NCBI GenBank assembly: GCA_003552075.1
Contig: PUOJ01000035.1
Location: 1-51,483 of the forward strand
From: Bacteroidales bacterium
GTDB taxonomy: Bacteria > Bacteroidota > Bacteroidia > Bacteroidales > UBA7960
Length of the DNA stretch: 51,483 nt
Direction of reading: 5' to 3'
Part shown: positions 1 to 51,483 of the stretch, piece after piece
Layout: every line of letters begins with the position of its first letter
Numbering within the stretch: the first letter of the stretch is position 1
Notes under the pieces: model-generated
Databases searched by the model: none
Seen by the model: the letters and a program-made list of their open reading frames with translations, nothing else
Told to the model about the DNA's origin: nothing
Program-made: the position numbers and the translations under genes

Positions 1-74
1 ATCTGAACCCCTTGCTGGGTAATGAAAAATACGTGGTGGCTGTAGATGCCCGGATCCGCATTGTCAAAACGTAA
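1..74 (+). CDS. Acyl-CoA/acetyl-CoA synthetase (NDP-forming), ATP-grasp C-terminal tip, partial
   Basis: An open frame enters from the left edge and ends at TAA 72-74. It reads LNPLL, five residues, then VVAVDARIRIVKT. The pairing 'NPL... VVAVDAR' is the usual end of the ATP-grasp domain of ADP-forming acyl-CoA/acetyl-CoA synthetases, which interconvert an acyl-CoA plus ADP and phosphate with the free acid, CoA and ATP. Only about 23 residues are visible, so the family call depends on this terminal motif. A sodium:solute symporter starts 38 nt downstream on the same strand, which would fit uptake and activation of an organic acid; that link is inference. A related ATP-grasp ligase such as a succinyl-CoA ligase beta chain is possible. 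Confidence 0.5.
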   Translation, partial: LNPLLGNEKYVVAVDARIRIVKT

Positions 75-112
75 ATCAGAAGATTGTCAATCTTTATAAT
101 TGATCATTTTAG

Positions 113-1561
113 ATGGAGTCTGTAAGAATTGTCGTACTGGGATTATATGTCCTGATGATCATCTGGGTGGGCATACGTGGTTTCAAAGGGACCAAAACCT
201 TTAACGATTTTTATCTGGGCGGTGGCAAGGTGGGCCCATGGATGACCGCTTTTTCTTATGGCACAGCCTATTTCAGTGCGGTGCTGTTTATTGGTTTTGC
301 CGGCAATGTGGGCTGGAATTTTGGCTTCTCAGGCCTCTGGATTGCCCTTTTCAATGCATTGCTCGGCGTCCTGGTCGTCTGGTGGATGGTCGGCATGCGC
401 CTGAAAGATGCGGCGAGCGAATATGGGGCCTACACCATGCCCGACTTTTTGCTGAAGCGCTATCGTGCCCCTGAGCTCAAGCTGCTCGCCAGCCTGGTGA
501 TCTTCGTGTTCATGATCCCATACACTGCCGCTGTATTCATGGGGCTTTCTTATCTGTTTACTTCCAGTTTTCACATCGAATACTGGCACGCCCTGGCATT
601 CATGGGCTTCTTTACGGCACTCTACATGGTGCTTGGCGGTTACAAGTCTATGGCCCTGATCGACATGATCTTTGGCATCATCATGGCCGTGAGTGTGATT
701 ATATTATTTTTCAGCACGGTGGGCGAGGGGGGCGGTCTGCCGCAGATCACTTTTGCCCTGCAGGAAATCGATCCTGGTCTGACCCGTGCCGTGGGCCCGC
801 CGGGATGGTGGCCCCTGCTTTCCATGGTGCTGCTTACCAGCATGGCGCCCTTTGCCATGCCACAACTGATGCAAAAGTTTTATGCCATCAAGGACAAGTC
901 CACCATCAAACGCGGCATGATCGCATCCACGTTTTTTGCCATCCTGATTGGAGGGGTCGCTTATTTTATAGGGTCGACCTCGAGGATTTTTCTTACCCCG
1001 GAGTCGGCACCTGCTGCCTTTGATTTGCAGGGGAGACCAATATTTGACATCCTGATGCCGGAACTTCTGACCAACGTGGTGCCGGTTTCCCTGAGCGTCA
1101 TTATTCTGCTGCTGATACTCTCCGCATCCATGTCTACCCTGGCGGCCCTCGTGCTGGTATCAAGTTCCACGTTTGTCAAGGACTTCTTCCAGGGGTTTAT
1201 CAATACGGGCATCAAGGACAAGACCATGACCCTGATGATGCGCCTGATGAGCGCCCTTTTTATTCTCTTGTCGGTGGTGCTGGCCTATTTGAATATCGAC
1301 AGCATCGTAATGATCCTGGGTATCTCCTGGGGAGCCCTGGGTTCGTTTTTCCTCGGACCCTTTATCTGGGGTTTGTACAGCAAAAAAATGACCCGCGCTG
1401 GGGCAATCGCTTCGGGAACAGGTGGGCTGCTGGTATGCCTTGTGCTCTATGGGGCTGGATTGCCTTCTCCACAGGCAGGTACAATAGGCATGATCACCTC
1501 ATTGACCTTGAATCCGCTGGTCAGTATGCTCACCCGGCCCAATGAGGGTACCACTACCTAA
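113..1561 (+). CDS. Sodium:solute symporter family (SSS) transporter
   Basis: This 482-residue, very hydrophobic protein has about 12-13 predicted membrane segments and belongs to the sodium:solute symporter family, which couples Na+ entry to uptake of sugars, amino acids or carboxylates across the inner membrane. The early segment around residues 30-65 (DFYLGGGKVGPW, then AYFSAVLFIGFAG) is the family's TM1/TM2 sodium-site region. The length is normal for the family. The substrate cannot be read from sequence. The gene follows an acyl-CoA synthetase end by 38 nt and is followed after 7 nt by an outer-membrane beta-barrel gene, so an outer-plus-inner membrane uptake pair is plausible. The start at 113 is the first ATG and leaves a complete first helix. 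Confidence 0.88.
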   Translation: MESVRIVVLGLYVLMIIWVGIRGFKGTKTFNDFYLGGGKVGPWMTAFSYGTAYFSAVLFIGFAGNVGWNFGFSGLWIALFNALLGVLVVWWMVGMRLKDAASEYGAYTMPDFLLKRYRAPELKLLASLVIFVFMIPYTAAVFMGLSYLFTSSFHIEYWHALAFMGFFTALYMVLGGYKSMALIDMIFGIIMAVSVIILFFSTVGEGGGLPQITFALQEIDPGLTRAVGPPGWWPLLSMVLLTSMAPFAMPQLMQKFYAIKDKSTIKRGMIASTFFAILIGGVAYFIGSTSRIFLTPESAPAAFDLQGRPIFDILMPELLTNVVPVSLSVIILLLILSASMSTLAALVLVSSSTFVKDFFQGFINTGIKDKTMTLMMRLMSALFILLSVVLAYLNIDSIVMILGISWGALGSFFLGPFIWGLYSKKMTRAGAIASGTGGLLVCLVLYGAGLPSPQAGTIGMITSLTLNPLVSMLTRPNEGTTT

Positions 1562-1568
1562 AAAATGT

Positions 1569-2870
1569 ATGTCCAGTATCATAATCCCCAAGACCATGTT
1601 GCACAGGTTTATCCTTCTGTTTTCTATCCTCTTATGTGTTGCCCAGCATGCAGTTGCCAGTGATGATCTGACGGTTGAAAGCGAAGCGCCCGACAGTTTG
1701 GAAGATGCTGGCTTTTCCATCAGTTTCCAGGGCTTTGTAAAGACAGACTACTGGGTAGACAGCCGCACGGTTGTAGCCGCGCGGGAAGACCTGTTTCTGC
1801 TTTACCCTTCCAGGGAAAGATTGGATGAGAAAGGCCGCGACATACATGGTGATCCTGTGTTTAACTTTTCAGCCATCACATCACGCGTGGCCACCCACAT
1901 TACTGGTCCGGATGCATTTGGCGCCAAGGTAAGCGGAGTGATTGAGGCCGACTTTTCCGGAGTTACTGACGCAGACATCAACGGGTTTCGTTTGCGCCAT
2001 GCCTATCTGAACCTGTCATGGGAACGTTGGGATCTGCTTCTGGGGCAATGGTGGCATCCAATGTTCTCTGCAGCAGTATTGCCTGATGTGGTATCGCTGA
2101 ATACCGGTGCCCCCTTTCAGCCATTCATTCGAAACCCCCAGGCCTCACTGACCTATCACCACGGTCAGTCCAGCTGGATCATATCAATGATTGGCCAGCG
2201 CGACAATGCCAGTGATGGTCCACATGGCGCGTCGCCTGACTATCTGCGCCATACGACCATCCCCAACTTTCACCTCCAATGGACCCGCAACCATCAACAT
2301 CTGACCACAGGCCTGGCCGCAGATTATAAAGTGATCCGTCCCCGGATGGAAACTGAAGGCGTCCTGGAAGATGATGCAAGCCTCTATACCGATGAACAAA
2401 TTGCTACTTATGCCTTTATGGCTTTCGGTGGTTTTTCGAGGGGTAAGCTCAACCTGAAAGCCAAAACCATCTATGGGCAAAACCTCAGTGAACACCTGAT
2501 GCTTGGAGGCTATGCTGAAAAGGAAATTGATGATGATGGATTCGTGCGCTATACACCCTTAAACCACCTGTCTTCCTGGTTCAATATGGTATATGGCGAA
2601 CGCTTGCGCGGAGGCTTGTACCTGGGTTATGCACGCAATCTTGGTGCAAGCGACGATGTGGAAGGCCGATATTATGGACGGGGCAGCGACATTGCCTACC
2701 TTTATCGCATATCACCTTCTTTGCGTTTTGCTTCCGGCAATGTGGAGCTTTGTGCTGAGCTGGAATATACAGCAGCTGCCTATGGCGAAACAGATCGAAG
2801 GGGTCGCGTGAAAGACTACCAGGAAGTGGGAAACACCAGGTTGCTTTTCACCGCCTTTTATTATTTCTGA
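1569..2870 (+). CDS. Outer-membrane beta-barrel protein, porin-like
   Basis: The protein has an N-terminal signal peptide (MLHRFILLFSILLCVAQHAVAS) followed by alternating hydrophobic/polar strands rich in aromatic residues. It ends in aromatic residues (FTAFYYF), as expected for a protein inserted by the BAM machinery. The segment GQWWHPMF and then NTGAPFQPFIRNPQ recalls porin-like proteins found across Bacteroidota, but I cannot name a family with certainty. The ORF track starts at 1542 inside the symporter gene; ATG 1569 or 1596 are better starts because both put the hydrophobic signal segment near the N-terminus. The 7-nt gap suggests co-transcription with the symporter, and the protein may be the outer-membrane entry route for the same solute (inference). 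Confidence 0.7.
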   Translation: MSSIIIPKTMLHRFILLFSILLCVAQHAVASDDLTVESEAPDSLEDAGFSISFQGFVKTDYWVDSRTVVAAREDLFLLYPSRERLDEKGRDIHGDPVFNFSAITSRVATHITGPDAFGAKVSGVIEADFSGVTDADINGFRLRHAYLNLSWERWDLLLGQWWHPMFSAAVLPDVVSLNTGAPFQPFIRNPQASLTYHHGQSSWIISMIGQRDNASDGPHGASPDYLRHTTIPNFHLQWTRNHQHLTTGLAADYKVIRPRMETEGVLEDDASLYTDEQIATYAFMAFGGFSRGKLNLKAKTIYGQNLSEHLMLGGYAEKEIDDDGFVRYTPLNHLSSWFNMVYGERLRGGLYLGYARNLGASDDVEGRYYGRGSDIAYLYRISPSLRFASGNVELCAELEYTAAAYGETDRRGRVKDYQEVGNTRLLFTAFYYF

Positions 2871-3269
2871 GAATTGTCCTGGCCTTGCCATTGTGATGCA
2901 TTGCATTGCCCCTCCACGGTGCTCTTCTTACACTGCCCAGCACCTGCATACCCAGTATATGTCATCCAGCGCTCAGCGTCCATTCCCCATCGCACATTCT
3001 TCGTTTCACAACGCTCATTGCCCATTGCCTGCCGCCATTCTCCAATCGCTCACCGCCTGTGCTCAAAGCCTATCGCCGGGCAGTCATTGCCCATTGCACG
3101 TCGCCCAGCGCTCACCGCCCGGCACTTACCGCCAACCCCCACACTGCCTTGTGCCTTTGCAATCCTTAATATACACACGGGTGGGTCATCTATTTTTGGA
3201 ATTACGTCTTTCTTTTCATAAATTTATGCTATTGAAATCTGATCTATAATGAATGTAAAAACTTGAGTG
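2871..3269. repeat. Gene-free stretch with degenerate C-rich word repeats
   Basis: About 400 bases without a credible gene. From roughly 2940 to 3150 the plus strand is built from variations of a short word such as CATTGCCCATTGCC, CGCTCACCGCC and CATCGCACATT, with C and T dominating. Three overlapping open frames in the track (2874, 2893, 2906) are open in several frames at once because of this composition and are not genes. The last ~90 bases are A+T-rich and probably carry the promoter of the universal stress gene, but I found no exact TAnnTTTG box. Confidence 0.6.
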
Positions 3270-4379
3270 ATGGAAGACAAACTGGTGACCATAGCTACGG
3301 ATCATTACACGGCAGCAGAAGTATTAAAAGCGCGTCTTGAGGCGGCAGGGATCACCTGTTATCTGCGCAATGTACATCTGATTCAGGGTGCAGGCGCTGA
3401 AGGCGTGAAAATTCAGATCCATGAAGAAGACCTGGAGCAGGCATTGAGACTGATGAATGAATGGAAGGCGGAACAGGAAAGGGCTGAGATGAAAAACCGC
3501 CGTGAAGTGCGACGCATACTTGTCCCGGTGGATTTTTCCGAATATTCTAAAAATGCCTGTATGTATGCGCTGAACCTGGCACATAAGCTCAAGGCCGACA
3601 TTAAAATCCTGCATGTCTATTATGCGCCCATCGTTGACCTGGTGCCCATCACCGATGCTTACAGCATACAGGTCGACATGGACATTAACCTACGGGAGAT
3701 GGAGAGCAATGCGCGGAAAGGCTTGCTCAAGTTTGTCAATGAGGTCAGAAAGGAAGCGGCCAGCAAAGATATGGGAGAGGTGAAAATCGGCTACGCCCTC
3801 CGTGAAGGCATTACTGAGGACGAAATTGCCAGGATGGCTGAAGATTATAAACCTGGCATTATTGTATTGGGTACGAAAGGAAAGGGAGAGAAGCAGAGTG
3901 ACATCATTGGCAGTGTGGTGTACAGGGTACTTGACCGTACCAGGGTGCCGGTGCTTGCCATTCCCGAGCATTCATCTTACGATGCTTCCAAAGAGGTGAA
4001 AAACATCGCTTATGCCACTGAGTTTGACGACTCTGACTATGTGGCCATCCGCCGTCTGTTGTCGATTGTCTCCGGGTTTGAGGTCAAGATACACTGCATT
4101 CATTTATCGAAGACCCCCAGCAAGAGTTGGGATGAGGTCAAGATGGACTCACTGAAGAATTATTTTGCCAGGGTGCACCGGGGTGTTGAGGTGGAATGTC
4201 AACTGCTGGAGAGTGATGATGACATGACAGGGATAGAGTCTTTTGTGAAAGAGAAAGGCATCGATCTTTTTTCCATGGTAAACCGCAAGCGAGGCTTACT
4301 TGCCCGGTTGTTCAACCCCGGCATTACACGCAAGCTGATTTATGAAGGCACGATTCCGCTCCTGATCTTCCGGGCCTGA
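3270..4379 (+). CDS. DUF2007 domain fused to two universal stress protein (UspA) domains
   Basis: Residues ~1-68 match the DUF2007 'putative signal transducing protein' fold (LVTIATDHYTAAEVLKARLEA, then a GVKIQIHEED strand). A tandem pair of UspA domains follows, at ~80-235 and ~245-369. The first Usp domain has the ATP-binding signature GxxGx9GS (GTKGKGEKQSDIIGS). The second lacks it, so only the first is likely to bind nucleotide. Usp proteins are cytosolic and help cells survive starvation or stress. The ORF track begins with GTG 3267 immediately before ATG 3270; the ATG is preferred. The gene appears monocistronic, with about 90 nt to the convergent hydrolase gene. The three-domain arrangement is the notable feature. 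Confidence 0.82.
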   Translation: MEDKLVTIATDHYTAAEVLKARLEAAGITCYLRNVHLIQGAGAEGVKIQIHEEDLEQALRLMNEWKAEQERAEMKNRREVRRILVPVDFSEYSKNACMYALNLAHKLKADIKILHVYYAPIVDLVPITDAYSIQVDMDINLREMESNARKGLLKFVNEVRKEAASKDMGEVKIGYALREGITEDEIARMAEDYKPGIIVLGTKGKGEKQSDIIGSVVYRVLDRTRVPVLAIPEHSSYDASKEVKNIAYATEFDDSDYVAIRRLLSIVSGFEVKIHCIHLSKTPSKSWDEVKMDSLKNYFARVHRGVEVECQLLESDDDMTGIESFVKEKGIDLFSMVNRKRGLLARLFNPGITRKLIYEGTIPLLIFRA

Positions 4380-4470
4380 TAGGCTCCTGGTACGCTCTTG
4401 CCAACAGCGGTCTTACTTCCTTCTACGGCGCCCAACGCGTTACTATTATATATAAGTGGACGGCATCCGT

Positions 4471-5418
4471 TTACTTGATGGTCAGGCTCTCATTGAGCCA
4501 GTTCAGCAGATAGTCATAGACTTCTTCCTTGTATTTTTCGTGTAGCAGTTCATGCCTGCCCGGAAAGATTTTTAAGGACAGGTTCTGGAAGTTCTGCTGG
4601 AAGTAGTTTTTATGCAGCTTCACCGCGTCTTTCCCGAAGCGCCCAACCGGGTCTTCCTTGCCTGACATAATAAGCACCGGCAGGGTCTTGCGATAAGTGA
4701 TCAGGCTTTCTGCTGTCCGGGTTGCGGCGATGCCTTTTAATATGGCCTTAAAAAAGCCATTTGACAGGTAAAACCCACAATAGGGGTCCTGTTGATAAGA
4801 TACGACCTCATGCCTCACCGATGAGATCCACTCGTACATCGTGGGCCGCGGTTTGAAGTGTCTGTTAAAAGACCAATAAAACAGCCTGTTAAACCATTTG
4901 CTTTTATAGTCATGGCCTTCAAACAAGACCTTGATCCGCACCAGGTTCAGCGCCAGCATAAGGCCTATGTGGGGCATAACGAAGGAGCCGGAAAGGATCA
5001 ATCCCTGAATATACACCGGGTATAATGCGGTAAAATGTCTCGCCAGCAGAGAACCCATGGAGTGTCCAAAAATAAAAATCGGAATTTTGGGTTGTTCCTT
5101 GCGAATATGGGTATACAGGGCGCGCACGTTTTCAAGCATGCATTCCCAGCCCCTCTGCCGCGCAATCAGTCCTGTTTTTTCAGGGGCTCCTGCTGTTTTA
5201 CCTTGTCCGGGGTGATCACAAATATAGACGCTGTATCCCCGGCCTGCCAAAAAATGGGAGAACTGCTTATATCGTCCGGCATGTTCAGCCATACCCGTAA
5301 TGATCAGAACAATTCCCCTGGCTTCCTGTTGTTCCTGGTGGTACCCGGACACGTGAAACTTCTGATTGCTGGGGCTGTTCAGGTAAAAACTATCTTCCTT
5401 TACGGGTTGGCTTATCAT
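4471..5418 (-). CDS. Alpha/beta hydrolase, monoacylglycerol lipase-like (serine aminopeptidase S33)
   Basis: A lysophospholipase/monoacylglycerol lipase-like alpha/beta hydrolase of about 315 residues. The nucleophile elbow GHSMGS is clear, the acid is probably the Asp in GKEDPVG, and the catalytic His is in FPGRHELLHE, giving the order Ser-Asp-His. The oxyanion region is ITGMAEHAGRY and the conserved DHPGQGKT loop is present. No signal peptide is visible, so it is probably cytoplasmic or membrane-associated. The ORF track begins at 5475, but the ATG at 5418 (MISQPVKED) is better. The longer start would reach within 9 bases of the divergent DUF454 start and lies upstream of a likely -7 box at 5463-5470. 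The natural substrate, a lipid ester or another ester, is unknown. Confidence 0.8.
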   Translation of the reverse strand: MISQPVKEDSFYLNSPSNQKFHVSGYHQEQQEARGIVLIITGMAEHAGRYKQFSHFLAGRGYSVYICDHPGQGKTAGAPEKTGLIARQRGWECMLENVRALYTHIRKEQPKIPIFIFGHSMGSLLARHFTALYPVYIQGLILSGSFVMPHIGLMLALNLVRIKVLFEGHDYKSKWFNRLFYWSFNRHFKPRPTMYEWISSVRHEVVSYQQDPYCGFYLSNGFFKAILKGIAATRTAESLITYRKTLPVLIMSGKEDPVGRFGKDAVKLHKNYFQQNFQNLSLKIFPGRHELLHEKYKEEVYDYLLNWLNESLTIK

Positions 5419-5462
5419 GTTCGCACGATTTTTCCGACCTTTGTGCCATTCTTTAAACAGGC

Positions 5463-5470
5463 CAAATATA
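5463..5470 (-). promoter_or_regulatory. Candidate -7 element (TATATTTG) for the hydrolase gene
   Basis: The minus strand reads TATATTTG, an exact TAnnTTTG Bacteroidetes -7 box, placed 44 nt before the chosen hydrolase ATG. No good -33 TTTG is seen at the right distance, so the call is tentative. Confidence 0.35.
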
Positions 5471-5484
5471 AACAATTAAGCAGG

Positions 5485-5910
5485 ATGCAGGAAGAAAAAC
5501 CCGATTTTGGCAAGCAGTTGAATCCCTTTCAGCGCTTTTTGTTTACCCTGGGGGGCTTAGCCAGTTTCGGACTGGGTTTTCTCGGTGTTTTTGTTCCCTT
5601 GTTGCCCACGGTCCCATTCCTGCTTTTGTCGGCCTATTGTTTTGCCAGGAGCTCCGAACGTTACTACCAGTGGTTGATCAACCACCGGTACTTTGGTGAA
5701 CACATATTGAATTATCGTGACCACCATGCCACTACGGCCCAGATAAAAAGGGGGACCATCGCCCTGCTTTGGATCAGCATTGGCATAACTGCGATTTTTG
5801 CCGTCAGCCTGTGGTGGATCAGGCTGATTCTCCTGATCATAGCAGTCAGCGTGACCATTCACGTGGCTTCGCTGAATACGGTGGCGAAAAAAAAACAGGG
5901 CCCTCCGTAA
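5485..5910 (+). CDS. DUF454 (YbaN-like) inner-membrane protein
   Basis: A 141-residue membrane protein with the DUF454 signature: FTLGGLASFGLGFLGVFVPLLPTVPF gives the first hairpin, followed by the conserved SAYCFARSSERYYQWL segment and two C-terminal helices (ALLWISIGITAIFAV and IRLILLIIAVSVTIHV). The family is found in many bacteria as a small inner-membrane protein without an established biochemical role. The ORF track extends upstream to 5035, but that part is antisense to the hydrolase; ATG 5485 (MQEEKPDFGKQL) starts the conserved protein. The last codons (KKKQGPP and the stop) coincide with a hairpin that acts as the slyD terminator on the other strand. Confidence 0.8.
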   Translation: MQEEKPDFGKQLNPFQRFLFTLGGLASFGLGFLGVFVPLLPTVPFLLLSAYCFARSSERYYQWLINHRYFGEHILNYRDHHATTAQIKRGTIALLWISIGITAIFAVSLWWIRLILLIIAVSVTIHVASLNTVAKKKQGPP

Positions 5911-5921
5911 GAAGGGCCCTG
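5887..5921 (-). terminator. Intrinsic terminator of slyD, overlapping the DUF454 stop codon
   Basis: A perfect 9-bp stem, CAGGGCCCT (5896-5904) and AGGGCCCTG (5913-5921), encloses an 8-nt loop. On the minus strand the stem is followed by nine U (plus-strand A run 5887-5895), a textbook Rho-independent terminator for slyD. The plus strand lacks a T tract after the stem. The DUF454 stop codon (5908-5910) lies inside the loop. Confidence 0.88.
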
Positions 5922-6030
5922 CAAAATGCGTGTGCATTCAATTCCTGTTATTCATGCTTTTCATGAACAACGCAGGTTGGCGAAAACCACATGCTGTCCG
6001 GTCATTTCGGGCGGGCATGCCGTTTGCGAT

Positions 6031-6522
6031 CTATTCGGGCTTTACATATCCCTGCGTGATCTCTTCAGGTGTGGGCTCGCGGCGGCGCACCACTTCACCT
6101 TTGAAATGCAGATCCATGCCAGCCAGTGGATGGTTGAAGTCCATTTTTACCTTGTCTTCCCCAATATCCATCACCTTGCCACGATGTGGGTTACCTTCCT
6201 GATCTTCCATGTTGATGATGTTGCCTTCTACGAGCAGGTCTTCAGCCAGCTTGCCGTCAATCACAAAAATGCTCTTTGGCAAGTCTACGATGGCTTTATC
6301 GTTTACCTGTCCATATGCCTGATCCGCCTGGATGGTAAACTCAAAGGACTCATTCTCTTTTAAATCCTTTACGTTCTCCTCAAAACGCTGGTTCAGGCGC
6401 CCTACGCCAAATAAAAATTCAATGGGCTGATCTTTTTTTACCGTTTCCAGCACTTCTCCTTCAGGTCCTCCTTCTCGCAGCTCATAGGTGAGTGCGATAA
6501 CTTTGGGATCGGTTTGCGTCAT
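6031..6522 (-). CDS. slyD: FKBP-type peptidyl-prolyl cis-trans isomerase, SlyD family
   Basis: A 163-residue SlyD-type FKBP isomerase that speeds cis-trans interconversion before proline and also acts as a chaperone. The FKBP halves flank an insert-in-flap domain. Visible marks are ALTYELRE at the N-terminus, PIEFLFGVGRLNQRFEENVKDLKENE, the AYG motif (QAYGQVND) and the C-terminal FKBP strand MDFNHPLAGMDLHFKGEVV, which is highly characteristic. The histidine/cysteine-rich nickel-binding tail of E. coli SlyD is missing; the protein ends TPEEITQGYVKPE, so a metallochaperone role is unlikely. It is expressed from its own promoter, divergent from rpmG, and ends at a strong terminator. Confidence 0.93.
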   Translation of the reverse strand: MTQTDPKVIALTYELREGGPEGEVLETVKKDQPIEFLFGVGRLNQRFEENVKDLKENESFEFTIQADQAYGQVNDKAIVDLPKSIFVIDGKLAEDLLVEGNIINMEDQEGNPHRGKVMDIGEDKVKMDFNHPLAGMDLHFKGEVVRRREPTPEEITQGYVKPE

Positions 6523-6551
6523 AATGTATGCTTGTTAGGTTTAAAAATGAA

Positions 6552-6581
6552 CGGGATCATCCCATCAAAGGGAAAATCCCG
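6552..6581 (-). promoter_or_regulatory. Two-tier inverted repeat in the slyD leader
   Basis: CGGGAT pairs with ATCCCG (6552-6557 / 6576-6581) and, inside it, TCCC pairs with GGGA (6560-6563 / 6570-6573) around a 6-nt loop, separated by a symmetric 2x2 internal loop. It lies 30-60 nt before the slyD start and within the predicted transcript. It could be an RNA hairpin or a repressor site; neither can be decided from sequence. Confidence 0.45.
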
Positions 6582-6601
6582 AAACGACTTGATTTAACAT
6601 G

Positions 6602-6632
6602 CGAAGGTAAACAAAAATGATCTAAACTGCAA
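6602..6632 (-). promoter_or_regulatory. slyD promoter, Bacteroidetes type
   Basis: The minus strand has TTG (6630-6632) in a T-rich -33 block, a 20-nt spacer and TACCTTCG (6602-6609), seven of eight matches to TAnnTTTG. The same TACYTTCGCATG string precedes pyrG. Confidence 0.5.
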
Positions 6633-6690
6633 AAAATCAATAAGTTTTATTTTTTTGGCCGGAATATTTTTTGTTTTCCTGCGCATTATC

Positions 6691-6720
6691 TTGCCGGAAC
6701 ATAAAAATTTTGTATTTTTG
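6691..6720 (+). promoter_or_regulatory. rpmG promoter, Bacteroidetes type
   Basis: TTG at 6691-6693, a 19-nt spacer and an exact TAnnTTTG box (TATTTTTG, 6713-6720). It lies 30 nt before the rpmG ATG and probably drives the rpmG-DUF4295-ftsY-rimO run. Confidence 0.6.
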
Positions 6721-6750
6721 CGCTTCTGAAAACATAAAGTACGCACAGTC

Positions 6751-6939
6751 ATGGCAAAGAAAACGAAAGAAGCACGACACCAGGTGATTCTGGAGTGCAC
6801 AGAACATAAAAGCAGTGGAAAGCCGGGTACATCAAGGTATGTCACTACCAAGAACAAAAAGAACACGCCCGATCGTCTGGAGATTAAAAAATACAACCCC
6901 ATTCTTCGGAAAATGACCATTCATAAAGAAATCAAATAA
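6751..6939 (+). CDS. rpmG: 50S ribosomal protein L33
   Basis: A 62-residue basic protein whose sequence is that of bacterial L33: [19 protein letters not shown], followed by [24 protein letters not shown], the conserved core that binds 23S rRNA near the E site. Only one cysteine (in ECTEH) remains, so this is the zinc-free (C-minus) form. In many Bacteroidota rpmB (L28) sits directly upstream, but no rpmB-like frame exists between slyD and this gene. DUF4295 follows after 12 nt, consistent with one transcript. A long frame on the other strand (6594-6920) is an antisense shadow. Confidence 0.95.
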
Positions 6940-6951
6940 AACTGAATTAGT

Positions 6952-7110
6952 ATGGCCAAGAAAGTAGTTGCAACCCTGAAAACCGGAACAGGTAAAGGAT
7001 TTGCCAAAGTCATCCGGATGCATAAATCTGAAAAGTCAGGTGCATATGCCTTTGAAGAAGAAATTGTTGATAGTGAGAAGGTGAAGGAATATCTTGCACA
7101 GAAGAAATAA
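6952..7110 (+). CDS. DUF4295 family small basic protein
   Basis: A 52-residue protein below the ORF-track cutoff. It starts at ATG 6952 (MAKKVVATLKTGTGKGFAKV), continues through KSEKSGAYAFEEEIVDSEKVKEYL and stops at TAA 7108-7110. This matches the DUF4295 family, which is nearly confined to Bacteroidota and typically encoded just after rpmG. It is very basic at the N-terminus, and the invariant placement beside ribosomal protein genes suggests a ribosome-associated role, but no function is established from sequence. The 12-nt gap to rpmG implies co-transcription. It is a good taxonomic marker for the window. Confidence 0.9.
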   Translation: MAKKVVATLKTGTGKGFAKVIRMHKSEKSGAYAFEEEIVDSEKVKEYLAQKK

Positions 7111-7262
7111 TCCGCCAAATGGATGACCCCTGCATGCACTGGTGAATGCACACCATATCACCCCTGAGCTTGCGGGACCGACAGGAAACTTTTCAGATCT
7201 GCTCCAATACCCTTGGTGCAGGTCTGTTTTTTTATGGTTATTATCCACCTAAATCAAATGCT

Positions 7263-8216
7263 ATGGGCCTCTTCGATATTTTTTCAAAAAACAAGGAGGA
7301 AAAACTTGACCAGGGCTTGCATAAGACCCGCAACAATTTTTTCTCCAAGCTGTCCAAGGCAGTGGCGGGCCGGTCAACGGTCGATGATGACGTGCTCGAT
7401 GACCTTGAAGAAGTCCTGATCAGTTCAGATGTAGGGGTGGCTACAACCATCAAGATCATTGAGCGCATAGAGGAGCGGGTTTCCAGGGATAAATACCTGG
7501 GGACGGAGGAGCTTAACCGGATCCTCCAGGAAGAAGTTACCGCCTTGTTGTATGAGAACGAAGCCAGTGATTTTACTGAGGTGATGTCAGAGAGTCAGGA
7601 GCGGCCATACGTGATCATGGTGGTTGGTGTGAATGGCGTGGGTAAGACCACGACCATCGGAAAGCTGGCGCATCAATTCAAGGCGGCAGGCAAAAAAGTG
7701 GTGCTGGGGGCTGCCGATACTTTTCGGGCTGCGGCAGTGGATCAGCTGACCATCTGGTCTGAACGTGCCGGGGTTCCATTGGTTAGCCAGGGCATGGGAG
7801 CAGACCCCGCTTCTGTTTCTTATGAAACGCTGGAGTATGCAAAGAGAGAGCACATGGACGTGGCCATCCTGGATACCGCTGGCAGGCTGCATAACAAAGT
7901 GAACCTGATGAATGAGCTCGGTAAAATCAAAAGGGTAATGCAAAAAGTCATTCCGGGCGCTCCACACGAAATACTGCTGATCCTCGACGGTTCTACCGGT
8001 CAGAATGCGTTTGAACAAGCCAGGCAGTTTACAACCGTGACCGAGGTAAATGCGCTGGCCATCACCAAGCTGGATGGCACTGCCAAGGGAGGTGTTGTTA
8101 TTGGGGTAAGTGATCAGTTCAGTGTGCCTGTGAAGTACATTGGCATAGGCGAGAAAATTGATGACCTGCAGATTTTTGACCGGGAGGCCTTCGTGAAAAA
8201 ATTGTTTCAGTCTTGA
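7263..8216 (+). CDS. ftsY: Signal recognition particle receptor FtsY
   Basis: A 317-residue SRP-receptor GTPase that docks ribosome-SRP complexes at the inner membrane for co-translational insertion. The N domain (helices around KLSKAVAGRSTVDDDVLDDLEEVLISSDVG) precedes the G domain with G1 GVNGVGKTTTIGKLA, the DTFRAAAVDQL insertion motif, G3 DTAGR, and G4 TKLDG. The long acidic A domain of E. coli FtsY is absent; a short amphipathic start (MGLFDIFSKNKEEKL) could bind lipid. The ORF track opens at 7146, but the 39 extra residues do not fit the family; ATG 7263 is the likely start. It lies between DUF4295 (152 nt) and rimO (44 nt). Confidence 0.95.
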   Translation: MGLFDIFSKNKEEKLDQGLHKTRNNFFSKLSKAVAGRSTVDDDVLDDLEEVLISSDVGVATTIKIIERIEERVSRDKYLGTEELNRILQEEVTALLYENEASDFTEVMSESQERPYVIMVVGVNGVGKTTTIGKLAHQFKAAGKKVVLGAADTFRAAAVDQLTIWSERAGVPLVSQGMGADPASVSYETLEYAKREHMDVAILDTAGRLHNKVNLMNELGKIKRVMQKVIPGAPHEILLILDGSTGQNAFEQARQFTTVTEVNALAITKLDGTAKGGVVIGVSDQFSVPVKYIGIGEKIDDLQIFDREAFVKKLFQS

Positions 8217-8260
8217 TTGACTGGTTTGTATTATTATAAGAAATCATTTGCAATAAACTT

Positions 8261-9577
8261 ATGCGCCCCCGCCCCCAAAAAGTCTCCGTCAATGTCATTA
8301 CCATGGGATGTTCGAAAAACGTGGTAGACTCGGAGAAGTTCATGGGACAACTCTCACCTGATCGATTTGTGGTTACCCATGATGGCAAGGCTCCTGCTGA
8401 TGTCGTGGTGATCAACACCTGCGGATTCATTCAGGATGCCAAGGAAGAGAGCATCGACACCATACTCGAATTGGTTGATGCAGCCAAAAACGGACACATT
8501 GGCGATGTTGTGGTAACCGGTTGCCTTTCTCAGCGTTATCGTGATGAGCTTAGCCGGGAAATACCTGAAGTGGCTGCCTGGTTTGGTGCCCGGGACCCTG
8601 AAGATTTGCTGGCATGGCTTCATGAGCAATATGATGCGGAAAGTGCCGAAAGGGTTGTGACTACACCCATGCATTATGCATACCTCAAGATCTCTGAGGG
8701 ATGCGACCGCACATGCGCTTTCTGCGCCATACCTGCCATCAGGGGAAACCATGTATCCGTTCCTGTTGCGACCTTACGCAGGGAGGCCTCAAGGCTGGCT
8801 GAAAAAGGAGTGAAAGAGCTGATCCTTGTGGCACAGGATTTAAGCTATTATGGGCTGGACATCAGCGGTCGCTCTGAACTTGCTGCCTTGCTGCGTGAAT
8901 TGTGCAATGTCGAAGGGATTGAGTGGATCCGCCTGCATTATGCTTACCCCAACAAGTTTCCGCTGGAAGTGCTTGACCTGATGCGCGAATCTCCCAAAAT
9001 CTGCAATTACCTCGACATCCCCCTGCAGCACATCAACGAGGGCTTGCTGCAATCTATGCGCCGCGGTCACGGTAAGGCCGAAGCACGCACGCTGCTCAGG
9101 AAGATTCGGGAAAAGGTTCCGGGCATAGCAATCCGGACCACCCTCATGGTCGGTTATCCCGGGGAGACGACGGAGGCTTTTCAGGAATTGCTTGATTTTG
9201 TAGATGAGATGCGTTTCGATCGCCTGGGCGTATTTACCTACTCGCCGGAAGAAGACACCCGCGCTTATGCGTTGGGCGATCCCATCCCGGAAGCGGAAAA
9301 ACAGCACAGGTCAGACATCCTGATGGAAAAGCAGGCCGGCATTTCACAGTCGTTGAATAGCGGCAAGCTTGGTCAGCGAATGAAGGTCATCATAGATGCA
9401 GAAGAGCCGGAATACTATGTAGGCCGCACAGCGCATGACAGTCCCGAAGTGGATAACGAGGTGCTGATCAAAAAGACCCGTTCGCTGCGAACGGGTCAGT
9501 TTGTAGAAGTAGCGATCACTGGTGCCGGTGTGTTCGAACTGTATGCCACCCCCGTGGATCCGCCGGACGGCTTATGA
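8261..9577 (+). CDS. rimO: Ribosomal protein S12 methylthiotransferase RimO
   Basis: A 438-residue radical-SAM methylthiotransferase that adds a methylthio group to an aspartate of ribosomal protein S12. The N-terminal MTTase domain carries cysteines for the auxiliary [4Fe-4S] cluster (TMGCSKNVVDSE, NTCGF, GCLSQRY). The radical-SAM CxxxCxxC motif is CDRTCAFC, followed by IPAIRG. The C-terminal ~65 residues form a TRAM domain (GQRMKVIIDAEEPEYYVGRTAHDSPEVDNEVLI) that binds S12. MGCSKNVVDSE and the LDIPLQHINEGLL segment favour RimO over the tRNA enzyme MiaB. It is last in the rpmG-ftsY group, 44 nt after ftsY. Confidence 0.94.
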   Translation: MRPRPQKVSVNVITMGCSKNVVDSEKFMGQLSPDRFVVTHDGKAPADVVVINTCGFIQDAKEESIDTILELVDAAKNGHIGDVVVTGCLSQRYRDELSREIPEVAAWFGARDPEDLLAWLHEQYDAESAERVVTTPMHYAYLKISEGCDRTCAFCAIPAIRGNHVSVPVATLRREASRLAEKGVKELILVAQDLSYYGLDISGRSELAALLRELCNVEGIEWIRLHYAYPNKFPLEVLDLMRESPKICNYLDIPLQHINEGLLQSMRRGHGKAEARTLLRKIREKVPGIAIRTTLMVGYPGETTEAFQELLDFVDEMRFDRLGVFTYSPEEDTRAYALGDPIPEAEKQHRSDILMEKQAGISQSLNSGKLGQRMKVIIDAEEPEYYVGRTAHDSPEVDNEVLIKKTRSLRTGQFVEVAITGAGVFELYATPVDPPDGL

Positions 9578-9762
9578 TCCCCGGGTGTTGACCTGATATA
9601 CCCTGGTGATTGTTTACCATATTTGGCAAGCCCACTTCAGGACGCGAAAGCTTTTTTTCGCTGCCCATGTGCTGCGTCTGCCTGCTTGTTATATGCTACT
9701 TACCCCGGCAGCTTAGGTACATGGTCACGGCACCCCATTTCCAATATCCTTAAGTATTATGA

Positions 9763-12393
9763 CTAATCCAGCAGCAGCGCGTTAAATATCAGTTTGTTTG
9801 ACACGGGTGTGGATCCCCTGAAGTTGGGGGCAAAAGAAAAGAGGACGGCCTGTCCTTCTCCACGTTGCAGCCACACGATGGCTGGCTGGCGCTCCAGCAG
9901 TTCTTCTTTTTCCGAATATCCGCTTAATAACAGGTCCTGGTCTTCAGGAAATTTCCCAATGACCCTTCTGTCCATGCCAAAGGTGGGTATTGATGTAGAG
10001 AATACCGGTGCGCTTCTGTGAAACACGCCGATTTGTTGCGGCATGCCCAAGTTGAGCGGATGTCCTTCCTGCAAATTGATCTGGAGGAATGAACCGGGGC
10101 TGTAAAACCCCTCTCCGGTAAGGCGGCTGGAAATGTTCTGCACAGGGAAGCGGAAGTTTTCTTCTTCGTTGCCGGGAGTCATCAGGCCAAAGAAAAGTTC
10201 CGTGGATCGCGCCCAGGATATGATATTGCCACCTTCCGCCATGAAGCGCAGCACGTTTTGCCATCCTTCGCTACCCATCCCCCTGATGTATTCCGGATTA
10301 TAGAACGGGATGAAAACCTCGCCACCGCGCGTGCTATGTCCGTGCAGGATCTGATCCTTGGTGGCATCAGGAAAGATGATCACATCATATTGTGCACTGA
10401 GGTCTGTGTCGATGAAGTCGGCGGGGTTGAGTACCGTGAATGGTATGCCATAAGAGTCAAAAAGCCATCTTGTCCAGCCGGCATCCATGTCGTGAAAGTT
10501 GGTTTCGCAAAGCGCAATTCGTGGCATACTCAGCGTCTCTGCATTTACATCGGGTCTTTCACTCAGGTAAAACGGGATGGTATGGATTTCCTGCAGCAGC
10601 GAATCCAGGAAGCTGTGGTTGTTGCTGTTTACCGCAACCAGGAAGCTTCCTTCTGGGACGGGTTCATCATTGTGTTGCAATATGGCAGTGGTGCGCTTTA
10701 CATCAAAGCCTTTTCCGAGTGTGGAAAAAGCAGCCTTGTAGCTGTGGTTGTTACTTGCAGGAAACAAGAGGTAGCTCAAATCACCGGGCAGGCCATGATC
10801 AATTTTTAACTGTTCCGCGGTAACCTCTGAAAACTGAATGTCTTCCTTGCTGTAAAAGCTGTTGATCTCATGGCTGGTCACGCCACGGTGCAGCGGCAGC
10901 GACCAGGACGTGATATCATAGGGTCTGATCATTTCTCCACCCGGCGTATACCTGCGTACCGGAAACTCCTGGTCTTCCATCACCTCTTTGATAAAGGCGC
11001 GAAAGGGTTGTGCCAGGGGGATGATAAAATCACCCGCATGGATGAACCTTCCTTCCATCACGGCGTCTTCATCCATCTGATATAGCTGAATGCCGTGTCT
11101 TTCAAGAAGTTCAAGGAGAGCCAGCAGCTCGCCCTGGTCGTGCTGTTCGCGTGGCAGCACATAAAAGAAGGGTGGTTCAGTCAGGCCTTTATTGATCTCG
11201 CGGCGGGCCATCTCATTGCGGAAATCCAGGATTTCTTCCCGATGCAGTGAAGCTGTTCTTACCAGTGAATATACCGATTCCAACTCATAAGTAATGAGGT
11301 CTTCCATGGTCCACCATCCTCCCGGCCATGGTGCAGGAAAGTTGATGCTTTTCTTGTATTCAGACAAACCTTTTCCGAAAACCTGCAATTCATTCGCTTC
11401 AATGTATATGGGTGTGGCCAGTTGTACGGAGGCAGCCTCTGTGAGCAGACTGATCACGTTTTTCCAGGTGGATGTCTGGGTTGAGCCCGGCCAGTAATCA
11501 TCAAACAGGTAGTGTTGGCTGATGCCCTTCAGTCCGCTCGCCGTCATGTCCCTTGCCATGTTGGAGCCAAAAACCCAGGTCCAACCCCAAATCAGCTCAT
11601 CGACATTTTGTGCGATGGGGTCATGATTTGGTGGTACAAAGTACCTGGGGCCGGTGCTGCCCATCTGGTGTTTTTCCACAAGCACATGGGGAAACCAGTC
11701 CAGGTTGTAAATGTCTGCCACAGCCTGGTTGTCAGACTGTGTAAGGGTGACAAAATCCCGGTTAATGTTATGCCCCACATATTTGTGGTAGACACCCGGC
11801 AGGGAACTGCCTTCATAAGGTGTATCCAGGTACTTGTTGTAATGCTCCACGATCATGTTCATGCCATCCGGGTTGTGGCAGGGTACCATCATGAACACCA
11901 CGTCGTCGAGGTAACGGGGGTTGCTATCCGTACCCGTGATGAGGTTATAAGCCATCAGTGGTGCAGCCTGTGAGGGGGCAACCTCTGTGGAATGCATGGA
12001 TAAGGTGACCAGCACAAAGGTTTTGCCTTCGTCAATCATGCCTTGCAGCTCATCAGAGGGGATATCCCCGTCAAGGGCCAGTCGGCGGTTGATCTCGCGC
12101 AGCCTGTCCAGGTTGGCGATGTTTTCTTCTGATGAGACAAAGCCGATGTACATCGGCCGCCCCATTGGCGATTCCCCATGTTCCAGGAGCTTCATCATAG
12201 GCGATTCCTCCTGCAGCAGGTCAAGGTAATCAATAAGGTCTTCATAAAGAAACATCTTTCGGTCCTCTCCCGGCTTGAATCCAAAGAAGTTTTCCGGGTG
12301 AGTCAGGTCGTGGTCATTGGCATTCAGGGGTAAGCTGAGAATCAGAATAAAAACCGGCAGGAAGACCCTGGCAATCACGGATAGGAAGCGCAT
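9763..12393 (-). CDS. Secreted M14-family zinc carboxypeptidase-like protein
   Basis: An 876-residue exported protein with a signal peptide (MRFLSVIARVFLPVFILILSLPLNAN). The catalytic M14 domain occupies about residues 50-380. SMHSTEVAPSQAA supplies the first zinc ligands (HxxE), CHNPDGMNM and HNINRDFVTLTQ resemble M14 substrate-binding loops, and VLVEKHQMG supplies a late histidine. The C-terminal ~300 residues are a class I amidotransferase-like fold (FDSYGIPFTVLNPADF, DVIIFPDATKD, FMAEGGNIISWA), a combination seen in large Bacteroidota M14 proteins. It probably trims peptides or cell-wall peptides outside the inner membrane; the specificity is unknown. It lies 124 nt downstream of the hexomutase gene and may be transcribed with it. 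The frames opposite are shadows. Confidence 0.85.
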   Translation of the reverse strand: MRFLSVIARVFLPVFILILSLPLNANDHDLTHPENFFGFKPGEDRKMFLYEDLIDYLDLLQEESPMMKLLEHGESPMGRPMYIGFVSSEENIANLDRLREINRRLALDGDIPSDELQGMIDEGKTFVLVTLSMHSTEVAPSQAAPLMAYNLITGTDSNPRYLDDVVFMMVPCHNPDGMNMIVEHYNKYLDTPYEGSSLPGVYHKYVGHNINRDFVTLTQSDNQAVADIYNLDWFPHVLVEKHQMGSTGPRYFVPPNHDPIAQNVDELIWGWTWVFGSNMARDMTASGLKGISQHYLFDDYWPGSTQTSTWKNVISLLTEAASVQLATPIYIEANELQVFGKGLSEYKKSINFPAPWPGGWWTMEDLITYELESVYSLVRTASLHREEILDFRNEMARREINKGLTEPPFFYVLPREQHDQGELLALLELLERHGIQLYQMDEDAVMEGRFIHAGDFIIPLAQPFRAFIKEVMEDQEFPVRRYTPGGEMIRPYDITSWSLPLHRGVTSHEINSFYSKEDIQFSEVTAEQLKIDHGLPGDLSYLLFPASNNHSYKAAFSTLGKGFDVKRTTAILQHNDEPVPEGSFLVAVNSNNHSFLDSLLQEIHTIPFYLSERPDVNAETLSMPRIALCETNFHDMDAGWTRWLFDSYGIPFTVLNPADFIDTDLSAQYDVIIFPDATKDQILHGHSTRGGEVFIPFYNPEYIRGMGSEGWQNVLRFMAEGGNIISWARSTELFFGLMTPGNEEENFRFPVQNISSRLTGEGFYSPGSFLQINLQEGHPLNLGMPQQIGVFHRSAPVFSTSIPTFGMDRRVIGKFPEDQDLLLSGYSEKEELLERQPAIVWLQRGEGQAVLFSFAPNFRGSTPVSNKLIFNALLLD

Positions 12394-12517
12394 GGATAAT
12401 TTGTTTAGTTAGTAATCATGTAGAGTGAGCTTGTAAAAATACAAAAATCAAAGAAACATCAGGGCTCAATGAAAAATCTTGCTGTTTGCGCAACAGGCAG
12501 GCTTTATGGGTGCGACA

Positions 12518-13927
12518 TTATGCCTTCATGATGGCATGATAGGTTTCCCGGAGAATATCCAGTGCTTCTTCCTGGTCCTTTCCTTCAGCGTATGTGCGTA
12601 AAACGGGTTCTGTACCCGATGGCCTGATCATGACCCACTGATGGTCGCTGAAGTAAAATTTAAACCCGTCGAGGTCCTCCACGGCGATTACCTTGTATTT
12701 GCCAAACTGTTTGTAGGCTCCCTGGCGGCAATTTTCCACAATTCGTTGCTTGTCTGCAGGTGCGATCGTAAGGTCGGATCTTTCAAAGGCAAAGGGGCCG
12801 GTAATGGCATACACATCTTCTATCAATCCGGTCAGTGATTTTCCAGTTTTGACCATGGCTTCCCAGATGATCAAACCGTTATATATGCCGTCCCGTTCAG
12901 GGATGTGCCCGCTAACCGCTATTCCCCCGGATTCTTCCCCCCCGACCAGCACTTCTTCTTCCAGCATGATCCCGCAGATGTGCTTGAAGCCTATTTTTAC
13001 AATTTCCAGCGGGATATGATAATGGGCACAAAGGTCCTTGATTTTTACAGTTGAAGAGAAGCCTGTCACCACCTTTCCTTTTCTCTTTTCATGGTGATGC
13101 AGGTAATAAATGAGCAGCAGGATGACGTGGTGGGAATCGATGTAGTTGCCATGCTGGTCCATGAGGGCTGTCCGGTCAGCATCTCCATCTACGGCCAGGC
13201 CACATGCGATGTTTCCTTCGTCGCGGATGGCTTTGCTGAATGCTGTCAGGTTTTTGGCGAGAGGCTCCGGTGGTATTCCGTCAAATAGCGGCTGCCTTTC
13301 GCCATGAAGGATCATCATGTCCGGGAACAGCCGCTTCATGATGTATTGGCCTGAGCCATACATGGCATCGAAAGCGAAACGCATGTCGGCGTTTCTGATG
13401 GCATCAAGATCAAACTGTTTCTCCAATGCATCACAATACATGCCTTCCAGGTCCACATATTCGAGCAGCCCCTGTTTTTGCAAATCCTCAAGCCGCATTT
13501 GATCGCTGTCAGCCTGCACCTCATCCGGGATCAGCTGTTCGATTTCACCCACCTGCTCTTCGAGCAGCGGCCCGCCATAACTGCCTTTGAGTTTATAACC
13601 GTTGTATTCTGGCGGATTGTGGCTTGCGGTAATAAATACCCCAAGGATGCTTTTGTGGTGCAGGGTGCCCATGCTGATCATCGGAGCGGTGGCCACAGTG
13701 CCCGACATGAATACCTTGATGCCGTGCCTGCATAGGACCCTGATAACCGTTTCGGTAAACAATTCACCCCCAAAGCGGCAATCGTGACCGAGCACGACGG
13801 AGGGTTCTTTGCTTTGCTGGAGTGCCCACAGTGCCGTGCCTTGAGCTATACGGGCCACGTTTTCTGTGGTAAAGTCCTTTGCAATGACTGCCCGCCAGCC
13901 ATCCGTGCCGAATTTGATTGTTGTCAT
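12518..13927 (-). CDS. Phosphoglucomutase/phosphomannomutase family protein
   Basis: A 469-residue alpha-D-phosphohexomutase that moves phosphate between C1 and C6 of a hexose phosphate for glycogen, envelope or nucleotide-sugar synthesis. The four domains are marked by FGTDGWRAV at the start, the phosphoserine loop TASHNPPEYNG, the magnesium loop DGDADR, the sugar-specificity loop GGEESGG and the phosphate-binding loop RPSGTEP. The GGEESGG loop is closest to phosphoglucomutase-type members, but the sugar cannot be fixed by eye. The ORF track starts at 13960; ATG 13927 (MTTIKFGTDGWRAV) places the conserved FGTDG motif correctly. It sits 323 nt from mltG, separated by repeats. Confidence 0.92.
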   Translation of the reverse strand: MTTIKFGTDGWRAVIAKDFTTENVARIAQGTALWALQQSKEPSVVLGHDCRFGGELFTETVIRVLCRHGIKVFMSGTVATAPMISMGTLHHKSILGVFITASHNPPEYNGYKLKGSYGGPLLEEQVGEIEQLIPDEVQADSDQMRLEDLQKQGLLEYVDLEGMYCDALEKQFDLDAIRNADMRFAFDAMYGSGQYIMKRLFPDMMILHGERQPLFDGIPPEPLAKNLTAFSKAIRDEGNIACGLAVDGDADRTALMDQHGNYIDSHHVILLLIYYLHHHEKRKGKVVTGFSSTVKIKDLCAHYHIPLEIVKIGFKHICGIMLEEEVLVGGEESGGIAVSGHIPERDGIYNGLIIWEAMVKTGKSLTGLIEDVYAITGPFAFERSDLTIAPADKQRIVENCRQGAYKQFGKYKVIAVEDLDGFKFYFSDHQWVMIRPSGTEPVLRTYAEGKDQEEALDILRETYHAIMKA

Positions 13928-14250
13928 AAGTGTTGAATTTTTAGAAGGACAAAAAGACAAAAAGACAAAAGGACAAAATGTCTAAAAGTCGAAAGGTCTA
14001 AATGTCCGGGTCTGCGATGGTTTTTATGTTTTTGGAGCCCCTTGTATGCTGTTGGTTGCTGGCCGTGAGCTGTTAACATGTAGAGCCCCCGAAAAAAACA
14101 CCCGGTCAAATTTTCTTGCTAACTGCCAACAGCTAAAAGCCAATAGCACATAGCCAACAGCACATAGCCAACAGCGAACAGCCAATTGTCTTAACTTCAA
14201 ACTTCAAACCTCAAGCTTAACCTTAACCTTAACCTTAACCTTAACCTAGT
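13928..14250. repeat. Gene-free intergenic block made of three short-period repeats
   Basis: Between mltG and the hexomutase gene there is no coding sequence. The first part (13944-14011) repeats AAAAAGAC/AAAAGGAC and then AAAAGTCGAAAGGTC. The second (14117-14187) repeats words such as AGCCAATAGC and AGCCAACAGC. The third (14190-14247) has ACTTCAAACTTCAAACCTC and then the hexamer CCTTAA about five times. The first array resembles 44759-44808 and the second resembles the complement of 40869-40945. No promoter of the TAnnTTTG form is evident for the hexomutase. Confidence 0.75.
14214..14247. repeat. Hexanucleotide tandem array (CCTTAA)n
   Basis: Four perfect CCTTAA units plus partial units at both ends run from about 14215 to 14247, ending four bases before the mltG stop codon. 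Such perfect microsatellites can vary in copy number by slippage. It looks like a telomere-type hexamer but is internal to a bacterial chromosome. Confidence 0.85.
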
Positions 14251-15297
14251 TTACCGGTATACATTCCTTTCATCCAGTGCCCGCCTGTATTTTCTTGCAT
14301 TGGCCAGGTGTTCGGCATAGGTTCTGGCAAAGAGGTGATAGCCGCTGAAATCAGGTTTTGCACTAAAAAAGTAATAATCGTGTGCTTCATAATACAGTAC
14401 GGCGTCAATGACCTGTGGGGCTGGCAAATTTATTGGTCCTGGTGGAAGGCCTGCATACTTATAGGTATTAAAGGGTGAATCGATTTCCAGGTGCCTGTTG
14501 AGTACCCGCCTGATGGTAAAATCGCCCTGGGCAAAAATTACCGTAGGGTCTGCCTGAAGCGGGATGCCACGGCTGAGTCTGTTCATGTACACACCGGCTA
14601 CCCTGGCCATTTCTTCGGCCTTGTTGGTTTCGCTTTGCACGATGGATGCAAGTATGGCCACTTCTGTGATGGATAAGCCGATTTCCTCTGCCCGCTGCCT
14701 GCGAGCCTGGTTCCAGAAGGCCTGGTATTCCCTGTGCATCCTTTGAAGCAGCCGTTCGGGGCTAGTGTTCCAGTACACTTCATAGGTATTTGGAATAAAG
14801 AGCAGCCTTGCGGTCAAGGTGTCTTTGCCCAGGGGCTCAATTGCTTCAGGATCACGCAGCAGCGAAAAGATTTCCATTGAGTCGGGTTCAATTTGAGAAG
14901 CAATTCGACCTGCCAGCTCTTCATCGGTTCGGATATTATGAAAGGTCAGGTTTACCGGGCTTTGCTCCCCCGACCTGAGCAAGTTGATGAGTTGATTGTT
15001 GCTCATGCCATCAAAGATCATAAACCTTCCGGCCATCACCCGGTTCGGATAGTTCTTCTGACCGGCAAGCCAGTTAAAACGACCGGGGTGTCGCAGCAGG
15101 TCTTTTTCCTTCAGCATGTCGAGCACTTCCTGGTAGGTGCTGCCTGAAGGAATGTGGATGTGCATTTGTTCCCGGTGCTTCAGATGGACGTTGGATGCAT
15201 GCACATATAAATAAAAAAGGAGCCCTGCAATTGCGGCCAGGCCCAGCAATATGAAAGCGGTAATTCTTGTCAGCAAAGAGATCTTCATTCGATTCAA
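14251..15297 (-). CDS. mltG: Endolytic transglycosylase MltG (YceG-like)
   Basis: A 348-residue inner-membrane lytic transglycosylase that cuts nascent peptidoglycan and sets glycan strand length. One N-terminal membrane helix (ITAFILLGLAAIAGLLFYLYV) is followed by a LysM-like region (MHIHIPSGSTYQEVLDMLKEKDLL) and the YceG catalytic domain. The catalytic glutamate lies in ILASIVQSETNKAEEMARVAGVYMNRL, and PLQADPTVIFA is a conserved substrate loop. NTYKYAGLPPGPINLPAPQVIDAVL is typical of the family's end region. Start options are 15297 (MNRMKISL) or 15288 (MKISL). It lies after dapF and a GNAT gene, an order seen in other Bacteroidota. Confidence 0.92.
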   Translation of the reverse strand: MNRMKISLLTRITAFILLGLAAIAGLLFYLYVHASNVHLKHREQMHIHIPSGSTYQEVLDMLKEKDLLRHPGRFNWLAGQKNYPNRVMAGRFMIFDGMSNNQLINLLRSGEQSPVNLTFHNIRTDEELAGRIASQIEPDSMEIFSLLRDPEAIEPLGKDTLTARLLFIPNTYEVYWNTSPERLLQRMHREYQAFWNQARRQRAEEIGLSITEVAILASIVQSETNKAEEMARVAGVYMNRLSRGIPLQADPTVIFAQGDFTIRRVLNRHLEIDSPFNTYKYAGLPPGPINLPAPQVIDAVLYYEAHDYYFFSAKPDFSGYHLFARTYAEHLANARKYRRALDERNVYR

Positions 15298-15356
15298 TAT
15301 GTCAATACGTCAGGATGCACAGGTCTGCTCCTGGTTTTTCAACCATCAGCCAGTCT

Positions 15357-15875
15357 TTAAAAAAGCAACTGCAGGAAATGTTCATCATGCCACCCATCTT
15401 TATGCAGGCGCCAGGCCTTACGCGTGCCGGTTATCTCAAATCCTTTTTGCCGGAATAGCCTGATGCTTCCCTTGTTATCACTGCCGATACCGCAAAACAG
15501 CTGCTTCAGTTGCAAAACATCCCTTGCATAGGCTTTAATCACATCAATTGCCTCTGCACCATAAGCTTTTCGCCGATGTTTTGGGTCGATGATGATGCCA
15601 ACTGCCGCTCTCTTGTGATGGGGGTCAAAGTCAAACAGGTCGATGATGCCCACGCATGTCTTATCGTGGGTTTCAATGATCAGGCGCAGCTGCTTATCTT
15701 TATAGATGTCGTTTTCTGCATGAAGAATATACTGTTCGAGATAAAAACGTGAAATCGGGTTGAGGTGGTTGCTCACCACCCACATTTCTGCATCATTTTC
15801 ATATCTGTACAAGTGTTCCAGGTCTTCTATCTCGACCGGGCGAAGTCGCAGGTATTTTCCTTCTAATGGTTGCAT
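15357..15875 (-). CDS. GNAT family N-acetyltransferase
   Basis: A 172-residue acetyl-CoA-dependent acetyltransferase of the RimJ/RimL-like branch. It opens LEGKYLRLRPVEIEDLEHLYRYEND, the standard first strand and helix. The acetyl-CoA pyrophosphate loop is the variant IIIDPKHRRKAYGAEAI (R/QxxGxG/A type), and IGSDNKGSIRLFRQKGFEITG is the usual C-terminal motif. The substrate is unknown: a protein N-terminus, an amine or a sugar nucleotide. The track's start at 15941 adds 22 residues with no counterpart in the family; ATG 15875 places the conserved first strand at the N-terminus. It lies between dapF and mltG on the same strand, probably in one operon. Confidence 0.85.
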   Translation of the reverse strand: MQPLEGKYLRLRPVEIEDLEHLYRYENDAEMWVVSNHLNPISRFYLEQYILHAENDIYKDKQLRLIIETHDKTCVGIIDLFDFDPHHKRAAVGIIIDPKHRRKAYGAEAIDVIKAYARDVLQLKQLFCGIGSDNKGSIRLFRQKGFEITGTRKAWRLHKDGWHDEHFLQLLF

Positions 15876-15961
15876 CTTGCATTCTTTCGGCAGGCAGCAC
15901 AAATGCTGCGCTTGCATCTTTATCTTCCTTTTGATCGTCAATTCTTTGGCATAGAATGGTT

Positions 15962-16813
15962 TTATCCATCCAGGAGCAGGTCCGGCATTTTACCGGTGTA
16001 CACTTTGGTTGCCGGTCCCTCCAGCGAAACCTCCGTGTATCTTGCCCCTTTTTTTTGCGGAGGATTAAAGGACACTTGCAATTCACCGCCCCTCGTTTGC
16101 ACAGATACGGATTCTGATCGTATTCCTTTCATATGGTGTGCAGCGATGGCTGATGCAGTGACCCCGCTCCCGCAGGATAAGGTTTCGTTTTCCACTCCCC
16201 GTTCATAGGTTCTTACATAAATCTTGCCATTTCCGATATGCTCAACAAAGTTCACATTGGCACCGCCGGGTTGCCATCTCGCGTCGTTTCTGATTCGCTC
16301 GCCTTCTGCCGGCACGTCCAGCTTGTCGATCTTGTTTGCAAAGATAACCACATGCGGCGAGCCGGTATCCACAAAAAAGGCCTGATGTGCAAATGGATGC
16401 GATGTGGAGCTGGTTTTGGGCGCAGCAACATCCCTGAGTGTAACACGCACACGCAGTTGGTGTTTGCCGGCTGCAATCACCGATGCCTGGTGGCTGCCAT
16501 CTGCGGCATGAAAGATGAGCTGTTTCTTTGGTATGATATCGTGCTTGAACACAAATGCAGTAGCGCACCTGCTGCCATTGCCGCAGAAGCTGCCAGGCAA
16601 TCCGTCTGCATTAAAAAACCGCATGCTAAAGTCTGCCTGCAGGTCTTCTTCTATCAGAATCAGCCCATCGGCACCAATGCCCATATGCCTGTGGCACAAT
16701 TGGCTGATCATGCGCTGCCCCTGACGGCCTGCATGTGGGAAGGAATGGTCACGGTTATCTATGACAATAAAGTCATTGCCAGTACCGTGGTATTTATGAA
16801 ACTGCATCTGCAT
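15962..16813 (-). CDS. dapF: Diaminopimelate epimerase
   Basis: A 283-residue pyridoxal-independent epimerase that converts LL-diaminopimelate to the meso form for lysine and peptidoglycan synthesis. The two catalytic cysteines are visible in the mirrored motifs GSFCGNGSRC and ETLSCGSGVTA. The start FHKYHGTGNDFIVIDNRD and the middle VDTGSPHVVIF are family landmarks. Length is normal. Start may be 16813 or the second Met at 16807. A TAnnTTTG box is 17 nt upstream. It is first in the dapF-GNAT-mltG run, which joins precursor synthesis with peptidoglycan processing. Confidence 0.95.
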   Translation of the reverse strand: MQMQFHKYHGTGNDFIVIDNRDHSFPHAGRQGQRMISQLCHRHMGIGADGLILIEEDLQADFSMRFFNADGLPGSFCGNGSRCATAFVFKHDIIPKKQLIFHAADGSHQASVIAAGKHQLRVRVTLRDVAAPKTSSTSHPFAHQAFFVDTGSPHVVIFANKIDKLDVPAEGERIRNDARWQPGGANVNFVEHIGNGKIYVRTYERGVENETLSCGSGVTASAIAAHHMKGIRSESVSVQTRGGELQVSFNPPQKKGARYTEVSLEGPATKVYTGKMPDLLLDG

Positions 16814-17258
16814 CAGCTGTTTTTCGCACCAAATTTAGCGAAAAAACATGAAGTCACACGCATCAATGGCTTGTAGCTGCCACCTCAGTTCCCCCATGGC
16901 TTGCTCCCTTCTTGCCTCCCAGTGCATCATAACGCAGGAAGGTCGGGCAATATGTCCGGGTTTGCTTGTGGAAGGAGGCAACAAACCCCCTGGCTATTTG
17001 CCATGCTGTAACAATGATAAGACATGGGACCCTTAAGATGTCATGATGGCAGGATTGCCATTGGTCGGGTAATGAAGGTTTTCCTGGATTGATCATTGAT
17101 AGTGCAATTTTAGGCTTTGTTAAGAAAATAAGTGACGGTAAGGCATATTTATTGATACGCGGTATGAAGAAAAATGTACGTGACATTCTGACTTAAAAAA
17201 ATGTTACTGACTGTATAAACAATGTGGAGATTTGGATTGTTAAACATAAAATTTTGGT
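16814..17258. other. Gene-free divergent intergenic region (dapF / degP)
   Basis: About 445 bases separate divergent dapF and degP. A 107-codon open frame on the minus strand (16863-17186) has no recognisable features and is rejected. The dapF end carries a promoter box. The degP end becomes A+T-rich (TAAACATAAAATTTTGG) but has no exact -7 consensus. Nothing else is evident. Confidence 0.6.
16830..16837 (-). promoter_or_regulatory. Candidate dapF -7 element (TAAATTTG)
   Basis: An exact TAnnTTTG match on the minus strand, 17 nt before the dapF ATG, giving a very short leader. No convincing -33 box is seen at 19-21 nt. Confidence 0.45.
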
Positions 17259-18746
17259 ATGATGAAGAATTTTCTGGGATTGTTTTTTATCGCTGTGCTT
17301 GGTGGTTTGGTGGCATTGGGTGTTCAGCAAATATATTTTGCTCCCGAATCGTCATCTCAAGAGGTGTCGCATGTGATCCCTCATCGCGCTGAGCGCGTTC
17401 CTGCTTCCCTGACACGCCATCTGGAAGGTTTTGATTCCGGTTTGCCTGATTTTACCGTGGTATCGGAGATGACGGTCCATGCTGTTGTCCATATCCAGGC
17501 AGAATTTGAACGTCAGCGCAGCCCCAGGCAGGATTCTTTCGGGCCAGACGATTTTTTTGATTTCTTTTTCGGCCCGCGGAGGAGGCCATCCCCTGACATG
17601 CCCCCAGCCATCGGGTCGGGTAGTGGTGTGATTCTTTCGGCGGATGGTTATGTGATCACAAACAACCATGTGATCGACAATGCCAGCAAAATTGAAGTCA
17701 CCCTGAACGACAACAGGATTTATGAAGCGGAACTCATCGGGGCTGATCCCACTACGGATATTGCTTTGCTCAAAATCGATGAGGTAGATCTTCCCTACCT
17801 GGAGTTCGGAGACTCCGATGATGTGTTGGTGGGAGAGTGGGTGCTGGCCATCGGCAACCCCTTCAACCTGGAGTCCACGGTTACAGCAGGCATCGTCAGT
17901 GCCAAGGGTCGCAACATCAATATCCTGACAGATACCCTGGCCATTGAGTCTTTCATTCAGACCGATGCAGCTGTGAACAGGGGGAACAGTGGTGGTGCCC
18001 TGGTGAACACCCGGGGCGAACTAATCGGTATCAATACCGCCATTGCTTCGACCACCGGTGCTTTCACGGGCTACTCTTTTGCGATTCCGGCAAACATTGC
18101 GAGCAAGGTTGCCGAAGACATCATGGAATATGGTGAGGTTCAGCGCGGCATGTTGGGTGTGACGATTTCTCCTTTGACAAGTCGTGAGGCTGAACAACGT
18201 GGTCTCGGCGTCATTCGTGGTGCTTATGTGGAACGCGTAGGGGAGGGCAGTGCCGCTGATGAAGCTGGCATACAAGAAGGAGACGTGATCGTGGGCATCG
18301 ATGAAAATGAAGTGCGCAATCCTTCTGACCTGATCGAATCGGTTGGTCGCAAGCGGCCAGGCGATGATGTGGTTGTCACGTTTTACCGTGACGGCCGGGA
18401 AAGTGAAACTACGGCCACGCTCAAGAATATCTATGGAGAGGTGTCCCGCGTGACGAGAGATGAACGTGCATTCGCGGAAATGCTCGGTGCGCGCCTTGAA
18501 ACCGTTCCGGAACAGACCCTGGATCAATTAAACATCAGTCATGGTGTACGTGTAGCCAGCCTGTCACGTGGCGTGCTCAGCAATGCAGGCATCAGGCAGG
18601 GCTTCATCATTACGCATGTCGACAACCAGGAAGTGCATCATCCGGATGATTTGGAAGCCATGTTGAAAGACAGGACTGGCGGTGTGCTCATTGAAGGTGT
18701 AACCCCGGACGGCACACGTGCGTATTATGGCATAGGCCTGGATTAA
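17259..18746 (+). CDS. Do-like periplasmic serine endoprotease (DegP/HtrA)
   Basis: A 495-residue envelope protease/chaperone that degrades misfolded periplasmic and outer-membrane proteins. One N-terminal hydrophobic segment (MMKNFLGLFFIAVLGGLVALG) is a signal or anchor. The trypsin-like domain (~residues 100-290) has the triad His in ITNNHVID, Asp in DPTTDIALLKI and Ser in RGNSGGALVN. Two PDZ domains follow, from about 300 (GMLGVTISPLT, then AGIQEGDVIVGIDENEV) and about 410 (LSRGVLSNAGIRQGFIITHVDNQEV). A phenylalanine-rich insert (DDFFDFFFGPRRR) precedes the protease, as in other HtrA proteins. The housekeeping sigma gene follows 146 nt later. Confidence 0.93.
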   Translation: MMKNFLGLFFIAVLGGLVALGVQQIYFAPESSSQEVSHVIPHRAERVPASLTRHLEGFDSGLPDFTVVSEMTVHAVVHIQAEFERQRSPRQDSFGPDDFFDFFFGPRRRPSPDMPPAIGSGSGVILSADGYVITNNHVIDNASKIEVTLNDNRIYEAELIGADPTTDIALLKIDEVDLPYLEFGDSDDVLVGEWVLAIGNPFNLESTVTAGIVSAKGRNINILTDTLAIESFIQTDAAVNRGNSGGALVNTRGELIGINTAIASTTGAFTGYSFAIPANIASKVAEDIMEYGEVQRGMLGVTISPLTSREAEQRGLGVIRGAYVERVGEGSAADEAGIQEGDVIVGIDENEVRNPSDLIESVGRKRPGDDVVVTFYRDGRESETTATLKNIYGEVSRVTRDERAFAEMLGARLETVPEQTLDQLNISHGVRVASLSRGVLSNAGIRQGFIITHVDNQEVHHPDDLEAMLKDRTGGVLIEGVTPDGTRAYYGIGLD

Positions 18747-18768
18747 AACTATGATAAAAACCGGACTT

Positions 18769-18793
18769 TCCCTGCAAAATCAAGATGCAGGGA
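18769..18793 (+). terminator. Hairpin after degP, possible weak terminator
   Basis: TCCCTGCA (18769-18776) and TGCAGGGA (18786-18793) form a perfect 8-bp stem with a 9-nt loop, 22 nt after the degP stop. It is followed only by TTGTTCC, not a long T tract, so termination may be partial. Confidence 0.4.
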
Positions 18794-18808
18794 TTGTTCC
18801 GTACAGAA

Positions 18809-18816
18809 TATTTTTG
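18809..18816 (+). promoter_or_regulatory. Candidate rpoD -7 element (TATTTTTG)
   Basis: Exact TAnnTTTG, 76 nt before the sigma-factor ATG. The -33 region falls within the hairpin described at 18769-18793, and no clear TTTG is present. Confidence 0.45.
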
Positions 18817-18892
18817 TACCTTTGAGGGTTTTTTCCGCATCAGGCGGGAAACTCCCTCAATTAACCTTTTTAAAATAAAGGAAATCAGATAT

Positions 18893-19759
18893 ATGCGACA
18901 ACTAAAAATTTCTAAATCGATTACCAATCGTGATACCGCGTCACTGGATAAGTATCTGCAGGAGATCGGCAAGGTACCCTTGATATCGGCAGAGGAAGAG
19001 GTCCAGCTGGCACAGCGGATCAAGCAAGGAGACCAGGTGGCTCTGGAAAAGCTGACCAAGGCTAACCTGCGCTTTGTGGTGTCTGTAGCCAAGCAGTATC
19101 AGAACCAGGGCTTAAGTCTGCCAGACCTTATCAACGAGGGTAATCTTGGACTGATTAAGGCTGCAAAGCGATTTGATGAAACGCGCGGTTTCAAGTTTAT
19201 CTCCTATGCCGTATGGTGGATCCGTCAATCCATCTTACAGGCCCTTGCCGAACAGTCGCGTATCGTAAGGTTGCCACTGAACCAGGTGGGCTCGCTTAAC
19301 AAGATCAAAAAAGAAGCATCAAAACTGGAACAGCAGTATGAGCGTCCGCCCTCTGCCGAAGAGCTGGCGAATGCCCTCGAAGTCAATGAGGATAAGATCA
19401 CTGAATCGTTCAGGATATCCACGCATCACGTATCCGTGGATGCCCCCCTGGTTCAGGGTGAAGATGCCAGTTTGCTGGACGTCTACGTAAACAATGATTC
19501 GCCCAATGCTGACTCCAGCCTGATACACGAGTCACTCGCCCGTGAGATTCAGCGCTCACTGGCTACACTTACGGAAAAGGAGCGGGATGTCATCAACCTG
19601 TATTTTGGTATCGGCATGAATCATGGACTGACACTTGACGAGATTGGTGCCAAGTTTGACCTCACCCGCGAGCGGGTTCGTCAAATCAAGGAAAAGGCCA
19701 TCCGCAGGCTGAAACACACCTCCAGGAGCAAGCTGTTAAAAGCCTACCTTGGACAATAG
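18893..19759 (+). CDS. rpoD: RNA polymerase sigma factor RpoD, probable housekeeping sigma of Bacteroidota
   Basis: A 288-residue sigma-70 lacking the long N-terminal extension of proteobacterial RpoD, as is normal in Bacteroidota. Region 1.2 starts at [21 protein letters not shown]. Region 2 includes [34 protein letters not shown] and [20 protein letters not shown]. Region 3 begins [19 protein letters not shown], and region 4 ends in the helix-turn-helix [28 protein letters not shown]. The NQVGSLNKI and [15 protein letters not shown] segments match the primary sigma more closely than the second copy at 35.7 kb. The track begins at 18785, but ATG 18893 ([14 protein letters not shown]) is the conserved start. 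Confidence 0.93.
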
Positions 19760-19774
19760 ATCTAAAGATCTTCG

Positions 19775-19814
19775 AAGGGCATGCACATTACCTTAAACCG
19801 CTTGCCCTTTTTTT
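19775..19814 (+). terminator. Intrinsic terminator of rpoD
   Basis: AAGGGCA (19775-19781) pairs with TGCCCTT (19803-19809). The stem extends inward by two more pairs past one mismatch and is followed directly by a T run to 19814. It lies 15 nt after the rpoD stop. Confidence 0.75.
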
Positions 19815-19847
19815 GTATCCTTTTGTTGTACTTCAAAGATATTATCC

Positions 19848-21611
19848 ATGACTCGTTTCCCAGCTATCATGACTGCCTTGCTGGCAATATGCATGGCATT
19901 TGCCGGCACAAGTGAGGCAAGAGAAGTTAAGGTGCAGGTGGCCGTCACTGCCGACGTGCACGCCCGATTGTTCCCATATGATTTTGTTGCCAACCGTCCG
20001 GCAAAAACTTCCATGGCCAATGTGCACTATATGGTGCAATCATTGCGTGCAAGAGAGCGCAGCAATCTCATACTTCTGGATAACGGTGACCTGATCCAGG
20101 GTACGCCAGCAGCTTATTATGCAAACTTTGTGCAGGAAGCCGAGGAAAACCTTTTCAGCCGTGTGATGAACTTCATGAGGTATGATGCTGCTACCATTGG
20201 AAACCATGACATTGAAGCTGGCCCTGAGGTGTATGATCGTCTCGTGGAGGAGTTTAATTTTCCCTGGCTTGGTGGCAATGTATTGGATGCGGAGACGGGC
20301 GAACCCTACTTTAAACCTTATACCATCATTCAAAGGCAAGGGATAAAGGTAGCAGTGTTGGGGCTGACCACTACAGGTGTTCCGAACTGGTTGCCCCCAC
20401 ACCTGTGGGAGGGCTTGGTATTTGAAGACATGGTGGAGAGCGCGCAATACTGGATAGACCATATTCAGGCGGAAGAAGAGCCGCATGCGATTATTGGTTT
20501 GTTTCACAGTGGCTTTGGTTCACTGGACCCAGACCCCGAAGATCATCCCCTGGAAAATGCCTCAGGCTATATCGCCAAACATGTGCTTGGTTTTGATGTA
20601 ATCTTCTCTTCCCATGACCATCGGCGAAGAATACAAACAGTCAGCAATACCGCTGGGGAGAATGTGCTCGTAATGGGCCCCGGCCATTTTGCTGAAAACC
20701 TTGCCCTGGCAGAGCTGACCTTCAGGAGGGAGTCCCGTCGCGAGCCCTTTGACTTGATAGATGTGCGTGCCGAAATGATATCTTCTGACAAAGCTGTGCC
20801 CAGTCACCCATTCATCCAGCGATTTGAAGATGATGTGCAGGAGATATTGGATTTTTCCAATCAGGAGGTAGGCCGCATAACCGAAGACATGCACTCCATA
20901 GAGGCCCTGTTCGGCAGTGCACCCTTCACGGATTTTGTCCATCATGTGCAGCTTGCCCTTACCGATGCTGACGTCAGCTTTACCGCCCCGCTTGCCTTTG
21001 ACCAGACCATCCGCAAAGGAAAATTGCACATGCGCGACTTTTTTCGCTTATATGAATATGAAAACTACCTGTATGTCATGGAATTGACCGGCCAGGAAAT
21101 TCATGATCACCTGGAATATTCTTATGGCCTTTGGTTTAACAGGATGCTTAACGAAGATGATCACCTGTTGAAACTGCGGCGTGACCAGTTTGGGCGCATT
21201 CCCGAAGACAGCAGGGGGCGTGGCGCACTCCGCAATCCACCCTATAACTTTGATTCTGCAGCCGGGATCAAATACAAGGTTGATGTCAGTGCCCCTGCTG
21301 GTGAACGGGTAGATATCCTGGAAATGGAAGATGGCAGTGCTTTTGACCCGGATGCCACTTATCGTGTGGCGATCAACTCCTACCGCGGCAGTGGTGGCGG
21401 CGGTCATCTTACTGAGGGAGCCGGCATAGCCCGGGAAGAGCTCTCTGAACGCATCGTATTTACCACTGATCGCGACCTGCGCAGTTATATGATTGATTAT
21501 TTCAGAGATCTGAAAGAATACGAGCCTGTAAGCCGGGATAACTGGAAGCTCATCCCCGAAGAATGGGTTCAAAAAGGCAGGGAAAAAGACATGCCATACC
21601 TTCGTCCCTAG
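19848..21611 (+). CDS. Secreted 5'-nucleotidase / 2',3'-cyclic phosphodiesterase family metallophosphatase
   Basis: A 587-residue exported hydrolase. The signal peptide is MTRFPAIMTALLAICMAFAGTSEA. The N-terminal calcineurin-like phosphoesterase domain shows the metal ligands in TADVHARLFPYDF, LLDNGDLIQGTP, GNHDIEAG, GLFHSGFGS and FSSHDHRRR. The C-terminal nucleotidase domain starts near residue 340; FRLYEYENYLYVMELTG and the substrate loop YRVAINSYRGSGGGGHLTEG are typical. The FPYDF variant after DVHAR recalls CpdB-like enzymes, which hydrolyse 2',3'-cyclic nucleotides and 3'-nucleotides. It probably works in the periplasm in phosphate and nucleoside scavenging. It starts 88 nt after the rpoD stop, behind a strong terminator, so it probably has its own promoter. 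Confidence 0.88.
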   Translation: MTRFPAIMTALLAICMAFAGTSEAREVKVQVAVTADVHARLFPYDFVANRPAKTSMANVHYMVQSLRARERSNLILLDNGDLIQGTPAAYYANFVQEAEENLFSRVMNFMRYDAATIGNHDIEAGPEVYDRLVEEFNFPWLGGNVLDAETGEPYFKPYTIIQRQGIKVAVLGLTTTGVPNWLPPHLWEGLVFEDMVESAQYWIDHIQAEEEPHAIIGLFHSGFGSLDPDPEDHPLENASGYIAKHVLGFDVIFSSHDHRRRIQTVSNTAGENVLVMGPGHFAENLALAELTFRRESRREPFDLIDVRAEMISSDKAVPSHPFIQRFEDDVQEILDFSNQEVGRITEDMHSIEALFGSAPFTDFVHHVQLALTDADVSFTAPLAFDQTIRKGKLHMRDFFRLYEYENYLYVMELTGQEIHDHLEYSYGLWFNRMLNEDDHLLKLRRDQFGRIPEDSRGRGALRNPPYNFDSAAGIKYKVDVSAPAGERVDILEMEDGSAFDPDATYRVAINSYRGSGGGGHLTEGAGIAREELSERIVFTTDRDLRSYMIDYFRDLKEYEPVSRDNWKLIPEEWVQKGREKDMPYLRP

Positions 21612-21771
21612 TGTCATGTCAGCGCTACTTTAGCCGGCCCAAGTCTTGATCTTTTTCCTCATCTCTGCAAAACATAAAACACTTACATAGCTCATGCTAT
21701 GCACGGTTCTCTTTTTTGAGCTAAGGAAAAATCGCTGCGACTTATGCGACACAGTAGCATTGACACGACAC
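21611..21771. repeat. 161-bp imperfect palindromic element (MITE-like or structured repeat)
   Basis: The ends are near-inverted repeats: GTGTCATGTCAGCGCTAC (21611-21628) against GTAGCATTGACACGACAC (21754-21771), 15 of 18 positions pairing. Further inward AAGTC pairs with GACTT and TTTTTCCT (21652-21659) with AGGAAAAA (21724-21731). In the centre CATAGC-TCAT-GCTATG (21686-21701) is a perfect 6-bp hairpin. The left end overlaps the last base of the nucleotidase stop codon. The symmetry over the full length suggests a miniature transposable element or a repeated palindromic unit; no target-site duplication was identified. Confidence 0.6.
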
Positions 21772-21803
21772 CAGTGCCAAGAATTGGAAGAAAGCAATGC
21801 ATG

Positions 21804-23042
21804 TTAGTAAAGAAGGTCTTCGCGTAAGGTCACAGAGGCTTGGAATATGTGGTCGCCTCTTTTCAGTACCATGCGAAGGACTTGTCCTTCGCGTCCGGTT
21901 AATGCGTTCAATACATCATCAAATGACAATTGCGCATAGGGGACACCATTCAGGGTGATGATGCGATCACCTGCCCAAATGCCTGACTCATATCCTGTAG
22001 ATCCGGGTCTCACATAATGGACAATAAACTCCTGCAGCGACTCACCCCTGGCAACCACTTCCATGCCAGTCAGGCTGGTGTTGAATGGCCTGCTACGCCC
22101 TGCACCGGGACGCAAAATGATCTTTTCACGAGGATAATCCAAATACAGCACATAGCGTGTCATAATCGCACCTCCGATGATTCCCTCCCAATCCAGATCA
22201 CGGCCATGAATCCTTAGAAATTCAGCATCCGGATACAAGACCAATGGCTGTTCTACCTCGACGCCACCCAAGATCAGTTTTTCAACACGGCCAATTTCAC
22301 CCCTTAAATTACCACTTATGCCTTGTCCCAGGAAACCTGGCAAGGTATGCGCTGACATGTTGATGTGTTCCTGGTTGAGATACATGGCATGGCTGGCTCC
22401 CAGGTCCAGCAGAAGGTGCGTGGATAGGGTGTCGCCACAAGCACCTATGATGCTGGACTCGACATAAGGTTTGCCGTTGACGAGTTTTATCGGCAAAATG
22501 TCACTGCGTCTGGTTACGCGGTACGTGTTATCCTGGTATACCCTTAATGATTCATTGCTATAGTCTATTCGCATCGGAAAATGCTTAAAAAAATCGTATC
22601 CGAGGATGCCAAATACCGGAAATCCAAATACTTCAGAAAGGGGCATGACATTTTCAGGGACGATGATCATGTTCTTGTTATGACCAGTGATTCCCCGCAT
22701 GCTGATGCTGACATCGTAAGAGATGACTCCCTCCACGATGCCCTTCCCGCCAAGTCCATATAACAGCACGGTGTCATCAATTTCAATGTCCAGAAAATCC
22801 ATGATCACAGGCTCGGTGAGGATCGTTGTCGAAACCCCCGTGTCCAGGATAAAATGCAGGGGTCCAAAGCCGTTGATTTTCAATGGTATGACGGCCAGAT
22901 TGTTGCTTACCTTGATGGGGATATTTACTGCACTCCGGTCTCGGTTAAACCGGAACCCGCTTTCATCTGCCTTGGCAATTGGAGAATACACAGCCAACAA
23001 TATGCAAGCTGCAATGATCCATCTGATTAATCCAGTGTACAT
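21804..23042 (-). CDS. Secreted retropepsin-like aspartyl protease with C-terminal PDZ domain
   Basis: A 412-residue exported protein with a signal peptide (WIIAACILLAVYSPIAKA). The first aspartyl-protease lobe (~45-160) has the catalytic DTG in LHFILDTGVSTTIL. The second lobe (~180-300) has DLG in HLLLDLGASHAMYL, so the two-lobed layout is kept although the second triplet is DLG rather than DTG. A PDZ domain follows (~320-410: VRPGSTGYESGIWAGDRIITLNGVPY). Such retropepsin/PDZ proteins are common in Bacteroidota, with unknown substrates. It is the last gene on this strand before the palindromic element, 315 nt after pyrD. Confidence 0.82.
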   Translation of the reverse strand: MYTGLIRWIIAACILLAVYSPIAKADESGFRFNRDRSAVNIPIKVSNNLAVIPLKINGFGPLHFILDTGVSTTILTEPVIMDFLDIEIDDTVLLYGLGGKGIVEGVISYDVSISMRGITGHNKNMIIVPENVMPLSEVFGFPVFGILGYDFFKHFPMRIDYSNESLRVYQDNTYRVTRRSDILPIKLVNGKPYVESSIIGACGDTLSTHLLLDLGASHAMYLNQEHINMSAHTLPGFLGQGISGNLRGEIGRVEKLILGGVEVEQPLVLYPDAEFLRIHGRDLDWEGIIGGAIMTRYVLYLDYPREKIILRPGAGRSRPFNTSLTGMEVVARGESLQEFIVHYVRPGSTGYESGIWAGDRIITLNGVPYAQLSFDDVLNALTGREGQVLRMVLKRGDHIFQASVTLREDLLY

Positions 23043-23357
23043 GTGTTGATCTTAACAAAAACTTTACCAAAACGTCTTAAAAATAATAAATTATTTTTTA
23101 TTGGAAGGACTTTTTTATACAAAGGGCAAAAAATGCATTTGCTTATTTTGCCAGCATGTCAGCATATTGAAATGGAAAGAATTCTGGAGTTTTAAGGAGG
23201 CTGGACTCGTTTGCATCTCCATTGCACAAGGCGCATGGTGGGATCATTGCCCCGCCAGTACGTTCATTAGATGTGATTGCAGTTGCCTCTGCATACCGCT
23301 GATCAAAGGATAATTTACTAAGGAGTGGAAAGGTTAACAGGGGATACCGCGCAGGGA
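23043..23357. other. Gene-free region between pyrD and the aspartyl protease gene
   Basis: About 315 bases with no supported gene; the 70-codon plus-strand frame at 23101 has no recognisable features. The 60 bases nearest the protease gene are very A+T-rich and probably hold its promoter, although only imperfect -7 matches (TAAAGTTTTTG) are seen. Confidence 0.55.
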
Positions 23358-24392
23358 CTATGCACGCGTTAATACATGTTGATTGATGTCTTTTGCGATT
23401 GCCGGACCTGCATAGATAAAGCCGGTGTAGACCTGTACGAGTGAAGCGCCGGCATGGATTTTTTCGATCGCATCATCTGGTGAGAGGATGCCGCCAACGC
23501 CAATGATAGGAACTTGCCCCCCTGATTTATGATGCAAATAGGCTATTGTTTTTGTGGATTTATGCTTTAAAGGTTTGCCGCTTAGCCCTCCGGAACCCAT
23601 GCTGGCAATTTTCTCCTTTGAAGTGCGGAGGTCATCCCGGTGAGGGGATGTGTTGGTGGCTACAATGCCTTGCAAATCAGCTTCATTTACAATCTCCAGG
23701 ACCTCATCCAACTGGTTATCTGTAAGGTCGGGTGCAATCTTGAGTAAAATGGGTTTTGGGGATGGTTTTTGTTTGTTAATTGTTTGTATGGCCTTTAGTA
23801 TCTTCAATGTCTCCTCTTTGTCCTGCAGCTTTTCCAGGTTTTTGATGTTGGGACAACTGATGTTGATCACGAAATAATCCACCAGGGCATAAAGCTTTTC
23901 AAAACACACACAATAGTCATCTGCGGCCTTTTCATTGGGGGTATTCGTATTTTTACCTATGTTGCCACCAATGATTACTTTTGGGTCATTTTTGCGGAGA
24001 CGAGCAATGCAGGCCTCCACACCTTCGTTGTTGAATCCCATCCTGTTGATGAGTGCCTGGTCTTGCGGGAGGCGGAACAACCGCGGCTTTGGGTTGCCTT
24101 TCTGCCCTTTTGGTGTAATGGTGCCAATTTCTACATGGCTGAATCCGAAGTCGGCCAGGGCATTATAAAGCCCCGCTTCCTTGTCAAACCCCGCTGCCAC
24201 GCCAACGGGATTGCTGAAGCGCAAACCAAAAAGATTTCTTTCGAGGCGTGGGTCTTTGACTACAAAGCTTTTTCTTACCTGTGCGCTTGCTCCGGGGATG
24301 GCTAAAAAAAGGGGCAATAGCTTTGCTACTGCCCGATGGATCCATTCAGGAGGAAAAACAAACAATATGGGCCGGATGACTTTGCTGTACAT
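23358..24392 (-). CDS. pyrD: Dihydroorotate dehydrogenase (quinone), class 2
   Basis: A 344-residue flavoenzyme that oxidises dihydroorotate to orotate in pyrimidine synthesis and passes electrons to quinone at the inner membrane. The N-terminal ~35 residues (RPILFVFPPEWIHRAVAKLLPLFLAI) form the class 2 membrane-docking helices. FMN-binding landmarks are NPVGVAAGFDKEA, GTITPKGQKGNPKPRLFRL, NRMGFNNEG and NISCPN, whose Ser is the class 2 catalytic base. The end segment GGQVPIIGVGGILSPDDA and GASLVQVYTGFIYAGP is the phosphate site. It is preceded by the DUF5606 gene by 23 nt and is probably the end of the yidC-purB-ABC-DUF5606-pyrD run. Confidence 0.95.
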   Translation of the reverse strand: MYSKVIRPILFVFPPEWIHRAVAKLLPLFLAIPGASAQVRKSFVVKDPRLERNLFGLRFSNPVGVAAGFDKEAGLYNALADFGFSHVEIGTITPKGQKGNPKPRLFRLPQDQALINRMGFNNEGVEACIARLRKNDPKVIIGGNIGKNTNTPNEKAADDYCVCFEKLYALVDYFVINISCPNIKNLEKLQDKEETLKILKAIQTINKQKPSPKPILLKIAPDLTDNQLDEVLEIVNEADLQGIVATNTSPHRDDLRTSKEKIASMGSGGLSGKPLKHKSTKTIAYLHHKSGGQVPIIGVGGILSPDDAIEKIHAGASLVQVYTGFIYAGPAIAKDINQHVLTRA

Positions 24393-24415
24393 CAGTGCAT
24401 GTACTTAAAATGTGT

Positions 24416-24892
24416 TTATGTATTGTCTTTTGTTTCCTTCTTTTCTTCATCCTTGGGGTCTTCTTCATCCCCGGCTGTTTTATCACTGGCCTCATTCGCT
24501 TCTGCATCCGGATCGCTGATCATGTCTTCTGCAAGGAGTATGCGGTACCAGGCAAATATCTTTTTCATGTCCGAAACATGTACCCTGTCTTTGTCATAAT
24601 CCGGTATTGCCTCTTCAAAAGCGGTTTTTAATGCATCGGGTGATGCTTTGGGATCTGGTCCTTCCTGACCTTCATATTTCTGATGGATGGCCCATAACAC
24701 TTCCTTCAGGGGCATGTCTTTTTCGTAGGTAAACACGCTGATGTCCTCAAGGGCAGACGAACGGTCAGTGGCAAATACCGGCATGCGTTTGCCGTCTTGC
24801 ATGGATTCTACGATTAGCCCGTTTCTTGTCTGGGCAATAACTTTATAAAGTCCGGGCTTTCCGGATACCGTCATGATTTTACTCAGATCCAT
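24416..24892 (-). CDS. DUF5606 family protein
   Basis: A 158-residue soluble protein with the DUF5606 signature at the N-terminus: LSKIMTVSGKPGLYKVIAQTRNGLIVESMQDGKRMPVFATDRSSALEDISVFTY. It continues with a helical middle (PLKEVLWAIHQKY) and a strongly acidic, low-complexity tail (DPDAEANEASDK to EEDPKDEEKKETKDN). The family is largely confined to Bacteroidota and has no assigned function. The N-terminal half resembles a small beta-barrel or SH3-like fold (inference from strand pattern). It lies between the ABC transporter and pyrD, 23 nt before pyrD, so co-transcription is likely. No signal peptide or membrane segment is visible. Confidence 0.85.
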   Translation of the reverse strand: MDLSKIMTVSGKPGLYKVIAQTRNGLIVESMQDGKRMPVFATDRSSALEDISVFTYEKDMPLKEVLWAIHQKYEGQEGPDPKASPDALKTAFEEAIPDYDKDRVHVSDMKKIFAWYRILLAEDMISDPDAEANEASDKTAGDEEDPKDEEKKETKDNT

Positions 24893-24984
24893 TGTGATTT
24901 ATTTTGATTGGTGACAGAAAAACAGATTGCATATATTGGTCGATGCAGCATACAAAAATAATGAGAATTCCATAATCCATTGCC

Positions 24985-26805
24985 TTATGAAAACATTTGC
25001 AGGCTGTGCAGCTTCTTGTAAATGCCATCCTTTTCAAGCAGCTCCTGGTGCGTGCCGGTTTCCACGATGCGACCTTCGTGCATCACACAGATCAGGTCTG
25101 CATGAATGATCGTAGACAATCGGTGGGCGATTACGATGGAAGTGCGGTTTTGCATGACGTTGAGCAGGGCTTCCTGTACCAGCTTTTCTGATTCGGTGTC
25201 GAGTGATGAGGTGGCTTCGTCGAGGATGAGGATGGGTGGATTCTTCAGCACGGCCCTGGCAATGCTGATTCGTTGCCGCTGCCCACCTGATAACTTCCCG
25301 CCACGGTCGCCCACGTTGGTGTGATACCCCAGGGGGCTTTCCATGATGAAATCGTGCGCGTTGGCAATCCTTGCCGCCCTGACAACCTCCTCTTCTGTGC
25401 TGTCTGTGGCCCCAAAGGCAATGTTGTTGTAAAAGGTGTCGTTGAAAAGGATGGGATCCTGGTTGACGTTTCCCATGAGCTGACGCAGGTCTTTGATGCG
25501 AATGTCTCTGATGGGAATTCCATCGATGCGGACCTCGCCTTCTTCCACATCATACAGTCTTGGGATCAAATCAACAAGTGTGGATTTGCCCGCTCCGGAC
25601 TGCCCGACCAATGCAACTTTTTGCCCTTTTTGTATGTGCAGGTTGATGTCTTTCAACACGTAGGCGTCTTCATACCGGAAAAACACCTTGTCAAACACAA
25701 TGTCTTGTGAAAAGCTGGACTTTGTTTTGGCGTCCATTGTGTCCCGAATGCTTACTTCCGCTTTCAGGACATGGTCTATGCGCTCTGCAGAGGCCATTCC
25801 TTTCTGGATGTTATACCATGCCTTGGAAAAGTTTTTGGAAGGTTGAATGATCTGGGAAAAGATGCCGAGGTAGCCGATGAAGGCCTCCGGCGGCAGCGTC
25901 GCGTTGCCGCTAATTACCATGGAGCCGCCAAATACCAGGATAAAGATGACCACGGTAGTGCCCAGGAATTCGCTGACTGGCGAGGCGAGATCCTGTCTGC
26001 GGTACAACTTATTCATGATGCGGGTGTATAGGTTGTTCAGGCTACGAAAGCGTTTCCGCATCTTATCCTCTGCATTGAATGCTTTCACGACCCGGAGGCC
26101 TGAAAGGGTTTCTTCCATGACAGAGAGGATAATGCCCAGCTTGCTTTGCCCTTTCAGCGCCGTAGGCTTGAGTGTGCGGGCAATGCGCCCGATAACAAAA
26201 CCTGCAATGGGCAGGAGGACCAGCACAAAGAGTGTAAGTGTGGGGCTCATCAACATAAGCCATGCCATATATACAATTACCGTGATCGGGTCACGGAAGG
26301 CGATGGAAAGTGATTGCACGATACCAATTTCGATCTGATGCACGTCGTTGGTCATGCGCGAGATGATGTCGCCCTTGCGCCCCTGTGAATAGTAGGCCAG
26401 CGGCAGATCCAGCGTTTTCTGATAGATGTCGTTGCGGATATCTCTGACCACGCCATTGCGCACAGGGGCAAGGTGGTAGAGCGCAAGGTAACGGAACCCG
26501 TTTTTCAGCAAGCTGGTGATGACTACGATCACACTGATGAAAATCAGCGAAGCCATTTCCCCATATTGTGTGGTCAACATGTTCATGTAGTAGTAGAAGT
26601 TGTTGATCAGCACCTCAAAGTCAAGCTGCATGGGCAGCAATTCATAGGTGCTGTGATGCGAGCGGAAAAGCAAGCCCACAAAGGGAATGACCATGTTCAG
26701 GCTGAACAGGCCAAAGATGACAGAAAGCAGGTTGAACAGCACATTTAATGCCAGCCTTGTCCAATAAGGAATAATGTAATGTGTGATCTTTTTAAAGTTC
26801 TTCAT
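24985..26805 (-). CDS. ABC transporter, fused permease and ATPase (MsbA-like lipid/drug exporter)
   Basis: A 606-residue half-transporter: an N-terminal ABC type-1 exporter domain with six membrane helices (~15-320) fused to a C-terminal ATPase (~360-605). The nucleotide-binding motifs are intact: Walker A GQSGAGKST, Q-loop in NVNQDPILF, signature LSGGQRQR, Walker B ILILDEATSSLD and the H-loop VIAHRLST. Coupling helices SYYSQGRKGDIISRMTNDV are typical. MsbA-type members flip lipid A or phospholipids; a multidrug role is equally possible. It lies 74 nt after purB and 92 nt before the DUF5606 gene. Confidence 0.9.
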   Translation of the reverse strand: MKNFKKITHYIIPYWTRLALNVLFNLLSVIFGLFSLNMVIPFVGLLFRSHHSTYELLPMQLDFEVLINNFYYYMNMLTTQYGEMASLIFISVIVVITSLLKNGFRYLALYHLAPVRNGVVRDIRNDIYQKTLDLPLAYYSQGRKGDIISRMTNDVHQIEIGIVQSLSIAFRDPITVIVYMAWLMLMSPTLTLFVLVLLPIAGFVIGRIARTLKPTALKGQSKLGIILSVMEETLSGLRVVKAFNAEDKMRKRFRSLNNLYTRIMNKLYRRQDLASPVSEFLGTTVVIFILVFGGSMVISGNATLPPEAFIGYLGIFSQIIQPSKNFSKAWYNIQKGMASAERIDHVLKAEVSIRDTMDAKTKSSFSQDIVFDKVFFRYEDAYVLKDINLHIQKGQKVALVGQSGAGKSTLVDLIPRLYDVEEGEVRIDGIPIRDIRIKDLRQLMGNVNQDPILFNDTFYNNIAFGATDSTEEEVVRAARIANAHDFIMESPLGYHTNVGDRGGKLSGGQRQRISIARAVLKNPPILILDEATSSLDTESEKLVQEALLNVMQNRTSIVIAHRLSTIIHADLICVMHEGRIVETGTHQELLEKDGIYKKLHSLQMFS

Positions 26806-26879
26806 TCCCTTGGTTTTCTATCTGTTCAGTAGCTGCTGTCTGCCTTTTTTCGTTTTATTAAGCAGGAAGGGCCGGTGCC

Positions 26880-28223
26880 TTAATACTTCTTCCGTGGGAG
26901 GATTCCGGTATAATTAAATGGGGTAAGCGCTTTGATCCTGGCTTTTTCTTTCTCCGGGATATCCAGCCCATCCACGAATTTGTGGAGGTCTTGCATGGTG
27001 ATGGCCTCTTCTTTCCTGGTCAGTTCTTTCAGTATTTCGTAGGGGTTTGGATGACCGATGCTTCGCAGGATGCTTTGTATGCCCTCAGCGATGACGACCA
27101 TATGCTGTTCAAGGTCCCTGTTGAGTTGTTCCTGGTTCAGGGAGATCTTGCTGAGGCCTTTCATGGTAGCCTTGAGGGCGATCAGCAGATGGCCGACGGG
27201 GACACCGATATTCCTGAGGACGGTGGAGTCGCTCAAATCACGCTGCAGGCGACTAATGGGCAGCTTAGCAGCGAGGTGCTCAAAAAGCGCGACGGCGATC
27301 CCGGCATTTCCTTCGGCATTTTCAAAATCAATGGGATTGACCTTGTGGGGCATCGCTGAAGATCCGACTTCACCCTTTTTGATTTTCTGCTTAAAATAAT
27401 CCATGGAGATGTATGCCCAGCAATCCCTGTCCAGGTCTATCAGGATGGTACTGATGCGCTTCAGGCAATCAAAGATGGCTGCAAGGCGGTCGTAGTGGTC
27501 TATCTGTGTGGTGGTTTGCGATCGGATCAGTCCCATCTCCGACAGCAGCTTATCGGCAAATGCAGGCCAGTCGACATCCGGGAAGGCCACATGGTGCGCA
27601 TTGAAATTTCCCGTTGCGCCACCAAACTTTCCTGGAAAAGGTAAGGATTTGAGTTCCTCATGCTGGTTGGCCAGCCTTTCCCTGAACACCAAAAGCTCTT
27701 TGCCCAGGCTGGTGGGCGAAGCCGGTTGCCCGTGTGTGCGTGCCAGCATCGGAATGTCCATCCACGCTTCAGCCAATGCATCCAGACTGGCAATCAGCGC
27801 ATCAATTTGTGGGTTCACCACCTCTTCCAGGGCTTCCTTCAGTGAGCATGGTACAGCCGTGTTGTTAATGTCCTGTGAGGTAAGTCCGAAGTGTACCCAT
27901 TCCCTGTAATCTTCCAGCCCCAGCGCATCAAAACGTTCCTTGATCAGATACTCTACCGCCTTGATGTCATGGTTGCATTCATTTTCAATCGCTTTGACCC
28001 TTTGGGCATCATCATGAGAAAAGCCGGTGGCAATGTCCAGGATCTTTTCTTTATCCTGATCCCCCAGGTCTCTGAGTTGCGGGATAACGCGCGCCAGGGC
28101 CAGCAGGTACCTGACCTCCACCATCACCCTGAAGGATATAAGGCCCTCCTCTGAAAAGTATTTTCGCAGTGGTGCTGTTTGTTGCTGATAGCGCCCGTCG
28201 ACCGGACTGATTTGTTGAAGCAT
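26880..28223 (-). CDS. purB: Adenylosuccinate lyase
   Basis: A ~447-residue fumarase/aspartase-superfamily enzyme acting twice in purine synthesis: SAICAR to AICAR, and adenylosuccinate to AMP, each releasing fumarate. ISPVDGRYQQQTAPLRKYFSE is the bacterial purB start, THGQPASPTSLGKE carries the catalytic His, and the flexible signature loop is GSSAMPHKVNPIDFENAEGN. The ORF track runs to 28382, through the yidC end in another frame, and its first 50 residues are lysine/arginine-rich shadow; ATG 28223 (MLQQISPVDGRY) or 28229 is correct. It starts 28 nt after yidC. Confidence 0.95.
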   Translation of the reverse strand: MLQQISPVDGRYQQQTAPLRKYFSEEGLISFRVMVEVRYLLALARVIPQLRDLGDQDKEKILDIATGFSHDDAQRVKAIENECNHDIKAVEYLIKERFDALGLEDYREWVHFGLTSQDINNTAVPCSLKEALEEVVNPQIDALIASLDALAEAWMDIPMLARTHGQPASPTSLGKELLVFRERLANQHEELKSLPFPGKFGGATGNFNAHHVAFPDVDWPAFADKLLSEMGLIRSQTTTQIDHYDRLAAIFDCLKRISTILIDLDRDCWAYISMDYFKQKIKKGEVGSSAMPHKVNPIDFENAEGNAGIAVALFEHLAAKLPISRLQRDLSDSTVLRNIGVPVGHLLIALKATMKGLSKISLNQEQLNRDLEQHMVVIAEGIQSILRSIGHPNPYEILKELTRKEEAITMQDLHKFVDGLDIPEKEKARIKALTPFNYTGILPRKKY

Positions 28224-28251
28224 GTGCATGGCTGTTCTCTTTGGTGCCTGC

Positions 28252-30186
28252 TTACCTCTTCTTGCGTTTCTTTTGTGCTTCTTGTTGCTTGGCCAGCTCT
28301 TCCATGCGCTGCTGCCACTTGGACTTTTTGACCGGTTTCTTTTTGTTGGCCTCAATTTTGGCATGAAGCGCATCTTCATCAATCACCTTTTTAAACAGGA
28401 ACATTTGCGCAAAGGTGATCACATTGGCCAGGAAATAGTAATAGCTGAGGCCGGAAGCGAAGCTGTTGAAGATCGCGAGCAGCATCACGGGCATAAAGTA
28501 CATCATGGTCTTCATGCCGGGCATCTGGCTGCTGGAACTCATCATCTGGGAGTTCATCTTTGTATAGATGATCATGGATCCGGCCATCAGCAGCGTAAAC
28601 AGGCTTACATGGTCGCCATAAAACGGAATGGTGAAGGGCAGGTCAACGATGGAATCATAAGATGACAGGTCATCGGCCCACAGGAATCCTTCCTGTCTCA
28701 GCTCAATGGAAGCGGGGAAAAAGCGGAAGAGGGAGATCAGGATGGGCAGCTGCAACAACATGGGAACACATCCTGCCATGGGGTTCACGCCTGCCTTTTT
28801 ATATAGTGCCATGGTAGCCTGCTGCTTTTTCATGGCATCTTCCTTATTGGGAAACTTCTTGTTGAGCTCTTCGATCTCAGGTTTCAGCAATCGCATCTTG
28901 GCCTGTGACATATAAGTCTTGTAGGCGATAGGCAGCAATACGATCTTAAGAAGGATGGTGAGGATCAGGATGACGATCCCGTAATTCAGGTTAAAACCAT
29001 CCAGGAAGTTGAAGACGGGAATGACCAGGATGCGGTTAATCCACGAGGTCAGGAAAAAGCCCCAGCCTAACGGGATCTGTCTTTCAAGCTGAAGGTCATA
29101 TTGTGTCAGGTTGCGGTAGCTGTTGGGACCAAGATACCATTTCATGTGGTAGATGTTATCCTGTCGTGCGCTGAAAGGCAGTACGATGGAGGCCGTGACC
29201 TCTTTCAGGTAGTCTTCTTCGTCTTCATCAAGCGCCGTACTGGAAACATCTGCTTCGGCAAAGCCTTCTTCGGAGATAAGTGTGGAGGAGAAAAACTGTT
29301 GTTTAAAGGATATCCACCTGATTCGTGTGCGCAGGCGCTCCGACCCGTCACGCGTTGGCCTGATCCTCGACACGTCATCGTTGGCATATTTGTAATAGAC
29401 TGTGCTGTTATTCTGCTCATTGTCCCTGTTGCGCTCACTCCTTGGCAGCTTCGTGCGCCAATCCAGGTTGAGGAAGGTCATGGACCTGTTGATTGCGGCA
29501 TCCGTACCAATGAAGCGTACATCGAAATCGAGCATGTAGTCCTCTCCGCGTAGCACGTAAACAAACTCAATATAACTGGGGCGCTCTTCGGTATGCTGGT
29601 TGGTGTAAGCACGCATGCTGAAGCGCTGTTCTTCCTCTCCGCTGATCTGTACCTTTTCGTGATCAGCCAGTGGCTGGTTGTTCAGGTAAGGGGAGAAATA
29701 CAGGTTTTCGGTCGACACATTCCTGTCGTCAGAGAAAAAGTGCATGGTGAAGCGGTCCTCATCCAGGCCCTTGAAAAGCATGAGCGGCTCCTGGTCCCAT
29801 GTCCTGTAATCTTTGAGCTCGGCGGAATGGATATGACCTCCGCGCGCACTGATGATCAGTCGCAGCACTTCGCTTTCCACCGTATAGTAAGCTTCCTCGC
29901 CAATGGCTGTAGCGGAAAAGTGTCCCATGCGTTCTCGCAGGCGTTCCTCTTCCAGTGCTTCCTGCAGTTCAGGGTCTTCTGTTACGATTTCAGGCTCCGG
30001 AATGGTGTCCTCGGCCAGTGCCACCTCTTCTTTGGCTTTTTCGGCCTCGATGGCTTCGATTTGTTCACGTTCGGCTTCCAACCTCCTGCGTTCAGCCAGT
30101 TCTTCCTCACTGGGAGCCATCCACAGGCTGTATCCGATGATAACAACGGCGATCAGGATAAGCCCAATGATGTTGTCTCTGTTCAT
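28252..30186 (-). CDS. yidC: Membrane protein insertase YidC
   Basis: A 644-residue insertase that places membrane proteins into the inner membrane, alone or with SecYEG. TM1 (NIIGLILIAVVIIGYSLWM) is followed by a charged, glutamate-rich coil (~25-75), then the large periplasmic beta-supersandwich (~85-350). The conserved five-helix core starts at GWGFFLTSWINRILVIPVFNFLDGFNLNYGIVILILTILLKI, the cytoplasmic helix MSQAKMRLLKPEIEELNKKF follows, and VPMLLQLPILISLFRFFPASIELRQEGFLWADDLS is diagnostic. The tail is basic (AQKKRKKR), as expected for ribosome contact. purB lies 28 nt downstream and pyrG 172 nt upstream. Confidence 0.96.
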   Translation of the reverse strand: MNRDNIIGLILIAVVIIGYSLWMAPSEEELAERRRLEAEREQIEAIEAEKAKEEVALAEDTIPEPEIVTEDPELQEALEEERLRERMGHFSATAIGEEAYYTVESEVLRLIISARGGHIHSAELKDYRTWDQEPLMLFKGLDEDRFTMHFFSDDRNVSTENLYFSPYLNNQPLADHEKVQISGEEEQRFSMRAYTNQHTEERPSYIEFVYVLRGEDYMLDFDVRFIGTDAAINRSMTFLNLDWRTKLPRSERNRDNEQNNSTVYYKYANDDVSRIRPTRDGSERLRTRIRWISFKQQFFSSTLISEEGFAEADVSSTALDEDEEDYLKEVTASIVLPFSARQDNIYHMKWYLGPNSYRNLTQYDLQLERQIPLGWGFFLTSWINRILVIPVFNFLDGFNLNYGIVILILTILLKIVLLPIAYKTYMSQAKMRLLKPEIEELNKKFPNKEDAMKKQQATMALYKKAGVNPMAGCVPMLLQLPILISLFRFFPASIELRQEGFLWADDLSSYDSIVDLPFTIPFYGDHVSLFTLLMAGSMIIYTKMNSQMMSSSSQMPGMKTMMYFMPVMLLAIFNSFASGLSYYYFLANVITFAQMFLFKKVIDEDALHAKIEANKKKPVKKSKWQQRMEELAKQQEAQKKRKKR

Positions 30187-30214
30187 ATATCAAAATGTTT
30201 TACCGGAACAACAG

Positions 30215-30295
30215 CCCTGTCAGGGACAGTCGTCATGGTATCCGGAATTGCCTGCAAGGCAACTTGCCTGATGTTTTTTTGCCTTTGGCAAAGGC
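30215..30295 (-). promoter_or_regulatory. Structured leader of yidC (three hairpins)
   Basis: Between the likely -7 box and the yidC ATG there are three stem-loops: GCCTTT-ggc-AAAGGC (30281-30295), GCAAG-gcaa-CTTGC (30254-30267) and CCCT-gtc-AGGG (30215-30225). On the transcribed strand the first is followed by A's, not U's, so it is not a pyrG terminator. Confidence 0.35.
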
Positions 30296-30309
30296 GGTTT
30301 TTTCGAGTG

Positions 30310-30317
30310 CAAAGATA
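30310..30317 (-). promoter_or_regulatory. Candidate yidC -7 element (TATCTTTG)
   Basis: Exact TAnnTTTG on the minus strand, 123 nt before yidC. No strong -33 TTTG is seen. The implied leader is long and contains three hairpins. Confidence 0.4.
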
Positions 30318-30358
30318 AGCGAAATGATCGAACTGGAGATGGCGGTAAGCTGCAGAAA

Positions 30359-32014
<1,656 letters not shown>

Positions 32015-32091
32015 TCAATTATGGTGCATGCGGATTGTGGTTTATCTGAACTCCTGTGCACTGATGTCGTCTCCTGGCTGGCATCCCCCTT

Positions 32092-32694
32092 TTACTTATC
32101 GTCATCCCGGTCGGACTGCCCCTGGCGGGATCTGCTCTCCTCGCTCCTGGTTTGCACAGTCTTTCTTTTTTCAACCACCTCGTCCCCGCCTTGCTGCACT
32201 TTCTCTTCGTAAACGATATCTGCTACTTCGCTCTTTTCTTCGTCGTCAGGAAATCCGCAGCCGCCACCACGCTTGATCAAATAGTAACCACCTGCAAGGG
32301 CAAGCATAATCGCGCCGATACCAATAAAGTCCATGCCCGTATGGTACTCAATGTCCATCACGATCACTTTTCGTGCGATGGCGATAATGGCGACCAACAT
32401 CACCACCTCCACGTGGATGACGTGTTTCCGGAAATAGACCTTGATGGTGTCCAGGAGCTCGATGCCGATGACAACAAGAAGGACTACACCAAAAACGTTC
32501 ATCAGGTTATCCAGGTTGATTACAAGGTGTTCGTCGTTGCTGTTGTATACAGAACTACCAAGAACCCACGCAAGTTCAATAGTGGCCAGCACCAGCAACA
32601 ACGACATTAGAATCACCAATACCTTGATAATGCTTCGCTCAACGAAGCGGATAAACTTTTTCAGAATAGGGGGCGTGTGGTCAGTGTGTGGCAT
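32092..32694 (-). CDS. PsiE-family (phosphate-starvation-inducible) membrane protein
   Basis: A ~200-residue inner-membrane protein with four hydrophobic segments: FVERSIIKVLVILMSLLLVLATIELAWVL, LMNVFGVVLLVVIGIELLDTI, HVIHVEVVMLVAIIAIARKVIVMD and GIGAIMLALAGGYYLI. The ELLDTIKVYFRKHVIHVEVVMLVAIIAIARKVI core matches the PsiE family, named for a phosphate-starvation-induced E. coli gene of unknown biochemical role. A charged cytoplasmic tail rich in E, K, R and Q follows (EKVQQGGDEVVEKRKTV to DRDDDK). The ORF track starts at 32787; ATG 32694 (MPHTDHTPPILKKFIRF) is preferred because the extra N-terminus is A+T-rich upstream sequence. It is 119 nt upstream of pyrG. Confidence 0.78.
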   Translation of the reverse strand: MPHTDHTPPILKKFIRFVERSIIKVLVILMSLLLVLATIELAWVLGSSVYNSNDEHLVINLDNLMNVFGVVLLVVIGIELLDTIKVYFRKHVIHVEVVMLVAIIAIARKVIVMDIEYHTGMDFIGIGAIMLALAGGYYLIKRGGGCGFPDDEEKSEVADIVYEEKVQQGGDEVVEKRKTVQTRSEESRSRQGQSDRDDDK

Positions 32695-32906
32695 AATGAT
32701 GGTTATTTTAATACTTTCACTTGCAATTTTGCAGAAGGACTTGCAAAAATACAAAATCTTCGTATTGCTTAAAAAATACTTAGCCATTAACCCGCATGAA
32801 CATTACAGGTTCACTGTAAGCAGGGCAAAAAAGATTTCAGGAGGTGCTGGCGCAATGGCACATGTTTTTTTGCGCAGGATGAGACTTGAATGAAGGAAGG
32901 AGGGCG

Positions 32907-32942
32907 AAAAAAAAAGGCCGGCATTGAAAAAGTGCCGACCTT
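32907..32942 (-). terminator. Intrinsic terminator of the small secreted protein gene
   Basis: Minus strand: AAGGTCGGCA and TGCCGGCCTT pair over 10 positions with one mismatch around a 9-nt loop (32924-32932), followed by nine U (plus-strand A run 32907-32915). It lies 58 nt after the stop codon of the 95-residue secreted protein. Confidence 0.82.
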
Positions 32943-33000
32943 CAGCTACTTAAACCAAGGAGTATAGCGCGCTATGCGTTACCGCCTGCGAAATTGCATT

Positions 33001-33288
33001 TTAATTTATGTAAAATGGCAATTCTTCTTCACATTCAGGCTTTTGCAAGCTTCTTACCAATGCCTGGAATGTTTCATGATCCTGCGGATTGACTTGCTCG
33101 TGGTAAATGATGGCACGAAGGACATCCGGGATATCTTCATTGCTTACTTGCTCCTCGTAGGCTTCCATTTGCAGGGTTTTGCCATCGGGAGTTTCAAAAA
33201 CCAATGTGTTTGCACCATACATGCCATCACCGGCTGCCATGGCGCCTGCAGTAAATAAGAGCAATACGGAAAAAATAAGTGTTTTCAT
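33001..33288 (-). CDS. Small secreted protein of unknown function
   Basis: A 95-residue protein with a clear signal peptide (MKTLIFSVLLLFTAGAMAAGD). The mature ~75 residues are acidic: YGANTLVFETPDGKTLQMEAYEEQVSNEDIPDVLRAIIYHEQ and then QALVRSLQKPECEEELPFYIN, with a single cysteine near the end. I do not recognise a family. The ORF track starts at 33315, but ATG 33288 gives a proper signal peptide. A strong terminator follows and the upstream DNA is A+T-rich, so it is probably a single-gene transcript. It may be periplasmic or anchored by partners; no lipobox is present. Confidence 0.7.
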   Translation of the reverse strand: MKTLIFSVLLLFTAGAMAAGDGMYGANTLVFETPDGKTLQMEAYEEQVSNEDIPDVLRAIIYHEQVNPQDHETFQALVRSLQKPECEEELPFYIN

Positions 33289-33591
33289 TGTACTAAGTTT
33301 TTTGAGGTTATACATAATGTTTTGTTGCTTTCGATTATGAATGCGCTTATCTTTTGAAGCATTCTATTATATATACAACTAACTGCCCAATATTGTTCAA
33401 GAATATTTCAAAAAAATTAAACAAAATATATTTAATTGCAGTCATTGTGCCTGGTTCAGATAAACACATTAAAGCCTAACAAAGATTGATGCGGTTTGTT
33501 CAAGGAGGTAACAGGCCTTCTTTCATAAATTATCTAACTTTGCTGAAAATTGGAAAACCGGGTATTATCCAGTTTTTTATACTGCAATGAT
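33289..33591. other. A+T-rich divergent promoter region
   Basis: About 300 bases without a gene between the small secreted protein and the MFS gene. It is markedly A+T-rich around 33360-33440. The MFS side holds TAACTTTG (33535-33542), while I saw no clear box for the minus-strand gene. Confidence 0.55.
33535..33542 (+). promoter_or_regulatory. Candidate -7 element (TAACTTTG) for the MFS gene
   Basis: Exact TAnnTTTG, 49 nt before the MFS ATG at 33592. The TTG start at 33550 in the ORF track would lie at about the transcription start, which supports the later ATG. Confidence 0.45.
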
Positions 33592-34773
33592 ATGAAGCCT
33601 TATGAAGGATTGCGACGATCGACGCTATTGCTGGGTAGCACGTTGACGGTGATGGCTGGTGCGATCATTGCACCTGCTTTGCCGGAGATCAGCCGGGCAT
33701 TTGATCACCTGGCTGACCCTGAGCTGATGAGCAAGCTGATCCTCACCCTGCCTGCTTTGTTTATTGCATTGCTGGCACCTGTTGCGGGCTATTTTGTTGA
33801 TTGGTCAGGCCGGAAAAAGGTGTTGCTGTTTTCCTTGCTGCTTTATGCCCTGGCGGGTACGACGGGCGCATATCTTTCCAATATATATTTCATCCTTGTG
33901 GGCCGTGCCCTTTTAGGTATATCGGTAGGTGCACTGATGACCAGTATCATAACCCTTATCGGGGATTATTTTGAAGGCCCTCAACGCAGTGCATTCATGG
34001 GCTACCAGGCAGCATTTGCTTCGACAGGGGGACTGATCTTCATTTCCACCGGAGGTTTTCTGGCTGACTTGCACTGGCGATTCCCTTTTCTTATCTACTC
34101 GGTATCTCTCGTGATCCTGGTCATGGCGATGGTTTCGGTCTATGAACCCAGGCGGACTCAACCAGCGGGTGGAGTCAGGCTGATCAGCCTTGATTTGCTC
34201 AGGAGGATTCCTGCGCAGGCATTGTGGGTATATGTCATTGCTTTCTTTTCTTTTGCCGTTTTTTATATGATTCCGGTGCAGCTTCCATTCATGCTTAGCT
34301 CCCTTCCTGATGTCAGCAACACCCAGGTAGGCATAGCCATCGCATTCATGAACATCACCGCCATCATCATGGCCTTCAGCTATCCGTTTGTCAAAAAGAG
34401 GCTGGATTTTCCTTATATCATGGGGCTGGTTTACATACTTGTAGCCTGTGGTTATGCCATTATCAGCATCAGTGAATCATACTGGATGATGGTGGCGGGG
34501 ATCCTTACAGGGGGTTTGGGGTTTGGCATGCAGATGGCCAACATCAACCTCTGGCTGGTTAACCTTGCACCGGCAGAGATCAGGGGCACCCTTGTCGGCT
34601 ATCTAAACACCTGCATCTTTTTCGGTATGTTCATGTCACCGGTCTTGCTGCAGCCTTTGGTGGGACTAACCGATTTACATGCCAGTTTTTCCCTGGTAGC
34701 GATCTTGCTGGTGCTACTTGCCTTCATACTGATGTATTCAGGGAAACGGGGTTATTGGAGGAGTGCGGAATAA
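33592..34773 (+). CDS. Major facilitator superfamily transporter (drug:H+ antiporter-like)
   Basis: A 393-residue inner-membrane protein with 12 hydrophobic segments. Motif A between helices 2 and 3 is GYFVDWSGRKKVLLFSLLLYALAGT, and FILVGRALLGISVGALMTSIITLIGDYFEGPQR gives the helix 4-5 region typical of DHA-type exporters. GGLGFGMQMANINLWLVNLAPAEIRGTLVGYLNT in the second half matches the family's helix 10 region. The substrate is unknown: a drug, metabolite or sugar. The ORF track opens with TTG 33550; ATG 33592 (MKPYEGLRRSTLLLG) is better and follows the promoter box. It is monocistronic, convergent with rpe. Confidence 0.85.
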   Translation: MKPYEGLRRSTLLLGSTLTVMAGAIIAPALPEISRAFDHLADPELMSKLILTLPALFIALLAPVAGYFVDWSGRKKVLLFSLLLYALAGTTGAYLSNIYFILVGRALLGISVGALMTSIITLIGDYFEGPQRSAFMGYQAAFASTGGLIFISTGGFLADLHWRFPFLIYSVSLVILVMAMVSVYEPRRTQPAGGVRLISLDLLRRIPAQALWVYVIAFFSFAVFYMIPVQLPFMLSSLPDVSNTQVGIAIAFMNITAIIMAFSYPFVKKRLDFPYIMGLVYILVACGYAIISISESYWMMVAGILTGGLGFGMQMANINLWLVNLAPAEIRGTLVGYLNTCIFFGMFMSPVLLQPLVGLTDLHASFSLVAILLVLLAFILMYSGKRGYWRSAE

Positions 34774-34996
34774 CACGACACCAATGCTTATAAGTCAACT
34801 GGAAGGGGCAGGCTGGAATTGGACTCAGCGCAAGAGGGCATTCATTGAGGGGTGGCTTCGGCTATCCGGGCGCCTGAATGATGCACAAAGCATTTCACTG
34901 CATTGAACTCCTTTTGTGCTCAGCCAATAAGGTTTCACGAGGTGCAGGCATGTATGATGTCGGGATGGCTTCTTTTATCTGGGATGGTGTGCTCTT

Positions 34997-35650
34997 TCAG
35001 GTTGGTTTTTTCAGGGTCGAAATGGTTTTTTCAGGGTCGTCTGACTTAAAGACGGCGCTGCCGGCCACCAGGATATCTGCACCTGCATGCACCAGCCGGG
35101 CTGCATTGCTGGTATCCACTCCACCATCCACTTCGATCAGCAATTCCGGATTGCGTTCTTTACGCATCTTATTCAGCTTGGCGATGCGTCCGAATGCATT
35201 GTTAATGAAATGCTGGCCTCCAAAACCGGGGTTAACCGACATCAACAGCACGAAATCTACATCTGGCAATATGTCCTGCAAAAGATCTACAGGGTTGTGC
35301 GGGTTGACTACCACGCCAGGTTTCATTCCCAGCTTTCTGATCTGCTGAATGGTACGGTGGAGGTGCTGGCAGGTTTCATAATGCACGCTGAGCCAGTCGG
35401 CCCCGGCTTCTTTAAAATCCTGGAGATACTTATCGGGCTCGCTGATCATTAGGTGCACGTCCAACGGCTTTTCAGCCACCGACTTGATCTGTTTGATAAT
35501 GGAGAAGCCAAAGGAGATGTTGGGCACGAAATGACCATCCATGACGTCCACGTGAAACATGTCTGCCTGGCTCCGGTTGACCATCTGTATATCCTTTTCC
35601 AGTTGAAGGAAGTTGGCAGACAGGAGGGAGGGCGCTACGAGGTGTTGCAT
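34997..35650 (-). CDS. rpe: Ribulose-phosphate 3-epimerase
   Basis: A 217-residue TIM-barrel enzyme interconverting ribulose 5-phosphate and xylulose 5-phosphate in the pentose phosphate pathway. Visible landmarks are APSLLSANF, FHVDVMDGHFVPNISFG, VHLMISEPDKY, the LLMSVNPGFGGQHF loop with metal and phosphate contacts, IEVDGGVDTSNAARLVHAGADILVAGSAVF. The last codons carry a 20-bp tandem duplication, so the C-terminus reads DDPEKTISTLKKPT from a repeated DNA unit in two frames. It follows the second sigma gene by 35 nt and is probably co-transcribed with it. Confidence 0.94.
   Translation of the reverse strand: MQHLVAPSLLSANFLQLEKDIQMVNRSQADMFHVDVMDGHFVPNISFGFSIIKQIKSVAEKPLDVHLMISEPDKYLQDFKEAGADWLSVHYETCQHLHRTIQQIRKLGMKPGVVVNPHNPVDLLQDILPDVDFVLLMSVNPGFGGQHFINNAFGRIAKLNKMRKERNPELLIEVDGGVDTSNAARLVHAGADILVAGSAVFKSDDPEKTISTLKKPT
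35003..35039. repeat. Tandem duplication of a 17-bp unit at the end of rpe
   Basis: TGGTTTTTTCAGGGTCG occurs at 35003-35019 and again at 35023-35039, a 20-bp period. Because 20 is not a multiple of three, the two copies are read in different frames at the rpe C-terminus. Confidence 0.9.
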
Positions 35651-35685
35651 GAGGGTCAGTGTTAATGGCTGCTTTGGCAGCTGGT

Positions 35686-36555
35686 TCAGCCCAGGTATGT
35701 TTTCAGGATTTTACACTTTGAGGTTTGCTTGAGGTGCTTGAGGGCCCTTTCCTTTATCTGCCGTGCCCTTTCCCTTGTGAGGTTCAGCTTTTCACCGATC
35801 TCTTCAAGCGTGTGCGGCTGTTTTCCGTTCAGCCCAAAGTAAAGCACGATCACATCTTCTTCCCTTTGGGGAAGCGTGGCGATGGTGCGTTCAATCTCTC
35901 TTTTCAGCGAATCGTAAAGCAGGCTGTTTTCGGGTGTGTTTGCATCATCCTTGTTTGACAGCACTTCATACATGTCAGATGAGTCTTCGGTTTCCAGGAT
36001 GGGCGCATCCATGCTGAGGTGTCTTCCGCTGTGTCGGAGGGCCTCTTTTACCTCTTCTGCGGTAACGCCAAGCACCTCTGCAATTTCATCCGGGTTTGGC
36101 TCGCGTTCGTGCTTTTGTTCCAGTTCGCCGTATATTCTGTTGACTTTGTTGATGAGGCCAATTTTGTTCAGGGGAAGCCTTACGATGCGTGCCTGTTCAG
36201 CAAGCGCCTGCAGGATCGACTGCCTGATCCACCAGACGGCGTAAGAGATGAATTTAAAACCTTTGGTTTCGTCAAAGCGCTCAGCCGCTTTCAGCAAGCC
36301 CAGGTTGCCTTCATTGATAAGGTCGGGCAAACTGAGACCCTGGTTCTGGTATTGCTTGGATACGGAAACCACAAAACGGAGGTTGGCCTTGCAAAGTTTT
36401 TCAAGAGCCGCCTTGTCACCCTTTTTTATCCGCTGCGCCAACCGTACTTCTTCCTCTGCAGAAATCAACGGTACCTTTGCAATCTCTTGCAAATATTTGT
36501 CCAGTGATGCCGTATCACGGTTGGTAACTTGCTTGACTATTTTAAGTTGTCTCAT
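35686..36555 (-). CDS. Second RpoD/RpoH-like sigma-70 factor
   Basis: A 289-residue sigma-70 closely similar to the one at 18.9 kb in regions 1.2 and 2 ([75 protein letters not shown]). It differs in regions 3 and 4: [19 protein letters not shown] replaces NQVGSLNKI, and the helix-turn-helix is [21 protein letters not shown], with RERARQ for RERVRQ. It is probably an alternative group-2 sigma with overlapping promoter use. It is followed by rpe after 35 nt. A consensus promoter and a perfect 13-bp inverted repeat precede it. Confidence 0.9.
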
Positions 36556-36622
36556 GAAAACAGCCTTTACAGGGAGGAGTGATTGGTAGCCATGCTGAAA
36601 AGCAAAAGCGGATAATCAATCA

Positions 36623-36669
36623 TTGCCCCTATTGGCAAAAACCGAAAGTTTTCACTCCAATAGGGGCAA
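36623..36669 (-). promoter_or_regulatory. Perfect 13-bp inverted repeat at the sigma-factor promoter/leader
   Basis: TTGCCCCTATTGG (36623-36635) and CCAATAGGGGCAA (36657-36669) are exact reverse complements separated by 21 bases. The upstream arm overlaps the -7 box and predicted start of transcription, so it could be a repressor/activator operator or a stable 5' leader hairpin in the sigma-factor mRNA. Confidence 0.65.
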
Positions 36670-36701
36670 ATATAATCAAAAACCTTGCTGGTATAATCAA
36701 A
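36667..36701 (-). promoter_or_regulatory. Promoter of the second sigma factor
   Basis: Minus strand: -33 TTTG (36698-36701), 23-nt spacer, exact -7 TATATTTG (36667-36674). The start of transcription would fall near 36660, about 105 nt before the ATG. Confidence 0.55.
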
Positions 36702-36706
36702 TAATC

Positions 36707-38854
36707 TTACTGCGAAGGTTTTTTGTCGCGCGGAAGCAGTACTTTTCTGGAAAGCTTAAGCTTGCCGGTCTTTTTGTCTACGTCCAGCAATTTCACCTCA
36801 ATCTCATCGCCTACTTCAAAACCGCTGTCTTCTACTTTTTCCAATCTCCGCCACTCAATCTCGCTGATATGCAGCAAGCCTTCTTTGCCGGGAAGGATCT
36901 CCACAAACATGCCAAAGGGCACAATGCTCTTGATCTTGCCCTGGTATACCTGGCCGATCTCCGGCACGGCGATGATGCCCTTGATCCGGTCAACCACAAA
37001 GTCGATGGATTTCTTGTCTTCAGATACGATGTCTACCACGCCATAGTCGCCTACTTCTTCGATTACGATGGTGGCTCCACTTTCTTTTTGAAGCTCTTGT
37101 ATCACCTTGCCTCCTGGGCCGATGATCGCACCGATGAACTCTTTAGGTACGGTCAGCTTGATGATCCTGGGCACGTGGGGCTTGTATTCTGCCCTGGGTT
37201 CGCTGATCGACTTCTCCATTTCCTGCAGGATGTGGAGTCTGCCTTCGCGAGCTTGCGCCAGTGCTCTCTCCAGCACTTCGTAACGCAATCCGTCAACTTT
37301 GATATCCATCTGGCAGGCGGTAATGCCATCTTTGGTTCCGGTTACCTTGAAATCCATGTCGCCAAGGTGGTCTTCGTCACCCAGGATATCCGAAAGGATG
37401 GCGTATCTGTCGCTTTCCGTATCCGCAATCATCCCCATGGCGATGCCTGATACTGGTTTGGAAATCTTTACGCCGGCGTCCATTAGTGCCAGGGTGCCTG
37501 CACATACCGTGGCCATTGATGAAGAGCCGTTAGATTCCAGGATGTCGGATACCACGCGGATCGTATAGGGGTTGTCGTTGCCGTTGGGGAGCACGTTTTT
37601 CAGGGCACGCATGGCCAGGTTGCCATGGCCGATCTCCCGGCGGCTGGTGCCACGCATCATCTTCACTTCGCCGGTGCAATATGGCGGGAAGTTGTAGTGC
37701 AGCAAAAACTTGCTCTTGCCTTCAATCACTGCGCCATCGATTGTTTGTTCGTCGAGTTTGGTCCCCAGGGTGACGGTTGTCAGTGACTGGGTTTCGCCAC
37801 GGGTAAATATGGCAGATCCGTGTGCTGCGGGGAGGTAGTCCACTTCTGTCCAGATGTCCCGGATTTCTTCGGGTTTGCGACCGTCCAGGCGTTTCTGGGT
37901 GTCGAGCACAAAGTCGCGGATGGCTTTCTTTTGGATCTCGCCAAAGTATTCCTTGACCAAGTCGCCTTTTTCTTCCAGCATCTCTTCATCGAAGCCTTCA
38001 GTATACTGTTCCAGCACTGCGCCGAAGCTTTCCTTCCGTTTGTGCTTGTCATTGATGCACTGCGCGGCCACGTCATAGAGTTTTTTGTAGAGGGCCTTGT
38101 GCATGTCTTCTTTTAGTTTATCATCAGCTGGTTGTGGTGGATATTCGCGTTTGGTCTGTGCTTTTTCCACCCCTGCTGCCAGGTCAAGCTGTGCCTGGCA
38201 CTGGGTTTTGATGGCACCATGCGCCTCCTTGATGGCCTCCAGCAGATCAGCTTCTGAAACCTCTTTGGTTTCACCCTCTACCATGATGATGTTTTCAAGG
38301 GTGCCGGCTACGATCAGGTCAATGTCGGCCGACTCCTGGGCCGTCATTCCGGGGTTGATCTCAAATTTGCCATCAATGCGGGCAATCCTGACCTCGGATA
38401 TTGGTCCGTTAAACGGAATATCTGATACGGTGAGCGCAGTAGATGCTGCCAAACCGGCGAGTGCATCCGGTAAGGTGTCCTTCCCGGCAGAGATCAGGGA
38501 GATCAATACCTGTGTTTCTGCCTGGTAGTTGTCGGGAAACATTGGGCGAAGTGCCCTGTCCACCATGCGCGAAATCAATATTTCATGCTCTGACGGCCTG
38601 GCCTCCCGTTTAAAAAAACCACCCGGGAAGCGACCTGCCGCCGCATACTTTTCCTGGTAATCCACGGATAAAGGAAGGAATGACTGGCCCTCCTTCACTT
38701 CTGATTTGGCCACCACGGTGGCCAGCAGCATGGTGTCGCCCATGCGAACAACCACGGAACCGTCGGCCTGCTTAGCCAGCTTGCCTGTTTCAAGGGTGAT
38801 CTGTCTGCCTTCACCCAATTCGATTGTCTTCTGAATTCCTTTTTGTGTACTCAT
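36707..38854 (-). CDS. pnp: Polyribonucleotide nucleotidyltransferase (PNPase)
   Basis: A 715-residue phosphorolytic 3'-5' exoribonuclease of the RNA degradosome. Two RNase PH domains are present (N-terminal ~10-145, with DTMLLATVV; and ~325-555, with [28 protein letters not shown] and the metal-site [23 protein letters not shown]). A KH domain ([28 protein letters not shown]) and an S1 domain ([35 protein letters not shown]) follow. A short tail is basic. rpsO lies 99 nt upstream with a strong terminator between them, so pnp expression depends on read-through or an unseen promoter. Confidence 0.97.
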
Positions 38855-38904
38855 CTTCAGTTTCTCGTCTCTTATTAATATTTAGGTCAATTAGATGTTT
38901 AGAT

Positions 38905-38939
38905 AAAAAAACAGGCAATTAACGAGTAATTGCCTGTTT
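38905..38939 (-). terminator. Intrinsic terminator between rpsO and pnp
   Basis: AAACAGGCAATTA (38909-38921) and TAATTGCCTGTTT (38927-38939) form a perfect 13-bp stem with a 5-nt loop. On the minus strand it ends in a U run (plus-strand A's 38905-38911). It begins 14 nt after the rpsO stop codon. Confidence 0.9.
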
Positions 38940-38953
38940 ATCACCAAATAAAT

Positions 38954-39223
38954 TTACTTTCTTAGGTTGAGCTTCTTAATGATTGCCCGGTAGCGTTCAA
39001 TGTCATTATTCTTCAGATAGTTCAGCAATTTTCTTCTTTTTCCTACCAGCAATACCAGTGAGCGCCTGGTGCCCAGATCTTTTTTATTTGTTTTTAGATG
39101 GTCGGTCAAATGCTTGATCCGATGCGTGAACAGAGCGATCTGGCTTTCCGGGGAACCGGTATCGGTTTCTTTCCCGCCAAATTCCTTAAAGATATTCTTC
39201 TTGATTTCCGGACTTAAATACAT
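38954..39223 (-). CDS. rpsO: 30S ribosomal protein S15
   Basis: An 89-residue S15 that binds the central domain of 16S rRNA early in small-subunit assembly. Family marks are [60 protein letters not shown] and the ending [13 protein letters not shown]. Length and start ([16 protein letters not shown]) are standard. It has the best promoter in the window upstream and a strong terminator before pnp, so it is probably transcribed mainly as a single gene; the rpsO-pnp order is widely conserved. Confidence 0.97.
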
Positions 39224-39561
39224 GTTTTTGAAGCGTTTGTTTCTTTAATTCTCGTTTCTTCTTTTTCAGATTTGCAAAAGTACGAAGTTTTTTACGATAC
39301 GCCAAACAACTTCAGCAAATATTTTGCTTTTTCTTGCTGGCAGGTAGCCATATGCACTTGGCCGTCCTCGCACATGATATGGGCTCAGTTCAGGATATCA
39401 TTCACATAATTGCACCAGGTAAAAAGAATTGATGAATGGGTTTCTTTTATTGAGATAGGAAACCACAGACAGACCCGCCTCTGATTGGATCAAGCAGCAT
39501 TTACATGCCGCTATAAACAAGATCAAGTCTCATGCAGGCTATGGGCAATTTTGTTATGCCT
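39224..39561. other. Gene-free region upstream of rpsO
   Basis: About 340 bases without a gene. The rpsO promoter is at 39275-39306. The rest (39310-39560) is of mixed composition with no repeat, hairpin or small frame that I could support. Confidence 0.55.
39275..39306 (-). promoter_or_regulatory. rpsO promoter, Bacteroidetes type
   Basis: Minus strand: -33 TTTG (39303-39306), 20-nt spacer, exact -7 TACTTTTG (39275-39282), 52 nt before the rpsO ATG. Closest to consensus of all promoters seen here. Confidence 0.72.
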
Positions 39562-40818
39562 CTAATGGGAAAGAAAGGTTGGTGACATGCGGATCATGAC
39601 AAAGGCCCAGTGAGCCCATTCATCGCTGTCACCTCCCCGGATGTATTCCATGCTTTCGCTGCCGAATAGCATGGAGTATCCCAATACGATCTGGGTAAAT
39701 GGATTAAACCGGTAAACCATGTGTAAGTCGATTTCTGCACCCAGATAGGCATCAATGGCTTCTCCCGTTAGCGGGTTCGGGTAATCGTTTTGCAGGAAAA
39801 ACAGATGCAGGTCGGCTGACACGGTGGTGGTCTCAGACAGGTGGTAGCTGTTTTTTATATAGGGGTTGATTAATCCGGCATTTTGCGTGTCGTCGGGGAA
39901 GTTGATAAAGTAGTTCATGTGTCCTTGCCTAGCATATCCCAGGCCATAAAGGTCACTGAATGCGGTAAAGGTATCGCCGGGATCTGTCTGGTCCATTCCG
40001 GAAAACAGCTCCACTCCCAGGGTGTTTTGCATGTTGTCTGCCAGGCTGGTTGCTGCTTCCAGCATGACGTAAAAGGCACTGATGTCCATGCCACTGGCCG
40101 TTTTTCCATGCTGGTAGGCCGGGTAGGCGCGCAGCTCCAGGTTGCTGGCAGCATCCCATACCTGGTAAGAAGCCCAGGTGTAGCGCATGTTAAAATCGTC
40201 GGGGTCATCAGGGTTTTCGTAGCCATCTGCAATCAGGTGAAATGATGACTGCAGGCCTGGTGTAAGCTGTGTATGATACCAAATGTAATTTAGCGTCTTG
40301 TAGTTATTTAAACCGTAATGGGTTTCAAACAGCCTGTTCTGGCTTTGGCTGAAGCTGGTTCCGAAATGCAGTTTGCTGCCGGTATCCGATGAGTACTGAA
40401 AAGTCAGTGCATCGTGCGCGCGTCCGGTAAGTGCCCAATCGTTGAAGGACAAAAGGCGCTGGGTGTCATACTTCAGCTCTTGTCTGCCCACGATGATATC
40501 CAGGTTGTCGGTAGGATGCAATCCCAACCAGGCTTCATACAAGCTGAAGGTCGGCCTGTTATCCATGGTCAGGTTTTGCCCCCAGAGGCGCGTGTCCTGA
40601 AGGGAGACCCTTGTACTGACGCGATCGTCAAGTACGTAAGATAATGACAAACGTGTGCGCTGGTTGATCTGTGCTGCAGGGCTGCTGTCTTCTGTTGGCA
40701 TCATGCGGAACCCGTCACGGAATTCTGCCCGTGGCCTGATTTGCCCTTCCAGCGTAAACTGGGCATATGCTGTGCCGCTGAGGGCGATCATGAGGATGAA
40801 TGTAGTCAGTTGCTTCAT
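39562..40818 (-). CDS. Outer-membrane beta-barrel porin, alginate-export-like
   Basis: A ~418-residue exported protein: signal peptide MKQLTTFILMIALSGTAYAQ, then beta-hairpins typical of an 18-strand-type barrel. FTLEGQIRPRAEFRDGF, INQRTRLSLSYVLDDRVSTRVSLQDTRLWGQ and the strand VGRQELKYDTQRLLSFNDW match the alginate-export (AlgE-like) porin family common in Bacteroidota, where most members are general or sugar porins rather than alginate exporters. The last residues (FVMIRMSPTFLSH) end two positions beyond an aromatic, slightly unlike the usual C-terminal Phe. The track starts at 40836; ATG 40818 (MKQLTTFIL) gives the better signal peptide. No partner transporter is adjacent. Confidence 0.75.
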   Translation of the reverse strand: MKQLTTFILMIALSGTAYAQFTLEGQIRPRAEFRDGFRMMPTEDSSPAAQINQRTRLSLSYVLDDRVSTRVSLQDTRLWGQNLTMDNRPTFSLYEAWLGLHPTDNLDIIVGRQELKYDTQRLLSFNDWALTGRAHDALTFQYSSDTGSKLHFGTSFSQSQNRLFETHYGLNNYKTLNYIWYHTQLTPGLQSSFHLIADGYENPDDPDDFNMRYTWASYQVWDAASNLELRAYPAYQHGKTASGMDISAFYVMLEAATSLADNMQNTLGVELFSGMDQTDPGDTFTAFSDLYGLGYARQGHMNYFINFPDDTQNAGLINPYIKNSYHLSETTTVSADLHLFFLQNDYPNPLTGEAIDAYLGAEIDLHMVYRFNPFTQIVLGYSMLFGSESMEYIRGGDSDEWAHWAFVMIRMSPTFLSH

Positions 40819-41222
40819 GTGTTTATAGTTTTTCAATTTGTTGGTTATCTGATGTTTGTGTTTTTAGCAGGATTGCTATTGGCTGTTGGCTAATTGGCTT
40901 TTGGTTATTGGCTTTTGGCTATTAGCTATTGGCAAGAAAGCCAAAAGCCTACTTAGTCTGAACGCCCCCGTGAGAATAATCATCCCCCTGTGTGCCAAAA
41001 TACCTGTAATGGCCTATTTAATTTGCTGAGATCGTTAAGCAATAATCTTTATCTTGCGTGTCAATCTCAATGTCATTGCCCGGTTTATTTCAAAAATACA
41101 CATTTAATGCTTTGGCCCGAAGATAAATGCGGTTGGTGCCGCGTATTTGCTTCAGGGGATATGCAGGCATACAGATATCTTTTTTATCTTTGGCCTGTTT
41201 TACATACCCTGCCTGGCACTTT
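40819..41222. repeat. Gene-free region with TTGGCTATTGGC-type word repeats
   Basis: About 400 bases between the porin and the methyltransferase. From 40869 to 40945 the plus strand is a run of TTGGCTGTTGGC, TTGGCTTTTGG and TTGGCTATTAGC words. Read on the other strand these are the AGCCAATAGC/AGCCAACAGC words seen at 14117-14187. The right end carries a possible promoter box (41185-41192). Confidence 0.7.
41185..41192 (+). promoter_or_regulatory. Candidate -7 element (TATCTTTG) for the methyltransferase gene
   Basis: Exact TAnnTTTG, 30 nt before ATG 41223. No good -33 box is seen. Its position makes the track's start at 41127 unlikely. Confidence 0.38.
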
Positions 41223-42149
41223 ATGAAAAAGTGGAAACAAAAAGCAATTGTTCAGAAAGCCATCTCCTACCTGCCTTATTCCAGGCGCATCAACTTCCTT
41301 TTTCAAAAATTCGTGACAAGGGGCGTACAGCTCACTGATCATTATTTCATCGACCGGTTGCAACATGCCCGGAATCATATTGGGGCCTATCAGCGTGCTG
41401 CTGATGACCGGGTGCCCGAAAGCACCCTGGAGCTTGGTACCGGCTGGTACCCAATCGTACCGGTCGCGCTGTTCCTGTTGGGCGCCGAAAACATCTATTC
41501 TGTAGACATCTCCACATTAACTTCCCGAAAAAGGCTATTGATTACACTCCAGTATTTTGCCCAGGCTGAGGAAAACAACACACTCAGGGACTATGTTTCC
41601 TGCAGGCCTGAGCGGATGTCGGTCATTCATGAGCTGATTCGCAATCCGGAACGCTTGTCATTATCGCAAATGCTCGAGCGCCTGCATATCCGTTACCTGC
41701 GGGAAGACACCCGGTCCATCTCACTCAGGGATGGTTCAATTGACCTCATACATTCGAACAATACCTTCGAACATATCTATCCGGACATTTTGTGCAGTAT
41801 TTTAAAGGAATTCAAACGCATCCTCAGGAAGCCGGGTGGTGTGATGTCCCATTTTGTAGACATGACCGATCATTTTGCACACATTGACCCTTCCATCAGC
41901 GTGTATCACTTCCTGCGGTTTACTGAAAGGCAATGGCGCTGGATTGACAACGGGATACAGCCACAAAATCGTTTACGTGCAGATGATTACCTGCAGATTT
42001 ATGCAGATTTGGCTATCCCGGTCACCGGTGAGGAATGTCGCCCCGGTGACCTGGAAACGCTCCGCAATATTCCTTTGGCTGCACGGTTCCGTGATAAACC
42101 CCTGGAAGTGCTTGCAAAGACCCATTGCCATTATCAATCTGCATTTTGA
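41223..42149 (+). CDS. SAM-dependent class I methyltransferase-like protein
   Basis: A 308-residue cytosolic protein. The SAM-binding motif I is ESTLELGTGWYPIVPV, with the acidic residue ending strand 2 in ENIYSVDIS. The post-motif region SLRDGSIDLIHSNNTFEHIYPDILCSILKEFKRILRKPGGVM fits the strand 4/helix D/strand 5 part of class I methyltransferases. The N-terminal ~75 residues (KQKAIVQKAISYLPYSRRINFLFQKF) and the C-terminal ~90 are specific to a subset that I cannot name; glycan or lipid modification is one possibility. The ORF track begins at 41127; ATG 41223 follows the promoter box. It converges on DUF302 with a shared terminator. Confidence 0.72.
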   Translation: MKKWKQKAIVQKAISYLPYSRRINFLFQKFVTRGVQLTDHYFIDRLQHARNHIGAYQRAADDRVPESTLELGTGWYPIVPVALFLLGAENIYSVDISTLTSRKRLLITLQYFAQAEENNTLRDYVSCRPERMSVIHELIRNPERLSLSQMLERLHIRYLREDTRSISLRDGSIDLIHSNNTFEHIYPDILCSILKEFKRILRKPGGVMSHFVDMTDHFAHIDPSISVYHFLRFTERQWRWIDNGIQPQNRLRADDYLQIYADLAIPVTGEECRPGDLETLRNIPLAARFRDKPLEVLAKTHCHYQSAF

Positions 42150-42173
42150 GCGTTCTGTGTATAGTTTTGATGC

Positions 42174-42208
42174 CAAAAAAAGGCGCCATTACCTAAAACA
42201 GCGCCTTT
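42174..42208. terminator. Bidirectional terminator between methyltransferase and DUF302 genes
   Basis: AAAGGCGC (42179-42186) and GCGCCTTT (42201-42208) form a perfect 8-bp stem with a 14-nt loop. On the minus strand it is followed by U7 (plus A run 42174-42181); on the plus strand by TTTCTTTC, a weaker tract. Confidence 0.7.
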
Positions 42209-42266
42209 CTTTCACCAAAATAGAACCCCTTGCGGCGTGTCAATCGTGGTTTGGTTAGTTGATTGC

Positions 42267-42743
42267 TTAGTCGATCAGTGAGGAGATCATGGTTTCGCTT
42301 TCCTGCGATGCAACGCCCATCACTTCGGCAATCACGCCACCCATCATATTGCCCATCATGGCGGTGTTCATCCAGGATACATAGGTTTTGCCATCTGATT
42401 TTTCATAGATGGATACCCTGCAGGGCATCATCGAAGATACGATGCGCTCATCATCCAGTTCCAAAATTTTGCTCGCATGCTCAGGGTGGCAAAGTTCGAA
42501 CACTTTGGCATTTAACACCTCATAGCCATAGTTGTCCATGGTTTCCTTCATGTCGTGAATGGTGGGTATGGACCATCCCATGTCTTCAGCTGTTTGGGTG
42601 AATACTTCCACGGAGGTATCAAAATCATAATTGCTTTCTGCTTCTTTCAGCATCATTCCCGGGGCTGCCCTGTAAGCCGTTAATCCCATCAACAATACAC
42701 CAAGTACCAATCCGATGATTCCAAATAGATATTCTTTTTTCAT
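42267..42743 (-). CDS. Membrane-anchored DUF302 domain protein
   Basis: A 158-residue protein with one N-terminal membrane helix (YLFGIIGLVLGVLLMGLTAY), then a DUF302 domain: DFDTSVEVFTQTAEDMGWSIPTIHDMKETMDNYGYEVLNAKVFELCHPEHASKIL, then MMPCRVSIYEKSDGKTYVSWMNTAMMG. The two conserved cysteine-bearing segments (ELCHPEH and MMPCRVSIYE) could bind a metal or heme-like ligand, but the family has no established activity. A methionine-rich stretch (MNTAMMGNMMGG) follows the second. The ORF track begins at 42818; ATG 42743 (MKKEYLFGIIG) starts the membrane helix. The upstream DNA has a cluster of TTAAC words. Confidence 0.8.
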   Translation of the reverse strand: MKKEYLFGIIGLVLGVLLMGLTAYRAAPGMMLKEAESNYDFDTSVEVFTQTAEDMGWSIPTIHDMKETMDNYGYEVLNAKVFELCHPEHASKILELDDERIVSSMMPCRVSIYEKSDGKTYVSWMNTAMMGNMMGGVIAEVMGVASQESETMISSLID

Positions 42744-43127
42744 TTTTCTGTAGTTTTTATGGTTTACAATTTTTGTTGTTTGCCCTTTAGGATGCCAAAC
42801 ACATGCCATAAACCACATAATGTTGATATAGAATATTTAACGGAAAGTGTTTTCACAGGCTGACAGCAATAATGCACATAAGTTAACGCACTTTAGTTAA
42901 CAGTATTAACCCCAAGCATAATAAAAAGTTAACACAATATTAACTATTGAAGTCTCATGTGTGCTTTACTGGGTTCCTGGGTGTACCGGTATGCGCATAT
43001 ACGTGTGCTTTCAGGGCATGGGATACCCTTGGGCAGGAAAGTGCGTATATTGCATGTGTAAACACCAGGAGCGATTGGCCTTCCGTTCATTTGGAAGCAC
43101 ATAAATAAGTGGATTGATCCTGACTCT
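42744..43127. other. Gene-free region upstream of DUF302 with TTAAC word cluster
   Basis: About 380 bases without a gene. Between 42882 and 42944 TTAAC occurs five times, three as GTTAAC (42882, 42896, 42928) and two as ATTAAC (42905, 42939). These could be operator half-sites for the DUF302 promoter. No exact TAnnTTTG box was found. The right half is of mixed composition with nothing recognisable. Confidence 0.5.
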
Positions 43128-44735
43128 TTACATTCTGTAGACGCCGCTTACGGGTTCACCGTAAGGCTTATTGAGTGAGGTGGCGATAGCCATGGCGATC
43201 ACGTGCCGGGTCTGCATGGGTTCAATCACGCCGTCGTCCCAAAGCCGGGAAGAGCTGTAATAGGCTGAGCCTTCCTTTTCGTACTTGGCCAGGATACTTG
43301 CTTTCATCGCTTCGATTTCTTCTGGGTCGGGTTCTTTGCCAGCGGCTTTGAGTTGATCGGTTTTGACCTGTGCAAGCACATTGGCGGCCTGTTGCCCACC
43401 CATGACGGATATCCTCGATCCCGGCCACATAAAGAGGAAGTGGGGGTCGAAGGCCCTTCCTGCCATCGCGTAGTTCCCGGCGCCATAGGATCCACCGGTG
43501 ATGATGCTTATTTTGGGTACGCTGGCATTGGCTACTGCATGCACGAGCTTTGCCCCGTCGCGGGCAAGTCCGGCGTTCTCATAGGCCTTGCCCACCATGA
43601 AACCGGTGATGTTCTGCAGGAAAATGATCGGAATTTTTCGGAACGTACAAAGTTGGATGAAGTGTGTGCCTTTGAGTGAAGATTCGGCGAACAGGACACC
43701 ATTGTTGGCGATGATGCCTACTGGGTAGCCCATTACATGTGCGAATCCTGTCACCAGCGTGGTGGCATACCTGGCCTTGAATTCGTGGAACCGGCTGCCG
43801 TCGATGAGTCGGGCAATGATCTCATAGGGGTCGGTTTGTTTTTTAGGATCTGTCTGGAGGATGCCTGGCAACTCGTCCGGTGCGTATTGGGGCTCAACAG
43901 GCTTTTGTTTTTCAAGCTTTTGCTGTGGCCCATGTTGCAGGGTTTCAAAGATGCTTCTGCAGATGGACAAGGCGTGTTGGTCGTTTTCAGCAAAATGGTC
44001 TGCCACGCCGGATTTTGTAGTATGGACTTCTGCACCGCCAAGTTCTTCCGGCGTGACTTCTTCGCCGGTGGCTGCCTTGACGAGGGGTGGTCCGCCAATG
44101 AAAATGGTACCCTGATTCTTTACAATGATGGTTTCGTCGCTCATGGCGGGGATGTAGGCTCCACCTGCGGTGCAGGATCCCATTACCAGGGATATTTGCG
44201 GGCAGCCCTGGGCGGATAAGCGGGCCTGGTTAAAAAAGATGCGGCCAAAATCATCGCGGTCGGGGAATACTTCGGCCTGGTTAGGCAGGAATACCCCACC
44301 GGAATCCACCATATAGATGCAGGGCAGGTTATTCTGCATGGCGATCTCCTGCGCCCTGATGTGTTTTCTGATCGTCTCTTTGACGTAGGTGACGCCTTTT
44401 ACAGTGGCATCATTGGCTATGATGATGACTTCCCGGCTGTGGATCACACCAATCCCGGTCACGATTCCGGCACCCGGAAAACTGTCCTCGTACTGGCCAT
44501 AGGCTGCCAATGTTGAAAGTTCAAGGAAGGGGGTTCCCGGATCAATCAGCAAATCGATGCGTTCACGTGCCAGCAGCTTACCCCGGCTACGGTGTTTTTC
44601 CCTTGCGTGTTCGGGTCCGCCCTGCATCACCTGGTGCATCACTTTGCGGTGACGGTCCAGCAGCTCCTGGTAGTGCTTTTCATTTTCCTGAAATTCTTTG
44701 CTGCCGGTTTCTATGTTTGATGAGAGTGTGTACAT
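43128..44735 (-). CDS. mccB: Acyl-CoA carboxylase carboxyltransferase, methylcrotonyl-CoA carboxylase beta type
   Basis: A 535-residue biotin-dependent carboxyltransferase that moves carboxylate from biotin to an acyl-CoA. The N-terminal crotonase half contains [19 protein letters not shown] and [33 protein letters not shown]; the second half contains [64 protein letters not shown]. The [11 protein letters not shown] and [10 protein letters not shown] segments favour the methylcrotonyl-CoA (leucine catabolism) branch over propionyl-CoA carboxylase. The biotin carboxylase/carrier (alpha) gene is not in the window. The gene lies 178 nt after ssnA, behind a repeat array, so it may not share its promoter. 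Confidence 0.85.
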
Positions 44736-44758
44736 GGGATCCTGGGGTTTTTATATCA

Positions 44759-44808
44759 TGTCAAAAAGTCGAAATGTCGAAAGGTCAAAAAGTCGAAAGG
44801 TCCGGGTA
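44759..44808. repeat. Short-period repeat array (AAAGTCGAAAGGTC units)
   Basis: Words AAAAAGTCGAAATGTC, GAAAGGTC, AAAAAGTCGAAAGGTC and then CGGGTATG follow one another 24 nt upstream of the carboxyltransferase ATG. AAAAGTCGAAAGGTC and the trailing TCCGGGT-TG also occur at 13984-14013 upstream of the hexomutase gene. Confidence 0.8.
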
Positions 44809-44913
44809 TGCCAAGCTTAATGGGTTTTTGCTAGTTCCCGGGCTGCTGTTGCATTACCCGGCATCGATATTTGCCTTTTTGCAAAAATAAGGTTTAATTG
44901 AGAAGGCGGTCGT

Positions 44914-46194
44914 CTAAAGGCGTCCCATTTTTTTCCATAGTCTTCGGGCATGTTGCTGCGCCTGGTTCAGCACAGCGGGCGCATCGACGGTTTGCACCTC
45001 CCTGTCTTTAACCAGGATGCGGCCTTTACTGATCACGTCACGGACATGGGATGCATCCAGACCGAATATGAAATGGCCTGTGAAGTTTTCTTTGGTAACC
45101 TCGGTAGGGCTGTCATAATCGAGCACCACCAGGTTGTTGTCTCCATCGCCACGGAAATCATTGGACTGCAAATATCGGTGCACATTTCTGAACCGCTGGT
45201 AAGCGCTGTCAAAATGGATGCTGTCGTGCAGTTGTCCCGTAAAAAACGCAGCTTTTGCGCTTCTGATCATGTCGGAATGCATGCCGTCGGTGCCAAGCAT
45301 GATCTGGTCTCCAAGGTCTTTGCCGGAAAAGGCACCCACTTTGTTTTTGAGGTTGCTTTCCATGTTTTGGGCAATCCAGCAGGGTTTTTTGCTGATCATT
45401 TTTCGCTCCCGGGCGTCGAGATGAAGGCCGTGTACCAGGATGGTTTTGGGCGAATCGATTACGCCTGCTTCATTCAGACGTTGGGTGACCTGCTGATAGT
45501 AGGTTTGCAGGCAGTGCTCCTGGTCGTATTTGTCTTCAGCCAGGTGCATGTGAATGCCGGTCTGGTGCCGATTCATAAGATCCACGGCTTTTGCCAGCGT
45601 GTCGGGCTCAACCGTAAAAGATGCATGCAGGCCCACAAGGCCTTGATTTAAGGTAAGATACCTTTCGTTTTCCCTGAGGCCTTGTTCGGCTTTTTTCTTT
45701 CCACCCCGGTCGGTGACTTCATAGCATAAGAGGTGGCTGATTCCCACCTCCTCAAAGGCTTTTGCTATAATGTCCAGTGAACCCGCGATGTGGTTTGGTG
45801 AGGCATGGTGGTCGATTACGAAGGTGGTGCCCGCCCTGGCAGCGGCAATCGCCGTAGCCAGGGCGCTGTAGCGGATGCTTTCCTCATCCAGGTTCTGGTC
45901 CAGGGTCCACCAGATGTACTTCAATATCTCCCTGAAGTCTGCTGGTGGCTCAGGAGGTGGGGGCATGCCCCTGGCAAGGGCCGAATACACGTGATGGTGC
46001 CCCGATGCAAATGATTTGGTCACCAGTTTTCCCGAGCAGTCTATCGTTTCATGCCGGCTTGCTTCCGCGAGCTCTTTGTCATCTTTCAACCAGCGGATGC
46101 CGCCCTTTGGTCCTTCCTCCACGAGAAGGTCACCAGTTCGGAAATCAAGGGTGTCCCATGCAATGAATGTGGTGTTTTTTAGTAAAATGTCCAT
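44914..46194 (-). CDS. ssnA: Aminohydrolase SsnA-like (amidohydrolase superfamily)
   Basis: A 426-residue metal-dependent amidohydrolase. The first metal motif is GHHHVYSALARGMPPP (HxH at residues 66/68), with later ligands in VGLHASFTVE, HMHLAEDKYD and LVHGLHLD and the final aspartate in LGTDGMHSD. The SALARGMPPP segment and the overall length resemble SsnA, a protein that in E. coli and many anaerobes is encoded beside xdhD and purine-breakdown genes. It probably hydrolyses or deaminates a cyclic nitrogen compound; the substrate is unproven. It lies 176 nt downstream of the XdhD-like gene, with a 19-bp palindrome in between. Other cytosine/guanine-deaminase relatives cannot be fully excluded. 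Confidence 0.82.
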   Translation of the reverse strand: MDILLKNTTFIAWDTLDFRTGDLLVEEGPKGGIRWLKDDKELAEASRHETIDCSGKLVTKSFASGHHHVYSALARGMPPPPEPPADFREILKYIWWTLDQNLDEESIRYSALATAIAAARAGTTFVIDHHASPNHIAGSLDIIAKAFEEVGISHLLCYEVTDRGGKKKAEQGLRENERYLTLNQGLVGLHASFTVEPDTLAKAVDLMNRHQTGIHMHLAEDKYDQEHCLQTYYQQVTQRLNEAGVIDSPKTILVHGLHLDARERKMISKKPCWIAQNMESNLKNKVGAFSGKDLGDQIMLGTDGMHSDMIRSAKAAFFTGQLHDSIHFDSAYQRFRNVHRYLQSNDFRGDGDNNLVVLDYDSPTEVTKENFTGHFIFGLDASHVRDVISKGRILVKDREVQTVDAPAVLNQAQQHARRLWKKMGRL

Positions 46195-46272
46195 AGAACA
46201 ATTTTGTTTTCAAGTGTATATGTTTTTTTGAATAATTCCATTCAGTAAAGTGAATGCCCCGTCGTGATTTTT

Positions 46273-46291
46273 GTTTACAAAAAGTGTAAAC
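46273..46291. promoter_or_regulatory. 19-bp palindrome upstream of ssnA
   Basis: GTTTACA (46273-46279) and TGTAAAC (46285-46291) are exact reverse complements with a 5-nt spacer, the shape of a dimeric repressor or activator site. It lies 79 nt before the ssnA ATG. The cognate regulator is not in the window. Confidence 0.5.
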
Positions 46292-46310
46292 CTAATTCAG
46301 GCCGACATAA

Positions 46311-46355
46311 TCCTTCTTTCTTCTTACTTTATACTGCTTACTTCTTACTACCACT
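46311..46355. repeat. CTTACTTCTTACT-type repeat downstream of the XdhD-like gene
   Basis: The plus strand reads TTCTTCTTACTTTATACTGC and then TTACTTCTTACTACCACTAC. Near-identical words occur at 48946-48982, on the other side of the XdhD-like gene. Confidence 0.6.
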
Positions 46356-46370
46356 ACCCCGAGCCAATGA

Positions 46371-48929
46371 TCAACCCCGCTTAACCGGCAGCTCCTTCTT
46401 CATCTCCCCATCATACGCCGCATACGCATTGGCCACGGCGGCGGCCGTAGGAACCATGCCGATCTCCCCGATGCCCTTGGCGCCGTATGGGCCATGGGGA
46501 TCCTTGGCTTCTACACCAATGACTTTCACCGGGGGCATCTCTTTGGCACGGAGAATACCCAGGTCTTTGTATTTAAAACTTAAAGGTACCCCTTTCTGCA
46601 TTTTCAGGTCTTCCTGCAGGGCATACCCCAGGCCCATGTGCACGGAACCCTCAATCTGTCCTTCAAAAAGGGTGGGGTTCATGATCTTTCCGGCATCATG
46701 GGCGGCGATCACCTTGCTGATTTTGCCAGCATCATCAAGAACAGCCACCTGGGCGGCATAACCATATGCAAAATGAATAATTGGGTCTCTGACCTGGTCC
46801 CCCGGTTTACTTGTCCAGTCGCAGACGTATTGGCCATGATATACCTTGCCTGTCAGGTTTTCTGGGATGCTGTTCCTGTTATTTTGGAAAGGCAGCTCTT
46901 TCCGGATCTTGTCTGCCGCATCGAGAATGGCGTTCCCAAGAAGGGCTGTGCCCCTTGAGGACGTGGTCATTCCGGTCGGAACGTCATACCGGGTGTCTGC
47001 CTGCACCTCAATGATTGCCGGATCGATTCCGGTTTCCTGGTGCAGGGTTTGGATGGCCATGGTGTGGATTCCTTGTCCCATTTCGGTCCAACCATGGTGG
47101 ATGATCACTTTTTCCGGGCTGCGAAACTCGATTTTGACACTGCTTTCGTCGGTCATGGCATTGCCCACTCCCGAATTTTTTATTGCACAGGCGATGCCGG
47201 CGTATCTGGCTTTCTGGAAGTCATCTTTTACCGCCAGCAGGCAATCACGCAGGCCCACGCCTTCCAATTTTTGCCCTGTGGCCGTCCTGGCACCATCGTG
47301 CAGGGCATTGTCATATCTTATCTGCCAGCGGTCGAATCCGCCTTTTTTGCAGAGGTCATCGATGCAGGCTTCAATGGCAAAAACTACCTGCGGCACCCCA
47401 AAGCCCCGCATGGCGCCGGTTGGTATGTTGTTGGTATATACGGTATCCGAGGTGATCTCCACGTTGGGAACCACATACGCACCAGTGGCATGTCCTACGA
47501 CCCTTTCCATCACCTTGGTGCCTACGGATGCATATGCCCCGGTGTCGCCTGTTGCGCACATTTTCAGCGCAGTAAGCCTCCCTTGCTGATCGCAGGCCAG
47601 TTTCATGTCCATCTTGACTGCATGGCGTTTGGGATGCATGCGGATGGACTCTTGCCGGGTAAGGTGAACCTTCACGGGTTTATTCAGCAGGTATGCAAAC
47701 AGACTGGCATGTCCCTGGACACTGAGATCCTCTTTCCCGCCAAACCCCCCGCCATTAGACACCTGCGTCACCCTGACATCCTTTTCAGCCAGGTCGAGGA
47801 TGGCGGCCACCTGTTTGCGGTCCACGTAGACTCCCTGGCCCTGGCTGTAAAGGTGCACACCATCTCCTTCGGGCAGCGCTGCCGCACATTCCGTTTCCAT
47901 GAATGCGTGTTCGATGAAAGGGGTGGAGAAGTGGGCTTCGGATACAAAGGCGGCATCATGAAAAGCTTTTTTTGTGTCACCTGAGGCGATCCTGGCCGAT
48001 TCCAGGAGGTTGGACTTGCCCGGATGAACTTCCGGGGCATCGGGTTGAAGGGCTTCCTCGGGAGCACAAACCGGCTCCAGCACTTCGTATTCCACTTGAA
48101 TTGCCGCGGCAGCCTTCCTGGCCAGCTCCTCCGATTCGGCTACCACTCCCGCAATCACATCGCTGATGCAGCGTGTGGTTTCTCCTGTCTTGATCATCAG
48201 GGGCCAGTCGTCGAATATCAGGCCGTTATACCGCCTGCCCGGGATGTCGTCGGCGGTAAAAACGCGGATCACGCCTTCCATGTTGGCTGCATCGCGGGTA
48301 TCGACGGACAGTACCCTGGTTTTTGGGTGGTCGCTGAAACGAAGGGCCCCGAAGGCCATCCCATCGAAAAAGAGGTCATCCACGAAGGGACGATCGCCCA
48401 GGGCTGTTTCCACTGCCTGGTATTTCGGCCAGCGTTGGCCCACGGCGGCATTATTTACATCCATGGCCTTCTCCTCCTGCTCATCCAGTGCCCGCTCAAT
48501 GGCCTCAAGGATTTTGATATAGCCGGTGCAACGGCAAATGTTCGGGTTGATGGCCTTTACGATTTCCTCCCTGGAGGGGCGCTGCTTTTGCTCAAAGAGC
48601 TTTTTGCTTCGCATGATGAAGCCCGGTGTGCAGAAACCGCACTGCACGGCACCGTGCCGGGCAAACATATGTCCGATCATGGCCCGGAAATCTTCAGGCA
48701 GGCCTTCGGTGGTCAAGATAGTGGCTCCATCCAGGCTTTTAAACCGGGTGCGGCATGCAAGTTTTGGCTTCCCGTCCACTTCAATGGTACAGGCACCGCA
48801 GCTGCCCTCGCCGGAACAACCGTCCTTGGGCGAAGTGATGCGTAGCTCATTCCGCAACCAGGGGAGGAGCATCGCTTCCGCATTGCCATCGTACTGATGT
48901 TTCTTGCCGTTGATGGTGAAGGTTATCAT
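46371..48929 (-). CDS. xdhD: Fused 2Fe-2S / molybdopterin hydroxylase, XdhD-like (xanthine dehydrogenase family)
   Basis: An 852-residue fusion of two subunits of the xanthine dehydrogenase family. Residues 1-~150 are the two [2Fe-2S] domains: cysteines 38/44/47/59 (DGCSGEGSCGAC... LACR) and 97/100/132/134 (QCGFCTPG, ICRCTGY). The molybdopterin subunit follows: a/b hammerhead ~170-290, then GGGFGGKEDLS, GAMRGFGVPQVVFAIE, HHGWTEMGQGIHTM and the catalytic glutamate in GAKGIGEIGMVPTAAA. This fused layout without an FAD subunit is that of E. coli XdhD. It should hydroxylate a purine or similar heterocycle. It is 25 nt after a PLP enzyme and precedes ssnA, one operon. Confidence 0.88.
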   Translation of the reverse strand: MITFTINGKKHQYDGNAEAMLLPWLRNELRITSPKDGCSGEGSCGACTIEVDGKPKLACRTRFKSLDGATILTTEGLPEDFRAMIGHMFARHGAVQCGFCTPGFIMRSKKLFEQKQRPSREEIVKAINPNICRCTGYIKILEAIERALDEQEEKAMDVNNAAVGQRWPKYQAVETALGDRPFVDDLFFDGMAFGALRFSDHPKTRVLSVDTRDAANMEGVIRVFTADDIPGRRYNGLIFDDWPLMIKTGETTRCISDVIAGVVAESEELARKAAAAIQVEYEVLEPVCAPEEALQPDAPEVHPGKSNLLESARIASGDTKKAFHDAAFVSEAHFSTPFIEHAFMETECAAALPEGDGVHLYSQGQGVYVDRKQVAAILDLAEKDVRVTQVSNGGGFGGKEDLSVQGHASLFAYLLNKPVKVHLTRQESIRMHPKRHAVKMDMKLACDQQGRLTALKMCATGDTGAYASVGTKVMERVVGHATGAYVVPNVEITSDTVYTNNIPTGAMRGFGVPQVVFAIEACIDDLCKKGGFDRWQIRYDNALHDGARTATGQKLEGVGLRDCLLAVKDDFQKARYAGIACAIKNSGVGNAMTDESSVKIEFRSPEKVIIHHGWTEMGQGIHTMAIQTLHQETGIDPAIIEVQADTRYDVPTGMTTSSRGTALLGNAILDAADKIRKELPFQNNRNSIPENLTGKVYHGQYVCDWTSKPGDQVRDPIIHFAYGYAAQVAVLDDAGKISKVIAAHDAGKIMNPTLFEGQIEGSVHMGLGYALQEDLKMQKGVPLSFKYKDLGILRAKEMPPVKVIGVEAKDPHGPYGAKGIGEIGMVPTAAAVANAYAAYDGEMKKELPVKRG

Positions 48930-48945
48930 GGATTAGGTTTGAGGT

Positions 48946-48982
48946 TCTTACTACTTACTTCCTACTTCTTACTCTCTCTCCC
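48946..48982. repeat. CTTACTACTTACTTCCTACTTC-type repeat overlapping the PLP enzyme stop
   Basis: The short-word repeat begins between the two genes and runs into the last codons of the PLP enzyme, so its final residues (VRSRK) and stop codon are encoded by repeat sequence. The words match those at 46311-46355. Confidence 0.6.
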
Positions 48983-50205
48983 ACTGCCTCCAACGTCGGT
49001 ACCACAGCCTCCGGCACTTCCAACGCCCCCTTGATGGCTTTCAGGTCTTTCAGTCCGCTGCCGGTAGACATCACCACATTGTTGGAACCGGTGGGGAGTT
49101 TGTCATCCCTTTCATATCTGAGTAATCCTGCATAGGCAGCTGCTGCTGCGGGTTCTGCAAAGATGCCCGTATTGCGCGCCATCACGGAAGCTGCCTGCAT
49201 GATCTCATCATCGCTTACACTGAGCCATTCTCCGCCATAGGTCTTCAGAAACTTTTTGGCCATGTTGAAATTGCGGGGTACATCCACGGAGATGGAGTCG
49301 GCCAGTGTACTACTTGCTTTGGCCTCGAAAGTATCTGAATCCATGTTTCGCACCAGGTTATCGCTTTTTTCCGCCTGAACGGCTACAATGACCGGTACCT
49401 TTTCCATGAAGCCGAGTTTTACCAGGTCTTCAAATCCTTTATAGATACCGGAAATGATCACACCATCGCCCACGGAAACAAATATTCTGTCCATCTCTTT
49501 GCCCTGCATCTGGTCAAAAAGCTCAAAAGCGGCGGTTTTTTTCCCTTCAATGGTCAGCGGGTTGTATCCGGTATTCCTGTTAAACCAGCCATGTGTATCG
49601 GACAGGGCTATGCTGAGGTCAAAGGCCTGGTCGTATGTGCCTCTTACCGGCAGTATTTGCGCACCGTACATCATGATCTGGCTCACTTTGGCCTCGGGTG
49701 CTGTATGAGGCACCAGCACCACTGCTTTTTGCCCTTGCGATGCGCAAATCCCGGCAATGGATGATCCGGCATTGCCCGTGGAAGCAGCCACGATCGTATC
49801 GATCCCATTTTCTTTGGCATAGGCCGATACGAGGGCAGATGCCCTGTCTTTGTAAGAGAAAGTGGGGTTTTGGCTGTCGTCCTTTATGAAAAGATGGTAA
49901 GGCAAGGTTTTGCCGTTCATAATCTTGAATGGATACAAAGGGGTATTGCCAATACGCAGCGGGGGATAACTCTCAGCGGTTTTTACCGGGAGTATATCGG
50001 TGTAAGCATTTGTCTTTAGGGATTTGAAAACCCTGACATTCCGGGTAATGGCATCATAATCATAAAGCGTTTTCAATGCGCCGGGTGGTGGTTTCCCTTC
50101 AACCTGTTTGTCGCCGCAGGTCTTGCAGAGATATATAACTCCTTTGTCTACGGCATGTTGTTTCCCGCAGTCCACACATTCAAATAGAAAATGATCTGCC
50201 ATCAT
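48955..50205 (-). CDS. Zinc-ribbon threonine-synthase-like PLP enzyme
   Basis: A 416-residue fold-type II PLP enzyme. An N-terminal zinc ribbon has two CxxC knuckles (ECVDCGK at residues 10-13 and LCKTCGD at 27-30). The internal aldimine lysine is in NPTFSYKDRASALV (about residue 119), the phosphate-binding loop is STGNAGSSIAG, and the final serine/glycine loop is VVMSTGSGLKDL. This is the threonine synthase arrangement, but no other threonine-pathway gene is near, while an XdhD-like and an SsnA-like gene follow. In the related enteric cluster another fold-type II enzyme, diaminopropionate ammonia-lyase, occupies a comparable place, so a lyase on a purine-derived amino acid is possible (inference). 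A genuine threonine synthase is the alternative. Confidence 0.82.
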   Translation of the reverse strand: MMADHFLFECVDCGKQHAVDKGVIYLCKTCGDKQVEGKPPPGALKTLYDYDAITRNVRVFKSLKTNAYTDILPVKTAESYPPLRIGNTPLYPFKIMNGKTLPYHLFIKDDSQNPTFSYKDRASALVSAYAKENGIDTIVAASTGNAGSSIAGICASQGQKAVVLVPHTAPEAKVSQIMMYGAQILPVRGTYDQAFDLSIALSDTHGWFNRNTGYNPLTIEGKKTAAFELFDQMQGKEMDRIFVSVGDGVIISGIYKGFEDLVKLGFMEKVPVIVAVQAEKSDNLVRNMDSDTFEAKASSTLADSISVDVPRNFNMAKKFLKTYGGEWLSVSDDEIMQAASVMARNTGIFAEPAAAAAYAGLLRYERDDKLPTGSNNVVMSTGSGLKDLKAIKGALEVPEAVVPTLEAVGERVRSRK

Positions 50206-50978
50206 AAAGTATCAGCTTGCCTTCGGTTAAACTGCCAATTTATTAAAATTTACTGAATTACTTTACTTGTAAGCAAGATATTTCCTATGTCAATTTTATA
50301 AGGTTCACAAAATCAAACCAAAAAACTTGATGATTGAATGCGTTATTCCTTCTAATTATTCATCAAGCTAAAGAAGCGGGTGCTTTTAAAGCCCATCCCG
50401 ATCATGTTCGCATTAGATAATCATTCCCTCTGCGACAAGCCCTCGCGGTGAGAATACATATGCTTTTTTTATGAACAATAATCCCATACAATGTAAAATT
50501 TACAGAAGTTATTCAAAAAACATAAAGTCTTGACAAATAAATATATACATGACAATATATCTTTTTCGTTGTAATTCAGCATTTTAACGTATCAAGCTAC
50601 CTTCATCAATGTATTTAACTGCAAAAAACAGTTAAAAAACATTTCCTGTGATTTGTTTTATAAAAAAATATTTGCGTAATTCGCTATTGCAAAACAGAAA
50701 GCTATATGTTATTTTTCTTTTACCAAGTAGCAAAAGTATGGCGAAACTGCACTTGCTATGACATTTTTGCATAGGTAAAAATTTGTTTTTCCAATCATGT
50801 GCAAACATGCAAATGAAACGGATAAGAAAATATCTTTTTATTAAATAAGATTAGATGAGTTGAAGACAAAAATGATCGATAAAAACTGAAGTAGCCATGA
50901 ATATTCAGGAATAAGTTTTTTATTTAATACATGGAGGTCCGTTTGCTTTGTTTCATTTATAATTAATATCAATATGCG
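50206..50978. other. Long A+T-rich gene-free region
   Basis: About 770 bases with no open frame that I can support, much richer in A+T than the flanking genes (notably 50490-50960). It holds the probable promoter of the PLP-enzyme operon at its left end. No TAnnTTTG box is clear for the beta-helix gene at its right end. No tRNA, IS end or direct repeat was recognised. Confidence 0.6.
50245..50276 (-). promoter_or_regulatory. Candidate promoter of the PLP enzyme-XdhD-SsnA operon
   Basis: Minus strand: TTG (50274-50276), 21-nt spacer, TAAATTTT (50245-50252), seven of eight matches to the -7 consensus, 39 nt before the ATG. Tentative in such A+T-rich sequence. Confidence 0.32.
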
Positions 50979-51483
50979 ATGAAAAGAATTCTACTTATTT
51001 CCATCCCAACAATTTTCTTATTTCTTATTTTTTCATTGGAAACGAATGCCGGACAGAATACAATTTTTGTGTCCGGTTACGTTCAAGGCGAATGGACTGA
51101 TACAGTAATAGTTCACAATGACATTACGCTTCATGCTGATGATTTGCTGACAATCCACCAGGGGGCTGTGATCGAATTTAAAGGGGGTGCAGGATTTTTA
51201 GTGAAGGGCACATTAATGATTGCAGATGATGGACAGCAGATTGACACAATCACCTTTACAAATCATCATGATCATGAAAAATGGAACGGTATATCAATCG
51301 AATCTGATAAGACACCTGATACCTTCGACTATTTTAGGATTGAAAATGTTGATGAAAATAAAAACGCATTGACACTCGGGCAACACACAATTGTTGAAAC
51401 AATCAGACATGCCACATTCGAAAATTGTGGGACTGCCATTTATGCAAATGCTGGATCCAAACTTAATTCAATCGAGCACGTAA
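50979..51483 (+). CDS. Secreted right-handed beta-helix-like protein, partial (runs off the window)
   Basis: An open frame absent from the ORF track because it has no stop before the window edge. It starts at ATG 50979 with a signal peptide (MKRILLISIPTIFLFLIFSL, then ETNAGQ). The visible 168 residues have the repeated short-strand pattern of a parallel beta-helix: DITLHADDLLTIHQGAVIEFKG, GFLVKGTLMIADDGQ, DTITFTNHHD, WNGISIESD, LTLGQHTIVETIRHATFENCGTAIYANAG. The 'nominal support, then W-x-G-I-x-I-E' pattern is common in Bacteroidota surface proteins with later C-terminal sorting or adhesin domains, which would lie outside the window. Lower G+C than the housekeeping genes suggests a different history. 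Confidence 0.75.
   Translation, partial: MKRILLISIPTIFLFLIFSLETNAGQNTIFVSGYVQGEWTDTVIVHNDITLHADDLLTIHQGAVIEFKGGAGFLVKGTLMIADDGQQIDTITFTNHHDHEKWNGISIESDKTPDTFDYFRIENVDENKNALTLGQHTIVETIRHATFENCGTAIYANAGSKLNSIEHV

Follow-up and report, generated by a model that had tools for sequence, protein, structure and literature searches.

The PLP1-XdhD-SsnA block and its surroundings

The window, by which we mean the whole stretch of 51,483 nucleotides analyzed here, is one contig (C102) of a Bacteroidales assembly of 2.39 Mb in 198 contigs that is 86.5% complete (genome G000; below, G-labels denote genomes and L-labels loci). Three open reading frames lie on its minus strand in the order PLP1 (48955-50205, 416 aa), XdhD (46371-48929, 852 aa) and SsnA (44914-46194, 426 aa), with intergenic gaps of 25 and 176 nt, as described in an earlier note on this DNA. 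Domain searches class PLP1 as a threonine-synthase-like PALP protein, a PLP enzyme of fold type II, in agreement with that note. Its N-terminal zinc ribbon has four cysteines (C10, C13, C27 and C30) that do not vary among 22 homologues; the presumed PLP lysine is K119.

The second protein, a putative urate reductase, has the fused 2Fe-2S/molybdopterin architecture without an FAD domain that had been noticed before. Its designation as XdhD holds at the level of the TIGR03311 family (884.5 bits against a cut-off of 830) but not at that of close similarity, as it is only ~25% identical to E. coli XdhD and equally far from XdhA. A similar value, 25.6%, has been reported for C. difficile XdhD against E. 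coli XdhD (PMC12507026). Mapping of Glu606 of the E. coli protein onto the window protein is uninformative because this residue falls within an inserted stretch of the former. The third protein, a candidate dihydroyanthine ring-opening amidohydrolase, has SsnA as its best family and retains the metal-site residues H66, H68, H215, H217, H255 and D303 in common with E. coli SsnA, but its scores stay under the cut-offs (330 of 455 bits for TIGR03314 and 369 of 444 bits for NF005540).

A fourth co-oriented gene on the minus strand (43128-44735), a beta-like acyl-CoA carboxylase carboxyltransferase ORF, is also syntenic in relatives and is probably a neighbor with a function separate from that of the block. 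Elsewhere in the genus the carboxylase run continues 3' of SsnA with genes for enoyl-CoA hydratase, biotin carboxylase and acyl-CoA dehydrogenase (L046 13666-19340), an arrangement that resembles a leucine-degradation operon and of which the window keeps the first gene only. Upstream of PLP1 on the same strand is an AT-rich region (50206-50978), which we compared with the closest relative (G005). Similarity between the two stops at 50259, 54 nt upstream of PLP1, and beyond this breakpoint the relative has genes for an alpha/beta hydrolase, a second PLP enzyme (PLP3) and YgfK instead. A repeat of ~190 bp with 78% identity is found beside a methyltransferase gene in the window (40814-41011) and, in the closest relative, between XdhD and SsnA (L077 12596-12778); it resembles a small mobile or repetitive element.

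Urate pathway genes in the genome and its relatives

Work on E. coli and Clostridia published in 2025 established the reductive urate pathway (Li et al. 2025; PMC12507026). XdhD takes urate to yanthine, YgfK and SsnA then give ureidomethylhydantoin, HyuA produces 2,3-diureidopropionate, YgeW or UacY albizziin, YgeY 2,3-diaminopropionate, and YgeX finally pyruvate. The molybdenum enzyme of this pathway reduces (dehydroxylates) urate and several steps separate SsnA from any amino acid (PMC12507026); the earlier note had envisaged the hydroxylation of a heterocycle instead. Bacteroidota are not among the phyla named for the pathway in the defining paper, from which the word stem "Bacteroid" is absent (PMC12507026).

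Outside the window, the same genome has a second locus (contig C63) with genes for YgeY and YgeW, and both proteins exceed their equivalog cut-offs (493.9 bits for TIGR03526 and 587.9 bits for TIGR03316). They are accompanied by an XdhC-family protein and an amidase, an arrangement that recurs in six further genomes examined from the genus (L256, L262-L266). The amidase-family protein, encoded after YgeW (L255 11816-13489 in the C63 locus) also in these six, might have a ureido or carbamoyl product as its substrate. A search of the 86.5%-complete assembly for the remaining genes found neither YgfK, PLP3 nor a classical XDH or second XDH-type molybdenum subunit, and no HyuA match over the cut-off, which is exceeded in 27 of 38 genomes searched; the best YgeX match reached 57.5 bits against a TIGR01747 cut-off of 274. 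One YgfK-like match (38% identity over part of YgfK) was rejected because its alignment is confined to residues 465-925, a region of YgfK that is similar to glutamate-synthase small subunits. Since the assembly lacks ~13% of the genome, true loss of YgfK, PLP3 and HyuA is indistinguishable from an assembly gap.

The closest relative, whose XdhD is 92% identical, has the full gene set distributed over three contigs, and those loci of the same genus whose contigs are long enough (for example L046, L051, L052 and L077) contain genes for XDH, a MocA-like protein, YgfK (898 bits for TIGR03315), PLP3, PLP1, XdhD and SsnA, with the alpha/beta hydrolase on the opposite strand between PLP3 and PLP1. 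HyuA is encoded near the PLP1-XdhD-SsnA cluster or elsewhere in these genomes. A split is also seen in G017, where YgfK-PLP3 and PLP1-XdhD-SsnA lie on separate contigs, whereas the 99% complete genome G070 has a continuous PLP3-PLP1-XdhD-SsnA-HyuA run with YgeW and YgeY beside it on the other strand (64 and 53% identical to the E. coli proteins, respectively) and no YgeX over the cut-off. Across the phylum, the loci examined hold combinations of HyuA, SsnA, YgeY, YgeW, XDH and YgfK or a PreA-like protein.

PLP1 lies directly upstream of XdhD on the same strand in 24 analyzed loci (two pairs of which are the same contig twice) from many genera, the two genes being spaced by -41 to 229 nt. With the mechanical ORF starts used here, several pairs overlap by 1 to 41 nt, 4-nt overlaps among them. 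This recurrence is more than chance, and the three genes of the block co-occur in relatives. The connection to the anaerobic purine/urate cluster made in the earlier note is upheld. Its idea of a compact pathway of three activities is not supported, given YgeY and YgeW at the second locus and YgfK, PLP3, XDH and HyuA in relatives that have the block. The reduced look of the block is best read as the result of a split locus in an incomplete assembly.

Compared with the E. coli and C. difficile cluster (XdhD, YgfK or UacX, SsnA, HyuA, YgeW or UacY, YgeY and YgeX; PMC12507026), the genome shares XdhD-like, SsnA-like, YgeY and YgeW proteins; close relatives add YgfK and HyuA, and in distant ones UacX-like (PreA-like) proteins replace YgfK. 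Unlike that cluster, Bacteroidota mostly lack YgeX and have PLP1 and PLP3 instead, with the genes spread over several loci. The selenium-dependent molybdenum hydroxylase set (PMC2276186) likewise has a TIGR03311-family XdhD, SsnA and an XdhC-family factor in common with this genome, although the XdhC-family protein found here is under the cut-offs for NF045664 and TIGR02964 and YqeB (TIGR03309) is not among the matches listed.

PLP1 and PLP3 compared with threonine synthases and YgeX

A phylogeny of 103 fold-type II proteins puts PLP1, PLP3, YgeX and the four class I threonine synthases (B. subtilis, Thermus, Aquifex and M. tuberculosis) in one group each. PLP1 adjoins the class I threonine synthases and PLP3, a protein of 493 aa that is nearest to cysteine synthases (CysK-like), adjoins CysK/CysM, both on long branches. 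PLP1 and YgeX fall into separate clades (SH-aLRT 98 and 100), confirming that this PLP enzyme, like YgeX (2,3-diaminopropionate ammonia-lyase) a fold-type II member of the urate cluster, is not of the YgeX subfamily. The AlphaFold model of PLP1 (pLDDT 83) finds its best matches among class I threonine synthases, which reflects the general fold only, and Alistipes CapA2 (9k3c, 19% identity) is also among its fold relatives; the model of PLP3 (mean pLDDT 38) was set aside.

With class I threonine synthases, PLP1 shares the fold, the PLP lysine motif and the sister position in the tree. It differs from them by the additional N-terminal zinc ribbon (the class I alignments begin near residue 66 of the window protein), by its gene context and at residues that we take to have catalytic roles. 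The arginine of the NPxR motif, presumably the one that handles the substrate phosphate, is a threonine in PLP1 and its homologues in the order (NPLT compared with NP[YHV]R in the four class I enzymes), and the GNAGN loop of class I is GDGVI. The positions of Asp120 and Asp189 of YgeX, which we likewise assume to be catalytic, are threonines in PLP1. PLP1 passes one threonine synthase model (184 bits for TIGR00260, cut-off 167) and stays under the cut-off in five others. It is not the sole protein of this kind in the genome, as a second threonine synthase (ThrC, contig C84) outscores it with 258 bits and adjoins a proposed homoserine kinase (TIGR02535).

Two PLP1 sequences stand apart. A copy in G046 (L023 3090-4358) has a threonine at the PLP lysine (FSITDR compared with FS[YF]KDR elsewhere); this genome also has YgeX and shows 9% contamination. 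A contig titled Methanomassiliicoccaceae archaeon encodes a PLP1 82% identical to the window protein (L035 6593-7852) and may be a misbinned piece of a Bacteroidales genome.

To describe how PLP1, PLP3 and YgeX are distributed, we counted them in relatives at several distances. Among 49 genomes of the order, which were chosen partly for hits, 26 have both PLP1 and PLP3, 4 have PLP1 only, 2 have PLP3 only and 17 have neither (Fisher p = 1.2e-7, a test that, like all our 2x2 tests, treats related genomes as independent). Across the phylum, PLP1 scoring at least 344 bits was present in 30 of the 31 genomes with a clear PLP3, in 17 of them on the same contig within ~25 kb, whereas none of 7 control genomes without PLP3 had PLP1 or any match above 90 bits.

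YgeX was over the cut-off in 8 of 98 relatives, and among XdhD-positive genomes it was found in 1 of 29 with PLP1 compared with 3 of 7 without (Fisher p = 0.018, relatedness ignored). In G033 and G024 YgeX occupies the slot from YgfK to XdhD that holds PLP3-PLP1 in others, and in L171 PLP3 is flanked by YgeW and YgeY, as ygeX is in E. coli. The exclusion has exceptions: 7 of the 31 distant PLP3 genomes have YgeX elsewhere in the genome, all 7 with PLP1, and PLP3 adjoins YgeX in G072. Two genomes from the genus of the window, G014 and G019 (L199, L200), have YgeX without PLP3 or a clear PLP1 match, followed by a conserved protein of 288 aa; this pair is possibly another diaminopropionate route.

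A probable split urate pathway and its proposed terminal step

Taken together, the family assignments, the synteny in relatives and the YgeY and YgeW over cut-off in the same genome lead us to assign the block to the reductive urate pathway, as one piece of a route whose genes would occupy two or more separate loci here. We read the Bacteroidota system as a variant of the known pathway with its genes dispersed in this genome. By homology, XdhD would convert urate to yanthine (2,8-dioxopurine); YgfK, present in relatives and absent from this assembly, would reduce yanthine to dihydroyanthine; and SsnA would open the ring to ureidomethylhydantoin. A hydantoinase followed by the YgeW and YgeY of the second locus would then release 2,3-diaminopropionate. 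PLP1, normally together with PLP3, may take the place of YgeX and consume diaminopropionate (or albizziin); the likeliest reaction would be an alpha,beta-elimination that yields pyruvate and ammonia. Gene position and the absence of YgeX suggest this substrate and reaction. The replacement is proposed on the co-occurrence of PLP1 with PLP3, the rarity of YgeX with PLP1 and the shared cluster positions in G033, G024 and L171.

We consider this reading as a whole, a split urate pathway in which PLP1 normally acts with PLP3 in place of YgeX on 2,3-diaminopropionate, to be the probable one, held with moderate confidence. Several observations count against it: PLP1 lacks equivalents of Asp120 and Asp189 of YgeX, some genomes have YgeX alongside PLP1 or PLP3, the assembly yielded no YgfK, PLP3, classical XDH or HyuA over the cut-off, SsnA is under its cut-offs, and XdhD is no closer to E. 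coli XdhD than to XdhA.

The alternative that fares best, though we think it unlikely, is that the two PLP enzymes have some other intermediate of the urate pathway as their substrate. One of them might eliminate urea or carbamate from albizziin (3-ureidoalanine), for example, or PLP3 might be a racemase feeding an enantiomer-specific PLP1. PLP3 adjoins YgeY, YgeW or HyuA in many clusters, and its position beside YgeX in G072 implies that it need not do the job of YgeX. A racemase could be needed by a stereospecific substitute, since the D- and the L-isomer are both substrates of E. coli YgeX (PMC12507026). On the other hand, YgeY is present in most PLP1 genomes, so that a bypass of YgeY is unneeded, and neither the residues nor the low-confidence PLP3 model separate the candidate reactions.

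That the two enzymes would spend diaminopropionate on biosynthesis, through beta-replacement to cysteine, cysteate or a similar product, and not on catabolism to pyruvate, seems improbable. The kinship of PLP3 with cysteine synthases, which are beta-replacement enzymes, and the presence of CapA2 among the fold relatives of PLP1 would fit such a role, but both proteins are found within catabolic clusters, and no sulfur or sulfonolipid genes were recognized among the annotated cluster neighbors, many neighbors being without annotation. Still harder to credit is the version of the earlier note, a minimal three-enzyme pathway for another heterocycle: this assembly does have three adjacent pathway genes and lacks recognizable YgfK, PLP3 and HyuA, but it is incomplete, YgeW and YgeY are encoded in the same genome, and the closest relative carries the full set. 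An ordinary threonine synthase traveling with purine genes is the least credible of all and was rejected as the main reading of PLP1, for despite the passed TIGR00260 model and the class I enzymes as nearest folds and tree sisters, there is a better-scoring ThrC in a fitting context, five other models fail, the motif is NPLT and the adjacency to XdhD extends across many genera.

Returning to the split urate pathway with PLP1 and PLP3 at its end, its terminal step in Bacteroidota is probably new. As a more tentative proposal, a dedicated PLP pair, drawn from threonine-synthase and cysteine-synthase stock, might jointly end the pathway by chemistry unlike that of YgeX, such as racemization plus elimination or urea elimination from albizziin. 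A recent commentary asks whether the reductive urate pathway is ancient or a recent adaptation to the gut (PMC12990295); full gene sets across Bacteroidota, including metagenome-assembled genomes titled from sediments, lakes and groundwater, favor an older and wider origin. The PLP1 and PLP3 families would define a new end of the pathway and gain a testable function, and annotations that name PLP1 a threonine synthase would need correction.
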